From Bryobacteraceae bacterium (GTDB taxonomy: Bacteria > Acidobacteriota > Terriglobia > Bryobacterales > Bryobacteraceae): 64,000 nucleotides of DNA. The notes under the pieces were generated by a model. It made no database searches, was not told the origin of the DNA, and saw only the letters and a list, made by a program, of their open reading frames with translations. The DNA lies in NCBI GenBank assembly GCA_030041495.1, contig JASHNT010000140.1, positions 1 through 64,000 of the forward strand. The letters are read 5' to 3'. The number at the start of each line of letters is the position of its first letter. The first letter of the stretch is position 1. A program made the position numbers and the translations under genes. Positions 1 through 64,000 of the stretch are shown here, in pieces.

Positions 1-81
1 CCAGCCTCCGTTGTGCTGGCGAACTGCTTAGAAGCTTCATGCTTTCATCATACACACGTTATGCTGGTGTGGACCTGGCGA

Positions 82-753
82 ATGTACAAGGGCGAGCGAA
101 TCACTGTGATCATTCCTTGTCTAGACGAGGAGCAAGGAATCGGAGAGGTGCTGAAACAGGTTCCGGATTTCGTCGACGAAACCATCGTGGTGGATAACGG
201 ATCGACGGACCGCAGTTCGCAAGTGGCGAAGAGCTTCGGCGCGACGGTGATCCGCGAGGACGTGCGTGGATATGGACGCTCGTATAAGACGGGTTTCGCC
301 TCGGCAACCGGCGATCTCGTCATCACACTCGACGGCGACCACAGTTATCCTCCAGACGCGATTTCGTACTTGCTGGAAGCGTTCTTGCATCTGCAAGCCG
401 ATTTTCTCAACACCTCGCGATTCCCCGTGCGCGATCCAGAGGCCATGAGCTTTCTGAACAAGATCGGGAATTTGATCTTGTCCATGGCGATGTCCATCCT
501 GTATTTCCACTGGGTGCGCGATTCGCAATCCGGAATGTGGGTGTTCCGCCGCTCGATTCTTTCCGAGCTCAACTTAACTTCGAACGGCATGGCCTTCTCA
601 GAGGAAATCAAGATCGAAGCCTTGAAGCATCGCAAGATCCGCTTTCGCGAAATTTCGATTCAATATACCTCACGCCTGGGCGAAGTAAAGCTCAACTTGT
701 GGCGCGACGGGTTTTACAATCTGTGGTTCCTGCTGAAAAAACGCTTCTCCTAA
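82..753 (+). CDS. GT2 glycosyltransferase, dolichol-phosphate-mannose-synthase-like
   Basis: A 223-residue GT-A fold transferase. It opens with the GT2 strand VIIPCLDEEQ, followed by VVDNGSTD (nucleotide binding) and the LDGDHSYPPD metal-binding DxD region. The FxxRDSQSGMW stretch further on is typical of enzymes that charge a polyprenyl phosphate with a sugar (DPM1/ArnC-like). I chose ATG 82 because the earlier in-frame ATGs add about 23 residues unlike the family. Ribosome-site support is weak. It is the first of five transferases in a rightward surface-polysaccharide cluster; the next start is one base after its stop. The sugar donor and acceptor cannot be told from sequence. Confidence 0.85.
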   Translation: MYKGERITVIIPCLDEEQGIGEVLKQVPDFVDETIVVDNGSTDRSSQVAKSFGATVIREDVRGYGRSYKTGFASATGDLVITLDGDHSYPPDAISYLLEAFLHLQADFLNTSRFPVRDPEAMSFLNKIGNLILSMAMSILYFHWVRDSQSGMWVFRRSILSELNLTSNGMAFSEEIKIEALKHRKIRFREISIQYTSRLGEVKLNLWRDGFYNLWFLLKKRFS

Positions 754-754
754 C

Positions 755-1726
755 ATGACCGTAACTGCCGTAATCCCACACTGGAACCGGAGGGACCTTT
801 TGAGCGAAGTGCTCGAGAATCTGCGGCAGCAGCGGCGTGCGTTCGATTGTGTGATCGTTGTGGACAATGGATCGACGGATGGATCGGCCGAGATGGCTGA
901 AAAAGCAGCCGCGCGAGTCGTAAGAATGGGCAGGAATCGTGGATTTGCGGCAGCGGTGAATGCGGGCATTGCCGCGGCGCGGACGGATTGGATCGCGATT
1001 CTGAATAACGACGTGACCCTGGAGGCGGGGTGGTTGGAGACCATTCTCGCGGCGGCGAAAAACGACAACGCCTGGTTTGCTTCAGGCAAGATTCTGCGCG
1101 CCGATGATCCGACGATGATTGACGCCACCTTCGACGAAGTATCCCGAGCCGCCTGCGCCTGGCGCTGCGGAGCGGGACGCAAAGACGCGCGGCCGTGGAA
1201 CCAACCGCGCCTCATCCGCATCGCTCCGATGACTGCGGCGATTTTCAAGCGCGCCTTGTTCGAAGAAGTCGGTCCCCTGGATGAATCGTTCCAATCTTAC
1301 CTGGAAGATGTCGATTTCGGGATTCGCTGCGCCTGCGCAGGCCGCCTCGGAATTTATGTTCCACAGGCGGTCGCACGGCACATCGGCAGCGCGACCGCAG
1401 GTGAGTGGAATAAAGACACGGTGCGGAGGATCGCCCGCAACCAGGTCTTATTGGCCAGAAAGCACTTCCGCGCATTTGCCGTCTGGCCAACTGTGGCTGG
1501 CCAATTGCTGTGGGGATTGGTCGCATGCCGCCACGGGCGGGGATGTTCATACCTTCGCGGCAAGCTTCAGGGCCTCCTTGCGAGACCCGGTAGATTAACG
1601 CAAGCTGTTGCAACACCGTCGGCGAAAGCCGTGATAGAGGAAAGTGAGCGCATTCTTCTTGAGCTTCAGCGTCAAACCGGATTCGACCGCTATTGGAGGG
1701 CTTACTTCTGGTTGTCGCGGCGGTAA
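755..1726 (+). CDS. GT2 glycosyltransferase, rhamnosyltransferase-like
   Basis: A 323-residue GT2 enzyme. It has VIPHWNRRDLL at the N-terminus, VVDNGSTDGSAE, the ILNNDV acidic motif and the LEDVDFGIR motif near residue 190 that carries the likely catalytic base. A C-terminal helical, basic tail could lie against the membrane. This architecture matches O-antigen/exopolysaccharide rhamnosyltransferases (WbbL type). Its 3' end overlaps the start of the next transferase by 34 bases, so the two are probably co-translated. Donor specificity is inferred only from overall resemblance. Confidence 0.85.
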   Translation: MTVTAVIPHWNRRDLLSEVLENLRQQRRAFDCVIVVDNGSTDGSAEMAEKAAARVVRMGRNRGFAAAVNAGIAAARTDWIAILNNDVTLEAGWLETILAAAKNDNAWFASGKILRADDPTMIDATFDEVSRAACAWRCGAGRKDARPWNQPRLIRIAPMTAAIFKRALFEEVGPLDESFQSYLEDVDFGIRCACAGRLGIYVPQAVARHIGSATAGEWNKDTVRRIARNQVLLARKHFRAFAVWPTVAGQLLWGLVACRHGRGCSYLRGKLQGLLARPGRLTQAVATPSAKAVIEESERILLELQRQTGFDRYWRAYFWLSRR

Positions 1727-2646
1727 TTGTTACCCACAACTCGGCATCTTACATCGGCCGATCATTGGACGCGCTGGCTGAAATGGCGCCTTCGGTTCAG
1801 ACAGTCGTGGTTGACAATGCCTCCGAGGACGCCACCCTTGAGCGGGTCCGAGAGCGAAAAACGGTGCGCCTAGTCGTCAATCCGAACAATCGTGGGTTCG
1901 CGGCGGCGGCGAATCAGGGCGCCCGGGAGGTCGACGCCGAATTCTATCTGCTACTGAACCCGGATGTGTTTCTGCACACCCACATCGGTCCGCTGGTCGC
2001 AGCGGCCAAACAACATGGGATCGCCGCAGGCCTCCTAACGGCCAAGACGGGCACGGCGCAGCGCGGGTTTACCATTCGCCGTTTCCCGACGCCGATTACG
2101 CTGTGGTTCGAGCTACTGGGCTTGAACCGCCTTTGGCCGTCCAATCCAGTGAACCGAAAGTACCGCTATGGGGATCGCGATGTTGAAGCGGAAGGTCCGG
2201 TGGAGCAGCCGGCGGGCGCGTTCCTGATGCTGCGCCGGGATGTGTGGGAGCGGCTCGGCGGGTTCGACGAGGGCTTCCACCCAATTTGGTTTGAAGACGT
2301 TGACCTATGCAAGCGGGCTGCGACTGCTGAGTATCAACCCTGGTTGGTGCCGAAAGTTGCGGCTGAGCATGAAGGTGGGCATTCTATTTCACGGCTGAGG
2401 TCAGGCTGCCGACAGGTCTACTGGTGTGCTAGCCTCTTAAAGTATGCAGCTAAGCACTTTCCGCCTCCCGCCTTCCGGGGAATCTGCTTGGCTGTGCTGC
2501 TCACTTCCGTTCCCCGGGCGGTTGCCGGGATGATTCGCGAGCAAAGCCTTTCTCCAATCCGCGGTTGTCTTAACATTGTTGGGTTCGCTGGCCGCCAGCT
2601 TGTCTCAGGGCGCCTGATGCAAGCGAGTCCGGGAAGGTCCTTATAA
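1693..2646 (+). CDS. GT2 glycosyltransferase
   Basis: A 317-residue GT2 protein with VIVTHNSASYIGRSL, VVDNASEDAT, NRGFAAAANQGA, LLNPDVF and FEDVDLCKR motifs in the expected order. The start is TTG 1693; no ATG or GTG precedes the first beta strand in this frame, so TTG or a downstream rare start must be used. It overlaps the preceding transferase by 34 bases. The family is that of surface-polysaccharide rhamnosyl/galactofuranosyl-type transferases; the exact substrate is unknown. Confidence 0.82.
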   Translation: MEGLLLVVAAVIVTHNSASYIGRSLDALAEMAPSVQTVVVDNASEDATLERVRERKTVRLVVNPNNRGFAAAANQGAREVDAEFYLLLNPDVFLHTHIGPLVAAAKQHGIAAGLLTAKTGTAQRGFTIRRFPTPITLWFELLGLNRLWPSNPVNRKYRYGDRDVEAEGPVEQPAGAFLMLRRDVWERLGGFDEGFHPIWFEDVDLCKRAATAEYQPWLVPKVAAEHEGGHSISRLRSGCRQVYWCASLLKYAAKHFPPPAFRGICLAVLLTSVPRAVAGMIREQSLSPIRGCLNIVGFAGRQLVSGRLMQASPGRSL

Positions 2647-2658
2647 AAACTTCATACC

Positions 2659-3708
2659 ATGGCCCTTACAGAGCTTGTTTCGGTTACGGTAGTCACCTAT
2701 AACAGCGGCCGCTACATCAAGCGCTGTCTGGAATCCGTCCTGGAGCAGAAGTACGGGAACCTGGAGGTGGTGGTTATCGACAACGCGTCCACCGATGGCA
2801 CCGGGGATATTCTGGAACAGTTTGCGGACCGCTGCCGGATTTATTACAACGCCGAAAACGTCGGTTTCGCCGCCGCTCAGAATCAGGCCATCGCGCTGGC
2901 GCGCGGGGATTGGGTGCTGACGCTGAATCCGGATGTCCTGCTGCTCCCGAACTTCATACACGCGTTGGTGGAGGCCGGTCACGCGGATCCGAAAACGGGC
3001 ACGGTGTGCGGAAAGCTGCTCACCATTCGCCCCACATTCGACCTTCCGGAACAGCAGCTGGTGGATTCCACCGGAATCTACTTCACGCCAATGCTGCGCC
3101 ACCTGGACCGCGGCAGCCAGGAAGTGGACAACGGGCACTACCTGAATTTCGAATACGTCTTTGGCGCGACGGCAGCGGCAGCGCTATACCGCCGCCAGAT
3201 GATCGAAGATATTTCCGTCGACAATGAATTCTTCGATCCGGATTTCTTCGTGTATCGGGAAGACGCGGACGTGGCTTGGCGCGCGCAACTGATGGGCTGG
3301 CGCTGCATTTACACGCCTTTGGCTCGCGGCTATCACGTACGTGCGGTGTTGCCGGGCAATCGCCGGGCTTTGCCGCCGGTCATCAACATGCACTCGGTGA
3401 AGAACCGTTTCTTGATGCGCATCAAGAACATGACGCCGGATTTGTACAAGCGCAACTGGTGGGCGATCACTTCGCGCGACCTGGTAGTGCTGGGCGCGTG
3501 CCTGTTGCATGAACACTCCTCGCTCAAAGCCTTCGGCTACCTGATCGGCAACTACAGGCGCGTATGGAAGAAGCGGCAGGAGATCATGCGCCGGAGAAAA
3601 GCTAAGGACGATTACATCGCCAGTTGGTTCTCCTTTGACCCCGTAAGCCGTCCCGCGCCAAGGCCCACCGCGCGAGCTCTGGCCAAGACGCGAGCGGCTC
3701 GCGGATAA
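2659..3708 (+). CDS. GT2 glycosyltransferase
   Basis: A 349-residue GT2 enzyme starting at ATG 2659. Visible motifs are VTVVTYNSGRYIKRCL, VIDNASTDGTGD, ENVGFAAAQNQA, LNPDVLLLP and YREDADVAWR. The last 60 residues are strongly basic (RRVWKKRQEIMRRRKAK), as in membrane-associated transferases of exopolysaccharide clusters. It lies 12 bases after the previous gene and 13 before the GT4 gene, so all five transferases look like one transcription unit. Confidence 0.85.
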   Translation: MALTELVSVTVVTYNSGRYIKRCLESVLEQKYGNLEVVVIDNASTDGTGDILEQFADRCRIYYNAENVGFAAAQNQAIALARGDWVLTLNPDVLLLPNFIHALVEAGHADPKTGTVCGKLLTIRPTFDLPEQQLVDSTGIYFTPMLRHLDRGSQEVDNGHYLNFEYVFGATAAAALYRRQMIEDISVDNEFFDPDFFVYREDADVAWRAQLMGWRCIYTPLARGYHVRAVLPGNRRALPPVINMHSVKNRFLMRIKNMTPDLYKRNWWAITSRDLVVLGACLLHEHSSLKAFGYLIGNYRRVWKKRQEIMRRRKAKDDYIASWFSFDPVSRPAPRPTARALAKTRAARG

Positions 3709-3721
3709 GCCGAACGGCACA

Positions 3722-4822
3722 GTGCAGTTTGCGATTCTGGGCACACGCGGCATTCCAGCTCGCTACGGGGGTTTCGAGACATTCGCTGAGGAATTGGCGA
3801 TACGCCTGGTCCGCCGGGGCCACTCCATGACGGTGTACTGCCGGGAGCGCTATGCCGAGCCCGGGTTTCGCGGCGTAAGGCTCCAATATCTGCCCACGCT
3901 GCGGCACAAGTACCTGGAAACCATCGCGCATACCGGAATTTCGACGCTGCATTTGGCAATGACGCGCCTTGCCGGGCCGAAGCTGGATGCGGTGCTGTAC
4001 TGCAACGCAGCCAATGCAGTCTTCACTTGGGTCCCGCGCGTCATGGGCATGCCAGTGGTGTTGAACGTCGACGGCCTGGAGCGGAAGCGCAAGAAATGGA
4101 ATGCGCTGGCGAAGGCATGGTATCGGGTATCGGAGTGGCTGGCTACATGGATGCCCAACGTGGTGGTGACCGACGCGCAGCACATCGCGGATTACTATCG
4201 CGATCGCTATCACCGACCGTCTGAAATGATTCCCTACGGCGCGGAGACGCAGCCGGTGGAGACACGAGCGGTGCTGGACCAGCTCGGGCTGGAACCGCGG
4301 CAATATTTTCTCTACGTCAGCCGCATGGAGCCGGAGAATAACGCGCTGCTGGTGCGAGAAGCGTTCGAACAGATCGGTACTCCGATGAACTTGGCCCTGA
4401 TCGGCGACGCGCCGTATGCGGCCGAGTACATCCGGCGCGTTCGCGACACGCAGGACGCGCGCGTGGTGATGCCCGGAGCGATTTACGGCGAAGGCTATCG
4501 CGAGCTGGGTTCCCACTGCTTTGCGTACGTGCACGCCACGGAAGTCGGCGGCACACATCCGGCGCTGATCGAGGCGATGGGGCGCGGCGCGCTGACGCTG
4601 TATCTGGACACGCCAGAGAACGCCGAGGTCGCCGGCGGCGCCGGACTGCCGTTCACGCGTGAAAATCTGGCAACAGTGATGCGCACTGTTCTCGCCATGC
4701 CGGAAGCGGAGCGTCAGGCCTGGAGAGCCCGTGCGATGGAGCGAGTGAAATCGCGGTACAGTTGGGAAGCGGTGACTGACGCGTACGAAACGCTGCTGTG
4801 CGGGATGGCGGGTAAAAAGTGA
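3722..4822 (+). CDS. GT4 glycosyltransferase with DUF1972-type N-terminal domain
   Basis: A 366-residue GT-B fold transferase starting at GTG 3722. The N-terminus FAILGTRGIPARYGGFET is the signature of the DUF1972 domain found in rhamnosyl/glucosyl transferases of surface-polysaccharide clusters. The C-terminal half has the GT4 donor-site layout: YVSRMEPENN near 200, then the HATEVGGTHPALIEAMGRG stretch near 275. It is the only retaining-type enzyme in the cluster. Its stop overlaps the alanine racemase start by 4 bases (GTGA). Confidence 0.87.
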   Translation: MQFAILGTRGIPARYGGFETFAEELAIRLVRRGHSMTVYCRERYAEPGFRGVRLQYLPTLRHKYLETIAHTGISTLHLAMTRLAGPKLDAVLYCNAANAVFTWVPRVMGMPVVLNVDGLERKRKKWNALAKAWYRVSEWLATWMPNVVVTDAQHIADYYRDRYHRPSEMIPYGAETQPVETRAVLDQLGLEPRQYFLYVSRMEPENNALLVREAFEQIGTPMNLALIGDAPYAAEYIRRVRDTQDARVVMPGAIYGEGYRELGSHCFAYVHATEVGGTHPALIEAMGRGALTLYLDTPENAEVAGGAGLPFTRENLATVMRTVLAMPEAERQAWRARAMERVKSRYSWEAVTDAYETLLCGMAGKK

Positions 4823-5937
4823 CGCCGCGAAGGCAGGTAGCGGCGGCGGGGATGCGGAGCTGGGTGGAGGTCTCCCTCGGCACGATTCGCGCGAATTACC
4901 GGGCGGTCAAGAGCGTGGTCGGCCAGGCGGTCGAGATCATGCCGGTGGTGAAGGCCGACGCCTACCGGCACGGTGCGGTAGAAGTCTCACGGGCGCTCGA
5001 AGCGGAAGGCGCGCCCTGGCTGGCGGTGTCGAACGTGGAAGAGGGAGTCGCGCTGCGCCAGGCCGGGATCCGCACGCGAATTCTGGTGATGGCCGACTTT
5101 CTTCCGGCCGATCGCGAGGCTTTGAGCGAGTTCTCCTTGACTCCGGTGATCCACTCGCTCAGCGATGTTCCGCAGGCGTTGGGCGCGTATCATCTGAAGA
5201 TCGACAGCGGCATGGGGCGGCTGGGGACTCGGGCTCCGGCGCATGAGGTGGTGGAGTCGGTCGCGGCGGGGCCAGGCCAGCTTGAAGGATTGATGACGCA
5301 CTTCGCCTCGGCCGCCAATTACACGTCACCGCAGACCGCGCAGCAGATCGAACGGTTCGAGGGCGTACTGGCAGCGCTTCGCCGCGCGGGTTTGGCTCCA
5401 CGCTACGTGCATTCGTCGGCGACGATTCCGGTGGCGTACGGCCGGCGCGAGGCGTGGGGCAACCTGGTGCGGCCTGGGCACGCGATCTACGGCTATGTGT
5501 CGCCGTCGCGCCCGGCTCTGCCGGCTTTGCTGGCCGTGAAGCCCGCTCTCACGTGGAAAGCGGCGGTGCTGGCGGTGAAGGAGATCGAGGAAGGGGCGCT
5601 GATCGGCTACGGAGGCATTCATCGCGCGGAGAAGGCGATGCGCATTGCCGTGCTGGCAGCGGGTTATGCGGACGGGATTCCGCACCGGCTCTCCAACAAG
5701 GGCAGCGCGATCGCCAAGGGCCAAATCGTGCCCATGATCGGGGCTGTTTCGATGGATCTGACCACGATCGACGTAACTTCGGCGCCGGAGCTCCGACCCG
5801 GCGATGCGGTGACGCTGCTCGGCCAAGAAGGCTCCGTGAGGATCGACGCGCAACAGATCGCGAGGATTGCCGGCACGATCTCCTACAGCGTGCTGTGCGG
5901 GATCCACGCGCGGGTGAAACGGGTATTTGTGGACTGA
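4819..5937 (+). CDS. alr: Alanine racemase
   Basis: PLP enzyme interconverting L- and D-alanine for peptidoglycan, 372 residues (usual length). The PLP lysine is K45 in MPVVKADAYRHG. DSGMGRLG, the IGYGG stretch (likely catalytic tyrosine), GYADGIPHRL and GAVSMDLTTID follow in the family order. GTG 4819 overlaps the upstream stop; ATG 4852 (MRSWVEV) also fits and would remove an 11-residue non-conserved leader. Its position at the end of a glycosyltransferase run suggests shared transcription with envelope polymer genes. A hairpin sits directly at its stop. Confidence 0.95.
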   Translation: MTPRRQVAAAGMRSWVEVSLGTIRANYRAVKSVVGQAVEIMPVVKADAYRHGAVEVSRALEAEGAPWLAVSNVEEGVALRQAGIRTRILVMADFLPADREALSEFSLTPVIHSLSDVPQALGAYHLKIDSGMGRLGTRAPAHEVVESVAAGPGQLEGLMTHFASAANYTSPQTAQQIERFEGVLAALRRAGLAPRYVHSSATIPVAYGRREAWGNLVRPGHAIYGYVSPSRPALPALLAVKPALTWKAAVLAVKEIEEGALIGYGGIHRAEKAMRIAVLAAGYADGIPHRLSNKGSAIAKGQIVPMIGAVSMDLTTIDVTSAPELRPGDAVTLLGQEGSVRIDAQQIARIAGTISYSVLCGIHARVKRVFVD

Positions 5938-5954
5938 GGGGCCTTCCGGCCCCT
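5937..5954. terminator. GC-rich hairpin between convergent alr and PEBP gene
   Basis: A perfect 7-bp stem AGGGGCC/GGCCCCT closes a TTCC tetraloop, starting at the last base of the alr stop. No T-run follows on either strand. It is therefore a transcript-end hairpin or mRNA stabiliser rather than a textbook intrinsic terminator. Confidence 0.5.
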
Positions 5955-5968
5955 CTGCAGCCGTCAGA

Positions 5969-6565
5969 TTACTGTGTTCGTTTGAAGCGCCCAACCAAGA
6001 CGGCTTTGCCGGTAGTGTGGCCTTGCATGGCGGCCAGCACTTCATCGCGGGTGGCGTCAGGACCGAGGCTTAGCGTGGAATCGAGCGCATACAGCTCCAG
6101 CGTGTAGTGATGGTACGGGTTGATGGCGGCGTTGCCGGGACCCATATAGCCGACGTCGCGGATGCCCTTCATATTCATCGTCCCATCAGGGAGTTTGGCG
6201 TCCTTCGGAAATCCCTGCTGGAGCGAGCGCGCGGTTCCCGGAATGTTGATGACCATCCAGTGGAGCACGTCGCCGGTGCCTTTGTTCAGAGCGTTGTCGG
6301 GATCGTGCATGATCAGCACGAAGCTCTGCGTGCCGGGAGGAACATTGGTCCATTCCAGCTTCGGCGATTTGGCGTTGGGGCCGGCCTGCTGCGTGAACTC
6401 GGGCGGAATGATGCCGCCGTCCTCAAAATCGGGCGAAGACAGAGCCATCCCCGGAGCCTTGGGCGCGCCCTTGCCGCCGCCTCTTCCGCCTTTATCCTGC
6501 GCGAGCATCACGCCCACGCCCAACGCGAGCACCACCACACCGGAAACCATCAGTTTCTGTTTCAT
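5969..6565 (-). CDS. YbhB/YbcL family (PEBP-like) secreted protein
   Basis: A 198-residue phosphatidylethanolamine-binding-protein-like (Raf kinase inhibitor-like) protein. An N-terminal signal peptide is followed by a Gly/Lys-rich linker. The PEBP core follows: SPDFEDGGIIPPEFTQQ, the DPDNALNKGTGDVLHW ligand-site segment, and the HHYTLELYALD segment. Start ATG 6565 is set by GGAGGAG nine bases upstream; the ATG at 6589 would lie upstream of that ribosome site. Cellular role in bacteria is unknown. It lies downstream of gyrB on the same strand but has its own good ribosome site. Confidence 0.9.
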   Translation of the reverse strand: MKQKLMVSGVVVLALGVGVMLAQDKGGRGGGKGAPKAPGMALSSPDFEDGGIIPPEFTQQAGPNAKSPKLEWTNVPPGTQSFVLIMHDPDNALNKGTGDVLHWMVINIPGTARSLQQGFPKDAKLPDGTMNMKGIRDVGYMGPGNAAINPYHHYTLELYALDSTLSLGPDATRDEVLAAMQGHTTGKAVLVGRFKRTQ

Positions 6566-6613
6566 TGAGTGAAATCTCCTCCGAGACATTGTACAGGGCG
6601 CTCCGGCTCTTTG

Positions 6614-10197
<3,584 letters not shown>

Positions 10198-10292
10198 GGA
10201 CGGTTGCCTCGTGTGCTCGTTTCTCTCGTAATGCGCAAATTCTCTTCTAGCTGAGCTAAGTTTTAGATGCTAGAGAAGACTCGGATTCATAG

Positions 10293-10442
10293 GGGCTGTT
10301 GAAACCGTTGATTTCTCCTAAATTATAGCAAGTCCGAGGGGTTACTTTCATCACTCTGTGTGAACTTCAGGGTGCTCTCCAGAGGAAGAAACCGGATTCA
10401 AAGAAGCATTCACAGAGTTTCACAGGCAGGTTTCAACAGCCC
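10293..10442. repeat. 150-bp element bounded by 14-bp perfect inverted repeats
   Basis: The left arm is GGGCTGTTGAAACC and the right arm is its exact reverse complement, 122 bases apart. The interior is non-coding and has its own partial inverted repeat. Small size, terminal inverted repeats and lack of a gene fit a miniature inverted-repeat transposable element; I see no clear target duplication. A replication-origin hairpin is the alternative. The sequence directly supports only the repeat itself. Confidence 0.6.
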
Positions 10443-10443
10443 T

Positions 10444-10452
10444 TGTGGAAAA
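10444..10452 (-). promoter_or_regulatory. DnaA-box-like 9-mer downstream of dnaA
   Basis: TGTGGAAAA on the plus strand is TTTTCCACA on the minus strand, one mismatch from the TTATCCACA consensus. It lies just outside the right arm of the inverted-repeat element and 11 bases past the dnaA stop. The same variant occurs twice upstream of dnaA, which supports it being a real DnaA site in this organism. Confidence 0.45.
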
Positions 10453-10463
10453 GCAAGATAACC

Positions 10464-11813
10464 TCAATTGATTGAGTCTATTACCTTGTGAATGAGCCTG
10501 TTGAGATCAGGATCCTTTTGACGCAGTCTTTCGATCTTCTGCACGGAGTGCAGCACTGTGGTGTGATGCTTGCCTCCGAACATCCGGCCGATTTCGGGAA
10601 GGGAGGACTGGGTCAGGTCTTTGATCAGATACATGGCGATTTGGCGTGGATAGGCGATCTGCCGAGTGTTGGATTTCTGCTTGATCTGCGCGGGCTGAAG
10701 CTGGAAGTGTTCGGCTACTGCGCGAAGTACGGAGTCCATGGTGATGCGACGCTCTGTGCCGGGGATCAAGTGCTTCAAGACTTGCTGCGCCATGCTGAGT
10801 GTGATCGGTGAATGCGATACCGACGAGTAAGCAATCAGCTTTACCAGCGCACCCTCCAATTCACGGACGTTTGATTTTGTTTTGGTGGCGATGTAGATGC
10901 GAACGTCTTCGGGAAGGGTCACGCCTTCGAACTCAGCTTTCTTATCGAGGATCGCCATTTTGGTTTCCAGGTCGGGCGGCTGTAGGTCCACCATCAAACC
11001 CCACTCGAAGCGGGAGCGGAGCCGTTCCACTAAGCCTGGAGTAGCTTTCGGCGTCGCATCACTGGAGATGACAATCTGCTTTTGGTGATCGTAGAGTTCG
11101 TTGAAGGTATGGAAGAACTCTTCTTGCATGCGCTCTTTGCCGCCGAGGATTTGAATGTCGTCGATCAGGAGCACGTCCGCGGAGCGATAGTGCTTGTGAA
11201 ACGCGTGCATGCGATTGGCCCGCAGGCACGCCACCATTTCGTTCATGAAGCGTTCGCTCGAGGTGTAAACCACGCGCATGCTCGGGAAGGAATCAAGCAG
11301 GGCGCGGCCAATTGCGTGCATCAAGTGTGTCTTACCCATTCCAACACCGCCGTACAGGAACAGCGGGTTGTAGCTGCGCGCTGGGAACGAGGCGACGGCA
11401 CGCGCAGCGGCGTGCGCGAACTGATTGCAAGAACCTACAACAAAGTTATCGAACTTGAGCCGCGGATTCAGCTGACCGGACGCCGATGCGAAGACCGGCT
11501 CGGCTGAACCGTGATCGAGCACGGTTACGCGGCCCGGCGATGCGAGATAAACAATCTCTCTGATAGGAAGATTCAGCTCGCGGATGCTGGCCCGCACCTC
11601 TTCGCTATATTCCTTTTCCAGAGAATCCTTGGTGACCTGGTCGGGCACCATCACTCTCAGGCACCCGTCTTCATGGCTGTCAAACTCGGTTCGCAGCACC
11701 CAGTTTTGGTAGGCCTGCGGCGTCATTTTCGACGCCAGAGTGGCCTTGATCCGTCCCCACACATCCTTTGCTTCAACAGCAACTGCTGTTCCTATGCCTG
11801 TCTCTACCACCAC
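10464..11813 (-). CDS. dnaA: Chromosomal replication initiator protein DnaA
   Basis: AAA+ initiator that binds DnaA boxes and melts oriC, 449 residues from the chosen start. Domain I has VWGRIKATLASKMTPQAYQNW. The AAA+ domain has the Walker A YGGVGMGKTHLMHAIG, Walker B VLLIDDIQIL and the sensor region. Domain IV has the signature FGGKHHTTVLHSVQKI, with KHH where RDH is usual. Start GTG 11813 follows GGGAGGAG with four bases between. The open frame extends 31 codons further upstream, but that stretch covers the DnaA-box cluster and does not resemble DnaA. Confidence 0.96.
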   Translation of the reverse strand: MVVETGIGTAVAVEAKDVWGRIKATLASKMTPQAYQNWVLRTEFDSHEDGCLRVMVPDQVTKDSLEKEYSEEVRASIRELNLPIREIVYLASPGRVTVLDHGSAEPVFASASGQLNPRLKFDNFVVGSCNQFAHAAARAVASFPARSYNPLFLYGGVGMGKTHLMHAIGRALLDSFPSMRVVYTSSERFMNEMVACLRANRMHAFHKHYRSADVLLIDDIQILGGKERMQEEFFHTFNELYDHQKQIVISSDATPKATPGLVERLRSRFEWGLMVDLQPPDLETKMAILDKKAEFEGVTLPEDVRIYIATKTKSNVRELEGALVKLIAYSSVSHSPITLSMAQQVLKHLIPGTERRITMDSVLRAVAEHFQLQPAQIKQKSNTRQIAYPRQIAMYLIKDLTQSSLPEIGRMFGGKHHTTVLHSVQKIERLRQKDPDLNRLIHKVIDSIN

Positions 11814-12347
11814 TTTTCTCCTCCCATATCCCGATTCCCCAATGCCCACCCTAAAGGCCAGAAAATTTCCACACTTTTTCCACAAGGTGTGGAAAACACA
11901 GACCAACAGCTATGTTTCGGGGGAAGCTACGACTCTCTTGTGAGCACCGAACCGGCCCTTCGCATCCGCCATGGTACCAGGAAGGGGAGGGGTCCGTCGC
12001 TCACGTGCGGAAAACAGAATAGCACAAAATACTGTGAGGGGAAGAGGAAACTTCCAAAAATAGAATTGTCTTACTTTCAGTAGTTTACGGGATATATTTT
12101 GGCGGTTGTCGAAAACTAAAACATTTGCGTTACGGATCGTTTCCCTACTTTTCCCCACCGGAATACAGGTCCTGGTGAACCCGATATTCACAATGGCGCA
12201 GGCCGGACGATAGTGTCGAGCGGTCCCGAATCGGGTGCCAGAGGCGCGTGTGGCGGCGGCCCTGGCCGAATTGACAATTCCGAACCTCCGAGTGAGAATA
12301 GGGTCTGCCGCTCGTTTGATCCTTTGGAACGGGCAGGTGTTTCCCGC
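11814..12347. other. dnaA upstream region, putative oriC/dnaA promoter
   Basis: A 534-base stretch without a convincing gene. It includes a three-site DnaA-box-like cluster near 11865-11896 and an AT-rich segment (about 12010-12130) with runs such as AAAATACTG and GATATATTTTGG. On the minus strand an extended -10-like TGCTATTCT is readable near 12010-12020, but no good -35 accompanies it. Open frames that cross this region do not resemble proteins and overlap the tRNA. Confidence 0.6.
11865..11896. promoter_or_regulatory. Cluster of three DnaA-box-like sites, two forming a palindrome
   Basis: ATTTCCACA at 11865-11873 is followed by TTTTCCACA at 11876-11884 and its exact inverse TGTGGAAAA at 11888-11896, three bases apart. 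The last two differ from the TTATCCACA consensus at one position. They lie 52-83 bases upstream of the dnaA start, where DnaA autoregulation or origin binding would be expected. Function is inferred from position and similarity. Confidence 0.6.
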
Positions 12348-12423
<76 letters not shown>

Positions 12424-12568
12424 GATTCCGCACATCCCAATCCCATGAGCGGACAGTTCCGTTTGCGCACCGCTCCCAGAATCCATCTCTAAGTACCTGA
12501 TAATCCGGTATTCTCAAAGCAGGCGCAAAAGTGGCAGGGCGGTTGCGCTCTGAGGAGATCCCAAGGCC

Positions 12569-13840
12569 ATGGATATCAAGCGCGAAGGCGTCGCCAAAAA
12601 GAAGCGGATCAAGCTAACCCTCTATTCGGTGCTGCTGCTAGCGGTGCTAGGTTCGGGTAGCTACTACATCTCCAAGCTGAAGCCAGCCGCGCCGTCCGTC
12701 GAATGGGGCACCATCTGGCCGGGAACCGTCAAGCGCGGCCCCATGTTGCGCGACGTAAAGGGCTCCGGCACGCTGGAACCGGAAGACATCGTCCTGATTC
12801 CGGCGCCATCCGAGGGCCAGATCAGCAAGATTCTAGTGGATTCCGGAGATCGGGTGAAACCGGACACGATCCTGATGGTATTAACGAATCCGGACATGGA
12901 TTTGGCGGCGAACGATTTGGACTGGCAGATCAAGAAGGCGGAGGCTAGTCTGACCGACACGCGGGTGCAACTGGAAAGCAAGCGCCTGGACCAACAATCC
13001 GAAGTCGCGGCGGTCGAAAGCGATCTGAAGCAAGCGCAGCTTAACAAAGATACCGACGAGCAACTCCTCAAGATGAGTCTCAAGAGCGACCTGGAAGTGA
13101 AGCTGACGGTCGCGAAGTGGGAGAACCTGCAGCAGAAGGCACAGATCGAAAAGAAGAAGCTGGACAACATGACGGATTCGATCAACGCGCAACTGGATTC
13201 TTTGAAGGTGCAGATCGAGGAGCTCCAGGCGCAGCAACAGCTTAAGAAAAAACAAGTTGCGGATCTGGTGATTCGCGCCGGCACGGAAGGGGTCGTCCAG
13301 GATATGACCTACATGGGGATGCCGTACCAGGTCGGCCAGAAGGTGCATACCGGGGATGTGCTGGCCCGGGTGGCTCAACAGGGGAAGCTGAAGGCGGAAA
13401 TCAAGATTTCGGAGACCCAAGCCAAGGATATCGCGGTCGGGCAGGTGGCGCAGATCGATACGCGCAACGGAATTATCCCTGGCCGCGTAATTCGGATAGA
13501 TCCCAACGTTGTGAATGGAACGCGCCAGGTCGACTGCAAGCTGGACGGCCCTCTGCCGCCCGGAGCGGTACCGGATTTGAGCGTGGACGGGGTCATCGAG
13601 ATCGAGCGGCTGACGGATGTGGTGTACGTGGAGCGGCCGGTTTTCGGGCAGCCCAACAGCCAGGTGAGCCTGTTCAAGATCGATTCGGATCAAAGCGGCG
13701 CTTCCCGCGTGACAGTCAAGTTCGGACGCGCGTCTGTTAATTCAATCGAGGTGCTGGACGGCTTGAAGGTCGGCGATCAGGTGGTTTTGTCGGACATGTC
13801 GGAACACGACCAGAACCAGCGTATACGGTTTACTCATTAG
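12569..13840 (+). CDS. HlyD/MacA-family periplasmic adaptor protein
   Basis: A 423-residue membrane-fusion protein that would link an inner-membrane pump to an outer-membrane channel. It has a cytoplasmic Lys-rich start, one membrane anchor (about residues 17-36), a lipoyl-like half (GQISKILVDSGDRVKPDTIL), a long coiled coil rich in Lys/Gln/Glu (about 110-240), the second lipoyl half (IRAGTEGVVQDMTYM) and beta-barrel/MP domains. Ribosome site GAGGAG lies 11 bases upstream. The ABC ATPase 121 bases downstream is its natural partner, but no permease gene follows. Confidence 0.88.
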   Translation: MDIKREGVAKKKRIKLTLYSVLLLAVLGSGSYYISKLKPAAPSVEWGTIWPGTVKRGPMLRDVKGSGTLEPEDIVLIPAPSEGQISKILVDSGDRVKPDTILMVLTNPDMDLAANDLDWQIKKAEASLTDTRVQLESKRLDQQSEVAAVESDLKQAQLNKDTDEQLLKMSLKSDLEVKLTVAKWENLQQKAQIEKKKLDNMTDSINAQLDSLKVQIEELQAQQQLKKKQVADLVIRAGTEGVVQDMTYMGMPYQVGQKVHTGDVLARVAQQGKLKAEIKISETQAKDIAVGQVAQIDTRNGIIPGRVIRIDPNVVNGTRQVDCKLDGPLPPGAVPDLSVDGVIEIERLTDVVYVERPVFGQPNSQVSLFKIDSDQSGASRVTVKFGRASVNSIEVLDGLKVGDQVVLSDMSEHDQNQRIRFTH

Positions 13841-13961
13841 CCGGCGCAGGGCCAGGGCGGCCCTCGAAACGGGAAGCAGTTCGCCTGAGTCCCGCCGCCC
13901 GAGACGTAGTTCACCCGCTGCGGGTTGTGCCGGCGGGTTACTTAGAAGGAGAGGAGATTCC

Positions 13962-14654
13962 ATGGCCGAAGCGCTAATTCACTTGGATGGGGTAACCAAA
14001 GTCTTCGTCACGGACGAAGTCGAGACGCACGCCCTGTCCGGCATTCACCTGGACATTCTGAAGGGTGAGTACATTTCGATCGCGGGACCTTCCGGCTGCG
14101 GCAAATCGACGCTGCTGGCGATTCTGGGTTTGCTCGACTCGCCTTCGGACGGCGCGTACACCTTGAACGCGCAGCCGGTTCAGGGCTTGAAGATGGCGGA
14201 GCGGGCGCGAATCCGCAATCGCGAGATCGGCTTCATCTTCCAGGCGTTCAACCTGATCGGCGACCTGACGGTGTACGAAAACGTGGAGCTGCCGTTGACT
14301 TACCGCGGCATGCCCTCAGCCGAGCGGAAAAAACGCGTGCACGAAGCGCTGGAGCGCGTCGGAATGAGCCATCGCGTGAAACATTACCCTTCGCAATTGT
14401 CGGGCGGCCAACAGCAGCGCGTGGCGGTGGCCCGGGCCCTGGGAGGCGATCCGTCGATCCTGCTGGCAGACGAGCCCACCGGCAACCTGGATTCGGCCAA
14501 CGGCGAACAGGTGATGGACCTGTTGCGGGAGTTGCATCGCGCCGGCTCGACCATCTGCATCGTGACGCACGATCCGCGGTATGCGCGTTATGCTGACCGG
14601 TCGATACACTTGTTCGACGGGCGCGTCGTGGAAGAAACCGCCGAGACAGCCTGA
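13962..14654 (+). CDS. ABC transporter ATP-binding protein (MacB/LolD-like)
   Basis: A 230-residue ABC ATPase of the MacB/LolD/FtsE class. Walker A is GPSGCGKST (residues 42-50), the Q-loop region is FIFQAFNLIGDLTV, the signature is LSGGQQQRVAVARAL, and Walker B is [11 protein letters not shown], which is typical of the FtsX-permease partner group. AAGGAGAGGAG precedes the ATG. With the adaptor upstream it suggests a tripartite MacAB-like exporter, yet the FtsX/MacB permease is missing from this locus and must be supplied elsewhere. Confidence 0.92.
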   Translation: MAEALIHLDGVTKVFVTDEVETHALSGIHLDILKGEYISIAGPSGCGKSTLLAILGLLDSPSDGAYTLNAQPVQGLKMAERARIRNREIGFIFQAFNLIGDLTVYENVELPLTYRGMPSAERKKRVHEALERVGMSHRVKHYPSQLSGGQQQRVAVARALGGDPSILLADEPTGNLDSANGEQVMDLLRELHRAGSTICIVTHDPRYARYADRSIHLFDGRVVEETAETA

Positions 14655-14754
14655 AGTTACAGAACGGCTACGACCTGGCGTAGTACCTTTAATACCTTAA
14701 GGGCATGCAGACGTTCCTCCGCTCTTCCGATGAGAGGAAGAGAGAGGAATCCTT

Positions 14755-16203
14755 GTGAGTGCTGCCGCAGACCCCATCGATGGCATTATCAACCCTGATC
14801 CGGACCCACTGAGCACCTTGGCGGCGATTCTGCAGGCCCCGGAATCGGCTCCAGCCGCCGAGCCATCGCCCGCCGCCGCACCAAGTGACGCGGACGTGCG
14901 CACCAACTTCGCGCACAACATCACGCCGCCGGTGCCGGAAACGCTGGAGGAGACCGGAATCCCGCCGTCCGTGATCGAGCAACTGGTCCTGAAATATTTG
15001 TATTTCCGCGGCGAGATGCTGGGCCGCGAGATCGCCGCCACGTTGGGGCTGAAGTTCAGCTTGATCGACGAGCTATTGGAAACGCTCAAACGCCAGCATT
15101 ACGTGGGCGTCAAAAAATCGCTGGGGATGGGTAACAGCTCGGGTGTCTTTCAGTTGACCGAAACGGGGCGCAACCTCACCCGAGAATATCTGGAGAGCAA
15201 TCTTTACTCCGGTCCCGCGCCCGTGCCGCTGTATCAATATACGGAAGTGGTGAAGCGTCAGAAGCTGCGCGAGGACTGGCTGAATCCGGCAAGCCTCAAG
15301 GAAGCGTTCAAGCACCTGGTGGTTGAATCCGATGTACTGGCGCAGATCGGACCGGCGGTAAACGCCAGCAAATCCTTCCTGATTTACGGCCAGCCTGGCA
15401 ATGGCAAGACGGCTCTGGCCGAGGCGTTATTCCACGTGGACACGGATCCAATTTACCTGCCCTATGCGATCGAGTGCCAGGGCAATATCATCCAGCTCTA
15501 CGATCCGATCTATCACCAGAAGATCGAGGATCAGGAGATGGAGTTTTCGGCGGCCATCTCTCTGCAGCTTCCTTATGACGGACGCTGGTTCAAGTGCAAG
15601 CGGCCGTTCATCATCACCGGCGGCGAACTGACGTTGGAGATGCTGGATCTGAGCTACAACAAAGTGTCGAAGGTTTATGACGCGCCCTTCCAGCTCAAGG
15701 CCAACAACGGCATCTACCTGCTGGACGACTTCGGGAGGCAGAAGTGCTCGCCGGCGGAGATTCTCAACCGCTGGATCGTGCCGATGGAGCGTCACACCGA
15801 CTATCTGAGCTTCCAGGCGGGCGGCAAGATGACGGTGCCGTTCGAGGCGTTCATCATTTTCTCAACCAACCTGCGGCCGGATCAATTGGGCGATGAAGCG
15901 TTCCTGCGGCGCATTCAGTACAAAATGTTCTTGCGCAGCCCGCGTCGCGAGGAGTTCAGCCTGATCTTCGAGCGCTTCGCGAGGTCGCGCGAGGTGTTGT
16001 GCCCGCCCGGACTGGTGGACACTTTCTCTCAGAAGCATTACGTCGAGGGGGGCAAACGCTACCGGCGCTGCCACCCGCGCGACGTGATCAGCCACGCCAT
16101 CGACATCATCCACTTCGAAAAGCTGCCCATGGCTCTGACCGAAGACGTGCTGGACCGCGCGTTCTTCAGTTGCTTCACCGAGAGTGTGGACGTGGACGAC
16201 TAA
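14755..16203 (+). CDS. P-loop (AAA-like) ATPase with N-terminal winged-helix-like region
   Basis: A 482-residue protein from GTG 14755, with AGAGAGGA about eight bases upstream. An Ala/Pro-rich N-terminal 60 residues is followed by a helical, winged-helix-like segment (about 75-150; LVLKYLYFRGEMLGREIAA, then GVFQLTETGRNL). A P-loop ATPase core follows: Walker A YGQPGNGKTALAEA near 212 and a Walker B-like GIYLLDDFGRQ near 322, with a sensor-like IIFSTNL and an arginine-rich FLRRIQYKMF. I do not recognise a characterised family. It sits 100 bases after the ABC ATPase and before an MFS transporter; neither explains it. Confidence 0.75.
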   Translation: MSAAADPIDGIINPDPDPLSTLAAILQAPESAPAAEPSPAAAPSDADVRTNFAHNITPPVPETLEETGIPPSVIEQLVLKYLYFRGEMLGREIAATLGLKFSLIDELLETLKRQHYVGVKKSLGMGNSSGVFQLTETGRNLTREYLESNLYSGPAPVPLYQYTEVVKRQKLREDWLNPASLKEAFKHLVVESDVLAQIGPAVNASKSFLIYGQPGNGKTALAEALFHVDTDPIYLPYAIECQGNIIQLYDPIYHQKIEDQEMEFSAAISLQLPYDGRWFKCKRPFIITGGELTLEMLDLSYNKVSKVYDAPFQLKANNGIYLLDDFGRQKCSPAEILNRWIVPMERHTDYLSFQAGGKMTVPFEAFIIFSTNLRPDQLGDEAFLRRIQYKMFLRSPRREEFSLIFERFARSREVLCPPGLVDTFSQKHYVEGGKRYRRCHPRDVISHAIDIIHFEKLPMALTEDVLDRAFFSCFTESVDVDD

Positions 16204-16240
16204 CCTCTCCCCTCCGGCGGCCAGCTACACTGAAAGCTCC

Positions 16241-17494
16241 GTGCCGCCGCTCAACAAGAACCAGATTCGTGGATTCTGGGCCGCCTGGAGCGGCTGGGCG
16301 ATGGACGGGATGGACGGTTTCATCTACGCCCTGGTGCTCCAACCGGCGCTGCGTGAGCTGCTGCCGAAATCGGGGATTGCGGCTGACACCGGAACCATCG
16401 GCTATTACAACGGGCTGCTGCTGGCGCTGTTTCTGGTGGGTTGGGGACTCTCCATGCTATGGGGGCCCATCGGCGACCGCTTCGGGCGCGTGCGCACGTT
16501 GATGCTGACCATCCTGTGCTACTCGGTGTTCACCTTCGCCGGCGCGCTGGCGCAGAGCGTTTGGCAGCTCGCGATTTTCCGCCTGCTCGCCGGGATCGGG
16601 ATCGGAGGCGAGTGGACTTTGGGCGGAACATTTGTCGCGGAGGAGTGGCCGGAGCAACGCAGAGTGATGGGCGCCGGCTACATGCAGACCGGCTACTACG
16701 TGGGGATTTTATTTGCCGCGCTGCTGAACGCGACGGTAGGCGCGGCGTATGGATGGCGGGCGATGTTTGCGGTCGGTGGGATTCCCGCGTTTCTGGTGGT
16801 TCTGATCCAGTACGGAGTCCATGAGCCGGCCAAATGGAGGCCTCCGAAGTCGGCGCAGGGGGCGATGGCAATGCTGTTTTCGCCCCAGTTCCGGCGCAGG
16901 ACGATTCTGAACGCGCTGTACCTGTTCATCTCCATCAGCGGGTTATGGGCGGGGTCGGTGTATGTGCCGGCGGCGGTAGCAACGCTAGGTGCGAGGCAGG
17001 GGCTCGCCGGGATTGCGACGACGCGAATGGCATCGTGGGCGACGATCGTTCTTTCGGTGGCGACCGTGTTGGGTTGTCTGGCTCTGCCTCCGCTGGCTGA
17101 AAAATACGGACGGCGCTGGACGCTGGCGATCTACTTCTTTCTGATGTTCGTGTCGATCGCGCTGGGGTTCGGCTACGCGTTTTATCTGGAGAATGGCGCT
17201 CTGGAATGGTTCCTTGCGAGCTTGGTGGTGCTGGGATTCGGCGGTGGGAATTTCACTGTGTACTCGCTATGGCTGCCGGAGCAATATCCGACCGAATGCC
17301 GCGCCAGCGCATTCGGATTCGCAACGTCGTTCGGACGGTTTCTGGCCGCCGCGATCACGTTCCTGGAGGGCTGGCTGGTCAACCGGATGCACACGATCGG
17401 AACCCCGGTGGCTCTGACGGCCGTGTTCTTTTTAGCCGGCATGTTCTTGCTACCTTGGGGTGTGGAAACCAAGGGGCACGCGCTTCCGGAATGA
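16241..17494 (+). CDS. Major facilitator superfamily transporter
   Basis: A 417-residue 12-helix MFS carrier. Family marks are WAMDGMDGFIYALVLQPAL in helix 1, the loop motif GPIGDRFGRVRTL between helices 2 and 3, and GIGIGGEWTLGGTFVAEEWP in helix 4-5, which is typical of the aromatic-acid/sialic-acid type (AAHS/SHS) branch. Start GTG 16241 avoids overlap with the upstream ATPase gene and begins just before the first helix. Its stop overlaps the acyl-CoA ligase start (ATGA), so the substrate may be a carboxylic acid that the ligase activates. Confidence 0.87.
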   Translation: MPPLNKNQIRGFWAAWSGWAMDGMDGFIYALVLQPALRELLPKSGIAADTGTIGYYNGLLLALFLVGWGLSMLWGPIGDRFGRVRTLMLTILCYSVFTFAGALAQSVWQLAIFRLLAGIGIGGEWTLGGTFVAEEWPEQRRVMGAGYMQTGYYVGILFAALLNATVGAAYGWRAMFAVGGIPAFLVVLIQYGVHEPAKWRPPKSAQGAMAMLFSPQFRRRTILNALYLFISISGLWAGSVYVPAAVATLGARQGLAGIATTRMASWATIVLSVATVLGCLALPPLAEKYGRRWTLAIYFFLMFVSIALGFGYAFYLENGALEWFLASLVVLGFGGGNFTVYSLWLPEQYPTECRASAFGFATSFGRFLAAAITFLEGWLVNRMHTIGTPVALTAVFFLAGMFLLPWGVETKGHALPE

Positions 17495-18894
17495 ATCTGA
17501 GACAAGTATTCGATCTATCGCTGGTCAACCGGCGCGATGAGGTTGCGCTCGAATGGCAGAACACGGAGTACACGTTTGGAGAGATTGACACGCGATCCAA
17601 TCGCGTCGCGAACGCCCTACGGGCGCAGGGCCTTAAACAGGGCGAGCGGGTCTGCGTATACTTGGCGAACCGGCTGGAGCTGATCGATATTTACTTGGCG
17701 TGCGTGAAGCTGGGGCTGATCTTCGTGCCGATCAACATCCTCTACCGCGAGCGCGAGATCACGCACATTTTGAACGATGCAGAGCCCGCGCGATATATCA
17801 CCGACGCGGAGTTGCCTGGATTGATGGAAGAGGCCGCACGGCAGTCGACTGAATTGGAGCGGCTTCCGCTGGAGGGCGATGCGCCCGCGGCGCTAGTGTA
17901 CACGTCGGGAACGACGGGGACCAGCAAAGGCGCGATCATCACGCACAACAATTTCGCGTCGAACGCGATGAACCTGACCGGCTGCTGGCAGATTACGGAT
18001 CGCGACCGTTTTCTATTGGCTTTGCCGCTCTTCCATGTGCATGCATTGGGCAATGGCCTCCACTGCTGGCTGGTATCGGGATGCCGGATGCGATTGCTGG
18101 AGCGATTCGAGCATCGTACAGCAGTCGCGACGCTGCTTGATTTCCGGCCGACGCTGTTTTTCGGAGTGCCGACGATGTATGTGCGGCTGCTGGAGACTCC
18201 GATCGAGGCCGCGCGCGAAATCGGCAAGAGGATGCGGCTGTTCGTGTCGGGCTCCGCGCCGCTGCCGTCGCAGGTGCTGGAAGAGTTTCGCGAAAAATTC
18301 GGACACACGATCCTGGAACGCTACGGCATGACCGAGACGATGATGAATCTCTCGAATCCTTACGCCGGGGAGCGCAGGCCGGGCAGTGTGGGGTTTCCCT
18401 TGCCGGGGATTTCGGTGCGCATCGACGAAACCGGCCAGTTGTCTTTGAGGGGTCCCAACGTTTTCGCCGGGTATTGGAGGCGCGAGGAAGCGACGCGCGA
18501 GGCGTTCGAAGGCGGCCAAATAGGAGGATGGTTCAAGACCGGAGACATCGCCAGCCGTTCCGAGGACGGCTACTACACCTTGCACGGACGCCGCAGCGAC
18601 CTGATCATCTCCGGAGGGTTCAATATTTATCCTCGCGAGATGGAGGAATTTCTTGCCGCGCAGCCGGGCATTGCCGAGGCTGCGATTGTCGGCGAGCCGG
18701 ATCGAGTCCGCGGCGAAGTACCGGTGGCGTACGTGGTTTTACAAGACCCCGGTTGTGAGCTAAAAGCGCTGGAAGCGCTGTGCAGAGAGAAATTTGCGTC
18801 CTTCAAGATTCCGCGCCGCTTTGAAGTCATCGACAAACTGCCGCGCAATGCGCTGGGGAAAGTGCAGAAGCATCTGCTGTGCCGCGGATCCTGA
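17491..18894 (+). CDS. AMP-forming acyl-CoA ligase, malonyl-CoA-synthetase-like
   Basis: An ANL-superfamily ligase of 467 residues (ATG 17491; the open frame continues upstream only as a shadow of the MFS gene). It carries the AMP-binding loop YTSGTTGTSKGAIITHNN, LPLFHVHALGNGLHCW, ERYGMTETMMN, WFKTGDIA and the catalytic-lysine tail LPRNALGKVQKHLL. The compact length and the HVHALGN stretch resemble MatB malonyl-CoA synthetases, but substrate assignment is an inference. It is translationally coupled to the MFS carrier upstream and overlaps glgA by 16 bases. Confidence 0.88.
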   Translation: MNLRQVFDLSLVNRRDEVALEWQNTEYTFGEIDTRSNRVANALRAQGLKQGERVCVYLANRLELIDIYLACVKLGLIFVPINILYREREITHILNDAEPARYITDAELPGLMEEAARQSTELERLPLEGDAPAALVYTSGTTGTSKGAIITHNNFASNAMNLTGCWQITDRDRFLLALPLFHVHALGNGLHCWLVSGCRMRLLERFEHRTAVATLLDFRPTLFFGVPTMYVRLLETPIEAAREIGKRMRLFVSGSAPLPSQVLEEFREKFGHTILERYGMTETMMNLSNPYAGERRPGSVGFPLPGISVRIDETGQLSLRGPNVFAGYWRREEATREAFEGGQIGGWFKTGDIASRSEDGYYTLHGRRSDLIISGGFNIYPREMEEFLAAQPGIAEAAIVGEPDRVRGEVPVAYVVLQDPGCELKALEALCREKFASFKIPRRFEVIDKLPRNALGKVQKHLLCRGS

Positions 18895-20279
18895 TGGTGG
18901 CGTCGGAAGCCGCTCCGTTCGCGAAAACGGGCGGCTTGGCCGACGTTTTGGGTTCGCTGCCTGTGGCGCTGGCTCGGCTGGGCGCCGCCGTTGCGGTGGT
19001 GATTCCGCGCTACCGTAGCGTGCCGCCCGCCTCAACTGTTAGCTCCTTCCGGATTCGCGTCGGGCCGCACGCCTTTCCAGCAGCGATTCAAGAAGTGGTG
19101 CGGCAAGGCGTGCGCTACTTCTTTGTCGATTGCCCCGCGCTGTACGACCGCGAAGGCATTTACGGTGAAGCCGACGGCGATTATCCCGACAATCACGTGA
19201 GGTTCGCGGCGCTGAGCCAAGCGGCGATCGCGGTGGCGCGCACCCTGTTCCGGCCGGATGTATTTCACGCGCACGATTGGCATGCGGGCTTGCTGCCGGT
19301 GTATCTGCGCCAGAACCTCGCGCTGGACCCGACGTTTGCGGGCGCACGTTGCATCTTCACGATTCATAACCTCGGCTACGACGGAAATTTCCCGGCATCG
19401 GTTCTGCCGGAAATTGGCCTTAGCCGCGCGCTGTTTCATCCCGAGGGGTTGGAGTTCTACGGCCAAGTCAGTTTCTTGAAGGCGGGCATCGTGTGGGCAG
19501 ACTCGATCAACACGGTGAGTCCGACCTATGCTCGCGAAATTCAGACGCCGGAATTCGGGTTCCAGATGGACGGATTGCTGCGCGCACGGTCGTACAAGCT
19601 GAGCGGGATTCTGAACGGCGTCGATTACAACGAGTGGAATCCGGAGACGGACGCTCGCCTGCCGGCTCATTACTCAGCCGGCGATTTTTCTGGAAAACGG
19701 ATTTGCAAGGCGGAGCTTTTGGGCGAGATGGACTTACCGATCGATCTGGACCGGCCCTTGATCGGGATTGTTTCGCGATTCGCGGAACAGAAGGGGATGG
19801 ATCTGGTGGTGGGGGCTGCGGGGGCGGAGGATTCGCCGCTGGCGGAGGCTGCTTTGGTGGTGTTCGGATCGGGCGACGGAGGGTTGGAGAATGCGTTTCG
19901 CGACCTTGCCCTAGCGAATCCGCGGCGCGTGGCGATGGGCATCGGCTACAACGAGAGTCTCGCGCATTTGATTGAAGCGGGTTCCGACATGTTCCTGATG
20001 CCGAGCCGTTATGAGCCGTGCGGTTTGAACCAGATTTACAGCCTGCGTTATGGGACGGTGCCGATCGTGCGGGCGACGGGAGGGTTGCAGGACACGGTGG
20101 ATGCGGAGACGGGGTTCAAGTTCACCGGCCTCACGGCGGCGGATTTGGCGGCAGCGGTGGGGACGGCACTCAGAGCGTATGAGGATCGCGCCACGTGGCA
20201 GGAGCGGATGCGGCGGGGGATGCGTAAGGATTTTTCGTGGGACGCATCGGCTAGGGAGTATCAGAAGCTATACGAGTGA
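18879..20279 (+). CDS. glgA: Glycogen synthase (ADP-glucose type, GT5)
   Basis: Transfers glucose from ADP-glucose to growing alpha-1,4-glucan; 466 residues (typically about 480). The N-terminal donor motif is KTGGLADVLGSLP, FHAHDWHAGLLPVYL follows, and the C-terminal active-site region is MPSRYEPCGLNQIYSLRYGT. GTG 18879 lies inside the end of the acyl-CoA ligase gene (16-base overlap). No other glycogen genes are adjacent, so its placement in this operon is unusual but not unique. Confidence 0.93.
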   Translation: MPRILMVASEAAPFAKTGGLADVLGSLPVALARLGAAVAVVIPRYRSVPPASTVSSFRIRVGPHAFPAAIQEVVRQGVRYFFVDCPALYDREGIYGEADGDYPDNHVRFAALSQAAIAVARTLFRPDVFHAHDWHAGLLPVYLRQNLALDPTFAGARCIFTIHNLGYDGNFPASVLPEIGLSRALFHPEGLEFYGQVSFLKAGIVWADSINTVSPTYAREIQTPEFGFQMDGLLRARSYKLSGILNGVDYNEWNPETDARLPAHYSAGDFSGKRICKAELLGEMDLPIDLDRPLIGIVSRFAEQKGMDLVVGAAGAEDSPLAEAALVVFGSGDGGLENAFRDLALANPRRVAMGIGYNESLAHLIEAGSDMFLMPSRYEPCGLNQIYSLRYGTVPIVRATGGLQDTVDAETGFKFTGLTAADLAAAVGTALRAYEDRATWQERMRRGMRKDFSWDASAREYQKLYE

Positions 20280-20387
20280 GGAAGCGAGATTGCTTCGCGG
20301 TGCGTGCGCGAATGACTGTACAGTGTACTGTGGAGTAGGGTACAGCGGGTGGGTGGGTGAGTACCGTCCCTGGGAAGAGGCAGCCGC

Positions 20388-20505
20388 GTGGCCCGAAGAC
20401 TGAATCGCGGCGACATTCACTTGTACTGGTTCACGCCGCCGGACAAGGAAGGCCGGTGCTGGTGCGGAATCCCAGGCGCGTCTTGGCAAGCGTGTGGCAA
20501 CCCTG
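20388..20505 (+). pseudogene. Broken MazF/PemK-type toxin fragment
   Basis: From GTG 20388 the frame reads MARRLNRGDIHLYWFTPPDKE, which strongly resembles the N-terminus of MazF/PemK ribonuclease toxins. The family continues with RPVLV; here that sequence (RPVLVRNP) appears immediately after but in another frame, so a one- or two-base indel near 20451 breaks the gene. The remaining ~80 residues of the toxin are not recognisable and no antitoxin gene precedes it. Either a decayed toxin-antitoxin remnant or a sequencing error plus divergence. Confidence 0.6.
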
Positions 20506-20579
20506 GGGCAAGGGCGGATGCAGGAGGTCTGCCTGGAGCTCCGTTTTTCATTAGGATGCGGGTGAAAGACCTGGACGGT

Positions 20580-20611
20580 CCGGAGGGCCTTGCATCCAAC
20601 CCTCCGGTTTT
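20580..20611 (+). terminator. Intrinsic terminator upstream of trxA
   Basis: A perfect 8-bp stem CCGGAGGG/CCCTCCGG with a 12-base loop is followed by TTTT. It would end transcripts from glgA or the mazF remnant, implying that trxA has its own promoter close to its start or is partly fed by read-through. Confidence 0.75.
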
Positions 20612-20644
20612 CGCATCATAGGAAACGGAGCAAAAACAAGAATT

Positions 20645-21025
20645 ATGGCCGGTGAAAATACCCTGACCTTTACAGATGCGGCGTTCGATCAGGACGTCCT
20701 GAAGTCGGAAGTGCCCGTTTTGGTGGACTTTTGGGCACCCTGGTGCGGGCCCTGCCGCGCCATGTCCCCGACGGTGGACGCGGTAGCCGCTGAATATGCG
20801 GGCCGGGTGAAGGTGGGCAAGCTGAATACAGATGAAAACCCGGCAACCGCCATGCGCTACCAGATTCGCGGCATTCCGACTATCCTGCTGTTCAAGGGCG
20901 GTCAGATTGTGGAGCAACGCGTAGGCGCTATGCCCAAGCCGGAGCTGATCAAGATGCTGGCGCCGCATACCGCGGCCGCGCCGGCTCCCGCCGCTGCGCC
21001 GAGCCCGGTTTCTCAAACGCACTAA
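20645..21025 (+). CDS. trxA: Thioredoxin
   Basis: A 126-residue cytoplasmic disulfide reductase with the canonical FWAPWCGPCRAM active site, the cis-proline loop RGIPTILLFKGG and normal thioredoxin spacing. The last ~20 residues are an extra Ala/Pro-rich tail (APAPAAAPSP) absent from typical 105-110-residue thioredoxins. The beta-lactamase gene begins within ten bases of the stop, so the two are likely co-transcribed. Confidence 0.95.
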   Translation: MAGENTLTFTDAAFDQDVLKSEVPVLVDFWAPWCGPCRAMSPTVDAVAAEYAGRVKVGKLNTDENPATAMRYQIRGIPTILLFKGGQIVEQRVGAMPKPELIKMLAPHTAAAPAPAAAPSPVSQTH

Positions 21026-21034
21026 GGCGTGATC

Positions 21035-21952
21035 ATGCGCCGCCAGTTTCTGGTGGCATCCGCGGCTTTCGGTTTACAGTCGCGGGCGCAGGCGCGTTCC
21101 CTCGAAGAAGAATGGCGCGAAATCGCGCGCGCAACCGACGGTACCGTAGGGGCGGCAGCGCTGTGGCTTGACTCGGGCCGGCTGGTCAGCCTGAATGGCG
21201 ACAACCGCTTTCCTCTGGCAAGCGTCTGTAAGCTTCCGCTGGCGATGAACATCCTCGCTTTGGTGGAAGAAGGCAAGCTGAAGCTGAATCGGGAGATCGA
21301 AGTCGTCCAGAGCGACCTCTGGCCTGGAGTCAGCGAGATAGCCAAGGCCTGGCCGAAGCAACGGAGCTGGCCGCTCGAAGAGATGACGCGGCTGATGGTC
21401 GCGCGGAGCGACAACACTGCCGAGGAGATCCTGTACCGGCTCGGCGGGGGCGCGCCGGCAATGGCCGCGCGATTCCGGCAATGGAAAATCGACGGAATAC
21501 GGATCGACCGCAGCGAGCGGGAATGCGCCGCCGCACAAACGGGTGCGACACCCGAGGCAAGCTATCAGGCTACTCTGCGCTATCTCGCGGATCCGCGCGA
21601 TACGGGCTCGCCGAACGGAACAGTGCAACTACTGGCCCGGTTGTTTCGGGGCGAGCTGCTATCGCGGGAGAGTACGGCGCGCATGATCGAGATGCTCAAA
21701 GCCACCAGCACCGGTCCGAAGCGACTCAAGGGCCTGCTCCCTCCCGGAACCGTTGTCGCGCACAAGACCGGCACTACCGGAGTCGTGAAGAGGCTTGCGG
21801 CAGGCACCAACGATAGCGGCGTCATTTTTCTGCCCAATGGATCGCAGATTGCCGTCTCGGTTTACATCAAAGCCAGCACCAAGGACGACGCCACGCGTGA
21901 CCGCGTCATCGCGCGCATCGCGCGGGCGGCCTACGACGCGTCGTTGTCATAA
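21035..21952 (+). CDS. Class A beta-lactamase
   Basis: A secreted serine beta-lactamase-like enzyme of about 305 residues. Numbering from the alternative GTG 21029, it has the catalytic SxxK (S65-V-C-K68), SDN (127-129), KTG (245-247) and a plausible Omega-loop glutamate in RSERE (E163). The usual ExxLN form of that loop is missing, as in the A2 subclass (PER/VEB/CfxA-like). The short N-terminal signal has two arginines (RRQFLVASAAF), so Tat export is possible. Hydrolysis of beta-lactams is inferred from the motifs; a DD-peptidase-like role is less likely. Confidence 0.88.
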   Translation: MRRQFLVASAAFGLQSRAQARSLEEEWREIARATDGTVGAAALWLDSGRLVSLNGDNRFPLASVCKLPLAMNILALVEEGKLKLNREIEVVQSDLWPGVSEIAKAWPKQRSWPLEEMTRLMVARSDNTAEEILYRLGGGAPAMAARFRQWKIDGIRIDRSERECAAAQTGATPEASYQATLRYLADPRDTGSPNGTVQLLARLFRGELLSRESTARMIEMLKATSTGPKRLKGLLPPGTVVAHKTGTTGVVKRLAAGTNDSGVIFLPNGSQIAVSVYIKASTKDDATRDRVIARIARAAYDASLS

Positions 21953-21990
21953 TACCCAGCCACGTGCTGACGTAAGATAGTACATCTAAC

Positions 21991-23652
21991 ATGTGGCCCC
22001 AAACCTACCAACCGCTGGGCGGTCTCGCGTCTTCCGCATTGTTGGCTGCCGTGCCCGTGGCCGTGATGCTGTATTTGTTGGGCGTGGCCCGCAAGCCCGC
22101 CTGGATTTCCGGATTGGCCGGATGCGGCGCGGCGTTCCTGGTGGCGGTGGCGGGATACCACATGCCGCTGGGCCTGGCGGTGAACGCGGGTCTATATGGC
22201 GCGGCGTATGGACTTCTGCCGATCGGGTGGATCGTATTCACGGCGCTGCTGCTGTACCGGCTCGCCGTGGAGACCGGGCAGTTCGAAATCATCAAGGACT
22301 CGATCGGGCATCTGACCAGCGAAAAATACCTGCAGGCCTTGGTGATTGCGTTCGCCTTCGGCGCGTTCATCGAAGGAGCTTCGGGGTTCGGCACTCCGGT
22401 CGCGGTCGCCTCGGCGATGCTGGTCGGCCTGGGTTTCGCTCCGTTTGAAGCCGCGGCGATTTGTCTTTTGGCCAACACGGCACCGGTGGCTTTCGGCGCG
22501 ATTGGAACCCCCATCGTGGGTTTGCAAAGCGTCACGGGCCTGCCCATGGGCGACCTTTCCGCCGACGTGGGCCGCCTGTGCGCGCCGCTGGCGGTGCTGG
22601 TTCCGCCGTACGTCATCGGCGTGATGTGGGGCAAGAAAGGATTGAAGCAAGCGGGCGGGGCCGCGCTGATCTGCGGAGTGGTCTTCGCGGTCGTGCAATT
22701 TCTGGTGGCGAGCTACGTGGGTCCCTATCTCACGGCAATCCTTAGCTCGATTGCGGCTATGGGCGCGATGGTGGTGGTGTGCGTGATGCGCCGGAAGTCC
22801 GGCGAGCACGGCGAAAGCGGCGAGACGCACAAGCGCCATTCGGTTGGCGCGATGCTGCTGGCTTGGTCGCCCTACATTTTTCTCGTAATTTTTGTGATGT
22901 TGCTGAACGGCGATCAGATTGTGTTGCCGAAACCCTTCGATGTTTTGTGGCCGACGGCAACACTGAAGGCGCTGAAGGCCTTCCTGAACCACGCTACGTG
23001 GGTGTTCGGGTGGCCGGGGTTGCACAATCTTGTGCTGAAAATGGCGCCCGTGGTAAAAGCGCCCGCGCCATATGCGGCCAGCTACACCTTCAACCCTCTG
23101 ACAACCAGCGGCACGGCTGCTCTGTATGCCACGCTCGCGTCAGCCATTCTTCTGCGTGTCTCGCCCTCCAAGCTGGCGCGCGTAACCTGGCTGACGATGA
23201 AACAGCTCGCTCTGCCGACTCTCACTATCGCCAGCGTGCTCGCATTGGCGTACCTGATGAATTATTCCGGCGCAACGGCCACGCTGGGGCTGACGTTCTC
23301 GGCGAGCGGCCGGCTGTTTCCGTTCTTCAGTACGCTGCTGGGCTGGATCGGCGTGTTCTTGACCGGCAGCGACACTTCGGCCAACGCGCTGTTCGGAAAC
23401 CTGCAAGCGGTGACGGCCAATGCGCTGGGATTCAATCCCACGCTGATGGCCTCGGCCAATTCAGCCGGCGGCGTGATGGGCAAGATGATCAGCGTCCAGA
23501 GCATCGCGGTGGCGGGAGCCGCCACCGAGTTGAGCCGTAAGGAAGAAGGGGAGCTCATGCGGTTCACCGTCAAGCACAGCATTTTTCTTGCATCGCTGAC
23601 CGGTGTGGTGGCGCTGATTTACGCCTACGTGGTGCCGCACTGGGTGCGGTAG
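21991..23652 (+). CDS. lldP: L-lactate permease (LctP family)
   Basis: A 553-residue inner-membrane carrier importing lactate/glycolate with protons. Family hallmarks include GAFIEGASGFGTPVAVASAML, ANTAPVAFGAIGTPIVGLQ and, near the C-terminus, FLTGSDTSANALFGNLQ and SANSAGGVMGKMISVQSIA. There are about 13 hydrophobic spans. It follows the beta-lactamase by 38 bases and is convergent with the sensor kinase gene; no lactate dehydrogenase gene is adjacent. Confidence 0.95.
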   Translation: MWPQTYQPLGGLASSALLAAVPVAVMLYLLGVARKPAWISGLAGCGAAFLVAVAGYHMPLGLAVNAGLYGAAYGLLPIGWIVFTALLLYRLAVETGQFEIIKDSIGHLTSEKYLQALVIAFAFGAFIEGASGFGTPVAVASAMLVGLGFAPFEAAAICLLANTAPVAFGAIGTPIVGLQSVTGLPMGDLSADVGRLCAPLAVLVPPYVIGVMWGKKGLKQAGGAALICGVVFAVVQFLVASYVGPYLTAILSSIAAMGAMVVVCVMRRKSGEHGESGETHKRHSVGAMLLAWSPYIFLVIFVMLLNGDQIVLPKPFDVLWPTATLKALKAFLNHATWVFGWPGLHNLVLKMAPVVKAPAPYAASYTFNPLTTSGTAALYATLASAILLRVSPSKLARVTWLTMKQLALPTLTIASVLALAYLMNYSGATATLGLTFSASGRLFPFFSTLLGWIGVFLTGSDTSANALFGNLQAVTANALGFNPTLMASANSAGGVMGKMISVQSIAVAGAATELSRKEEGELMRFTVKHSIFLASLTGVVALIYAYVVPHWVR

Positions 23653-23661
23653 GCCTGATCC

Positions 23662-25020
23662 TTAGGCGGGCAGAACCAACCTCGCTTCGCAGCCCGGCCC
23701 ATTGGCGCGATTGCGCAGGGCGAGCGAACCTCCGTGCGCCTCGGCGATCTGGCGGCTCAGCACCAGGCCGATCCCGGAGCCTCCCGGCTTGGTGGTGAAA
23801 AACGGGACGAACAGGTTGCCGGTGTTAGAGAGGCCCGGGCCTTCGTCTTCGATCAGGACTTCGAGCAAGGAGCCGTGCCGATTCCAGGTGAGCGTGACGC
23901 CGCCGCCGGTTTCAAGCGCCGCGTCCACGGCGTTGCGCAGGAGATTGATCAGGAGCTGCTCGAGCTGATCGCAATCGCCCTGGATTTCCAGCGCCGGGCC
24001 GGGCTCGACCACGACTGGCAAACGCTGTTCGAGACCGGCCACCTGGCGGATCCAGGAGCCGACGTCCATCGGCGCGAGCTGCGGGCGAGGCAACTTTGCC
24101 AAGCGCGCGTAAGCACCCATGAAGCGGCTGAGGCTTTCGCTGCGTGAGGCGATAATGGAGAGTCCGCGGCGGGCGTCTTCCTTCCAGTCGGCATCGTCTA
24201 CCGCGGAGCCGTTGCGCTGGAGCATCGATTCCAGGCTGCCGGCGATGGATTTGATGGGCGCGAGGGAATTATTCAGCTCGTGGCCGAGCACGCGCACCAG
24301 CCTTTGCCAGGCCTGCAATTCTTCTTCGCGCAGGGCCCGCGTGAGATCGGTGACAACCAGCAGTTGATGCGGCAAGCCGCCTTCGCGGAATTGCGAGCGG
24401 TGAATGCCCCAGCGGCCCGCGCCGGGAGCGAAGGTTCGCTGCACGGTCTGCATCTCATCGCCTTCCAGATATTCGGCGAGGCCAAGGGCGCGCGCGTCGT
24501 CGTTCAGCATACGCTCCGAAGGCCGGCCGAGCAGGCGCTCACCGGCGCGGTTCACTAGGCGCAGGTGGTTATCGCTGTCGAAGGCGAAGATGGCGACGTC
24601 GATTTCTTCCATCACCTTCCGCAGGAGAGTGGTTGCCTCAAGAGCGCCCAGCCGCTGGGCGCGCAGTGTGGTGCCCATGGCGTTGATCTGGGTCATCACG
24701 TCGGCGAGCGCATCTTCGTTGGCGGCGGCTCGCGCGCGGATGGAGTAGTCTCCCTCGCGCATGGCTTCAAGGAGATTCGAAAAAGTGCGTAACGGCGAAG
24801 CGACTCGCTCGCGCACGGCTCCGGCGCAGCCCCACCATACCAGCACGACCACCACGGTGAGGGTCCACTGCATGCGCGGCTCATAGGAGCCGGTCCAAAG
24901 AAGGATCATCGCGACCGCCACGGCAGGTGCGCCCGCGCCGAGTGCCAGCAGGAACATGCGCTGCTCATGCGAGGGGCGCAGATTCTCGAACCAATGTGGA
25001 ACTTCCATGGCGCGTTGCAC
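23662..25020 (-). CDS. NtrY-like sensor histidine kinase
   Basis: A 452-residue membrane kinase. Two N-terminal membrane helices (about 22-42 and 50-68) leave almost no periplasmic loop. A HAMP-like region, a PAS-like domain (about 135-235; VAIFAFDSDNHLRLVNRAG), the phosphoacceptor H247 in VLGHELNNSLAPIKS, and a GHKL ATPase (LINLLRNAVDAA, DEGPGLS, GGSGIGLVLSRQIAEAHGG) follow. This layout is that of NtrY/AtoS-type kinases. GTG 25020 has GAGG five bases upstream. It lies 33 bases after its cognate sigma-54 regulator. Confidence 0.92.
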   Translation of the reverse strand: MQRAMEVPHWFENLRPSHEQRMFLLALGAGAPAVAVAMILLWTGSYEPRMQWTLTVVVVLVWWGCAGAVRERVASPLRTFSNLLEAMREGDYSIRARAAANEDALADVMTQINAMGTTLRAQRLGALEATTLLRKVMEEIDVAIFAFDSDNHLRLVNRAGERLLGRPSERMLNDDARALGLAEYLEGDEMQTVQRTFAPGAGRWGIHRSQFREGGLPHQLLVVTDLTRALREEELQAWQRLVRVLGHELNNSLAPIKSIAGSLESMLQRNGSAVDDADWKEDARRGLSIIASRSESLSRFMGAYARLAKLPRPQLAPMDVGSWIRQVAGLEQRLPVVVEPGPALEIQGDCDQLEQLLINLLRNAVDAALETGGGVTLTWNRHGSLLEVLIEDEGPGLSNTGNLFVPFFTTKPGGSGIGLVLSRQIAEAHGGSLALRNRANGPGCEARLVLPA

Positions 25021-25053
25021 GGGACCTCGCTTTTCCTACAATCCGAATCGAAC

Positions 25054-26412
<1,359 letters not shown>

Positions 26413-26459
26413 TTCTCTGGCTTTGATTGTACCGAGGTTCCTCGTGCGTACAATGGATC

Positions 26460-27005
26460 ATGTTTCGCGCGATGCTTGGTCCGGGCGTCGAGCTGCGACT
26501 GCTGGAAGAGCGGCACGCAGGCGTGCTGTTCGCCTTGGTGGATCGCGAACGGCTGTATCTGCGGCAATGGCTATCCTGGGTGGATTTGCGGTCGAGCGAA
26601 GCGGACATTCTGGATTTCATTCGCGGCGTGCTGGCGCAGTTCTCCTCGAACCAGGGTTTTTCGGCCGGCATCTGGGCCGATGGCTCGCTGGCGGGCGTGA
26701 TCACGTTGCACAAGATCGATTGGCGGGACCGCAGCGGCGAAATCGGCTATTGGTTGGCGCGGGAGTTTCACGGGCACGGAATCATGACGGACGCCGCGCG
26801 AGCCGTGACCGAGCACGCTTTGGTGGAGCTGGAGTTGAATCGCGTAGAGATCCGCTGCGCGGTGGACAACGTCAAAAGCGCGGCGATCCCGAAGCGGCTC
26901 GGATTCAAATGTGACGGCGTGCTACGGCAGGCTTCGCTGCGGGAAGGGCAATACCGGGATCTGGAAGTGTACTCAATGTTGCGCTCGGAATACCGGCGTC
27001 ACTGA
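26460..27005 (+). CDS. GNAT acetyltransferase (RimJ/RimL-like)
   Basis: A 181-residue acetyl-CoA-dependent acetyltransferase similar to ribosomal-protein N-acetyltransferases. It has VELRLLEERHAGVLF at the start, GEIGYWLAREFHGHGIMTDA (acetyl-CoA pyrophosphate site) and NRVEIRCAVDNVKSAAIPKRLGF. ATG 26460 fits the family; upstream codons fall in the divergent promoter region. Its 3' end overlaps the convergent pseudopilin-like gene by seven bases. Confidence 0.9.
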   Translation: MFRAMLGPGVELRLLEERHAGVLFALVDRERLYLRQWLSWVDLRSSEADILDFIRGVLAQFSSNQGFSAGIWADGSLAGVITLHKIDWRDRSGEIGYWLAREFHGHGIMTDAARAVTEHALVELELNRVEIRCAVDNVKSAAIPKRLGFKCDGVLRQASLREGQYRDLEVYSMLRSEYRRH

Positions 27006-28756
27006 TTGGTCGTTGCGCCGAAGGGACCGACCGGAACAGGAGGGGCGCCGGTGCCGCCGGAGTTGCCGAAGCCGGAATTACCGAAAGGCGAGCTGGGTGC
27101 GGCGCCCCCGGTACCGGGAGCGGCTGTTCCAAACGGAGTTGAGCCGGGCGAGGTGGAACCGGGGAAGGGTGAAGCAGCACCGGGGGCTCCTGGAGCGCCG
27201 GGCGTGGCGGGTCCTCCAGCCGGGATGCCGCCGGAACCATTGGGTCCCTGCGGAGCTTGCAACGTGAGTCCGCTGCCGCCGGCCAGTTGGCTGGGCTGGA
27301 AAACGAACTCCCACTCCTGATACTTGGTGCGATCGGCGTAAGACTTGATCGTCACGCCCTTGTAGGTGCTCGCGACGCCTGCCAATCCACCTGCACCAGT
27401 CGGGGCCTGGTTGGGGCCAATGCCGGGAGGAGGTTGACGGGGCTGGGTGAGCAGGTTGTTGATGAGATTCATGGCCTGATTCGCCGCTCCGGACGCTCCT
27501 GGAGCAGCCCCTCCGAAGCCCGGTACGCCGGGAGGCCCGCCCGCATTTCCGCTCGAGAGCTGCTGAGGCGCGAAGGGGTTGGAGTTGGCGACAGGATTCG
27601 AAAATCCGAATTGACTCTGGTTCTGCTGCTGCGCGGCCGTGGGTTGACCGAAGCCGGACGTAGAAAGATTCGGCGGGACGAATCCCTGATTGGTCATGGG
27701 GAAGTTGGTCCCGGGAAGATTGACGGGAGCGGGAGAACCGGGGTTCACGCCGGTCTGGGTGATTTGACTCGTGCCGCCCAGACCCGCATTCGGATTCACA
27801 AACGGATTCGTCGCGCTGAACGGATTGACAGGCGCCTGGCCATTCTGATTGGGACCATTCGGATTCACGCCTCCGGTCGGATTGACATTCTGGCCGGCGT
27901 TGTTGCCGGCCGAATTTATACCCGGCTGGTTCACACCCGGCTGGTTCACACCCGGCTGACCGGGCTGCGTTGCACCGGGAACAGGCCCTCCCACGGCTCC
28001 AGGGAGGTTGGCCGGAGGCGAGTTGTAGCCGTTGGGATAGAGCGAAATCGGCGGCAGAGCGGCCGGGTTGAAGGGCTGATAGCCTGGGTCGCTGTTGGAT
28101 GGCGCAGCGGGGGCACCGCCAGCGATGTTCTGATAACTGGAATTCGGCACCATGGTCAGATCGCTCGCGTGGCGCTGGACCTGCGCGTTGACCTGAGGAG
28201 GAGCGTTGGGGTCAGTAGCCTCGGCGGTGCTGAGCGGCGACGTCAGGGAGAAGCCTGTGGTAGGGGTTGCCGCGCCGGTGCCGGCGAGAGCTCCGCCTGG
28301 CACTACCGAACCGCCTGGCGCACCGGGAGCCCCCGGCGTTGCTTGCCCGCCCGGAGCGCCTTGCGCGGGCGGAGGAGTCACCAGTGAATCGGTGAGGAAA
28401 GCTCCGTTGGTGTGGATCAGCCGCCAGTCGGCCTTTCCCGTGTAGGGATCGACGAAGCGCTCGCGCAAGTAGCGGTGGTTGTTGGTGCTTTCCAGATCGT
28501 CGAGCTTGGTAGGCCACTGATGATTGTTAGAGACGTAGTAGAGATAGACGGCGCGCTTGTATTCTTCGCCGCGGTCGATCAGTATCTGCTCTTTTTCGCG
28601 TTCGCCTTCGAAGGCATAGCGCGGCACCTGCATGTACAGCATCAACGCCACCGCGGAAGCCATCAGGAAAACCAGCAGCAGGACGAAGCCACGCTCGTTT
28701 TTGCGTTTCCACCGGACCCGCCGAGGAGCTTGCCGGGTGCCCATCGATGGTATCAT
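26999..28756 (-). CDS. Large pseudopilin-like protein with Pro/Gly/Asn-rich C-terminus
   Basis: 585 residues, unlike any standard pilin in length. The N-terminus has a basic leader and then ERGFVLLLVFLMASAVALML, a prepilin-peptidase-like G-F junction and hydrophobic helix, but the usual Glu at +5 is a Leu. A short GspG-like stretch follows (QWPTKLDDLE). From about residue 120 to the end the protein is low-complexity Pro/Gly/Asn/Gln/Ala, with short tandem repeats. Last gene of the pilus/secretion operon; its ATG overlaps the upstream stop (ATGA). It may be an anchor or surface-exposed component. Function is unknown. Confidence 0.8.
   Translation of the reverse strand: MIPSMGTRQAPRRVRWKRKNERGFVLLLVFLMASAVALMLYMQVPRYAFEGEREKEQILIDRGEEYKRAVYLYYVSNNHQWPTKLDDLESTNNHRYLRERFVDPYTGKADWRLIHTNGAFLTDSLVTPPPAQGAPGGQATPGAPGAPGGSVVPGGALAGTGAATPTTGFSLTSPLSTAEATDPNAPPQVNAQVQRHASDLTMVPNSSYQNIAGGAPAAPSNSDPGYQPFNPAALPPISLYPNGYNSPPANLPGAVGGPVPGATQPGQPGVNQPGVNQPGINSAGNNAGQNVNPTGGVNPNGPNQNGQAPVNPFSATNPFVNPNAGLGGTSQITQTGVNPGSPAPVNLPGTNFPMTNQGFVPPNLSTSGFGQPTAAQQQNQSQFGFSNPVANSNPFAPQQLSSGNAGGPPGVPGFGGAAPGASGAANQAMNLINNLLTQPRQPPPGIGPNQAPTGAGGLAGVASTYKGVTIKSYADRTKYQEWEFVFQPSQLAGGSGLTLQAPQGPNGSGGIPAGGPATPGAPGAPGAASPFPGSTSPGSTPFGTAAPGTGGAAPSSPFGNSGFGNSGGTGAPPVPVGPFGATTNQ
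27921..27950 (-). repeat. 15-bp tandem repeat within the pseudopilin-like gene
   Basis: CCCGGCTGGTTCACA occurs twice in tandem, with a third partial copy directly after. It encodes repeated NQPGV units in the low-complexity domain. The number of copies could vary between strains by slippage without changing the frame, because the unit is 15 bp. Confidence 0.85.
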
Positions 28757-29532
28757 TGTTGATCCGCCGGCATTTTGAGCGTTTCCTGATGGTGGGTTTG
28801 CGTATCCTCCACGTCCGCCGACCGGATACCGATGTGAAGGATTTTGTAGCGGTCCTGGATCATTTCGCCTTCACTCTTAGCATAAATCGTTCCATTGGTT
28901 GGATCGCCTTCGATGAACAATCCCTGCAGCGCGCCAGCAGCGGGTTTACCGGCGTAGCCATAATATTTGAACGGAATTGGAGGGGAAGGCGGAGTGGCCG
29001 CCTTGGGTGCGCCCGCCGGGCCTCCTTTTGACGCGGCGGCGGGCGGCGGAACCGGGACGGGCGCGGGAACGATCTTCGCAACTGGGGGTGTGGGCGGCTC
29101 AGGAGGCTTGGAGTAATCGAACAGGCTGCTGGAGCCGCCTTCGAGCGGCACGGCGCGGACCCTGGCCAGCAGTTCGAGGTCAATACGCGGGTCGACCTTG
29201 CTCACGTCCAGATCGTCGGGCTTCTTCATGGAGGGGATCCAGGTGTCGCTGCCGGATCCTCCCAGAGGAGTGCTCCGGTCCACGGAGGAGTTCTGCAGGC
29301 CATGCGCGGCGCTCTCGCCTTTCGGTTCGGTGGGCTGGTTTTGCCCTGCCTGACTGGGCAATGGCTCAATGGGGGCGGGCGCGGCGGCTATCGGCGCGGG
29401 GGCGACATTGGCAGAGACGGAGCTATCGGAGCGGTTCTCAAGCCAATAGACGACTCCGCCGATGACCAGGATCGCGCCCAGCAGAGCCAGCTTCTTGGGC
29501 TCGGCGCCGACGCTGCTGGGGGCCAACTTCAT
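28753..29532 (-). CDS. PilP/GspC-like pilus or type II secretion accessory protein
   Basis: A 259-residue inner-membrane protein with one N-terminal helix (LALLGAILVIGGVVYWL), a Pro/Ala-rich linker (30-175) and a small C-terminal beta domain (PFKYYGYAGKP, then GTIYAKSEGEMIQDRYKILHIG) reminiscent of the PilP/GspC homology-region fold. Its position after PilM-N-O supports the PilP role of joining the inner-membrane complex to the secretin. It overlaps both neighbours by four bases. No secretin gene is in the window. Confidence 0.7.
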   Translation of the reverse strand: MKLAPSSVGAEPKKLALLGAILVIGGVVYWLENRSDSSVSANVAPAPIAAAPAPIEPLPSQAGQNQPTEPKGESAAHGLQNSSVDRSTPLGGSGSDTWIPSMKKPDDLDVSKVDPRIDLELLARVRAVPLEGGSSSLFDYSKPPEPPTPPVAKIVPAPVPVPPPAAASKGGPAGAPKAATPPSPPIPFKYYGYAGKPAAGALQGLFIEGDPTNGTIYAKSEGEMIQDRYKILHIGIRSADVEDTQTHHQETLKMPADQQ

Positions 29533-30116
29533 TCGCCGTCCGTCTCCCTCACGAAGGCGTCCATCTTCATGCTGACCGTCAGCTCTTTCGAATCCGGTTG
29601 CGGAGCGGCGTTGAGCGATTCGATGATCAACAGCAACGGAGATTGATCGATCGAGTGCACGAACTTCAGCAGGTCCGCGTACTGACCCTCGTAATTGGCG
29701 GTGATGGCTACCATTCCGAGTGTGTCAGAGCCCTCGATCGGCTGGACGTGGAGCTCGGTGCCTTTCGGTTTGATCTTGGCGGCGGCGGCGGCGCGCTGTA
29801 GCTCAGAAGTGATGGTCCCGGCATAGGTGCGCACGGGCATGAAATATTGTTCGATGAACTTGTCGCCTTCCTCGCGGCCCTCGGAGACCGAAAGAGCATG
29901 CTGGCGGGTCTGTTCAAGAGCGGCGCGCCTGGAGACGATTTGTGTATTCAAGGACGCGGCCTGACGCGCAAGAGCCTCGGGAGAGCCGCCGGGAGGGAAC
30001 TCCAGCAGGCCCGCCGCAATCAGGTTCGCAGCCAGCAATACACCCAGAATTACACGCACGACGAATTTGGGATCGCGCAGCCGGATTGAAACCGAACCGT
30101 TAGAGTTTTTGGCCAT
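29529..30116 (-). CDS. PilO-like pilus assembly protein
   Basis: A 195-residue bitopic protein: short cytoplasmic part, one membrane helix (VILGVLLAANLIAAGLL), a coiled coil and a ferredoxin-like periplasmic domain ending in LTVSMKMDAFV. This is the PilO architecture that heterodimerises with PilN. ATG 30116 gives the expected topology; codons further upstream belong to the overlapping pilN gene. It overlaps pilN by 17 bases and the PilP-like gene by 4. Confidence 0.8.
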   Translation of the reverse strand: MAKNSNGSVSIRLRDPKFVVRVILGVLLAANLIAAGLLEFPPGGSPEALARQAASLNTQIVSRRAALEQTRQHALSVSEGREEGDKFIEQYFMPVRTYAGTITSELQRAAAAAKIKPKGTELHVQPIEGSDTLGMVAITANYEGQYADLLKFVHSIDQSPLLLIIESLNAAPQPDSKELTVSMKMDAFVRETDGE

Positions 30117-30669
30117 ATTCCACGGTGAAGTGATACTCGTACAGTTTCTGGTTTTGCGAGGGCGGATCCCAGCTCTGCAGAATGACGGGGCCGAAGCGCG
30201 GCGAGGCCTGCAGTGCGTTGAAGAAGTCCTGGCTGGGGGCCCAGTCATCCATGCCAACGGTCATATCCAGCGAGACTTCCTGGCGCGAATGAATCTTGGG
30301 CAGGCGGATCGAGATCACGCGGACGTTGTAGGGTTTGACGTTCTCGAGGTCGGCGAAGATGCGGGTCCAGGAGATAGACTTGCGGTCCACCAGGGCGTTC
30401 AACAGAATGCTGCGCTGGAACACTTCGGCGTTGCCGGGCCGCTTCAAATCCTGTTCAAACCTGGCTTGTTCGGCGTTGACGGCGGCAAGCTGCTGGCTGA
30501 GCTGGGCGACTTCAAGGTGGGCGTCGCCGGCTTGGCCACGATTGCCGCGGATCAGCATAATCTGCAACGCCAACAGTCCCACCAGCAGGACCGCGCAGAC
30601 CGCGGAGCCGGCCAGCATGGGCCGGTCGTGGCGGAAGGGCTCGCTGGCGAGATTGATCGGAATGCGCAT
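30100..30669 (-). CDS. PilN-like fimbrial assembly protein
   Basis: 189 residues. The cytoplasmic start MRIPINLASEP is the conserved INL motif that docks onto PilM. A membrane helix (LAGSAVCAVLLVGLLALQIM), a coiled coil and a periplasmic domain with RIFADLENVKPYNVRVISI follow. Start at 30669 shares one base with the PilM-like stop (TAATG). Part of the inner-membrane assembly platform. Confidence 0.87.
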   Translation of the reverse strand: MRIPINLASEPFRHDRPMLAGSAVCAVLLVGLLALQIMLIRGNRGQAGDAHLEVAQLSQQLAAVNAEQARFEQDLKRPGNAEVFQRSILLNALVDRKSISWTRIFADLENVKPYNVRVISIRLPKIHSRQEVSLDMTVGMDDWAPSQDFFNALQASPRFGPVILQSWDPPSQNQKLYEYHFTVEYGQKL

Positions 30670-31553
30670 TAAAGATTCGCCGCCTCCAGATATCCCAGCA
30701 GGCCGGCGTTGAACGGTCCGGCTGCGCCGAAACGGCCGCGCAGAAACTCGCTTTCGCAGGGCAGATTTTCGAGCGGCTCCGGGAATCCACACAGAATCAC
30801 ACGCTGGATGGGCGCACGAAGCTCGTCTTCGGCGTACGCGAAGGTCGGATAGAGGACGGAGCGGATTTCTTCGTCCGTAGTCTCCTCGGTGGTTTGTTCC
30901 AATTCCAGGCACCGGAACAGGCGCAGCTTTCCGGCGGCCACCACCATCACCGTCAGCGTTTTTCCGGCGAGCTTGGCGAGCATCGCGGATTCCTGGCCCT
31001 TGTAAAGATTCAGCATGGCGAGGCCGGAGACGGTTACCTCACCGGCGTGAAAACCGGCATTGCGGAACAGGGCTTCATAGCGGGCCAGGACTTCCAAAGC
31101 GATGGTCACGGCGACCACGTCGGTTTTGGATTTTTTGTCGCCCCCCGGCTGCACGTAGTAGCCGACGGCGGCGGAATCGATGTCAAAAGGTATGGTCTTC
31201 TTCACGCGAAAGCGGACCAGCGAGGCTTGCTCGGCTGGAACCGAGGGGAAGGAATCGAAATCCAGCACGCTCACGCGCGCGCAGGCATCCGGCAGCAGCA
31301 CGGCGGCGGTGCGGCGCTTGGCGCTTCTAGATGCGCCCGCCTTCATAGCAGCGGCTGCGCCCAGCACGGGCAGAATCAGATCGACGTGGCGCAGGTTGTC
31401 TTCGACGGGCGAGGCTTCCAAAGCCCCTGCGGGCAGAGGCTCGAAACCCGTGTCCGTGCCCGTGGCGTGCGCCACGCCGGCCTCGGACAGCTCGAAGACG
31501 TGCGCAGGCGGAGGGTCCTTGACCAGCCTCGAAATGGATTCCCACACAGACAT
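30669..31553 (-). CDS. PilM-like actin-fold pilus assembly ATPase
   Basis: A 294-residue cytoplasmic protein of the PilM/FtsA-like group, the partner that binds the INL tail of PilN. Recognisable stretches include FRVKKTIPFDIDSAAVGYYV, VAVTIALEVLARYEALFRNAG and SGLAMLNLYK. It is shorter than typical PilM (about 350), and the N-terminal phosphate-binding loop is hard to see, so nucleotide binding may be degenerate. It starts one base after the GspE/PilB stop. Confidence 0.78.
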   Translation of the reverse strand: MSVWESISRLVKDPPPAHVFELSEAGVAHATGTDTGFEPLPAGALEASPVEDNLRHVDLILPVLGAAAAMKAGASRSAKRRTAAVLLPDACARVSVLDFDSFPSVPAEQASLVRFRVKKTIPFDIDSAAVGYYVQPGGDKKSKTDVVAVTIALEVLARYEALFRNAGFHAGEVTVSGLAMLNLYKGQESAMLAKLAGKTLTVMVVAAGKLRLFRCLELEQTTEETTDEEIRSVLYPTFAYAEDELRAPIQRVILCGFPEPLENLPCESEFLRGRFGAAGPFNAGLLGYLEAANL

Positions 31554-31554
31554 G

Positions 31555-33180
31555 TCAGTTCTCGATGAAGGTAACCTTGTTGATTTCCTTGAGGGTGGTG
31601 ACGCCCTCACGCACTTTGGCGATGGCCGATTCGCGCAGGAAGGTCATGCCCTCGTCACGCGCGGCTCTGCGGATCTCCGAGGCCGGCCGCTTGTTCAGGA
31701 TCATTTCGCGAATCTGCTCGCTCAAATCCAGCAGCTCGTGAATTGCGCTGCGGCCGCGGTATCCGGTGCCGCCGCATTCGAAACAGCCTGGGCCTTCGTA
31801 CAGCGGCACTTCGCGCCAGGACCGGGGATCGAGTCCGCTCTCGGCCAAATAGGCTTCGTCGTACTCAACGCGCTTCTTGCAGTGCGGGCAGATCACGCGC
31901 ACCAGCCTCTGCGCCAGGATGCAGTTCAGAGCGGAGACGAAGTTGTAGGCCTCGACGCCCATGTTCAGGAATCGTCCCAGCACGTCCAAAACGTTATTGG
32001 CGTGCACGGTGGTGAAGACCAAGTGTCCGGTGAGCGCGGCGTTGATGGCGATTTGCGCGGTCTCCTGGTCGCGGATTTCGCCGACCAGGATTTTATCGGG
32101 ATCGTGGCGCAGGATCGAGCGCAGGCCGCGCGCAAAGGTCAGCCCCTTTTTCTCGTTGACGGGAATCTGCGTGATGCCTTTGATCTGGTACTCGACTGGA
32201 TCTTCGATGGTGACGATTTTATCTTCGTCGTTCTTGATCTCGCTTAGGGCCGCGTAAAGCGTGGTGGTTTTGCCGGAGCCGGTAGGACCGGTGACCAGCA
32301 CCATGCCGTAGGGTTCTTTGATGTAGCGGCGGAACTTGGCCAGATCGGTCTCAGCGAAGCCTACCACGTCGAGCGAAAGGTTGGAGAATTTCTCGCTCAT
32401 CGACTCTTTGTCCAGTACGCGCAGGACGGCGTCTTCGCCGTAGATGGTGGGCATAATGGACACGCGGAAGTCGATCAGGCGGGTCTTGTAACGCACGCGG
32501 AAGCGGCCGTCCTGGGGGATGCGGCGCTCCGCGATATCCAGCTCGCTCATGACCTTGATGCGCGAAATGATGGTGGAGTGCCACTCCTTTGCGATGGGCG
32601 GCATGGCGTATTGCAGCACGCCGTCGATGCGGTACTTGATGGCCACTTCCTGATCGCGGGTTTCGATGTGAATATCGCTGGCCCGCCGCTCCAGCGCGTT
32701 GAAGATGGTGGTGTCCACCAGCTTGATCACCGGCGCAATGTTGGAATCCGCCGCGGACAGGCGGTCGATGGAGAGGGTCTCGTCGGGATTTTCTTCGTCC
32801 CCGACCACATCCAGGGCAAAGCCTTCGGTGACTTCGTCGAGCACGCGCTGGGATTGCTCGGTTTTCTTCAGCAGGTCGGAGATTTGCGAAAGCGTTGCAA
32901 CTTTGACCCGCAGTTTCTTGCTGAGCAGGACCGCCAGCTCATCCACCAGGCTGGGATTGCGCGGGTCCGACATGGCGATTTCCAGGGTCCCGTTCTGGCC
33001 CTGAATCGGCACGAAGTTGTAACGGAACATCAGATCGACCGGAATGGAGTGGAACAGCTCATGGTCGATGCGGACCTCGCGCAGGTCCACGAACTCGTGG
33101 TAATAGCGTTGGGCAAGCGCACGGGCGCGCGTGATTTCCTGGCTGGGATCGATCGGGAGCATGCGGTCGCCGGCTGCCAT
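31555..33180 (-). CDS. GspE/PilB-type secretion/pilus extension ATPase
   Basis: A 541-residue hexameric motor. It has an N-terminal MshEN-like domain (about 1-120), Walker A GPTGSGKT (298-305), an Asp box in KIVTIEDPVEYQI, Walker B-like KILVGEIRD, a His box (TGHLVFTTVHANN), and a zinc-binding pair CPHC (431-434) and CFEC (466-469). This set defines PilB/GspE extension motors rather than PilT. Directly downstream are PilM-N-O. Its usual partner gspF is separated from it by the 1.3-kb toxin-like insert. Confidence 0.95.
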   Translation of the reverse strand: MAAGDRMLPIDPSQEITRARALAQRYYHEFVDLREVRIDHELFHSIPVDLMFRYNFVPIQGQNGTLEIAMSDPRNPSLVDELAVLLSKKLRVKVATLSQISDLLKKTEQSQRVLDEVTEGFALDVVGDEENPDETLSIDRLSAADSNIAPVIKLVDTTIFNALERRASDIHIETRDQEVAIKYRIDGVLQYAMPPIAKEWHSTIISRIKVMSELDIAERRIPQDGRFRVRYKTRLIDFRVSIMPTIYGEDAVLRVLDKESMSEKFSNLSLDVVGFAETDLAKFRRYIKEPYGMVLVTGPTGSGKTTTLYAALSEIKNDEDKIVTIEDPVEYQIKGITQIPVNEKKGLTFARGLRSILRHDPDKILVGEIRDQETAQIAINAALTGHLVFTTVHANNVLDVLGRFLNMGVEAYNFVSALNCILAQRLVRVICPHCKKRVEYDEAYLAESGLDPRSWREVPLYEGPGCFECGGTGYRGRSAIHELLDLSEQIREMILNKRPASEIRRAARDEGMTFLRESAIAKVREGVTTLKEINKVTFIEN

Positions 33181-33363
33181 ATAACCTTCTATATCAACAA
33201 CTTACTGTTTAAACACCACGCCCGTGGCGCTACTGGCCTCTACTGGGTATGACGCGTCGTGGTGCCAGTGTGTGCAGAAATCATACCGGCTCTGTGCTTG
33301 ACGTGACGTGGCGAGGCAGCGGCAGTAGATTATATGCAGAGCTAATACTTAAGGAGAGTGAGA

Positions 33364-33519
33364 GTGGATAAGCAAGAAGCACTTCTACGCTACGAGATCC
33401 GCAGGGGCACGGGTTGTGGGTCCGAACGGAGAGAGCAGGCAGCAACCCGACTCAGGGGAATCGCTCTCTCATATGGTGGAGCAGGCAAAACAAAGCCAAG
33501 AGCGCATCTTTCTTCTTGA
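33364..33519 (+). CDS. Possible 51-residue basic protein
   Basis: GTG 33364 follows AAGGAG with seven bases between, an excellent ribosome site. The frame gives a 51-residue Arg/Glu/Ala-rich peptide (begins VDKQEALLRYEIRR) with no recognised family. It contains all of the pseudoknot-forming sequence. It is divergent from gspE and the toxin-like pair. Could be a small regulator, a leader peptide, or chance. Confidence 0.3.
   Translation: MDKQEALLRYEIRRGTGCGSERREQAATRLRGIALSYGGAGKTKPRAHLSS
33410..33470 (+). ncRNA. Pseudoknot-capable sequence (interleaved inverted repeats)
   Basis: CGGGTTG (33410-33416) pairs perfectly with CAACCCG (33443-33449), and GAGAGAGC (33429-33436) pairs perfectly with GCTCTCTC (33463-33470). 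The order a-b-a'-b' means the stems either form an H-type pseudoknot or are two mutually exclusive hairpins. No known riboswitch was recognised. RNA function is an inference. Confidence 0.4.
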
Positions 33520-33717
33520 AAACGAGCACGGACCAGCCCTCAGCACTCCGGAGTCGGTCGCGATGACAGGATTCCGGCAGCCGGGCGTCGATGTAGTGTT
33601 GGGAGGTCGTCTGATGGTGAGACTCACCTGAACGTCCGAGTGACTCTCTGTAGTAGAAGCGCGCCGCAGGCGAAACGGCAACGGAGATCAGCTGTGCGGC
33701 GCCGGATTGGCTCGCTT

Positions 33718-34293
33718 TCACGGTGTCCGGGTCCACTCGGATTCGAAGCGAGGCAGCAAGTCGGCTTGGCTGAGCGCCTTCTCCAGCATGTCGAGCATGG
33801 AACGAATGTAGGCGGCGTCGAGGGTTGCGTGGCGCTCAAAGATGATGGCGCGCAGGTCCTCGATATCTTTGGGCCGGCCAGCCAGGACCTTCATAATGAT
33901 CACGTCCTCGGGCGAGGCGACGGGCACCGCAACGCCCTCGAAATCCTGGATGATCGCGCGTTCGATAAAGGTCTCCTCCGGGCCAGGGCCGGCGAGGACG
34001 ACATCGAGGGGAAACTCCGTCGCCGAGTGCACGAAAGGTAGGATGCGTGTTCGTTCGATAAAGGCGGCGTCCCGGACGCGGAGCCGGAAGCCCGCTTCCC
34101 CCATGGCCTCGCAGAAAGCGGCGACGTTTTCGCGAGGAAGCCGTACGGTAATATCGGCGTCTCCGGTAGAGCGGGGCACCCCCCAGGAGATTGCCGCCTG
34201 GGCGCCGAAAAGGTACCACCCGGTACACCACTTTGCGATCGGTCCGGCCGCAGCTGCGAGAACCTTAGTCGCGTCGGAATTTGGCTGCGGCAC
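33718..34293 (-). CDS. Nucleotidyltransferase, AbiEii/DUF6036-like (possible toxin)
   Basis: A 191-residue protein of the DNA-polymerase-beta-like nucleotidyltransferase fold. YLFGAQAAISWGVPRSTGDADITVRLP holds the GS/GxxA and paired-Asp (DAD) metal motif, LDVVLAG gives the third acidic strand, and ASPEDVIIMKVLAGRPKDIEDL is the conserved helical continuation. Such proteins act as AbiE/MenA-type toxins or stand-alone transferases. A small gene overlaps its start by 29 bases, giving a two-gene toxin/antitoxin-like module inserted in a pilus operon. Confidence 0.78.
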   Translation of the reverse strand: MPQPNSDATKVLAAAAGPIAKWCTGWYLFGAQAAISWGVPRSTGDADITVRLPRENVAAFCEAMGEAGFRLRVRDAAFIERTRILPFVHSATEFPLDVVLAGPGPEETFIERAIIQDFEGVAVPVASPEDVIIMKVLAGRPKDIEDLRAIIFERHATLDAAYIRSMLDMLEKALSQADLLPRFESEWTRTP

Positions 34294-34513
34294 GGAGTTT
34301 TTCGCTCAACCGGATATGGGCTTCCAGGTCGGCCTCTCGCTCGGCGGCGGTTGGCCAGCCGGGACGCCGGGCGCGAACCTGCTTGTACAGTTCGGCCGCG
34401 ATTCGACGACGCGCTGCCGGAGTTATCCCCTGCTCAGCGTAATAACTAGCTTTAGAGCGGGCGATCAGTGCCCAATCGCGATTACAATACTCGCGGATTT
34501 GTTCGGGCGTCAC
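34265..34513 (-). CDS. Small protein paired with nucleotidyltransferase (antitoxin-like position)
   Basis: 82 residues, largely helical and basic (MTPEQIREYCNRDWALIARSKASYYAEQGI at the start is not family-diagnostic to me beyond the first motif). No DNA-binding domain is obvious. It precedes and overlaps the nucleotidyltransferase by 29 bases and begins 15 bases after the gspF stop, so it is probably co-transcribed with both. Antitoxin function is inferred from position only. Confidence 0.6.
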   Translation of the reverse strand: MTPEQIREYCNRDWALIARSKASYYAEQGITPAARRRIAAELYKQVRARRPGWPTAAEREADLEAHIRLSEKLRAAAKFRRD

Positions 34514-34528
34514 AACCCTATCTTCGCA

Positions 34529-35743
34529 CTACCCGTGCACGGAGTCGGCGAGGGAGAAAATGGGCAGGTACAAAGAAATGAGCACGAAGCCGATGAAGAT
34601 GCCCATGCAGATCATAATGGCGGGCTCGATCAGGGTGAGCGAAGCGGTGACGCGGGTGGAGACGTCGTCTTCGTAGAACTCGGCGACACTGGTGAGCATC
34701 GCGGGCAGGGCGCCGGTGGATTCGCCGACTTCGATCATATCCAGCGACAAGCTCGGAAACAATTTCGTTGATCGCAGGGATTGCGAGAGAGACTGGCCTT
34801 CGCGGACCAGCTTGGAAGCCTGCTCCAGCACTTTCTTGAGCACCTTGGTTCCTAGCGAATCGGACGCCGTGTCCAGAGCCTGCATGAGCGGAATGCCGCC
34901 TACCAGCAGCGTGCCCAATACACGCGAAAACTGGGCGACCTGGTACTTCAGCCAGACGTCGCCGACGAAGGGAGTCTTCAGCAGCACGCGATCTACGGCC
35001 TCGCGGCCCGAATCGGTGCGTGACCAGATCCGGAACGCGACGATAGCCGTGATCAAGGCCAGGAAGCCGGCGACGACGTAGCTGCGCGCGGTGGTGCCCA
35101 GGGCGATCAGGAACTGAGTGGGTCCGGGCAACTGCGCACCCATGGAGCTGTACAACTGAGCGAAATTCGGGACCACGTAAGTCACCAGGAAGGTGACCAG
35201 GCCGCACGCCAGAAACACCAGCACGGAAGGATACATCAGCGAGACCAGCAGCTTCTTGCGCACGGAAAGCGAGAGGCGCTGATAGGTGATGAAGCGCTCC
35301 AGAACTTCGGGGAGCGACCCGCTACGCTCGCCGGCGAGCACGCTGGTGACGTAAATCGGCGGGAAGATGCTCTGCCTGGCGAAGGCGTCGGATAGCATCG
35401 CGCCATTGCGGACTTCCTCGCGCACGGCCTTGATGTACTTCGATAGTTTGGCGTCGGTGAGGCGCTCGGCGAGAAGGTCGAGCGATTTGAGAATCGGCAA
35501 CCCGGCGCGAATCAGCGTGACAAACTGCTGATTGAAGATCAGGAATTTCTCGAGGTTGAGCTTCTTGCCGCGCGACCCGATGGTTACGTTGAGACCGGCG
35601 GCTTCATTCCGCGGCTTGATGGAGTAAACCAGGAAGCCTTGCTGGGTCAGGCGGTCGCGCAGTTCGCGCTCGGATGCGCCTTCGGCGACCTGGTTGTGCA
35701 TTTCGCCGCGAACATCGGCGTATTTGAGCGTCCATTCCGGCAT
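34529..35743 (-). CDS. GspF/PilC-type inner-membrane platform protein
   Basis: 404 residues with two tandem T2SSF domains. The first has FNQQFVTLIRAGLPILKSLD and the second has FSRVLGTLLVGGIPLMQALD; each is followed by a membrane span (VSLMYPSVLVFLACGLVTFLV and the C-terminal IMICMGIFIGFVLISLYLPI). This is the standard platform on which GspE/PilB acts. It is the first gene of the pilus operon here; the motor ATPase gene follows only after the toxin-like pair. Confidence 0.95.
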   Translation of the reverse strand: MPEWTLKYADVRGEMHNQVAEGASERELRDRLTQQGFLVYSIKPRNEAAGLNVTIGSRGKKLNLEKFLIFNQQFVTLIRAGLPILKSLDLLAERLTDAKLSKYIKAVREEVRNGAMLSDAFARQSIFPPIYVTSVLAGERSGSLPEVLERFITYQRLSLSVRKKLLVSLMYPSVLVFLACGLVTFLVTYVVPNFAQLYSSMGAQLPGPTQFLIALGTTARSYVVAGFLALITAIVAFRIWSRTDSGREAVDRVLLKTPFVGDVWLKYQVAQFSRVLGTLLVGGIPLMQALDTASDSLGTKVLKKVLEQASKLVREGQSLSQSLRSTKLFPSLSLDMIEVGESTGALPAMLTSVAEFYEDDVSTRVTASLTLIEPAIMICMGIFIGFVLISLYLPIFSLADSVHG

Positions 35744-35803
35744 TCAGGAAAGTCTCGATAAGTTAGACGCCGGCAAGCGCTTGTTCGTGCAGGAAATTGA
35801 AGC

Positions 35804-36514
35804 TTAGCGCCGGACATCGGCTAACTCCAGCTCCGCCTTGGCTGCCCGGGCGGCGCGCCGGCGGCGGATAAGGAAGAGCAAAAGCATGCCAATGACCGCG
35901 CCGATCCCGGCCATCAGCATATCTTCCTGTGAATCCCATATATCGCCCTGCATGCCCACGAATTCCTCGCCGCGCTCCGGACTCAGGACCATGGCCGCGC
36001 CGGCTTCGGCGATTTCGTAGACGGCGCTCAGAGCCATGATTGCTTCGACCGGCAGTACGTAACGCCATTGGCGCACGACCTTGGCTTTGCGGATGAACAT
36101 CTCCTGGAGCGGATACCCGATCATGAAGCCAAAACTGAAGTGTAAAATCCGGTCGTACATGTTGCGATGGGTGTGCAGCAAGGGTTTGATCCATTCGCCC
36201 AGCGGCACGTCGGAGTATTTGTAGTGCGCTCCCCATTCGTGCATGCTCAGGTAGATGAAAATGAGCAGGTACGAGAGCTCGGAGAAAGGCAAGATGCGGT
36301 AGGTGGCCACCAGCGCGCCGAGGAAAACGAAGGCAGTGACGTTTTCCAGGAAGTAATCGAAGACCTTGTCGGGGTGGATGCCGGCGATCACAATCACCGC
36401 CAGCATGGCGATACACAGCCGCTGCAGAAAGTGGTTGTCCCGGAACGCTGGGGAACCGGCCGTGGAAGCTGTGGTCAAACTTGCATTAGACAACGATTGG
36501 CAGGGGCAGAGCAA
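35804..36514 (-). CDS. DUF2238-family inner-membrane protein
   Basis: A 236-residue protein with about six hydrophobic spans. The segments YDRILHFSFGFMIGYPLQEM and GMQGDIWDSQEDMLMAGIGAV match the conserved cores of the DUF2238 (YjdF-like) family, whose function is unknown. The C-terminus is basic (RRRRAARAAK). It lies 60 bases upstream of gspF on the same strand. Confidence 0.85.
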   Translation of the reverse strand: MLCPCQSLSNASLTTASTAGSPAFRDNHFLQRLCIAMLAVIVIAGIHPDKVFDYFLENVTAFVFLGALVATYRILPFSELSYLLIFIYLSMHEWGAHYKYSDVPLGEWIKPLLHTHRNMYDRILHFSFGFMIGYPLQEMFIRKAKVVRQWRYVLPVEAIMALSAVYEIAEAGAAMVLSPERGEEFVGMQGDIWDSQEDMLMAGIGAVIGMLLLFLIRRRRAARAAKAELELADVRR

Positions 36515-36583
36515 CCTCCATTGGGCCTAGCTTGGCTTCGATCGGCTGGGGCTCGGGCGTGTGCTATAGTTCCCCTTTGCGGC

Positions 36584-37597
36584 ATGAAGATCGACCTTTT
36601 CAATCATTTCTTTCCTAAACGATATTTCGACCAGTTCATCGACACGGGCGGCATTCGCGACATCGGCAAGCGGGTGCGCAATATCCAGGCGATTCACGAC
36701 CTGGAATTCCGCTTCAAAGTGATGGACGAGATCCGGGCAGAGTCGGGCGACTATTGCCAGGTGCTCACGTTGCCGGCTCCGCCGATCGAGGCCCTGGGCG
36801 ACGCTTCGAAGTCGCCGGAGATCGCGCGCATCGCCAATGACGGTCTGGCGGAGCTGGTTGCGAAACACCCGGACCGATTCATTGCATTCGCGGCATCGAT
36901 GCCGATGAACAATCCCGATCAGGCCGTGAAGGAGATCGGGCGCGCGGTGACGCAGCTTGGCGCGCGAGGCATCCAAATCTTCACCAACATGAACGGGGAG
37001 GCTCTGGACACGCCGGAGCTCGCGCCGATCTTCGCGGAGTGCGCGCGACGCGACGTAACCATCCTGATGCATCCGACCCGAGGCGCGGATTTCGCGGACT
37101 ACAAGACCGAAGAGAAGTCGCTCTACGAGATTTGGTGGACGCTCGGCTGGCCGTATGAGACGGCGTGCGCGATGTCGCGAATGACGTTTTCCGGATTCCT
37201 CGACCGCTGGCCGAATTTGAGAATCGTCACCCATCACCTGGGAGGGATGGTGCCTTACTTCGAAGGCCGGGTCGGCTATGGCTGGGATCAGTTGGGCTCG
37301 CGGACGTCGGATGTGGACTATAAGGCTCTGCTGAAGTCAATGAAGAAGCGCCCCATCGACTATCTGCGCATGTTCTACGGAGACACCGCTCTATTCGGCG
37401 CCCGGGCGGGGACGGTATGCGGCCTGGACTTTTTCGGAGCCGACCATGTGCTGTTCGCGTCAGACACGCCGTTTGAGCCTACGCCAGGCGTGTTCATCCG
37501 GGAAACAATCAAAGTGCTCGACAGCCTGGAATTGACTGCCGAGCACCGGAGACAGATCTACGAAGCTAACGCTAAGCGCCTCTTGAAGTTAGCCTAA
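36584..37597 (+). CDS. Amidohydrolase-family protein (ACMSD/decarboxylase-like)
   Basis: A 337-residue TIM-barrel amidohydrolase_2 protein. ATG 36584 starts directly at the first strand (MKIDLFNHFFP); upstream in-frame codons are antisense to the DUF2238 gene. Metal-site segments are LMHPTRGADF (near 160), VTHHLGGMVPYFEGR (near 205) and LFASDTPF. The first-strand HxH motif reads F-N-H, so one usual metal ligand is absent, as in part of this family. Likely a decarboxylase or hydrolase of a small aromatic/carboxylic substrate; the substrate is unknown. Confidence 0.85.
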   Translation: MKIDLFNHFFPKRYFDQFIDTGGIRDIGKRVRNIQAIHDLEFRFKVMDEIRAESGDYCQVLTLPAPPIEALGDASKSPEIARIANDGLAELVAKHPDRFIAFAASMPMNNPDQAVKEIGRAVTQLGARGIQIFTNMNGEALDTPELAPIFAECARRDVTILMHPTRGADFADYKTEEKSLYEIWWTLGWPYETACAMSRMTFSGFLDRWPNLRIVTHHLGGMVPYFEGRVGYGWDQLGSRTSDVDYKALLKSMKKRPIDYLRMFYGDTALFGARAGTVCGLDFFGADHVLFASDTPFEPTPGVFIRETIKVLDSLELTAEHRRQIYEANAKRLLKLA

Positions 37598-37599
37598 AG

Positions 37600-37926
37600 T
37601 TACCGCCGCCGCCAGCCACCGGCGTAGTAACGGCCTCCGTAGTAGCGCGGCGCGATCCAACGAGCTCCCGCGTACGGCGGTCGAGCCCAATAGCCCGCGC
37701 GCCAACGCCAACCACCCGCGTAGGGGTAATAATAAGGTGCGATCCAAGTGTAGCCGTAGCCAGGCGTTACCCCGTAAGGCGCGTAGGCATAAGGAGCAAC
37801 CACCGGAGGCGGAGCATAATAGCCCGGGTAAGGCACGCCCACTCCAAAGCCGAAGCCAAAGCCGATCCGCGCGCCAAACGCCGAGCCAGCGGCCAGCAGC
37901 ACCAGAGCAAGCAGTTTCGTTTTCAT
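37600..37926 (-). CDS. Secreted Tyr/Gly/Trp-rich small protein
   Basis: 108 residues: signal peptide (MKTKLLALVLLAAGSAFGA), then a mature part made almost entirely of Tyr, Gly, Pro, Ala, Trp and Arg with WRWRAGYW and RYYGGRYY patterns, similar to YXWGXW-repeat secreted proteins. ATG 37926 is set by GAGGACGAG upstream. It ends two bases from the convergent amidohydrolase stop. Probably an envelope or extracellular structural protein; function unknown. Confidence 0.8.
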   Translation of the reverse strand: MKTKLLALVLLAAGSAFGARIGFGFGFGVGVPYPGYYAPPPVVAPYAYAPYGVTPGYGYTWIAPYYYPYAGGWRWRAGYWARPPYAGARWIAPRYYGGRYYAGGWRRR

Positions 37927-38045
37927 TTTCTCGTCCTCCTCTGTTGTTAGATGCACGGCGATTTCCAGAGGCTATCGTGTTGATAATACGAGTTGATGCC
38001 GCATAGGCGGGTGGTGGATTTCCACCGGCCGGTGGCCGATTCCGT

Positions 38046-38910
38046 TCAGTGCGCGGAGCCGGCGGGCTGCGGAGCGGCGTAGGTGATTTTGCTGTCTGCG
38101 TTGGCCTGGCGGAAGTCGGTGTTCTCCAGCGAGATTGTGAAGGTCCGCTTGTAGAAGAAGACGGCCCGCACGTCGAACTCACCGCCGTAGCTGACGGGGA
38201 AATAGACGCCGTCATCGAAACGCGCGTAGCCGACCGCGAAGCCGAGCTGGCGCACGTTGGTCCCCAGCATGGTCTTGACGAGAAACGGCGGGCCCTACAC
38301 CAGGTGGGTGGTCACGGAGAGCGGCTGGAAGTCGGCTTTGTCCACGAGGACTTCACCGGCCCACAGCGTCTGCTGGTCATCGAATCCTTCGTGCTGCCTC
38401 TTAGGCTTGAACGTGATTCGATAGACCTGCCTGCCGCGGAAAAGTTTCTTCGCCCTCGAGCCGGGAACTGGTACTTCATTGCCTCCGAACTGCCGAAGCC
38501 GTCCTTGGATTCCTTGTCATTAATCAGACCGTCGCGGAGAGAGAGGGCATAATGACGGCGTCGATGTCCATCTTGCGATCGGGATTGTCCTGACCAGGCT
38601 TGCTGTACTCGACGATGCGGCCCTTGTCTTGGTAGCGCCCCTGGAATTGCACCAACTTCTTCTGCGTGGCCTCTTCGGTCGGGGCTACGTTATAGACGCA
38701 ATATTCCTCCCGGGAAAACTTGCCGTTTCCGCGAAGGGCTCGGACTCGGAATTGTTGTGTGTAAGCGTATTTCGCGCGTAGCTTATCAGCTTGGTCCTGA
38801 TGCGCCACCACGTTCGACACGATCTGGTCGAGGGTGGGGGTCTGTGCCAACAGCCCTGGAGCGATCAGAAGCGCGGCGGCGAGCATCGTCCCGTTCCAGC
38901 TCACAGCCAT
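38046..38910 (-). pseudogene. Decayed secreted-protein gene at the end of a sigma-factor operon
   Basis: An intact 5' part (38910 to about 38540) encodes a signal peptide and YAYTQQFRVRALRGNGKFSR. The continuation (DGLINDKESKDGFG) is in another frame after a GAGAGAGAG run at 38537-38545. A second shift occurs near 38455 (RQVYRITFKPKRQHEGFDDQ), and an in-frame TAG near 38295 precedes the C-terminal part (LGFAVGYARFDDGVYFPVSY). Read together they form one protein of about 285 residues, outer-membrane-lipoprotein-sorting-like. Three lesions suggest true decay rather than one sequencing error. Confidence 0.8.
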
Positions 38911-38916
38911 ACGCTC

Positions 38917-39462
38917 CTATCGCTTTTGTAACTCGGCAGCGGGAGGTTTCTGTCCCGGGATGGGCAGATCGGGGATGCCGAAATGGCCGGCGAGCTCGGC
39001 GAGCTTGGAGAGGTCGATGTTGCCTTCGATATACACCACGGTCAGCTCCTTGGGCTCCGCGGCGAGCACGGCGATGCCGCCGACTTGACTGCCTTGCGGC
39101 TTGGAGTAGACCTCGGTCGTCTCACGCTTTTCGTTGACGCCGACAATTTTTGCCCAACCCCCGGAGCGAAGCTGGGAGCGAATGGGGTCGAGGTCGGACA
39201 TTTTGTAGTCACCCTCCTCACCGAAGGTGAAGCTTCTGACGGTGATGTTCTTGAGCCCGGAGATCAGATTTTGGATTCCGGAGTCGGCAGCCTTCCCGCC
39301 GGAGAAGAAACTCCCGGCCAGCTTCAGCATGGTGGAATCGAGCGAGATGTTGACGGATTCCTTGGCCTTGGCCGCCAGATCGTCGAGGCCAATCTGGATT
39401 TGTGCTACCGCGGGCGCGGCCATCGCTACGATTAATCCCGCAAACCACAGAGCTCTTTTCAT
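38917..39462 (-). CDS. DUF4252-like secreted protein
   Basis: A 181-residue exported protein with a signal peptide ending ...APAVAQ and a compact alpha/beta core (VRSFTFGEEGDYKMSDLDPI, GGIAVLAAEPKELTVVYIEG). It resembles DUF4252 proteins, which are often found in ECF sigma/anti-sigma operons of Acidobacteria and Bacteroidetes. Third gene of a sigma operon, 12 bases after the anti-sigma-like gene. Function is unknown. Confidence 0.75.
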   Translation of the reverse strand: MKRALWFAGLIVAMAAPAVAQIQIGLDDLAAKAKESVNISLDSTMLKLAGSFFSGGKAADSGIQNLISGLKNITVRSFTFGEEGDYKMSDLDPIRSQLRSGGWAKIVGVNEKRETTEVYSKPQGSQVGGIAVLAAEPKELTVVYIEGNIDLSKLAELAGHFGIPDLPIPGQKPPAAELQKR

Positions 39463-39474
39463 TTCTTCACCGCC

Positions 39475-39774
39475 TTACTTGTTGACCACTTTATCCCTGA
39501 CCTGATTCAATTTCTGCGACGCGATGCGTAGAGCCACGATGGCCTCTCTGCCGGCCTCTTCTTCCTGGCGGTGGCGGTATTCCACCGAGAGCGAGAACAC
39601 CACCGCCGCAGCCGCGGCCGCAAACGCCGGCCACCAAAAATGAGGCCGGCGCTTGGGCGGAGCCGGCCGGAAACTGGTGCGCGCCGGGCCAGCCTGTTCA
39701 ATCACCCGCTCGGCGAAACCGGCGGGAGGGTCCTGGCGCCGCAGGGCCGCCTTAAGTTCGTCTTCCAACTTCAT
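39475..39774 (-). CDS. Putative membrane anti-sigma factor
   Basis: A 99-residue bitopic protein: about 45 cytoplasmic residues, one membrane helix (WWPAFAAAAAAVVFSLSVEY) and a short external coiled segment. Its ATG overlaps the ECF sigma stop by four bases, the usual place for an anti-sigma factor, but no zinc-finger (HxxxCxxC) motif is present. Assignment rests on topology and context. Confidence 0.65.
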   Translation of the reverse strand: MKLEDELKAALRRQDPPAGFAERVIEQAGPARTSFRPAPPKRRPHFWWPAFAAAAAAVVFSLSVEYRHRQEEEAGREAIVALRIASQKLNQVRDKVVNK

Positions 39775-40301
39775 ATCGAAATCTCTCCAAATCGCCGCGA
39801 GAGCTTGTCGCGCAGCAGCTTCAAGGACCGGTGGATGTGCGCTTTAACGGTTCCCTCCGGCATTTCCAACACTTCGCCGATCTCGGCTACGTCCATGTCT
39901 TCCTGATAGCGCAGGATCATCACCAGCCGGGGGTGGTCCGGCAGAGTGCCGATCAACTGGCGCAGCGCCCCGGCGAGCATGGGATCGCCGGAGGGCGCGG
40001 GAGCGGCAGGCTCCCCGATATCGTCTAAAGCCCACAGCGGACGGGAGCGACGCTGACGATCGATGGATCGGTGCGCGGCCACCCGCCGCAGCCAATTGAC
40101 CACGTGCTGGGGCGATTCCAGCGTCGCCAGCGAGCGGTGCAGCGCTAAAAATACGTCCTGCGCGACTTCCTCGGCCGTTGCAACGTCCCGTAGGAACGCG
40201 TAGGCGATGCTGAACACCATGGCTTGATGCTTCCGCACCAACCCGGCAAAGGTGTCCTGAGCGGTTCCTTCGGCCTGGGCGTCCAGCACTTGTTGCGGCA
40301 T
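39771..40301 (-). CDS. ECF-family RNA polymerase sigma factor
   Basis: 176 residues. Region 2 shows FAGLVRKHQAMVFSIAYAFLRD and AEEVAQDVFLALHRSL; region 4 shows LPDHPRLVMILRYQEDMDVAEIGEVLEMPEGTVKAHIHRSL. It would direct transcription of an envelope-stress or surface regulon and is followed by a membrane protein in the anti-sigma position. ATG 40301 gives a normal N-terminus; an upstream in-frame start would add 22 residues. Confidence 0.93.
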   Translation of the reverse strand: MPQQVLDAQAEGTAQDTFAGLVRKHQAMVFSIAYAFLRDVATAEEVAQDVFLALHRSLATLESPQHVVNWLRRVAAHRSIDRQRRSRPLWALDDIGEPAAPAPSGDPMLAGALRQLIGTLPDHPRLVMILRYQEDMDVAEIGEVLEMPEGTVKAHIHRSLKLLRDKLSRRFGEISI

Positions 40302-40451
40302 GCTCTTACTGATGAATACGCGCCTGGGGCCCGCAGGGGCTGCACATATTTTGATGAATTCGCGCAAAACCCGAAAAAGGTAAACTATGTGCGGCGCGAA
40401 ACGGTTTCCGATCGTCTGGCGGTGAGCGGCGCACCCTTTGCGCTTGCAAAT

Positions 40452-41147
40452 TTAAAGAATATTGACTGCGCGGGCGGCGAGCAAGGCCAAAGTGGCGAGC
40501 GAGATGGACGCCTGCAACATCATCAAAACCTTGGCCCAGCGCGAGAGTACCGGAACGTCGGTGGGCGAAAACGCGGTACTGGTGTTGAAGGCGAGAAATA
40601 AATAATCGATGAAGCCGGGGCGCCAGTCCTGCTCGCCCATCTGCTCGCGTAGCGCGGGATCGAGCACCATTTGCGGAAACAGAAACGCGCCGTCGGTGTG
40701 CGCGCCCTGCAGGTCGCGCTGCGCGGGTCCTCCCGCATCCAGCCGCCAATACCAGGAAGCGAAGACCAGGATGTTGCTGGACCAAAGCAACACGGCCGAA
40801 AGCAGCATCTGGGCCGGCTGTTCCTTGTGCAGGAGCAAAGCGCGAATCAGGAGTCCCAAGGAGGTGACCATAGCCAGCGTCACCACGCCCAGCGCGGAAA
40901 AGCCGAGGAACATCGCTACCTTGTAGCGGCGGAGATGATGCAGCAAGATCGCTGGCCCGGCCAGCGCCGCGACGATCACCAGCAGCAGCCAATCCGGTCC
41001 CGGCGAGATCGAAGAGGGAAGCGCGAGATTCAGCCCGCTGACGGCGAGAAGAGCCACCACGACAGGCCACCGTGGCTCGGGCGGACGCGCGGGGCGGGAG
41101 GGATCCGGCCTGAGGCGATCCGGAAGGTGAATTTTCTTGATCTCCAT
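40452..41147 (-). CDS. Polytopic membrane protein, ion-channel-like C-terminus
   Basis: 231 residues with about five to six hydrophobic spans. The C-terminal STAFSPTDVPVLSRWAKVLM followed by a helix ending ARAVNIL resembles the outer pore/second helix region of the DUF1345/two-helix channel-like family, although the K+ selectivity filter TVGYG is not visible. Function is uncertain. It lies 19 bases after the DegT aminotransferase gene on the same strand. Confidence 0.65.
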   Translation of the reverse strand: MEIKKIHLPDRLRPDPSRPARPPEPRWPVVVALLAVSGLNLALPSSISPGPDWLLLVIVAALAGPAILLHHLRRYKVAMFLGFSALGVVTLAMVTSLGLLIRALLLHKEQPAQMLLSAVLLWSSNILVFASWYWRLDAGGPAQRDLQGAHTDGAFLFPQMVLDPALREQMGEQDWRPGFIDYLFLAFNTSTAFSPTDVPVLSRWAKVLMMLQASISLATLALLAARAVNIL

Positions 41148-41166
41148 TTTTCTGTTGTTGGCCGGC

Positions 41167-42276
41167 TTACTTCCAGGCGTTGATCACTTCGATGACCTTG
41201 GCAACCTCGTCGTCGGTCAAATAAGGGTGGATAGGCAGGCTGACTTCCGAGGCAGCGAAGCTTCGGGCTTGCTGGCAATCGTCCGCGAATTCGAAGGCGG
41301 CGTGAGCCATGACGGGTTGATCCGGGATGATGACCGGGTAGTGCCCACTCGGCATCACTCCGGCGGTCTTGAGATATTCTACAAACGCGGCCTTGCGCGC
41401 GGCGGTCACCAGAACCGGGAACAGGTGCCAGCTCGACTCCGACCCTTCGGGAGATCCGGCACAACGCACCTCAGCGTGGCGAATTCCGGCCAAGTAGCGT
41501 TGGGCGATGGCGCGGCGCCGTTCGATCCAGCGGCCGAGGCGCGGCAGCATGGCGTGACGCAGCACGGCGGCGTGCACTTCGTCCAAGCGGCTGTTGTAGC
41601 CGACCACTTCATGCCGGTATTTCGCGCTCTGGCCGTAGTCGCGCAGGGCAAGCGCTTGCGCGTGCCATTCGGCATTGCCGGTGAGTATTGCGCCGCCATC
41701 GCCCAGCGCGCCGAGGTTCTTGGTCGGGTAGAAGCTGGTCGCCGCGAATTGTCCGGCGGTGCCCGTAGCCTCGCTACGAAAGTGCGCGCCGATCGATTGC
41801 GCGCAATCCTCGACGATGTGCACGTTGAACTCCTCGCGCATGCGGCGCAGCGCGGCAACGTCGAGCGCGTGCCCGTACAAATGCACCGGAACGAAGAAGC
41901 GGATGTCGGGTCTGCGCCAGAGCAGGTCGCGACAGCGATCGAGGTTGAGCAATCCGTGCCCGTCGATATCGACAAAAACGGGCACCGCGCCCAGCTTCAG
42001 AATCGCGAGCGTGGTGGCGAAGGCGGAGAGAGGGGTGGTAAGCACGGAATCGCCGGACTGGCAGCCGAGGATGCGGAGCGAAAGTTCGATCGCATCGAGA
42101 CCGCTGGCGACACCGGCGACGTGCGGAATTCCCCAGTAGGCCGCAAGCGCGGCTTCGAAATCGCGCACTTCGTTGCCGAGGATGTACCAGCCGCTTTCGC
42201 CGACCTTGCGGAAGGCGGCCAGAGCGTCGCTCTCGATATCCCGCCATTGCCGCTCAAAATCGTTGGCCGGGATCAT
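41167..42276 (-). CDS. DegT/DnrJ/EryC1/StrS-family sugar aminotransferase
   Basis: A 369-residue PLP aminotransferase that aminates nucleotide-sugar keto groups. It has the PLP lysine in SFYPTKNLGALGDGGA, the substrate region VEDCAQSIGA, and YNSRLDEVHAAVL. The length is normal. Amino-sugars made by such enzymes feed surface polysaccharides, which fits the glycosyltransferase cluster at the other end of the window. No partner dehydratase or epimerase is adjacent. Confidence 0.93.
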   Translation of the reverse strand: MIPANDFERQWRDIESDALAAFRKVGESGWYILGNEVRDFEAALAAYWGIPHVAGVASGLDAIELSLRILGCQSGDSVLTTPLSAFATTLAILKLGAVPVFVDIDGHGLLNLDRCRDLLWRRPDIRFFVPVHLYGHALDVAALRRMREEFNVHIVEDCAQSIGAHFRSEATGTAGQFAATSFYPTKNLGALGDGGAILTGNAEWHAQALALRDYGQSAKYRHEVVGYNSRLDEVHAAVLRHAMLPRLGRWIERRRAIAQRYLAGIRHAEVRCAGSPEGSESSWHLFPVLVTAARKAAFVEYLKTAGVMPSGHYPVIIPDQPVMAHAAFEFADDCQQARSFAASEVSLPIHPYLTDDEVAKVIEVINAWK

Positions 42277-42372
42277 CTGATTGACAGTATACTGCCCGAG
42301 GCGTTTTGCTTTGTCCTCTGACGCCGCCTGTTCCGCCGCCGCATGAACGGCTGTCTACAATTGTGAGTAACT

Positions 42373-43053
42373 GTGTCTACGCAGACCATCCTGGTGATCG
42401 ACGACGACGAGAGCCTTCGCGACACCATCGGCTTGATGCTGGAAAAGGAGGGATTCCGGCCGCTGCTGGTGGCCGATGGTCTGAGAGGGCTGGAGCAGGC
42501 CTTCGCCGCCAAACCCAATCTGATCCTTGTCGATTTGCGCATGCCGGGTCTGGGCGGAGTGGATGTGTGCAAGCGGCTGCGAGCCGCCGGTTCGACGATT
42601 CCTGTGATCGTGCTGAGCGCGGTGGGGGATGAGATCGACAAAGTGCTGCTGCTTGAAATCGGCGCGGACGATTACGTGGTCAAGCCGTTCGGCACGCGCG
42701 AGCTTCTGGCGCGCATCCGGGCGCTGTTGCGGCGGACCGGGCAAGGGTCGCCGGCGGCGTTGAGCTTTGCCGACGTGGAGGTGGATCTGGACCAGAGGGT
42801 GGTCCGCAGGGCTTCCGACGAAGTGAAGATGACTCGCGCCGAATTCAACCTGCTGGCGTTCTTTCTGCAGAATCCGGGGCGGGCGCTGTCGCGCGACGTG
42901 ATTCTCAATTCGGTGTGGGGATATGAATCGTTCCCCAACACCCGCACCGTGGACGCTCACGTGGTGCGCTTGCGGCAGAAACTCGAACCGGAGCCGGAAA
43001 CGCCGCGGCATTTCCTGACCATGCACGGCGTAGGCTACCGGTTTCTCCCATGA
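42373..43053 (+). CDS. OmpR/KdpE-family response regulator
   Basis: A 226-residue two-domain regulator from GTG 42373. The receiver has the acidic pair near residue 10, phosphoacceptor D54, and K104 (YVVKPF). The winged-helix output domain carries TRAEFNLLAFFLQNPGRAL and VDAHVVRLRQKLE, followed by the conserved GVGYRF. A -10-like TACAAT lies about 12-18 bases upstream. It leads an operon with a second receiver, an outer-membrane barrel, a cupredoxin and the kinase (45580-47331), its probable partner. Confidence 0.93.
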   Translation: MSTQTILVIDDDESLRDTIGLMLEKEGFRPLLVADGLRGLEQAFAAKPNLILVDLRMPGLGGVDVCKRLRAAGSTIPVIVLSAVGDEIDKVLLLEIGADDYVVKPFGTRELLARIRALLRRTGQGSPAALSFADVEVDLDQRVVRRASDEVKMTRAEFNLLAFFLQNPGRALSRDVILNSVWGYESFPNTRTVDAHVVRLRQKLEPEPETPRHFLTMHGVGYRFLP

Positions 43054-43433
43054 CGGCCAGAGAGCGGACGGTCCTGGTAGTGGATGACGCCGAGGACTGC
43101 TTGGCGACGTTAGAGGTGGCGCTGCAGGCGGTCCCCGGAGTGGCGGTGTTGTCGGCGCGGACCGCAGAGCAAGCCTTGCAACTGCTGGCCTATCGCGCCG
43201 TGGATGCCGTGATTACGGATATTCATCTTCCCGCCATGAACGGCCTGGAATTTATTGCCGGCCTGCGACGGGAATCCCACCTGCGCGCGTTGCCGATTAT
43301 CGTGGTGAGCGCCGACCCGAATCCGGGCGGGCCGCGCGCCGCGCTCGAAGCCGGCGCCGATGCTTACTTTGCCAAACCATTCTCGCCCGGAGCTGTTCGC
43401 AAGAAAGTGGAGGAGCTGATTCATGCCAGGTAG
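43050..43433 (+). CDS. Single-domain response regulator (receiver only)
   Basis: 127 residues with only a receiver domain: D12-D13, phosphoacceptor D57, T/S switch in VVSADP, and K109 in FAKPF. No output domain. It overlaps the DNA-binding regulator by four bases and the next gene by 11. Receiver-only proteins act as phosphate sinks, phosphorelay intermediates or protein-binding switches; here it probably shares the same kinase. Confidence 0.9.
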   Translation: MTARERTVLVVDDAEDCLATLEVALQAVPGVAVLSARTAEQALQLLAYRAVDAVITDIHLPAMNGLEFIAGLRRESHLRALPIIVVSADPNPGGPRAALEAGADAYFAKPFSPGAVRKKVEELIHAR

Positions 43434-44886
43434 ACTAATCCCGACAAAGTCCTTGGCGCTTGTGTCCGCGTTGCTTGCCGTCTCCCTCGCTGACGCTCAA
43501 ACGCCCACCGAGCCGCAATCCTCAGAAATGCAACAAGTACTCCAGCGGTTGGACCGGCTAGAGGAGCAAAATCGCGAGTTGATGGAGGAGCTGCGGGCGC
43601 TGCGCCAGCAGCTCGCGGGGAACCAGCCGGCTCCGGCGAACCAGCCGGTGCAGGCCGCGGCCGCTCCCACGGCTCCGGCGGCGCCCCAGCCGGCCACGGG
43701 GACCGCGAGCCAGGCAGAGGCGCAGAATCAGGCTCCGCTTCAGGACCAGATGGAGGTGCAGGAGCAGCGCACCGCGCAGCTCGATCAGGAAAAGATTTCG
43801 ACGGATCACAAATTGCCGCTGACGCTCACGGGCATGCTGCTGGAAAACTCGTTCTGGACCGGGAAGGGCGCCGGTGGGCAGGCGAATCCCACCATCGCTC
43901 CGGAGCAAGCCGGTCCGGTGAACGCGGGCGCGACGTTCCGGCAGACTGTTCTGGGAGTGAAGTTCGATGGTCCGGACATTTTCGACGGCGGCAAAATTAC
44001 CGGCTCGGTTTATGCCGACTTTTTCGGCGGTCCCGGCACGCTGCTCAGCCAGTACGTGCGGTTGCGCGTGGCTTCGGTCAACGCCGCGTGGACGAACACC
44101 ACGGTGACCATCGCGCTGGATAAGCCGATCATCGCGCCGCGCGAACCGGATTCGCTGGCGCAGGTGGGTTTTTCTCCGCTGACCTCGGCCGGCAACCTGT
44201 GGCTGTGGCAGCCGCAAATCCGCGTGGAGCGGCGCTTTAACTTCGGAGCGAACGCGGGTTTGCGGGCGCAGGCAGGCGTGTATCAAACGGCCGAGAGCGG
44301 CACAGGCGAATCGGCCGAATACGAAAACTCGCTTGCGAGGGCGCGGCCGGGTTATGAGGGGCGGTTCGAGTTTTGGGCGGGTAACGAGAGCAACCGGCGC
44401 ATCGAGATCGCGCCGGGATTTCACGAGAGCGTATCGCACTTATTGGGACAGTCGGCCGCGGCGCAGGTTTTTTCGCTGGACTGGCTGATCCGTCCTTTTA
44501 GCCGGCTGGACTTCACGGGAGCGTTCTTTTACGGCGAGAACGTGGGAGTGTTGGGCGGACTGCAGCAGGGGCTCACCGTGCTGACGGATTACTACGGAAC
44601 TGTGGAAGTGCGCCCGGTTGGAGCCACCGGCGGGTGGGCGCAGGTTAAAGTGCGGCTGACTCCGCGGCTGACCATGAATCTTTATGGCGGGCAGGAGGAT
44701 GACCGCGCGAGCGACCTGCTGTTCGGCGAAATCGGCAAGAACCAAACCTATGCTGGAAACATCATGTACCGGTTTGGCTCGAACATTTTAGGGGCGTTCG
44801 AGACCTCGCAGACGCGCACGACCTACCTATTCTCGGGCACACGGATTTTCCCTCACTATGATCTGGCACTGGCGTATTTGTTTTAG
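43423..44886 (+). CDS. Outer-membrane beta-barrel protein with N-terminal coiled coil
   Basis: 487 residues. A signal peptide is followed by a leucine/glutamate heptad segment (VLQRLDRLEEQNRELMEEL), a Pro/Ala/Gln-rich linker (65-130) and about 350 residues of alternating beta strands ending in aromatic residues (...YDLALAYLF), the mark of an outer-membrane porin. The coiled coil probably trimerises or contacts peptidoglycan. It lies between two regulators and a cupredoxin gene, which suggests a metal or redox substrate. Confidence 0.8.
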   Translation: MPGRLIPTKSLALVSALLAVSLADAQTPTEPQSSEMQQVLQRLDRLEEQNRELMEELRALRQQLAGNQPAPANQPVQAAAAPTAPAAPQPATGTASQAEAQNQAPLQDQMEVQEQRTAQLDQEKISTDHKLPLTLTGMLLENSFWTGKGAGGQANPTIAPEQAGPVNAGATFRQTVLGVKFDGPDIFDGGKITGSVYADFFGGPGTLLSQYVRLRVASVNAAWTNTTVTIALDKPIIAPREPDSLAQVGFSPLTSAGNLWLWQPQIRVERRFNFGANAGLRAQAGVYQTAESGTGESAEYENSLARARPGYEGRFEFWAGNESNRRIEIAPGFHESVSHLLGQSAAAQVFSLDWLIRPFSRLDFTGAFFYGENVGVLGGLQQGLTVLTDYYGTVEVRPVGATGGWAQVKVRLTPRLTMNLYGGQEDDRASDLLFGEIGKNQTYAGNIMYRFGSNILGAFETSQTRTTYLFSGTRIFPHYDLALAYLF

Positions 44887-45583
44887 TCTGCCGCTGCTAT
44901 TTGTGCTGCCGGGTTGGGCTGCAACCGTGACCGGCAAGGTGGAGCTGCGCGATTCGCGCGAGGCAGCGGTGAGCAAGAAAATGGATTTTTCCGGCGTGGT
45001 GGTGTGGCTGGAGCCGACCGGCGCTCCGCCCGCGAAACCGTCGCCGCAGGCGCTGCACGCGCGGATGATCCAGAAAGACAAAACCTTCACTCCGCATGTG
45101 CTGGCGATTCCGGTGGGAGCCACGGTCGAGTTTCCCAACTTCGACCCGATTTTTCACAACGCCTTTTCCAACTACAACGGCAAGACCTTCGACCTGGGAC
45201 TTTACGCTCCGGGAACCTCCAAGAGCGTGGTGTTTTCGCGCCCCGGCATCGTGCGCGTGTTCTGCAACATCCACGCGACCATGAGCGCCGTCATCGCCGT
45301 GCTGGATACGCCGTACTTTGACGTGAGCAAGCGCAACGGAGCCTTCGAAATTGCCGGCGTGACGGATGGCGACTACCGCATGCACGTCTTTCACGAGCGC
45401 GCCACGGCGACGACCCTGAATACGCTAGACCGGCGGGTGACGGTCAACGGGCCGAACGTCACGTTGGGGCCCATTACGATATCCGAGGCCGGATATCTCC
45501 CGATCCCGCACATGAACAAATATGGGCATGACTATATGCCTCCACCCGACGATAATGGAGTCTATCCAGCGGTAAGAAAATGA
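44858..45583 (+). CDS. Secreted cupredoxin-like protein (MauL-type)
   Basis: A 241-residue exported protein (signal peptide through about residue 21). A type I copper site is visible: H100 (FHNAFSN), C136, H139 and M142 (VFCNIHATMSA). A carboxypeptidase-regulatory-like beta domain follows (KRNGAFEIAGVTDGDYRMHV). This resembles methylamine-utilisation MauL/plastocyanin-like proteins. It overlaps the barrel gene by 29 bases and the kinase by 4, so expression is tightly linked. It could carry electrons or sense copper for the adjacent kinase. Confidence 0.85.
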   Translation: MIWHWRICFSLPLLFVLPGWAATVTGKVELRDSREAAVSKKMDFSGVVVWLEPTGAPPAKPSPQALHARMIQKDKTFTPHVLAIPVGATVEFPNFDPIFHNAFSNYNGKTFDLGLYAPGTSKSVVFSRPGIVRVFCNIHATMSAVIAVLDTPYFDVSKRNGAFEIAGVTDGDYRMHVFHERATATTLNTLDRRVTVNGPNVTLGPITISEAGYLPIPHMNKYGHDYMPPPDDNGVYPAVRK

Positions 45584-47331
45584 AACCCGCCCGCAACTCA
45601 CGACCGGTGTCGTTGCTGTGGAAGATTCTGCTTTCCACCTCGATCTCCATTACGGCGTTGTTTGCAGTGCTGGGATGGTTTTTGCAGGAGCAGTTCGCGA
45701 GCGTCGCCAATTCGACCCTGGAGCAGGAGATGCGCGCCAGCTTTCAGGCGTACGATTCGCTGTGGAACGCGCGCGCGGATCAGCTCGCCACGGTGAGCCT
45801 GGCGTTGAGCCGCATGCCGCAGGTGCGTGCGGCGTTCGGCACCGGGGACCAGAACACGATTCGCGATTCGGCCAGCGAAGTCTGGGACAAGCTGGCGGAC
45901 CCGGAGACTCTCTTCCTGGTTTCGGATCCGGTCGGCAATGTCATCGCCTCGGTCGGCAAATCGGTGGACCTGGGACAGGCGCATTTCGTCACTGCCGCGG
46001 CGAAAACATTTCCGAAGCAGGCTCGCGGAATGGTGGTGTTGGGAGGGCGCTTGTACCAGATAGTGGTGACGCCCGTGTATGTCGCGAGCAGCCAGGGAGA
46101 GGCGCTTCTGGACGTGCTGGCAGCGGGATTCCCGGTGGATGACAGCCTGGGAGCCGAACTGAAAACCTCCACCGGAGGAAGCGATTTCGTGTTTCTGGTG
46201 AACGGGAAAGTGGCGGCGTCGACTCTAGACGGGTCTCATCTGGACGGCTCCTGGGCGCGGCAGACGGAAGCCGCCGAATTAGCCGCCGCGCACGGCCAAC
46301 AAGTCTCAATTGCCGGATCGGACTACTACCAGTTCACCGCTCCGCTGAACGACGTGCAGGGAAATCCCATGGGCGAGCTGCGGATTCTGCGCACGGCCGA
46401 TTCCGCGAGGGTCCGCATCGCGCAATTACGCCGCCGGCTGGTGATTTTATGGATCGCGGCGATGCTCGCCGGGATCCTCCTAACGTATCTGTTGGCGCGG
46501 AGGCTGCTGCGTCCGGTGGAGGCCTTGGACCGCGCGGCGGCGGAGATCGGCGAAGGGAATTACGACGTTCGCGTGCCGGTGCAGAGCCGCGACGAGATCG
46601 GGCGGCTGGCCGGCACGTTCAACGGTATGTGCGACTCCATTCGCCAAGGGCGAGAGGAATTGATCCGGCAGGAGCGTATCTCGACCATCGGGCGATTGTC
46701 CACGTCGATCATTCACGACCTGCGCAATCCGCTTGCGGCGATTTACGGCGGCGCGGAGATGCTGGTGGACACGGATCTTTCGCCGGAACAGGTGCGGCGG
46801 CTGGCGGCGAACATTTACCGCTCCTCGCGGCAGGTGCAGGACCTGCTCCAGGAGTTGGCCGACGTAACGGAGGGGCGCGGCCACGCGCGCGAGATTTGCC
46901 GCCTGCGGGAGGTGATCGCGGCTGCTTACGCTCCGGTTGCCGCGAATGCGGAGGCGCACCAGGTGCGCGTGAAGATCGACACGCCGGAGGATATCGAGCT
47001 GCCGCTGGACCGCTCGCCCATGGAGCGGGTGTTTCAAAACCTGATCTCGAACGCGGTGGAAGCGATGCCGGAAGGCGGATCGATTTCGATCCGGGCGGAG
47101 CGCGAGGATTCCTCCGTGCTGGTCAGCGTGGAGGACACAGGGCCGGGCATTCCGGCGTTGATCGCGCCGCAACTTTTCCAGCCATTCGTGACTGCGGGCA
47201 AGAAGAACGGCCTCGGCCTCGGGCTGGCGCTCTCGCGCAAGACGGTTCTGAGCCACGGCGGCGATTTGTGGACGGAAGAGGCCAACGGCGGAAAGAACGG
47301 CGCAAGATTCGTCATGCGGCTGCCGCTGTAG
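45580..47331 (+). CDS. Sensor histidine kinase with large periplasmic domain
   Basis: 583 residues. Membrane helices at about 14-34 and 286-308 flank a 250-residue periplasmic Cache-like sensor domain. HAMP (about 308-360), H379 in SIIHDLRNPLAAI, and a GHKL ATPase domain (LISNAVEAMPEGG, DTGPGIPAL, GLGLGLALSRKTVLSHGG) follow. It would phosphorylate the two regulators at the front of the operon. The signal may be delivered by the cupredoxin or barrel encoded immediately upstream. Confidence 0.92.
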   Translation: MKPARNSRPVSLLWKILLSTSISITALFAVLGWFLQEQFASVANSTLEQEMRASFQAYDSLWNARADQLATVSLALSRMPQVRAAFGTGDQNTIRDSASEVWDKLADPETLFLVSDPVGNVIASVGKSVDLGQAHFVTAAAKTFPKQARGMVVLGGRLYQIVVTPVYVASSQGEALLDVLAAGFPVDDSLGAELKTSTGGSDFVFLVNGKVAASTLDGSHLDGSWARQTEAAELAAAHGQQVSIAGSDYYQFTAPLNDVQGNPMGELRILRTADSARVRIAQLRRRLVILWIAAMLAGILLTYLLARRLLRPVEALDRAAAEIGEGNYDVRVPVQSRDEIGRLAGTFNGMCDSIRQGREELIRQERISTIGRLSTSIIHDLRNPLAAIYGGAEMLVDTDLSPEQVRRLAANIYRSSRQVQDLLQELADVTEGRGHAREICRLREVIAAAYAPVAANAEAHQVRVKIDTPEDIELPLDRSPMERVFQNLISNAVEAMPEGGSISIRAEREDSSVLVSVEDTGPGIPALIAPQLFQPFVTAGKKNGLGLGLALSRKTVLSHGGDLWTEEANGGKNGARFVMRLPL

Positions 47332-47339
47332 GCTAGGGG

Positions 47340-47882
47340 GTGGAAACGCGCCGTCTGAGGGAGCATGACGCGGAAGCTCTGTGGAAACTTCGCCTGGAGG
47401 CGCTCGAATCCGAGCCTTCGGCCTTCGGCGAAGCCCCGGAAGAGCACCGCAGCACATCCGTCGAACAACTTGCCGAGCGGCTGCGTAAGGGCGGGGACTC
47501 GAGCATGGTTTTCGGAGCCTTCGCGAGCGGCACGCTGGTCGGTATGATCGGGCTCTACCGCGTCGATCGCATCAAGCGCAGCCACAAAGCCGGAATCTGG
47601 GGGATGTTCGTCGCGCGAGAGCATCGCGGGTCGGGCGTTGGACGCATGTTGCTGGATGACGCGATTCGCGCGGCCAAGGCGATGCCGGGGGTTCGCACCG
47701 TGAATTTGTCGGTCATCACCGCCAATGCGGCAGCGCGGCAATTGTACTTAAGCGCCGGGTTCCGGGCTTACGGGTTGGAGCCGGGGGCGCTCAAAGCCGG
47801 CGAGGACTACTTCGACGAAGAGCACATGGCGCTGGAGTTGGGGAGCGCTATCTCCCCACCAGGTGCTCCGCGTCCACGTTGA
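47340..47882 (+). CDS. GNAT-family acetyltransferase
   Basis: 180 residues from GTG 47340: RRLREHDAEALWKLRLEALE, WGMFVAREHRGSGVGRMLLD (acetyl-CoA site), then VITANAAARQLYLSAGF. Typical single-domain GNAT; the substrate is unknown. It begins eight bases after the kinase gene, so it may be transcribed with that operon. Its 3' end overlaps the convergent secreted-protein gene by 35 bases. Confidence 0.88.
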   Translation: METRRLREHDAEALWKLRLEALESEPSAFGEAPEEHRSTSVEQLAERLRKGGDSSMVFGAFASGTLVGMIGLYRVDRIKRSHKAGIWGMFVAREHRGSGVGRMLLDDAIRAAKAMPGVRTVNLSVITANAAARQLYLSAGFRAYGLEPGALKAGEDYFDEEHMALELGSAISPPGAPRPR

Positions 47883-48594
47883 ACTCATTACAGACGTATT
47901 CGTGAATTTCCCAGTTCTGCATGAGCGTGAAGGTGCGCTTGAAGGTGTGCGGCGCGGTGAAGGCCTTGGGATCGTCGAGCGTGATTTCGACTTCCAGGTG
48001 GCCCAGATCCGGACGGCGGTAACGTTCGATGACGTGCAGGAGGTCGCTGTGGGGAAGGCCTTGCCCATTCAACCAGGTTTCATCGTTGAATCCGACGGTA
48101 TCGACCACCAGCGCGTCAGCTTCCCAGTGAGCGATGGAATCGCCCATCCACAGCGGCTCGAGATCCTTGGGATGGCCGCGGCCGTCCAGAAAAAATTGGC
48201 GATAGCTGTGCGTGTTACCTTCATCGAGCAGGACGACCAAAGTAGGCGTTTGCACGATCTTTTGCGGAAATGGGGAGATGCGCGGCACGCCCGCCGGCAG
48301 GCAACGGCTCTCGGGATCGTCCTTGCTCAGATTCGCACGGCGTTCTTTGTAGAGGGCGTCGGCCCAGGGCTGCAGCGGGATTTGTCCGATAGCGGCGAAG
48401 CCAAGGCCGGGATTCCACACGCCGGAGAGGTCGGGTTTGCCATCGGGCGTCCTGGGAGCGGGTCCTTCTGGCGGCGGCTGATCGAAAGGAGATTTGGATG
48501 AGGCCGCCGCGGCTGGCTGTGCGTACGCGCATGCCGCAGCGAAGGCGATCGCGAACCACGCCCGCGGGGCGGTGTCGAAAAAAGTCCGCGGCAT
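47848..48594 (-). CDS. Secreted protein with PDLSGVW motif
   Basis: 248 residues: signal peptide, then TPDGKPDLSGVWNPGLG, a motif of a secreted protein group expanded in Solibacter-like Acidobacteria. The mature part has LWMGDSIAHWEADALVVDTVGF and TFKRTFTLMQNWEIHEYVC. No enzymatic family is recognised. ATG 48594 is two bases after the DUF6152-like stop; the longer open frame upstream lies antisense to real coding. The pair is often encoded together. Confidence 0.75.
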   Translation of the reverse strand: MPRTFFDTAPRAWFAIAFAAACAYAQPAAAASSKSPFDQPPPEGPAPRTPDGKPDLSGVWNPGLGFAAIGQIPLQPWADALYKERRANLSKDDPESRCLPAGVPRISPFPQKIVQTPTLVVLLDEGNTHSYRQFFLDGRGHPKDLEPLWMGDSIAHWEADALVVDTVGFNDETWLNGQGLPHSDLLHVIERYRRPDLGHLEVEITLDDPKAFTAPHTFKRTFTLMQNWEIHEYVCNEFNVDAEHLVGR

Positions 48595-48596
48595 CG

Positions 48597-49022
48597 TCAC
48601 TTGGTGGAGGGTTCGTCGGCGGACGATCCGGCAAACACCTTGCGCCCGTCCGCCAGAATGATCAGCCGCGAATTGGCGTGTAGAGATCCGTCGGCCAGCG
48701 GCTTGCCGTCCTTGGCCAGGTAAGCTTCGACGGTGACCTGGTCGCCTTCCTTGAGCGAGTTCCTGGACCATCCGCGAATGGCGAGGGCGTTGGGGCTCAG
48801 CGATTCGAATGCCCACGTGGTGACTTTTCCGTCAAGGCCGGTGGATTCGACGTAGACGTAGGCGTGCGGGTTTACCCAGGCGACCTTTTTGACGACGCCC
48901 TTAATGGTCACCACCTTGCTGCCGTCGTATTCAGCTTGAAATGAATGGTGCGCCGAGGCGGGCAGTGCTGTCAAAGCCATACCGCAGGCCGCGAATAAGA
49001 TTGTCAGGGATGCTCGCGTCAC
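48597..49022 (-). CDS. DUF6152-like secreted protein
   Basis: 141 residues from GTG 49022 (GGGAGGTGGA just upstream). A signal peptide ends ...LPASAHHSFQAEYD, the hallmark HHSF start of this group, followed by KVVTIKGVVKKVAWVNPHAY, an OB-fold-like beta core. Function is unknown. It precedes and is coupled to the PDLSGVW protein; both are likely periplasmic. Confidence 0.8.
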   Translation of the reverse strand: MTRASLTILFAACGMALTALPASAHHSFQAEYDGSKVVTIKGVVKKVAWVNPHAYVYVESTGLDGKVTTWAFESLSPNALAIRGWSRNSLKEGDQVTVEAYLAKDGKPLADGSLHANSRLIILADGRKVFAGSSADEPSTK

Positions 49023-49096
49023 ACTCCACCTCCCGTTCAAAACGGATGGTAACGTAGGCGTCCCTGAGTTGACAAGCGGGCGATTTTTCGCGCACT

Positions 49097-49738
49097 TTAC
49101 GCGGCGGTCCGCGTATGGCAAGGCGCGAAGGGCCCAATGGCGTTGCTCTTCGCTGCGTTCAACTTACGCTTCGCGCTGACGATGTAAGCTTTGGCTCCGC
49201 TCTTGTTGGTCAGGCCGAGCATCCGGCTCACGGTGTTCAGAGGTAACTCGCGTCCATAGTGCAGCAGCATGACCTGAGCTTCGGTCTGGTCGAGCGTGTC
49301 CATGATGAAGCGCCAGGCTTTGGCGCGGCTCTCTTCCATCTCCACGGTCTCGTGGATATCCGCGCAGCTCAGATCCGGAAGGTCGATCGGAATGGCCTTG
49401 GCGGCCCACACCGGCTCTACGGCGCGCTTTTGCAGAGCGGTCATGCACAAGTTGCGCGCGATAACGTACAGCCAGGTGGAAAAGCGGCACTCGCCGCGAT
49501 AATGATCCAGGTTGCGATAGGCGCGGAGCAGGATTTCCTGGGCCAGGTCCAATACCGATTCGCGATCGCGCGTGAAGCGATAGCACCAGCGCGTCAGGCG
49601 AGCCTGATGGCGCCGGAACAGTTCTTCCACGGCGTCTTCCCGGCTGGGTCCCCAGCCTTCGCGATACGCCACGATCAATTCTTCATCCGTGAGTTCCTTC
49701 CATCCGCCGAAGGATGCGGCGGGGAGACGGGCGGGCAT
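49097..49738 (-). CDS. ECF-type RNA polymerase sigma factor (sigma-24-like)
   Basis: About 213 residues. Region 2: EELFRRHQARLTRWCYRFTRD and LAQEILLRAYRNLDHYRGECRFSTWLYVIARNL. Region 4 is present (TLDQTEAQVMLLHYGRELPLNTVSRML). Start ATG 49738 is the most family-like; GTG 49750 and 49837 are alternatives. No anti-sigma gene adjoins it; downstream on the same strand is the secreted pair, which may be its target. Confidence 0.88.
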   Translation of the reverse strand: MPARLPAASFGGWKELTDEELIVAYREGWGPSREDAVEELFRRHQARLTRWCYRFTRDRESVLDLAQEILLRAYRNLDHYRGECRFSTWLYVIARNLCMTALQKRAVEPVWAAKAIPIDLPDLSCADIHETVEMEESRAKAWRFIMDTLDQTEAQVMLLHYGRELPLNTVSRMLGLTNKSGAKAYIVSAKRKLNAAKSNAIGPFAPCHTRTAA

Positions 49739-49849
49739 CGTTGCAGTCACGAAACCATGTTGCGTCCAAGCGCCCGATGAGGTCGTATACGGCTTGTAAA
49801 ATCGTTGTAAAAACCACGCGGAAAACGCCTTAGGCAAGGCACCCGCGTA

Positions 49850-50341
49850 TCAGGGTGCGGCAGCAGGTGCGGAGGCGGGACCAGGCGAGGACGCGGCCGC
49901 CGACACCGGATGCTGCGCGACCGCCGGTTTCGGAATCACTTTCAAGCGGACCTTTACGATGCCGTCGCGAACCATTTCGATGCGCTCAGCCGCGCCCATC
50001 GAGAGATCGATGATGCGTCCATGGATGAACGGTCCACGATCGGTGACGCGCACATCGACCTGCTTTCCGTTTTTCAGATTAGTGACCTCGACCCAGGTGT
50101 TGAAGGGCAGCGTGCGATGCGCGGCGGTCATCGCGCGCATGTCGAACACTTCGCCGGAAGCAGTGCGGCGGCCGTCGTAAGGGACTCCGTACCAGCTCGC
50201 GATGCCGCTTTCGGTCCATCCGAGAGGCGCGGGAGCAGCGGGAACCGGCGCCCGCGCGGAGTTGCGCCGTCCGCACCCTGTCACGGCGGCGAGAGATGCG
50301 GCGAGTAGCGCCGCGACCGCGTAAATCGGCCTCCCGGACAC
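49850..50341 (-). CDS. rlpA: RlpA-family septal ring lytic transglycosylase (lipoprotein)
   Basis: 163 residues. A lipobox ends at the cysteine of LAAVTGC, so it is an outer-membrane lipoprotein. The double-psi beta-barrel has [19 protein letters not shown] (catalytic region), [14 protein letters not shown] and [16 protein letters not shown]. The usual SPOR domain is absent. It cleaves naked glycan strands at division sites in other bacteria. GTG start. Confidence 0.9.
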
Positions 50342-50400
50342 TAAAACAATTCTACATGAGGATGTTCTTTAGGTGTTTCCGCCTCCTCAAGGGGTATGCG

Positions 50401-50412
50401 CGGAGGTCTCCG
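50401..50412. repeat. Small palindrome upstream of the basic-peptide gene promoter
   Basis: CGGAG-GT-CTCCG is a perfect 5-bp inverted repeat ending 25 bases before the -35 box. It could be an operator for that promoter, or a fold in the divergent rlpA leader. Only the symmetry is seen directly. Confidence 0.35.
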
Positions 50413-50437
50413 TGTTCTGGCTGCATTCATTTTTTTC

Positions 50438-50466
50438 TTGACTTTCAACGCAAAGAACCTTATAAA
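50438..50466 (+). promoter_or_regulatory. Strong sigma-70-like promoter for the basic-peptide gene
   Basis: TTGACT (50438-50443), a 17-base spacer and TATAAA (50461-50466). Each hexamer differs from the consensus at one position, and the spacing is ideal. Transcription would start near 50473, leaving a leader of roughly 57 bases. This is the best promoter match I see in the window. Confidence 0.8.
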
Positions 50467-50529
50467 GAAGACACAACCGCGCTTGCTCTCTGAGTGGCGC
50501 GTAATCTGATGTAAAGGGAGAATCACTCG

Positions 50530-50595
50530 ATGAAGAACGCAACGAAGAAAAAGGCGCCGGCTAAGAAGAAGGCTGCCCCGAAGAAAAAGAAGTAG
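50530..50595 (+). CDS. 21-residue lysine-rich basic peptide (histone-H1-tail-like)
   Basis: ATG 50530 to TAG 50595. Composition: 12 Lys, 4 Ala, 2 Pro, one each of Met, Asn and Thr (MKNATKKKAPAKKK at the N-terminus). AAAGGGAG lies nine bases upstream, a strong promoter about 60 bases before that, and an intrinsic terminator 36 bases after. The sequence pattern is that of the tails of bacterial H1-like and Lys/Ala-rich nucleoid proteins, but it is complete in 21 residues. DNA or RNA binding is inferred from charge. A dual-function small RNA is possible. Confidence 0.7.
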   Translation: MKNATKKKAPAKKKAAPKKKK

Positions 50596-50631
50596 TAGCC
50601 ACGGCGCTCTAGAAGAGCGAGTTTGAACTTG

Positions 50632-50663
50632 ACGGCCCCGAGCAATCGGGGCCGTTTTTATTT
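50632..50663 (+). terminator. Strong intrinsic terminator after the basic-peptide gene
   Basis: A perfect 10-bp stem ACGGCCCCGA/TCGGGGCCGT with a GCAA tetraloop is followed by TTTTTATTT. The T-run lies only on the plus strand. It bounds a transcript of about 185 bases with the promoter at 50438-50466. Confidence 0.9.
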
Positions 50664-50738
50664 GTGTGGACGTTGTTTTGGCGGGGAAGCCGCGCGGTGA
50701 GAGGTGGGAGCGCACAGGCCCGAAGCCGTTGTGCGCGA

Positions 50739-51656
50739 TTAAAACAGTGCCGCGATGTGCGCGCGCAGCTCTGCATACGGCATCGCGCCGGGATGGTACA
50801 TCCGCACGATGCCGTTGCGATCGATGAGAGCCAGAGTCGGCGTGGTGCTGGCGCCCCAGACGCGGAAGTTCTCCTCGTTGACGATCGCCGGAGCTTCAAT
50901 CAAGCCCGTGTAATAGGTCTTGCGCACTTGTTCGATGTAACGAATCTCCACTGCAGGCGGGGCGTCCTCGCCGCCGGCGACGTAGCCGTATTTCTGCGTC
51001 GGCGCGACAAAAACAAGTCCCCTCGGCGCGAACTCATTCTTCAAGCGCACCAGGTCCGCCTTCTCGGCTTTGCAATCCGGACACCAGTGCGCCCAAAAGA
51101 ATACGAAAACCGGTTTGGCTTTCGGCAGCACGACGCCAACTAGCGGCGGAGCCGGCTTGCCTTCCAGGCTCAGCTCATTGATAACTTTTTGAATGCGCGC
51201 GCGAATCGGCGTCGTGTAGAACTTCTGGCGCTCGCCGGTGAGATAAGCGATGGCTCCGGCGCGCTCCCCGCGCAAAGCCATGACCGCGCCTTCCACTTCG
51301 ATCGACGCGCCCAGAGCGAGAGCCAGAGGAGCGTTAGGATCCTGGCGCACGGGATGTTTCTTCCACTCCGCCACGGCAAGAGTGTAGGTATCCTGCGACC
51401 ACTTCTCGGCTTGCGCGAAATTCCGGCGAGCCAGCTCGCCGCGAGCCATCCAGCTCATGGCTTCCAAGGCTTGGGCGTCGTTACCAGCCAAGCGGCGATA
51501 ATTCTGAAGATCCGCCGCCGCTCCAGCGAAATCGTTGCGGGCAAGCCGCGCTTGGACATCGTCGGCGATTCCTCCGGCCCCGCTGAGGATCGTCTCCCAG
51601 GCGAGCGCCGCGAAAACCAAGAAGGCGAGGACGAGGAATGAGCGCAGCTTCTTCAC
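50739..51656 (-). CDS. TlpA/ResA-like thioredoxin-fold protein with helical N-terminus
   Basis: 305 residues. A signal/anchor helix, then a TPR-like helical region (about 30-165; RLARNDFAGAAADLQNYRRLAG), and a periplasmic thioredoxin domain with FFWAHWCPDCKAEKADLV (CPDC active site) and a STTPTLALIDRNG cis-proline loop. It probably reduces disulfides in the envelope. The start overlaps the galU stop by four bases; it is the last gene of a long leftward run. Confidence 0.88.
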   Translation of the reverse strand: MKKLRSFLVLAFLVFAALAWETILSGAGGIADDVQARLARNDFAGAAADLQNYRRLAGNDAQALEAMSWMARGELARRNFAQAEKWSQDTYTLAVAEWKKHPVRQDPNAPLALALGASIEVEGAVMALRGERAGAIAYLTGERQKFYTTPIRARIQKVINELSLEGKPAPPLVGVVLPKAKPVFVFFWAHWCPDCKAEKADLVRLKNEFAPRGLVFVAPTQKYGYVAGGEDAPPAVEIRYIEQVRKTYYTGLIEAPAIVNEENFRVWGASTTPTLALIDRNGIVRMYHPGAMPYAELRAHIAALF

Positions 51657-52537
51657 AGTTTCAACGTTTTGAGATACGAGCGAAACGCCTCACCCAAATC
51701 ATAGCGCTTCAGGGCGAACTCCACGGTGGCCTTGAGGAAGCCCAGCTTATCGCCTGCGTCGTAGCGCGTGCCTTCAAAGCGGTACCCGTAGATGGGACGG
51801 CTGCGCAGCAGGTGCTTCAAACCATCGGTCAACTGAATCTCGCCGCCGCTGCCGGGTTCGACCGAATCCAGCGACCGGAAGACTTCCGGCGTCAGCACGT
51901 AGCGCCCGATGATCGCAAGATTGGAAGGAGCGTCGGCGGGCTTAGGTTTTTCCACCATGTTGCGAATTCGATACAGGCGATTCTGTCCGCCCGGGTGCGC
52001 CACTGGCTCGGCATCCACCACGCCATAAGCGGAGATGGCATCAGGGGGCACTTCCATCAGCGCGACAACGGGAGCGCTGTAGAATTCGTACACGTCCAGA
52101 AGTTGGCGCAGGCAGGGGACTTCGGAATCGATGACATCGTCGGATAGGATAACGGAGAAAGGCTCATCAGCCACCAGTTCCCGCGCGCGCAGCACGGCGT
52201 GGCCGAGTCCCAACGCCTCCTTCTGGCGCACATAAGAGACGTCGATCATGTCGGAGACGGCGCGCACGGTCGCCAGGAGGTCCTTCTTGCAGCGCGTCTC
52301 CAGCAGGTGCTCCAACTCAAAGCTGACGTCGAAATGATCCTCGATCGCGGTTTTGCCGCGCCCGGTAACGATGATGATGTTCTGGACACCGGATTGCATC
52401 GCCTCTTCCACGCCGTACTGGATCAACGGCTTATCCACCAGGGGCAGCATCTCTTTGGGCTGCGCTTTGGTGGCTGGAAGGAATCGCGTGCCGAGTCCGG
52501 CCGCGGGGAACACCGCTTTACGCACTTTGGCAATCAT
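51653..52537 (-). CDS. galU: UTP-glucose-1-phosphate uridylyltransferase
   Basis: 294 residues. Makes UDP-glucose for polysaccharide and envelope synthesis. The N-terminal nucleotide site AVFPAAGLGTRFLPATKAQPKEM is followed by VDKPLIQYGVEEAM, the acceptor residues in GLGHAVL, SDDVID, and RNMVEKPKP. The C-terminal region has YRFEGTRYDAGDKLGFLKA. Overlaps both neighbours by four bases (ATGA). UDP-glucose would supply the GT cluster at the window start. Confidence 0.96.
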   Translation of the reverse strand: MIAKVRKAVFPAAGLGTRFLPATKAQPKEMLPLVDKPLIQYGVEEAMQSGVQNIIIVTGRGKTAIEDHFDVSFELEHLLETRCKKDLLATVRAVSDMIDVSYVRQKEALGLGHAVLRARELVADEPFSVILSDDVIDSEVPCLRQLLDVYEFYSAPVVALMEVPPDAISAYGVVDAEPVAHPGGQNRLYRIRNMVEKPKPADAPSNLAIIGRYVLTPEVFRSLDSVEPGSGGEIQLTDGLKHLLRSRPIYGYRFEGTRYDAGDKLGFLKATVEFALKRYDLGEAFRSYLKTLKL

Positions 52538-52944
52538 TGTTTTGATTTTATCCGCTTCGTGGTTTTCGATTTTGTGACAGCCGCCGCGAGTGCGGCTTTG
52601 GTTTTACCCGCGAGAGCGGCCTGGGTTTTCTTGGGCAGCCTGGCGAACACCAGATCATAGCTCAGCTTCACCAGGCGCTTGACCTCCGTCCGGGACAGGG
52701 CATCTTCGTACTCCAGCGCCACCCAATGCATCCGCGCGCTGTAGGGCGCGGGCACGATACCTGGACGCTCCGTGAGTTCGGCGAAATCTTCCGGTGTGCA
52801 CTTGAACGACATGCGATGACCCGCCGGCGTCAGCGCCGAAGCCGCATACATCTTGCCGCCGATTTTATACACCAGGTCGTCGCCCCACGGAATGTGCTCC
52901 GTGGTGCGCGGCAGGGAGAGACAGTAGATCCTCAGCCATTCCAT
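52534..52944 (-). CDS. MmcQ/YjbR-family protein
   Basis: 136 residues: the YjbR fold (YCLSLPRTTEHIPWGDDLVYKIGGKMYA, then FKCTPEDFAELTERPGI and MHWVALEYEDAL) followed by a Lys-rich tail. Proteins of this family are often called DNA-binding, but their role is unclear. Lies between galU and mutS2 with four-base and 13-base junctions. Confidence 0.85.
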   Translation of the reverse strand: MEWLRIYCLSLPRTTEHIPWGDDLVYKIGGKMYAASALTPAGHRMSFKCTPEDFAELTERPGIVPAPYSARMHWVALEYEDALSRTEVKRLVKLSYDLVFARLPKKTQAALAGKTKAALAAAVTKSKTTKRIKSKQ

Positions 52945-52957
52945 TTTTACGCTCCCG

Positions 52958-55357
52958 TCATTTCAGAACGGCAATGGTCGATCCTCCGCCGCCTTCCTCC
53001 GGCGGCGCGACGTAGAAACTTTCGACGTGCGGGCTGCGCTTCAACAGGTCCGCTACGGCCTTCTTGAGCACGCCCATCCCGTGCCCGTGGATGATGCGCA
53101 CTTTCTCCACCTGCGCTAGGGTCGCGTTGTCCAGGAATTTTTCCACCTGTTCGCAAGCCTCCTCCGCGTGCTTGCCGATCAGATTGATTTCGCGATACGA
53201 ATCCTCAAAGCGCGGACCCTGCGTGAATCCGACGCTCGCCTTGCGCGCTGGTGTTGCAGCGGCCGGCAGGACTTCTTCGATATCGGCGGTCGCGACGCGC
53301 ATCTTTAGGAAGCCCGCTTCGACCTCCACTTGCCCATCGCCGAGGAAACGGCGAACGACGGCTGGTTGTTTCACCCCGCGCAGCTTGACGCGGGCGCCTT
53401 CTTCGAGTTTGAGCTTGCGAGTTTCGGCGTGCGCGGCGGTTTCTCCCGGTTCGGGCTCGGGCTTCGCCAGGGATTCCACTGCTTCCTGAAATTCGCGGCG
53501 CGTGCGCGCGACCTTGGCTTGGGCCTTCTCGCTCAGCTCACCGATAGTCTCTCGTGCGCGTTTCTCGAAGCTGGAGGATAACTCCGCGGCGCGCCGCTCC
53601 ACGTCCTGAATCTTGGCTGAGTATTGGCGTTCCCAGTCCCGTTGGACCGAGCGTTCTCGTGCTTCCACGGCTTGTTCGCGAGCCTTCACAGCGGCGCGCT
53701 CCTGCTCGACGGCGGCCATCTGCTGATGCATTTCTGCAAGGAAGCGCGCAACATCCTGTTCCGAGGAAGTCATGCGCGAGCGGGCCTCCTCGATCAGCGA
53801 TTCATCTAGCCCGAGCCTCCGCGCGATATCGAGACCCGCCGATTGTCCCGGCGCGCCCAGCCGCAACACGTAGGTGGGCTCAAGGGTGGTCTCATCGAAA
53901 CCCATGGAGCCGTTCAGCACGCCTGCGGTCGAGGCGCCGTACACCTTCATGGCCATCAAATGCGTCGAAGAGAGAGTAAACGCACCAAGCGTACGGAAAC
54001 GCTCCAGCAGCGCCACGCCCAAGGCTCCGCCTTCTTCCGGGTCGGTCGCGCGGCCGAGTTCGTCGAGTAAGACCAGTGAGTCGGGAGTTGCGCGCTCCAG
54101 CATCGACCGGACGGCTCCAATGTGCGCCGAAAAGGAGCTGAGGCTCTCCTGGAGCGATTGATGATCGCCGATGTCGGCCAAGACTTGATCGAACAGCGGA
54201 AATTCAGCTTCAGAGGCTGGAACCGGCAAACCGGCGTGAGCCATCAGAGCCAGCAACCCGGCGGTCTTCAGGGCGACGGTCTTGCCGCCGGTGTTGGGGC
54301 CGCTGATCAGTAGCGTGCGCTGGTCGCCGTCGAGCGAGAGCGACAGCGGCACCACGCGCCCGCCCTTGGGCTTGAGGATCGCCTCCAGAAGCGGATGACG
54401 GGCTTCGCGCAAAAGGATCCTGCGGTTCTCGTCCGGGCTAAGCCGGGGAATGGCGCAATCGAACTCAAAGCCGAATTCTGCTTTGGCGAATATCAGCTCC
54501 AAGCGGCCCATGGCGGCTGCGGTTGCCGCGATCTGCTCGGCATGCTCGCGAAGGCGGCCGGTGAATTCGCGCAATAGACGATGAATCTCGCGCAGTTCTT
54601 CTTCATGCAGCCGGACCAGCTCGTTGTTGAGCTGGATGGTTTCCAGAGGCTCGACGAAAACGGTGTGACCGCTGCCGCTGGAGCCGTGGATCACGCCGTC
54701 GACACGCCGCTCGCGCCCGGTGACCACGGGAACCACGAAACGATCGTTGCGGATGGTCACGAAGTCCTCTTGCAGAGTCCCGTCTTCGCCGTGGGCGCGG
54801 AGGAAACGCTCGAGCGATTGCTCGATCAAACGGCGCTGCTTTTCTTGATCACGGCGGAGTTTGCCCAACGCGACGCTGGCGTCATCGGTGAGGGAGCCGT
54901 CGGGAAGAATCTTGCCGCGCAGCGAAGCGGTAATCTCGCGCAAGTCGGCGATCGCGGAGGCATGGTTCGCGAGCCTCGGGAAACGTTCGCGAGCCTGCAT
55001 CAACAAAGAACGTGTTTCTCCCGCCAGGTCCAGAAGGCGCGTCAGCTCGAAAATTTCCGCGGGCTCAAGCGTCGCCCCTTCGATACGCAGCCGCGCCACG
55101 GCGGGCCTGGGGTCGGCGCCAGATTCGAAGCGAAGCCGGATGGCTGCGCCCCGCGAGGCCGGCTGGGGTTGGGACCGCGCGCGGATGTGCTCCATCGCCT
55201 CGGAAGCGTCGGCCAGGGCGGCTTCGATCGCGGCGCGGTCCGATAGGGGTGTAATGCGGTCGAGCTCCGCGCGGCCCAACGGCGTGTGCACATAGCGGCC
55301 CAGCAGCGCTCGCAGTTGTTCGAATTCGAGCTCCGGTTCAGCGAGCATGTTTTCCAT
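52958..55357 (-). CDS. mutS2: Endonuclease MutS2
   Basis: 799 residues. A MutS-type core lacking the mismatch-recognition domain: clamp/lever regions (about 1-300), Walker A ISGPNTGGKTVALK (353-360), Walker B LLDELGRATDPEEGG, and a long coiled coil (about 520-640) with Glu/Arg-rich heptads. The C-terminal Smr nuclease domain (about 720-799) has INLIGKHAEEACEQVEKFL and VRIIHGHGMGVLKKAV. In other bacteria MutS2 suppresses recombination or rescues collided ribosomes. It overlaps the upstream NUDIX gene by 20 bases. Confidence 0.95.
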   Translation of the reverse strand: MENMLAEPELEFEQLRALLGRYVHTPLGRAELDRITPLSDRAAIEAALADASEAMEHIRARSQPQPASRGAAIRLRFESGADPRPAVARLRIEGATLEPAEIFELTRLLDLAGETRSLLMQARERFPRLANHASAIADLREITASLRGKILPDGSLTDDASVALGKLRRDQEKQRRLIEQSLERFLRAHGEDGTLQEDFVTIRNDRFVVPVVTGRERRVDGVIHGSSGSGHTVFVEPLETIQLNNELVRLHEEELREIHRLLREFTGRLREHAEQIAATAAAMGRLELIFAKAEFGFEFDCAIPRLSPDENRRILLREARHPLLEAILKPKGGRVVPLSLSLDGDQRTLLISGPNTGGKTVALKTAGLLALMAHAGLPVPASEAEFPLFDQVLADIGDHQSLQESLSSFSAHIGAVRSMLERATPDSLVLLDELGRATDPEEGGALGVALLERFRTLGAFTLSSTHLMAMKVYGASTAGVLNGSMGFDETTLEPTYVLRLGAPGQSAGLDIARRLGLDESLIEEARSRMTSSEQDVARFLAEMHQQMAAVEQERAAVKAREQAVEARERSVQRDWERQYSAKIQDVERRAAELSSSFEKRARETIGELSEKAQAKVARTRREFQEAVESLAKPEPEPGETAAHAETRKLKLEEGARVKLRGVKQPAVVRRFLGDGQVEVEAGFLKMRVATADIEEVLPAAATPARKASVGFTQGPRFEDSYREINLIGKHAEEACEQVEKFLDNATLAQVEKVRIIHGHGMGVLKKAVADLLKRSPHVESFYVAPPEEGGGGSTIAVLK

Positions 55358-55808
55358 GCGCGGGTTTTTGATGTTCGGGCGAATACGCCCTTTCGATCAC
55401 CTCACGTGTGCCTTCGGTCATCACGTATTCGCCGAGGTCGCCGCGGCGCACCCATTCAACGCGGCTTACATCGTCACCTGCGCGGAGAGCGCCGCCCAAC
55501 ATGCGGCAAACGTAATCGACCAGAATGTAATGATACTCGGCCCTGCCTTGCGCGTCGCGCATGATGCGCTCGAAGATATCGAAGCGCCGCACCGGCTCGA
55601 TGCGCAAACCGGTTTCTTCCAGGATCTCCCGGCGCACGGCGTCTTCCAAGCGCTCACCCGTTTCTACAAGCCCCCCGGGAAGCGACCAGTAGCCCTTGAG
55701 AGGCTCGCCTGCGCGTTCCACCAGCAAAATCGGGCCGCGGCGTCCGGCTCGCGTGAAGATCAGCGCGCCGATGCCCACCAGAGGATGCTCAGGGTACCTG
55801 CGGGGCAT
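55338..55808 (-). CDS. NUDIX hydrolase
   Basis: 156 residues. The full Nudix box is present: GGLVETGERLEDAVRREIL followed by EETGL, with YILVDYVCRML and RVEWVRRGDLGEYV around it. It would hydrolyse a nucleoside diphosphate linked to another group; the specificity is unknown. Its 3' end overlaps mutS2 by 20 bases, and its start overlaps the SMP-30 stop by 20 bases. Confidence 0.93.
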   Translation of the reverse strand: MPRRYPEHPLVGIGALIFTRAGRRGPILLVERAGEPLKGYWSLPGGLVETGERLEDAVRREILEETGLRIEPVRRFDIFERIMRDAQGRAEYHYILVDYVCRMLGGALRAGDDVSRVEWVRRGDLGEYVMTEGTREVIERAYSPEHQKPAHGKHAR

Positions 55809-56673
55809 ATTGGGGCGCGCCTTTCATTCCGTCCGCCCGGACGCGGTAGACCGCCGTCCGCGCTGTCACGTACAACGACGAAAAATCCTGGCCGCCGAAA
55901 GCCAGGTTGGAGGGAGTCTGGGCGAGTTGGATCTCCCGCAGCAGCTCGCCCTTTGGCGAATAGATCAGGAGATTCTTCGCCGCGGCAAAAACATTTCCTT
56001 TCTCGTCCGTGCGGAGGCCGGCGGGCACACCTGCGATCTTGTCCACGAAGATCCGTTCGTTTGAGGCCGAGCCGTTCCCCGCCAGGTCGTACATCCGGAT
56101 CAGCCGGGCGTCGGAATCCGCAACATACAGCAAGCGGCCGTTGGGAGAAACCGTGATGCCGTTGGGGCGCGTTTTCCAGCGCGCGATCGCCTCCAGCTCA
56201 CCGTTGGTTTTGATGCGGTAGACGCCGTAGAAATCCAGCTCGCGCGCGTCTTGTTGATTGCCGAACGCCGGATCGGTGAAGTACACGTTGCCATCGCGGC
56301 GCACCACAATATCGCTGGGCGCGTTCAGGCGTTTGCCTTCAAAGCGGCTGGCCAGCACCTCGATCTTGCCATTCTTCGCGGTCCGGGTGACGCGCCGGTC
56401 ACGAAACTCGCAAGTGTAGAGGCGGCCGTCAGAATCGTAGGCGTTTCCGGCGGCGCCGCCGGCGCGGCTGGCGTAATCCGCTTCGCCTTTGCCGGGGGTC
56501 CATTTCTTGATCTGATCTGTCACCGTATCGCTGAACAGCAGAAACCCGTCGGCCGACCACACCGGACCCTCGGCATAATGCGCGTCCTTGACGACGGTTT
56601 CCACGGTGACGTTGGGAAACTCTTGGGCCCACACGGCCGCGGGCAATAGGAATGCAACAAGGGACTTCACCAT
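55789..56673 (-). CDS. SMP-30/gluconolactonase-like secreted protein
   Basis: 294 residues: a signal peptide then a six-blade propeller. Markers: [18 protein letters not shown], ...[43 protein letters not shown], and [17 protein letters not shown]. The calcium-binding acids of the family are in these segments. A secreted lactonase hydrolysing sugar lactones is the usual role; the substrate here is unknown. It starts 36 bases after the outer-membrane protein gene. Confidence 0.88.
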
Positions 56674-56709
56674 TCACGTAGAAACAATGGAGCAGACACG
56701 CTCTCCATA

Positions 56710-57951
56710 TCAGAAACTATAGCGGATCGCCAGCAGCCCGTAGCTGTTGCGCCGGTACTCGCCCAGAAAATCACTCACGGCCCCGCGAATCCACGCAATT
56801 CCCGCCGTGCCGCGCCAGTGTTGGCCGAAGGTCTCGGAATACTCCGCGCGAGCGAAGGAGGCGGCCGAACGCACGATAGTCTCCACCGTGAAGCTGCGGC
56901 GAGGGTCGATGGTCCAATCCGCGCGGCCGACAAAGCTGCGCGCGAATCCTTGCTCCGGATCGAAGAGCAGCGGGTTCAAAGGCGAGCGCGTGACTTGCTC
57001 CCCGGCGTAGCCCCCCACGAACGACCATTGGCGCACCTGCCGCTCCAGTTGAATCACATACAGAGCGTAGTCTCCGGGGCCGGAGGCGGCTCGCGGCGAA
57101 GTGAAATAAGCGGCCTCGGCTTTCACCGTCACCCATGGCAGGGGCACAGCCGCATCGCCACCATACAGGCGGAGTTGCGGATAATAACGCTGCAACGTGA
57201 CCGCATTCGCCAGCGGATTAAACGCCGCGCTGAACAGCGGGAGATTGTTTTCGCCGTCGAAAAAACACAGCGAATACTCATAGCCGGTACCCACATGGCG
57301 CCAGCGCGCGCCGTATTGCGAGCCTCCGGGATAGCGCGCCCCGCCGTCGATCAAGCCGATGCCGGCTGCTTCGGGAGGAATCACAGTCCAGCGCTGATCG
57401 AGCAGCGGCGTCCGGCTGGGGGTAAACCACGGCTGCCACACCAGGTCGATCGAGTTGCTGCCGGTATCGTAGGTCAGGCGCGCGGCGGCGACTCCGAGGA
57501 AATCCGGGTCGACCACAGTGGCGATGAAATCCTTGGGCGCGAAGCGGTCGGTCGGGTTTAGAATGTCGGCCTCGCCCCAGCGGATGAACTGCCGGCCGAT
57601 CTCTCCGGTCCAGCGGCCATGATGCAGGATTCCGCTCAGCCGGCGCACGGAAAGCGCGGGACGAAGAATTTCGCGATCGTCGAAATCCACATGCGCGTTG
57701 CGGGCGGTGTCTTTGTGTGAATCCCCGCGCGCGTCGAACGAGGCTTCAAGCGTGAACCACGGCGAAGCTTTGTAGGAAGGCTCCCAGCGGACCAGCATGG
57801 AATCGACCGCGTGGCCGCTGTCGTTATCGCCGTCTTGGGGAAAAACCAGCGCGTCAGTCTCGATGAAGCCGCGTTGATCGAACGATTGCGCCGGCGCGCG
57901 CGGCGCCGCGAAGAGCGCGATCAGAGCAATACTGACCGGAAGGCCCTTCAC
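56710..57951 (-). CDS. Outer-membrane beta-barrel protein (DUF1302-like layout)
   Basis: 413 residues. A signal peptide then amphipathic beta strands throughout and a C-terminal aromatic (AIRYSF), as expected for an outer-membrane barrel. Stretches such as IGRQFIRWGEADILNPTDRFAP resemble DUF1302/alginate-export-like barrels, which travel with LolA-like proteins. Its start overlaps the stop of the LolA-like gene by four bases, making it the fourth gene of the export operon starting at 61910. Confidence 0.75.
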   Translation of the reverse strand: MKGLPVSIALIALFAAPRAPAQSFDQRGFIETDALVFPQDGDNDSGHAVDSMLVRWEPSYKASPWFTLEASFDARGDSHKDTARNAHVDFDDREILRPALSVRRLSGILHHGRWTGEIGRQFIRWGEADILNPTDRFAPKDFIATVVDPDFLGVAAARLTYDTGSNSIDLVWQPWFTPSRTPLLDQRWTVIPPEAAGIGLIDGGARYPGGSQYGARWRHVGTGYEYSLCFFDGENNLPLFSAAFNPLANAVTLQRYYPQLRLYGGDAAVPLPWVTVKAEAAYFTSPRAASGPGDYALYVIQLERQVRQWSFVGGYAGEQVTRSPLNPLLFDPEQGFARSFVGRADWTIDPRRSFTVETIVRSAASFARAEYSETFGQHWRGTAGIAWIRGAVSDFLGEYRRNSYGLLAIRYSF

Positions 57952-58706
57952 TCGGCGATGCGTAGCGCTTCGACGGTGAAAGCTTCGTCCTTGAGCGGAA
58001 GATTGTAGTCCACCTTGTCATAGTGCATCGCCGTGCGAGTTTTGCGGATGGTGTCGATCACTCCCACGGAGCGGGCCGTCCAGATTCCCTGGATCATTTC
58101 GAAATCCGTGTAGTCGATGGTTCTGGCCAAGCCCTTCTTGTTGTAACATTCAATGCGCTGAAAGGTGTAGTTGGTTTTGTCGATGTAGAAATAACAGTGA
58201 GTGTACCCGGAGGCCTTCTTGGGCTTGGCGTCGATCTTCCACTGGCCGTTCATTTCGCCGTCGATCGTGTACGTGTACTGATCCGCGTCGCGCTCTTCCA
58301 GGTCCTCGAAGGTGAAATCCGTGCCGAAGAAGCGGGTTGAGCGGTCCTGGACAGCTACCTTTTGCTCGCGTCCCACGGCCGGGCGCCATAGCCATTGATC
58401 GCTGGCCGCGTCGGGGTGATTCACGATCAATAGCGCCACTCCCTTCACCTCCGCCGGACCGGTGAAGCGCAGAATGCCTTTGCTCTTCCCGAAATCGCCG
58501 ATCCGCTCATAGACCCAGCGCTTGGTCACGAGAGCTTTGCTGTTAGCCGGACAGCCCTTGGGCGACGTGCAACTGTAGAGTGTGCCTTCATAACGCATTG
58601 AGTTCGTATGCTGGCGCTTTTGCACCTCCAACATGATTTGATGGCCGTCCTGACCCCAGGCCACGCCCGCGGCGGCGGCCAGCAATATAATCGCGATCTT
58701 ATTCAT
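57948..58706 (-). CDS. LolA-like outer-membrane lipoprotein-sorting protein
   Basis: 252 residues: a signal peptide, then a half-barrel-like core (LVTKRWVYERIGDFGKSKGILRF, PDAASDQWLWRPAVGREQKV, TFEDLEERDADQYTYTID). It matches the LolA-like (outer membrane lipoprotein-sorting) family of periplasmic lipid carriers. It overlaps the permease gene by eight bases and the barrel gene by four, so the carrier, pump and barrel are made together. Confidence 0.85.
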   Translation of the reverse strand: MNKIAIILLAAAAGVAWGQDGHQIMLEVQKRQHTNSMRYEGTLYSCTSPKGCPANSKALVTKRWVYERIGDFGKSKGILRFTGPAEVKGVALLIVNHPDAASDQWLWRPAVGREQKVAVQDRSTRFFGTDFTFEDLEERDADQYTYTIDGEMNGQWKIDAKPKKASGYTHCYFYIDKTNYTFQRIECYNKKGLARTIDYTDFEMIQGIWTARSVGVIDTIRKTRTAMHYDKVDYNLPLKDEAFTVEALRIAE

Positions 58707-61239
58707 ACTCCAAGGCCTCTACTAATGATCCTCGCACTGCTTGCTCCCCTGGTCCAAGCGCGGCCAACCATGCCGCGCCCAAAATCACCGGCAGCAATCC
58801 GAACGCGATCCCGAACGGATAGGCGTATCCGAGATCGATGCCGATAATGTCCCTTTGCGTCACCTGCACGCTGTAATATAACTGCACGGCCCCCAAGCCT
58901 AGCCCCAGAGCCAGGCCGATCACGCCAATGGCCGCAGCCTCCATCCAAATAGTGTGCCGTATCTGCCATCGTAATCCGCCGACGGCTTGCAACACGCCCA
59001 GCTCCCGCCGCCGGTCGGTGATGGAAACCGTGAGAGCGTTGACGATTCCCAAAATCGCCACCAGCACCGCGACGGCGATCTGCACATAGGTGAGACCGAA
59101 CCATTGATTGGTCAGGCGGTCGATGTAGCCTCGCACTTCGGCGTTGGTCATCACGAAGATACGGCTCTTGGCCGAAAACGCATTCAGAATCGCCTGCCGC
59201 ACGCCGGGGGCACTGAAGCCGGGTTTCAGAAAAATGCCGAAGCTGGTGATGCCGGTGTCGTTCCAGGCGCGGACATATGCATCCCGCGAAATGAACAAGG
59301 TACCTTGCTGATCCGTGAAATCCCGTACCACGCCCGCAATGCGCATGTGCAGCATGCCGGAAGGCGAGGGGATCTCCACGGAGTCTCCCAATTTTGCTCC
59401 ATGGAGGGTTACGAAATTTTCCGAGGCGATAGCTCCGGCGCCCGCCAGCGTTTGCTCGAGCATGCGGGCAGGATGGCCGGCCACCAAGGGCTGATGTGAG
59501 AATCGCATCAGCGCGCCGTGATCCGCCGCCAGCAGCATCACCGGCGAACCATTCACCTGGATACGCACGCCGCGCACCATCTGCACATCCGCGACGCCGG
59601 GAATCGCGCGCAGTCCGGCGCCGAGGGACTCCGGCAACACAAAGGTCCGGTTGGTCAAGTTCTCCACCGGTGTCACCAGCAAATCCAGGTTGAGCGAGAC
59701 GTGCATCCACTCCGCGATGGCGTCATAGCTGGCGCGGGCCAGTCCGCCGAGCGAAACCACCAGCGCCAGCGACAACATCAGCGCGGCGACGGTTCCGGAC
59801 GTCCGGCGCGGCGCTTGGATCAAACTGTCGGCCGCCAGAGTGCCCTCCACCGGCCGCACCTTTGCCAGCACGGGTCGGATCGCGCGCGCCAGCCAGAGCG
59901 TTACGGCCGGAGAAAGCAGGACCGCTGCCAGCACGGCCAACAAGAATCCAGCGTATAAGACCACGCCGATTCGTCCAAATCCCAGCGCAACCAGCGAGGC
60001 GCATACGCAAGCGATGGCCCATCGCCGCCGCGCGCGATTTTCGCCTTCGCTCAAGGATTGATATTGTCCCTTCTGTAACGCCTTCACGGGATCGACGCGC
60101 GCCGCGTTACGGGCCGGGATCACGGCCGCGACCAGGCTGGTGAGCACACCCATCGCCCCAGCCGCCAGCGCGAGCTTCGGATCCAATGTGATCTCGCCCG
60201 CGCCTTGCGCGACTCCGTAGACGTCCTGGAGCAAGCTTCCGATGTAGCCGGCCATCGCGCGCGCCAAAGCCAGTCCGGCGACGATACCGAGCGCCGTCCC
60301 GGCGAGTCCGGTGAGAGCGCTCTCCGCCAGGAACAGCGTGCGAATTTGCGCCCGCGTCGCCCCGAGCGCGCGCAGAATCCCAATCTCCGCGCGGCGCTGC
60401 GTGACAGCGATGGCGAAGGTGTTGTAGATGATGAACATTCCGATGAACAGCGCAAACAAGCTGGTGATATCGGAGGCGATGGCGTAGACGCGTGAGGTGG
60501 CTTCGAACTGTTGGCCGCGCGAGCTGGGCGGCTCGACTTGAAATCCGGGTCCAAGCGAGGCCTTCAGCTTTTCCTCACCCTCATCCAGGGACACGCCTTC
60601 CTTGAGTGCGAGGTCCACGCGATCGAAGCGTTTGCCGCGCCCGAACATTTTTTCCGCGGCGTAGATGTCCATCACGGCCAGGTCGCCGCCGAAAGCGCCG
60701 GCCAACCCTCCAGGTTGCATGATTCCACGCACGATGAAGACTTCCTGGCCGGCCATGGTATCGAGGGGCAGGCGGCTGCCGATGGTCAATCCTTTCCGGT
60801 CCGCGAGAGTCTTGCTCACCATCAGCGAATCCGGCTGGGCCAGAAACACCAGCGGATCGTCGATGCCGTCCTCGGAATTCTCCAGGTCGTAGGTGCGCAG
60901 GCTGCGATCGCCCAGCATATCAACCCCGAGAATCAATAGATTGGTCCCGCCGGCCGAGACGGTGGCTTCGATCACCGGCGCCGCGGCGCTCACTTCGGGA
61001 AGGCTGCGGACTTTGTCGAGGACGCCTTCGTCGAAGCCAGGCTCGCCTGCGGTCACCTGCAATTGCGCCTTTCCGGCGATGCGATCGATGGTCTGTTGAA
61101 ACGCGGCCAGCACGCTCTGATTGGCAGTGTGCATGCCGACGAACACAGCCACGCCTAACACGATTCCCGCGATGGTCAGCAGCCAGCGGAATCCGTGCTT
61201 GCGCGCGTAAGGCCAACTGATCAGGCGCAGCAGCATCAT
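58699..61239 (-). CDS. FtsX/LolC-type ABC transporter permease (double domain)
   Basis: 846 residues with two FtsX/MacB-type units. An N-terminal anchor (LLTIAGIVLGVAVFVGMH) and a periplasmic MacB-PCD domain (about 45-245) precede three spans at 260-400 (SDITSLFALFIGMFIIYNTFAIAV, AQIRTLFLAESALTGLAGTALG). A second periplasmic domain (490-700) and three C-terminal spans (YVQIAVAVLVAILGIVNALTVSI onward) follow. Its duplicated form is typical of lipid- or lipoprotein-extracting mechanotransducers. It is fed by the ATPase overlapping its start. Confidence 0.88.
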   Translation of the reverse strand: MMLLRLISWPYARKHGFRWLLTIAGIVLGVAVFVGMHTANQSVLAAFQQTIDRIAGKAQLQVTAGEPGFDEGVLDKVRSLPEVSAAAPVIEATVSAGGTNLLILGVDMLGDRSLRTYDLENSEDGIDDPLVFLAQPDSLMVSKTLADRKGLTIGSRLPLDTMAGQEVFIVRGIMQPGGLAGAFGGDLAVMDIYAAEKMFGRGKRFDRVDLALKEGVSLDEGEEKLKASLGPGFQVEPPSSRGQQFEATSRVYAIASDITSLFALFIGMFIIYNTFAIAVTQRRAEIGILRALGATRAQIRTLFLAESALTGLAGTALGIVAGLALARAMAGYIGSLLQDVYGVAQGAGEITLDPKLALAAGAMGVLTSLVAAVIPARNAARVDPVKALQKGQYQSLSEGENRARRRWAIACVCASLVALGFGRIGVVLYAGFLLAVLAAVLLSPAVTLWLARAIRPVLAKVRPVEGTLAADSLIQAPRRTSGTVAALMLSLALVVSLGGLARASYDAIAEWMHVSLNLDLLVTPVENLTNRTFVLPESLGAGLRAIPGVADVQMVRGVRIQVNGSPVMLLAADHGALMRFSHQPLVAGHPARMLEQTLAGAGAIASENFVTLHGAKLGDSVEIPSPSGMLHMRIAGVVRDFTDQQGTLFISRDAYVRAWNDTGITSFGIFLKPGFSAPGVRQAILNAFSAKSRIFVMTNAEVRGYIDRLTNQWFGLTYVQIAVAVLVAILGIVNALTVSITDRRRELGVLQAVGGLRWQIRHTIWMEAAAIGVIGLALGLGLGAVQLYYSVQVTQRDIIGIDLGYAYPFGIAFGLLPVILGAAWLAALGPGEQAVRGSLVEALEYE

Positions 61240-61910
61240 TTGGTGACGTCCTCAAACACTCGGCCGTCGCGAATGTGAATGGTGCGGGCGCAGGATTCAG
61301 CCACGCCGGCATCGTGCGTCACCACCAGAACGGTCGAGCCGAGCCGCTGATGCAAATCGTGAATCAGGTCCAGAATTTCGAGGCCGGTGACGCTATCCAG
61401 GTTGCCGGTCGGCTCATCGGCTAGCAGCACGGGAGGGTACACGCTCAAAGCTCGGGCGATGGCTACGCGCTGCCGCTCACCTCCGGAGAGCTCGTCGGGG
61501 AGGTGATCCATCCGCGCATCGAGCTTCACCAGCTCCAGCAACTCCCTGGCGCGCTCAGCGGTTTTCTTGCGCGGCCATCCGCGCAGATGCAGGGGAAGGG
61601 AGACGTTTTCGAGGCAGGAAAGCGTAGGAAGCAGATTGAAAAATTGAAAGATGAAGCCGATTTTATCGCGGCGGATGCGGGTGAGCTCATCGTCGCTTAA
61701 CTGCGAGAGCGCCGATCCATCCAGGACCACTTCGCCGGAAGTAGCGCGGTCCAAGCCGCCGATCAAATTCAACAGCGTCGATTTCCCCGACCCTGATGGT
61801 CCCACGATAGCCACCAGCTCACCCCGGCAGATTTCCAGGTCGATCCGGTCCAAAGCGGTCACTTTGCGCGCGCCGTCAAACTGTTTCGACACCCCTTTCA
61901 GCGAGATCAC
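61236..61910 (-). CDS. ABC transporter ATP-binding protein (LolD-like)
   Basis: 224 residues from GTG 61910, with AAAGG four bases upstream. Walker [10 protein letters not shown] (37-45), Q-loop [12 protein letters not shown], signature [15 protein letters not shown], Walker [12 protein letters not shown] and the H-loop VVTHD. Closest to the LolD/MacB/FtsE group. It overlaps the permease by four bases (ATGA) and is the first gene of the leftward operon; the divergent HyuA gene starts 30 bases away. Confidence 0.93.
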
Positions 61911-61940
61911 TACCTTTCATGATGGCAGGTACAATCGGAC

Positions 61941-63857
61941 ATGCGGATTGGGGTGGATGCGGGCGGCACCTTTACGGATTTCGTCGTCCTGCACGACAAC
62001 GGCCGTCTGGAATCGTTCAAGTTACCCTCCAATCCGCATGCTCCGGCGCAGGTGATTCGGGCCGGTCTGGAGCGCGCGGCCGGCTCGGCGAAGAGGGTTG
62101 ACGTGGTTCATGGGTCCACGGTCGCCACCAACGCACTGCTCGAGCGCAAGGGCGCGCGCACCGCTTTTGTGACCACGGCCGGATTCGAAGACCTCCTCGA
62201 GATCGGCCGCCAGAATCGGGCCGAGCTGTATAACCTCACGCCTGCGCCGCGCCGTCCGCTGATCGATCGCGCGTTGTGCTTCGGCGTGGAGGAGCGCACG
62301 CTCTTCGATGGCTCGGTTTTGCGCGCTCCTTCGCTCGCCGCGCTGAAGCGGCTAGCCGCGAAATTGAAGCGTTCGCGAGCCCGCGCAATCGCCATTTGCT
62401 TCCTGCACTCCTACCGGAATCCGAAACATGAGCGCGCGGCGTTGAAGGCGCTTACGGACCTCGACGCCTACATTTGCGCATCGCACCAAATCAGCCCGGA
62501 ATTTCGTGAGTATGAGCGGGCCTCAACCGCCGCGGTTAACGCTTACGTCGGGCCACTGATGGAAGCGTATTTGACTGAGCTTAGCCGCGCCCGGCGCTTC
62601 CGTATCGCGATCATGCAATCGAACGGCGGATTTTTATCGGCGAGCGGTGCAGCGCGGCATGCTGTGCGCACCGTCCTCTCCGGGCCGGCGGGCGGCGTGG
62701 TGGGCGCTGTTACCGTCGCGCGGGCGAGCGGGCTCCGGCGATTGCTCGGCTTCGACATGGGCGGCACTTCCACCGATGTCAGTCTAGTGGACGGTGAGCC
62801 ACGGCACACCACCGAGTCTCTAATCGGCGGGCTGCCGCTTCGCGTCCCCATGCTGGATATTCACACCGTTGGCGCGGGCGGAGGGTCCATCGCGCGCGTC
62901 GACGCCGGAGGGTTGTTGCGCGTCGGCCCGGAGAGCGCGGGCGCGGACCCCGGACCGGCCTGCTATGGCGAGGGCACCGAAGCCACCGTGACCGATGCGC
63001 ACGTCGCGCTCGGCCGAATGGAGACGCTGTTGGGCGGCGCGATGGCCATCGACGCGAATCGGGCTGCGGCGGCGATCGATCGCATCGCGAAGCGGCTTAA
63101 GCTTTCCCGCGACGCAGCCGCTGCCGGCATCCTGCGCATCGCCAACGCGAATATGGAGCGCGCGATTCGGACGATCTCCGTGGAGCGGGGCCACGATCCG
63201 CGCGACTTCGCTCTGGTCGCTTTCGGAGGATGCGGGGGGTTGCACGCGTGCGAAATCGCCGCGGAGCTTGGCATTCGAACCGTGATTGCGCCCCAGTATG
63301 CCGGAGCTCTTTCCGCACTCGGCATGTTGATGGCGGATCCGGTGCGCGATTATTCCGCGGGCGTTCTGGGACGCGGCAATCTTGAGGAGCGCTTTGCCGC
63401 GCTGGAGCGCCAAGCCAAACGTGAATCATCGGATGCGATGATCGAGCGCTCCGCCGATCTCCGCTATCGCGGCCAGAGTTACGAGATCAACGTTGCTTGT
63501 CCCGGTTCGATCGAGGAGTGCGCTCCGCGCTTCCATCGTGAGCACGCCCGGCTCTACGGCTACGCGAATCCGAACACCGAAATCGAAGTTGTTACGCTGC
63601 GGGTCCGCGCGCGGACGGCTCTCACCAAGCCGTCGCTAGGAGCCGTCCGTTCCGGCGCGGGCCCGGGTCCTACGCGCCGCAGGGTCCTTGTCGATGGCGG
63701 GTGGCGGAATCTCGAAGTCTGGGATCGCGAAGGCCTTGGGGCAAAAATACGCCGTGGCCCGGCTATAGTGCTCGAGTATGGCTCAACCACCTTGGTCCCA
63801 TCCGGTTGGCGGTATCGCCTGGACCGGGGTGGCAACCTATTGATCCAACAGAGCTGA
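61941..63857 (+). CDS. Hydantoinase/oxoprolinase A-type subunit (HyuA)
   Basis: A 638-residue ASKHA-fold protein: VDAGGTFTDFVV (phosphate 1) at the N-terminus, VVHGSTVATNALLERKGART, GFDMGGTSTDVSLVDG, HTVGAGGGSIARVDAGG, and ALVAFGGCGGLHACEIA. It hydrolyses N-acyl rings such as hydantoins or 5-oxoproline, or carboxylates ketones, with a HyuB partner. The HyuB gene is not seen downstream inside the window, where only a brnT-like fragment remains. It is divergent from the ABC operon. Confidence 0.93.
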   Translation: MRIGVDAGGTFTDFVVLHDNGRLESFKLPSNPHAPAQVIRAGLERAAGSAKRVDVVHGSTVATNALLERKGARTAFVTTAGFEDLLEIGRQNRAELYNLTPAPRRPLIDRALCFGVEERTLFDGSVLRAPSLAALKRLAAKLKRSRARAIAICFLHSYRNPKHERAALKALTDLDAYICASHQISPEFREYERASTAAVNAYVGPLMEAYLTELSRARRFRIAIMQSNGGFLSASGAARHAVRTVLSGPAGGVVGAVTVARASGLRRLLGFDMGGTSTDVSLVDGEPRHTTESLIGGLPLRVPMLDIHTVGAGGGSIARVDAGGLLRVGPESAGADPGPACYGEGTEATVTDAHVALGRMETLLGGAMAIDANRAAAAIDRIAKRLKLSRDAAAAGILRIANANMERAIRTISVERGHDPRDFALVAFGGCGGLHACEIAAELGIRTVIAPQYAGALSALGMLMADPVRDYSAGVLGRGNLEERFAALERQAKRESSDAMIERSADLRYRGQSYEINVACPGSIEECAPRFHREHARLYGYANPNTEIEVVTLRVRARTALTKPSLGAVRSGAGPGPTRRRVLVDGGWRNLEVWDREGLGAKIRRGPAIVLEYGSTTLVPSGWRYRLDRGGNLLIQQS

Positions 63858-63917
63858 GAAATATAGCTCCTTTTTGACGCGGCGCGAGGCAGTGTATGGA
63901 ATCGTTACGCTAGGACC

Positions 63918-64000
63918 GTGGAGTTCGAATGGGACCCTGTCGAGCCTCCGCAGGCACAAGGTTTCGTTTCACGACGCTGCGACCGTGTTTGGCGATCCAC
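63918..64000 (+). pseudogene. Frameshifted BrnT-like toxin fragment (window edge)
   Basis: From GTG 63918 the frame reads VEFEWDP, the start of BrnT ribonuclease toxins. The conserved continuation SLRRHKVSFHDAATVFGDP is present but one frame away, beginning at about 63943, with a few codons missing between. BrnT toxins have an EWDP then a LRKHGVSFEEA-type motif in one frame, so a small deletion has broken this copy. The gene runs off the window; downstream brnA cannot be judged. Confidence 0.65.

Follow-up and report, generated by a model that had tools for sequence, protein, structure and literature searches.

A conserved stand-alone gene for a very short lysine-rich peptide in Acidobacteriota, a candidate minimal nucleoid-condensing protein

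The window, meaning the whole stretch of 64,000 nt of Bryobacteraceae DNA that was analysed, carries on its forward strand a compact transcription unit that combines a promoter, a structured leader, a very short reading frame and an intrinsic terminator. The features of this unit are as follows.

50429..50437, + strand: T-rich tract ATTTTTTTC, UP-element-like, abutting the -35 element on its upstream side; invariant in 30 aligned loci save for one column (25 T, 5 C)
50438..50466, + strand: promoter with -35 TTGACT (50438-50443), a 17-nt spacer and -10 TATAAA (50461-50466); read directly and supported by the 30-locus alignment
50473..50529, + strand: predicted 5' untranslated leader, its start placed 7 nt past the -10 element from the promoter position
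50478..50501, + strand: 5' stem-loop near the predicted mRNA start; from folding of 89 leaders and compensatory changes
50503..50526, + strand: conserved leader block including the Shine-Dalgarno sequence GGGAG (50516-50520, read directly); about 90% column identity
50530..50595, + strand: reading frame MKNATKKKAPAKKKAAPKKKK, 21 codons and a stop (ATG at 50530, TAG at 50593-50595); read directly and supported by codon-position tests
50596..50630, + strand: poorly conserved 3' untranslated spacer; 58% column identity
50631..50663, + strand: intrinsic terminator with a GNRA tetraloop and a T-tail; from hairpin search, alignment and covariation

A first-pass annotation of this DNA had described a near-consensus promoter with a 17-bp spacer, a ribosome site, a 21-codon Lys/Ala/Pro frame and a stem terminator with a T-run, together forming a compact, autonomous-looking transcription unit. 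All of these elements were recovered, and the unit as a whole is supported by its anatomy and its conservation. The -35 and -10 hexamers each have five of six matches and are conserved in relatives. An automated promoter scan reported no promoter at 50438-50466, because the scan requires T as the final base of the -10 element and A is present here. The terminator hairpin (50631-50656) has 11 pairs, of which 8 are G-C, and a loop of 4, followed by a T-rich tail. Since three terminator-like sites were found in the 2-kb region and 2.6 are expected by chance, the hairpin by itself is no evidence, and the evidence lies in its conservation. The 5' hairpin and the conserved T-tract before the -35 element were absent from the first-pass annotation. 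Between the 5' hairpin and the Shine-Dalgarno sequence lies a TGATGT block (50503-50515), near-invariant in the aligned Bryobacteraceae and neither Shine-Dalgarno nor coding; a further small hairpin occupies this position in many Acidobacteriaceae leaders. The 3' spacer contains a small stem, CGCTCT/AGAGCG, in the genome of the window. The minus strand of the region has mechanical ORFs only, including 50341-50715 and 50523-50645.

The gene is flanked on one side by a divergent gene with a lytic-transglycosylase domain (PF03330) and on the other by a convergent thioredoxin-like gene, beyond which lies a nucleotidyltransferase gene (PF00483); these neighbours are presumably of the rlpA, tlpA and galU types, respectively. 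The rlpA-type gene adjoins the unit in 27 of the 30 best loci. Across the first 62 kept loci listed, with one representative annotated per neighbour cluster, the representatives were a thiolase (PF00108), a UvrD-type helicase/nuclease (PF00580, PF12705), a CAAX-protease-like protein (PF02517), an RNA methyltransferase (PF04452), a Methyltransf_28 protein (PF02636) and one protein without a Pfam match. These clusters are mutually unrelated and the neighbours vary by lineage.

Conservation was examined with the DNA of 50400-50680 as the query, and loci were retrieved without any demand on the reading frame. The unit was matched in 22 of the 23 genomes of the genus, own genome included (E<=1.2e-28), the sole genome without a match being 65% complete, and in 33 of the 38 other genomes of the family (E<=1e-5). 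The unit is conserved beyond chance. In the 30 best loci of this DNA-similarity search, the ORF encodes 19-27 aa. The genome to which the window belongs (6.1 Mb, 144 contigs) has a single copy of the full unit, and three further matches there to R1, a sequence-only model running from promoter to stop, are Lys-rich stretches only. R1 gave near-full-length matches in other families of the class. Over the phylum it matched 171 of 396 genomes at E<=0.01; these matches were not counted as members because many of those listed cover the Lys-rich part only and some lie in long H1-like ORFs.

The design was also searched as the pattern GGGAGAAT-(3..10)-ATG-(0..6)-GCNACNAARAAR, which is present in 94 of 299 genomes of the class (some of them through long paralogues of 74-114 aa) and in 0 of 299 for the reversed control. 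The exact pattern was not found in the other 205 class genomes, nor in any of the eight genomes of a sister family (f3), and the unit in its exact-pattern form is not universal in the class. By pattern scan, the same design occurs in Bryobacteraceae, Acidobacteriaceae and other Acidobacteriota, and isolates such as Edaphobacter modestus and Granulicella rosea (Acidobacteriaceae) carry the gene. A scan with one genome per species gave at least 118 stretches (L070-L187), of which 93 were kept, all from Acidobacteriota among the matches listed, and 25 were dropped. The dropped stretches had the motif out of frame (eight, all from other phyla: L101, L107, L111, L117, L135, L151, L158, L183), were from other phyla and not Lys-rich (L074, L075, L077, L090, L100, L143), had an ORF interrupted by the locus end (L105, L114, L159, L167, L178), were long ORFs of 74-124 aa (L095, L124, L140, L141, L185), or encoded 30 aa without a promoter match (L109). 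L114, from a Rhodospirillaceae MAG, is Lys-rich but incomplete at the locus end, and is the sole such match outside Acidobacteriota among the matches listed. Counts of neighbours and terminators and some codon counts refer to the first 80 stretches (62 kept) and later counts to all 118 listed; the additional 38 stretches were concordant with the first 80. Some kept records come from the same genomes as L001-L030, and each ORF sequence entered the counts a single time. Outside the class, four stand-alone ORFs of 19-23 aa, possible homologues, were seen in three further families of the phylum (L046, L047, L056, L057); these have different upstream regions and GGAG-type sites.

The promoter is strongly conserved among relatives. 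Among the matches listed, TTGACN-17-TATA is present in 88 of the 91 kept loci with enough flank (88/92 if L109 is included), the spacer is exactly 17 nt in all 88 promoter-bearing loci, and 77 of these 88 have at least six T in the nine bases before the -35 element. Apparent 19-nt spacers were an artefact of a greedy pattern on TATATATA; the exact spacer there is 17 nt. In the 6.1 Mb of the window's genome, the combination T5C-TTGAC-N16-18-TATA has a single occurrence and is therefore a marker of this gene and not of a regulon. Column identity over 30 loci reaches 0.99 in the T-tract and -35 element; the -10 region, the leader block and the ORF each stand at 0.90, the terminator at 0.89, the hairpin at 0.67 and the 3' UTR at 0.58.

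The RNA structures at both ends of the transcript are also maintained. Compared with base shuffles, 81 of 89 leaders among the loci listed have z < -1.5, with a mean of -2.8 (the window's own value is -1.42), and the sequence of the 5' stem varies among families. In the 30-locus alignment, 94.4% of 450 cells of the 5' stem and terminator are paired and 31 cells have changed on both sides; this covariation score was reached by none of 500 shuffles, and slid versions pair in 31-45%. A simple perfect-stem terminator was found within 110 nt in 52 of the 62 kept loci from the first 80 matches listed. The terminator loop is GCAA in the window and, judged by eye, GCAA, GAGA, GTAA, GGAA or GAAA in 22/22 loci of the genus, with TTTT or other loops in some other genera. 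In three relatives (L002, L008, L016; locus positions about 1710-1800), the terminator is tandemly duplicated, perfectly or nearly, and L008 has three copies with a 31-nt period, the third 71% alike. A pairing between the promoter T-tract and the Shine-Dalgarno region, proposed by RNAalifold for the whole 30-locus alignment, was discarded, since the T-tract precedes the start inferred for the transcript and the columns show almost no variation.

The reading frame itself carries signs of selection. The first ATGA[A/T], located 6-7 nt past GGGAGAA, opens a Lys frame that runs through to a stop in 30/30 of the best loci. In the genus set of 18 distinct 21-codon ORFs, variable columns number 4/2/16 at codon positions 1/2/3, so third positions make up 16 of 22 (binomial 1.8e-4). 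At the 11 Lys columns of this set the numbers are 0/1/9, with nine of ten at the third position (binomial 3.6e-4), and the codon changes required are at least 25 synonymous and 6 non-synonymous. If a purine-rich RNA alone were kept, exchanges of A and G should be as frequent at the first two positions of Lys codons as at the third; in the genus set, they are not.

Other length groups, drawn from the matches listed, were compared in the same way. For ORFs of the MATKK type, variable columns at positions 1/2/3 are 1/2/9 at 13 codons (p 0.004), 3/2/8 at 14 codons (p 0.035), 8/10/18 at 22 codons (p 0.028) and 4/1/18 at 23 codons (p 1e-5). For the MK type, whose groups pool genera and include the genus set, they are 8/5/15 at 20 codons (p 0.022; 0.058 on the first 80 loci), 11/10/18 at 21 codons from several genera (p 0.066, not significant), 5/2/14 at 22 codons (p 0.002) and 10/8/17 at 23 codons (p 0.044). 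Some pooled groups thus show a third-position excess that is weak or falls short of significance, which counts against frame selection; pooled genera mix shifted indels. The tests take sites as independent and ignore kinship, and L026 was counted from its 22-aa start (an ATG within the -10 element would give 41 aa). Among the loci listed, the window's peptide is encoded by at least eight different DNA versions, and the 13-residue peptide MATKKKAKKKKKH by at least six different DNA sequences. Gaps within the ORF in the 30-locus alignment are all multiples of three (3, 9, 12, 18, 21, 24); the only single-base gap lies before the ATG, and gaps in the leader and 3' UTR are of many lengths. The first-pass annotation had named conservation of the hairpin alone, and not of the frame, as the outcome that would speak against it, and the codon-position tests and the frame in 30/30 loci point the other way. 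On these comparisons, the existence of a gene, and of selection that maintains its Lys reading frame, is well supported.

Composition was analysed in 113 distinct ORFs, encoding 78 distinct peptides, from 123 loci taken from the best 30 loci and the matches listed; in pattern-scan loci, the first four codons after an optional MKx are set by the pattern and the remainder is unconstrained. Residues after Met in these ORFs are 52.5% K, 30.4% A, 6.6% T and 5.1% P, together 94.7%, and Asp, Glu and Arg are absent from all 113. Lengths range from 12 aa (MATKKKAKKKKH) to 76 aa, with a median of 21, and 109 of the 113 listed ORFs are of <=30 aa. The window's peptide has 11 Lys in 21 residues and zero acidic residues. 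The description of the whole gene as a tail holds up well: the short Lys/Ala/Pro gene is genuine and encodes nothing besides the tail. Its composition is conserved, and order and length drift. H1-type tails are thought to evolve with charge and disorder preserved and with repeats gained and lost.

Related Lys-rich ORFs were observed as well. Four Bryobacteraceae loci (L193, L197, L198 and L141, in G548, G623, G596 and G672) are paralogues of 25-97 aa with MATKK..AAPKKAA or AVKKAAPKK, and carry the same GGGAGAAT site; L193, L197 and L198 have a common, different upstream region, AAACATTTTT..CATAAT. Two very short copies at different loci were seen in one genome with 14 and 14 aa (L218 and L219, G354) and in another with 16 and 17 aa (L038 and L220, G307). 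Contigs 108 and 116 of the window's own genome (L061, L063) also contain another small K/R-rich ORF, MATKRKAPAKKKAAPKRR..., and an H1-like ORF of 112-118 aa.

Searches in family databases gave no assignment. The peptide had no match in Pfam or NCBIfam, where a short, low-complexity query gives little power, nor among PDB chains at E up to 10, with the same low power of a short query, and the best PHROGs match had only E=4. Rfam gave no match at the locus at gathering score; the only window match at that score is a tRNA gene at 12348-12420. The candidates sX6, SdsR, STnc450 and suhB were rejected as identities, all being below their own cut-offs. The best of them, sX6 (RF02225; model of 342 positions), scored 26.8 bits at the locus, with a cut-off of 40; it exceeded the cut-off in 0/61 genomes, and the locus is not among the three sX6 matches in its own genome. 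In the RF02225 consensus, as in the unit, an ATG and a stretch rich in A and G precede a terminator-like stem. The sX6 transcript of Xanthomonas is reported to have been classed at first as an sRNA, until mass spectrometry verified a protein product (PMC5559785); this history is a parallel, and the score below cut-off does not mark sX6 as a homologue. Among the papers listed on small proteins and small RNAs of Acidobacteriota, titles and opening lines of abstracts contain no description of the gene. According to the part of the source available, a global smORF catalogue extends down to 30 nt (PMC11364881).

Multiple known proteins offer comparisons. The lysine-rich tails of HU proteins (HupS/HupB), which bind DNA and vary in length, are joined to an HU domain. 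Protamines, bTHX and eL41 are tiny and extremely basic, with one cationic stretch, but are Arg-rich or of mixed composition; the present peptides have Lys and never Arg (0/113 among the loci listed). Chlamydial Hc2 is likewise a lysine-rich DNA-binding protein with length variation but is far longer, at 165-237 aa, in the accessible portion of the source (PMC2848022). As far as the available text describes them, the KPAA C-terminal domains of AlgP and PhaF of Pseudomonas share the Lys/Ala/Pro composition, predicted disorder, repeats and variable repeat number. Binding to DNA in vitro is reported for peptides made of KPAA repeats (PMC9239181).

The unit could be read in several other ways. In size and charge, the peptides are akin to tiny ribosomal proteins such as bTHX and eL41, and the gene design looks constitutive and strong, so that a basic peptide comparable to these proteins, associated with the ribosome or RNA and acting on rRNA or as an RNA chaperone, deserves consideration; an ORF of the RNA methyltransferase cluster (PF04452) is the downstream neighbour in 9 of the 62 kept loci among the first 80 listed, which may be chance. 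The database searches, whatever the low power of short queries, argue against this analogy, as do the variation of neighbours by lineage and, among the loci listed, the length of 12-76 aa and drifting order, which are unlike a docked ribosomal protein, and it is judged unlikely, though it deserves real weight. Rather improbable is a peptide that binds polyphosphate or granules, its Lys/Ala/Pro tail organising granules as in AlgP. The available text of PMC9239181 places AlgP, which is H1-like and KPAA-rich, on polyP granules and reports that it is needed for their even spacing. The AlgP described in that text joins a repeat region of 154 residues to an N-terminal domain, whereas the peptides here are mostly of 12-30 residues with no folded domain, and no polyP gene occurs among the examined cluster representatives.

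A dual-function small RNA had been suggested in the first-pass annotation and finds little support here. A regulatory small RNA with an incidental ORF would account for the compact unit with structured, covarying ends, for the weak matches to Rfam sRNA families and for the whole-transcript fold (z -2.47 relative to shuffles). It would not account for a frame under selection, nor for a 3' UTR that is the least conserved part (58%); in addition, the sRNA matches are under gathering scores, and this reading is held to be very improbable. The earlier suggestion of an antimicrobial-like peptide fares no better. A secreted or antimicrobial-like cationic peptide would be short and strongly cationic, as this one is, and the maximal helical moment is 0.65 in the one Acidobacteriaceae form analysed; it is only 0.24 in the window's peptide. 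Mean hydrophobicity is -0.44 to -0.81 in three peptides, prolines are present, bulky hydrophobic residues are rare (25 Val, 3 Phe, 3 Tyr, 3 Met and 1 Leu in the 113 ORFs among the loci listed), no hydrophobic export segment was seen by eye, no export or immunity gene occurs among the examined neighbour representatives, and the gene is kept family-wide, which leaves this reading with hardly any likelihood. The many Lys codons followed by a terminator would also suit a leader peptide for attenuation of a downstream operon, but the next gene in the window runs the other way, and by naive ORF calling (first 62 kept loci listed) the next large downstream ORF is opposite in strand in 42 of the 61 loci with a called neighbour and co-directional in the remaining 19. 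The neighbours vary, in unrelated clusters, and most of them are oriented towards the gene, which makes a leader peptide or operon partner unlikely; the consensus fold contains no antiterminator pairing, and the probability of attenuation is close to negligible.

The proposal put first, held with about even confidence, is that the unit is a free-standing gene encoding a minimal polycation of the H1 C-terminal type, presumably disordered, with nucleoid condensation as its most likely role. Compaction of DNA or RNA by the peptide, as the first-pass annotation had considered, is plausible from its sequence. The Lys/Ala/Pro histone-H1-type tail would here be made as a complete protein. The T-tract promoter, 5' stem-loop, strong Shine-Dalgarno sequence and strong terminator would give high and steady output, and both transcription and translation are predicted to be strong; 5' stem-loops of this kind can slow mRNA decay. 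The peptide would bind nucleic acid electrostatically, without sequence preference, and, once bound, would help to neutralise and condense the nucleoid. DNA is the presumed partner and is put first, with RNA or the ribosome and polyP as rivals. Against nucleoid condensation, peptides of 12-13 residues are short for condensing DNA unless abundant.

A broader and more tentative idea, which is possible although not expected, is that Acidobacteriota keep a dedicated 'micro-protamine' of 12-30 residues, made in large amounts and perhaps smaller than any other known protein that condenses the nucleoid, in which charge and not exact sequence is selected. Such a gene is easily missed by gene callers, as had been anticipated, its size being under the usual limits; genomes are normally annotated only above the 12-30-codon size of this gene. 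It is proposed that the micro-protamine was overlooked because it falls below these limits and its trypsin fragments are too small to see. A conserved gene of 12-30 codons would rank with the smaller free-standing protein genes for which selection is clear. The carriers include isolates of Edaphobacter and Granulicella, which makes laboratory testing possible, and, if condensation of DNA or RNA is true, the gene would offer a minimal natural test of charge-only action in a bacterial cell.
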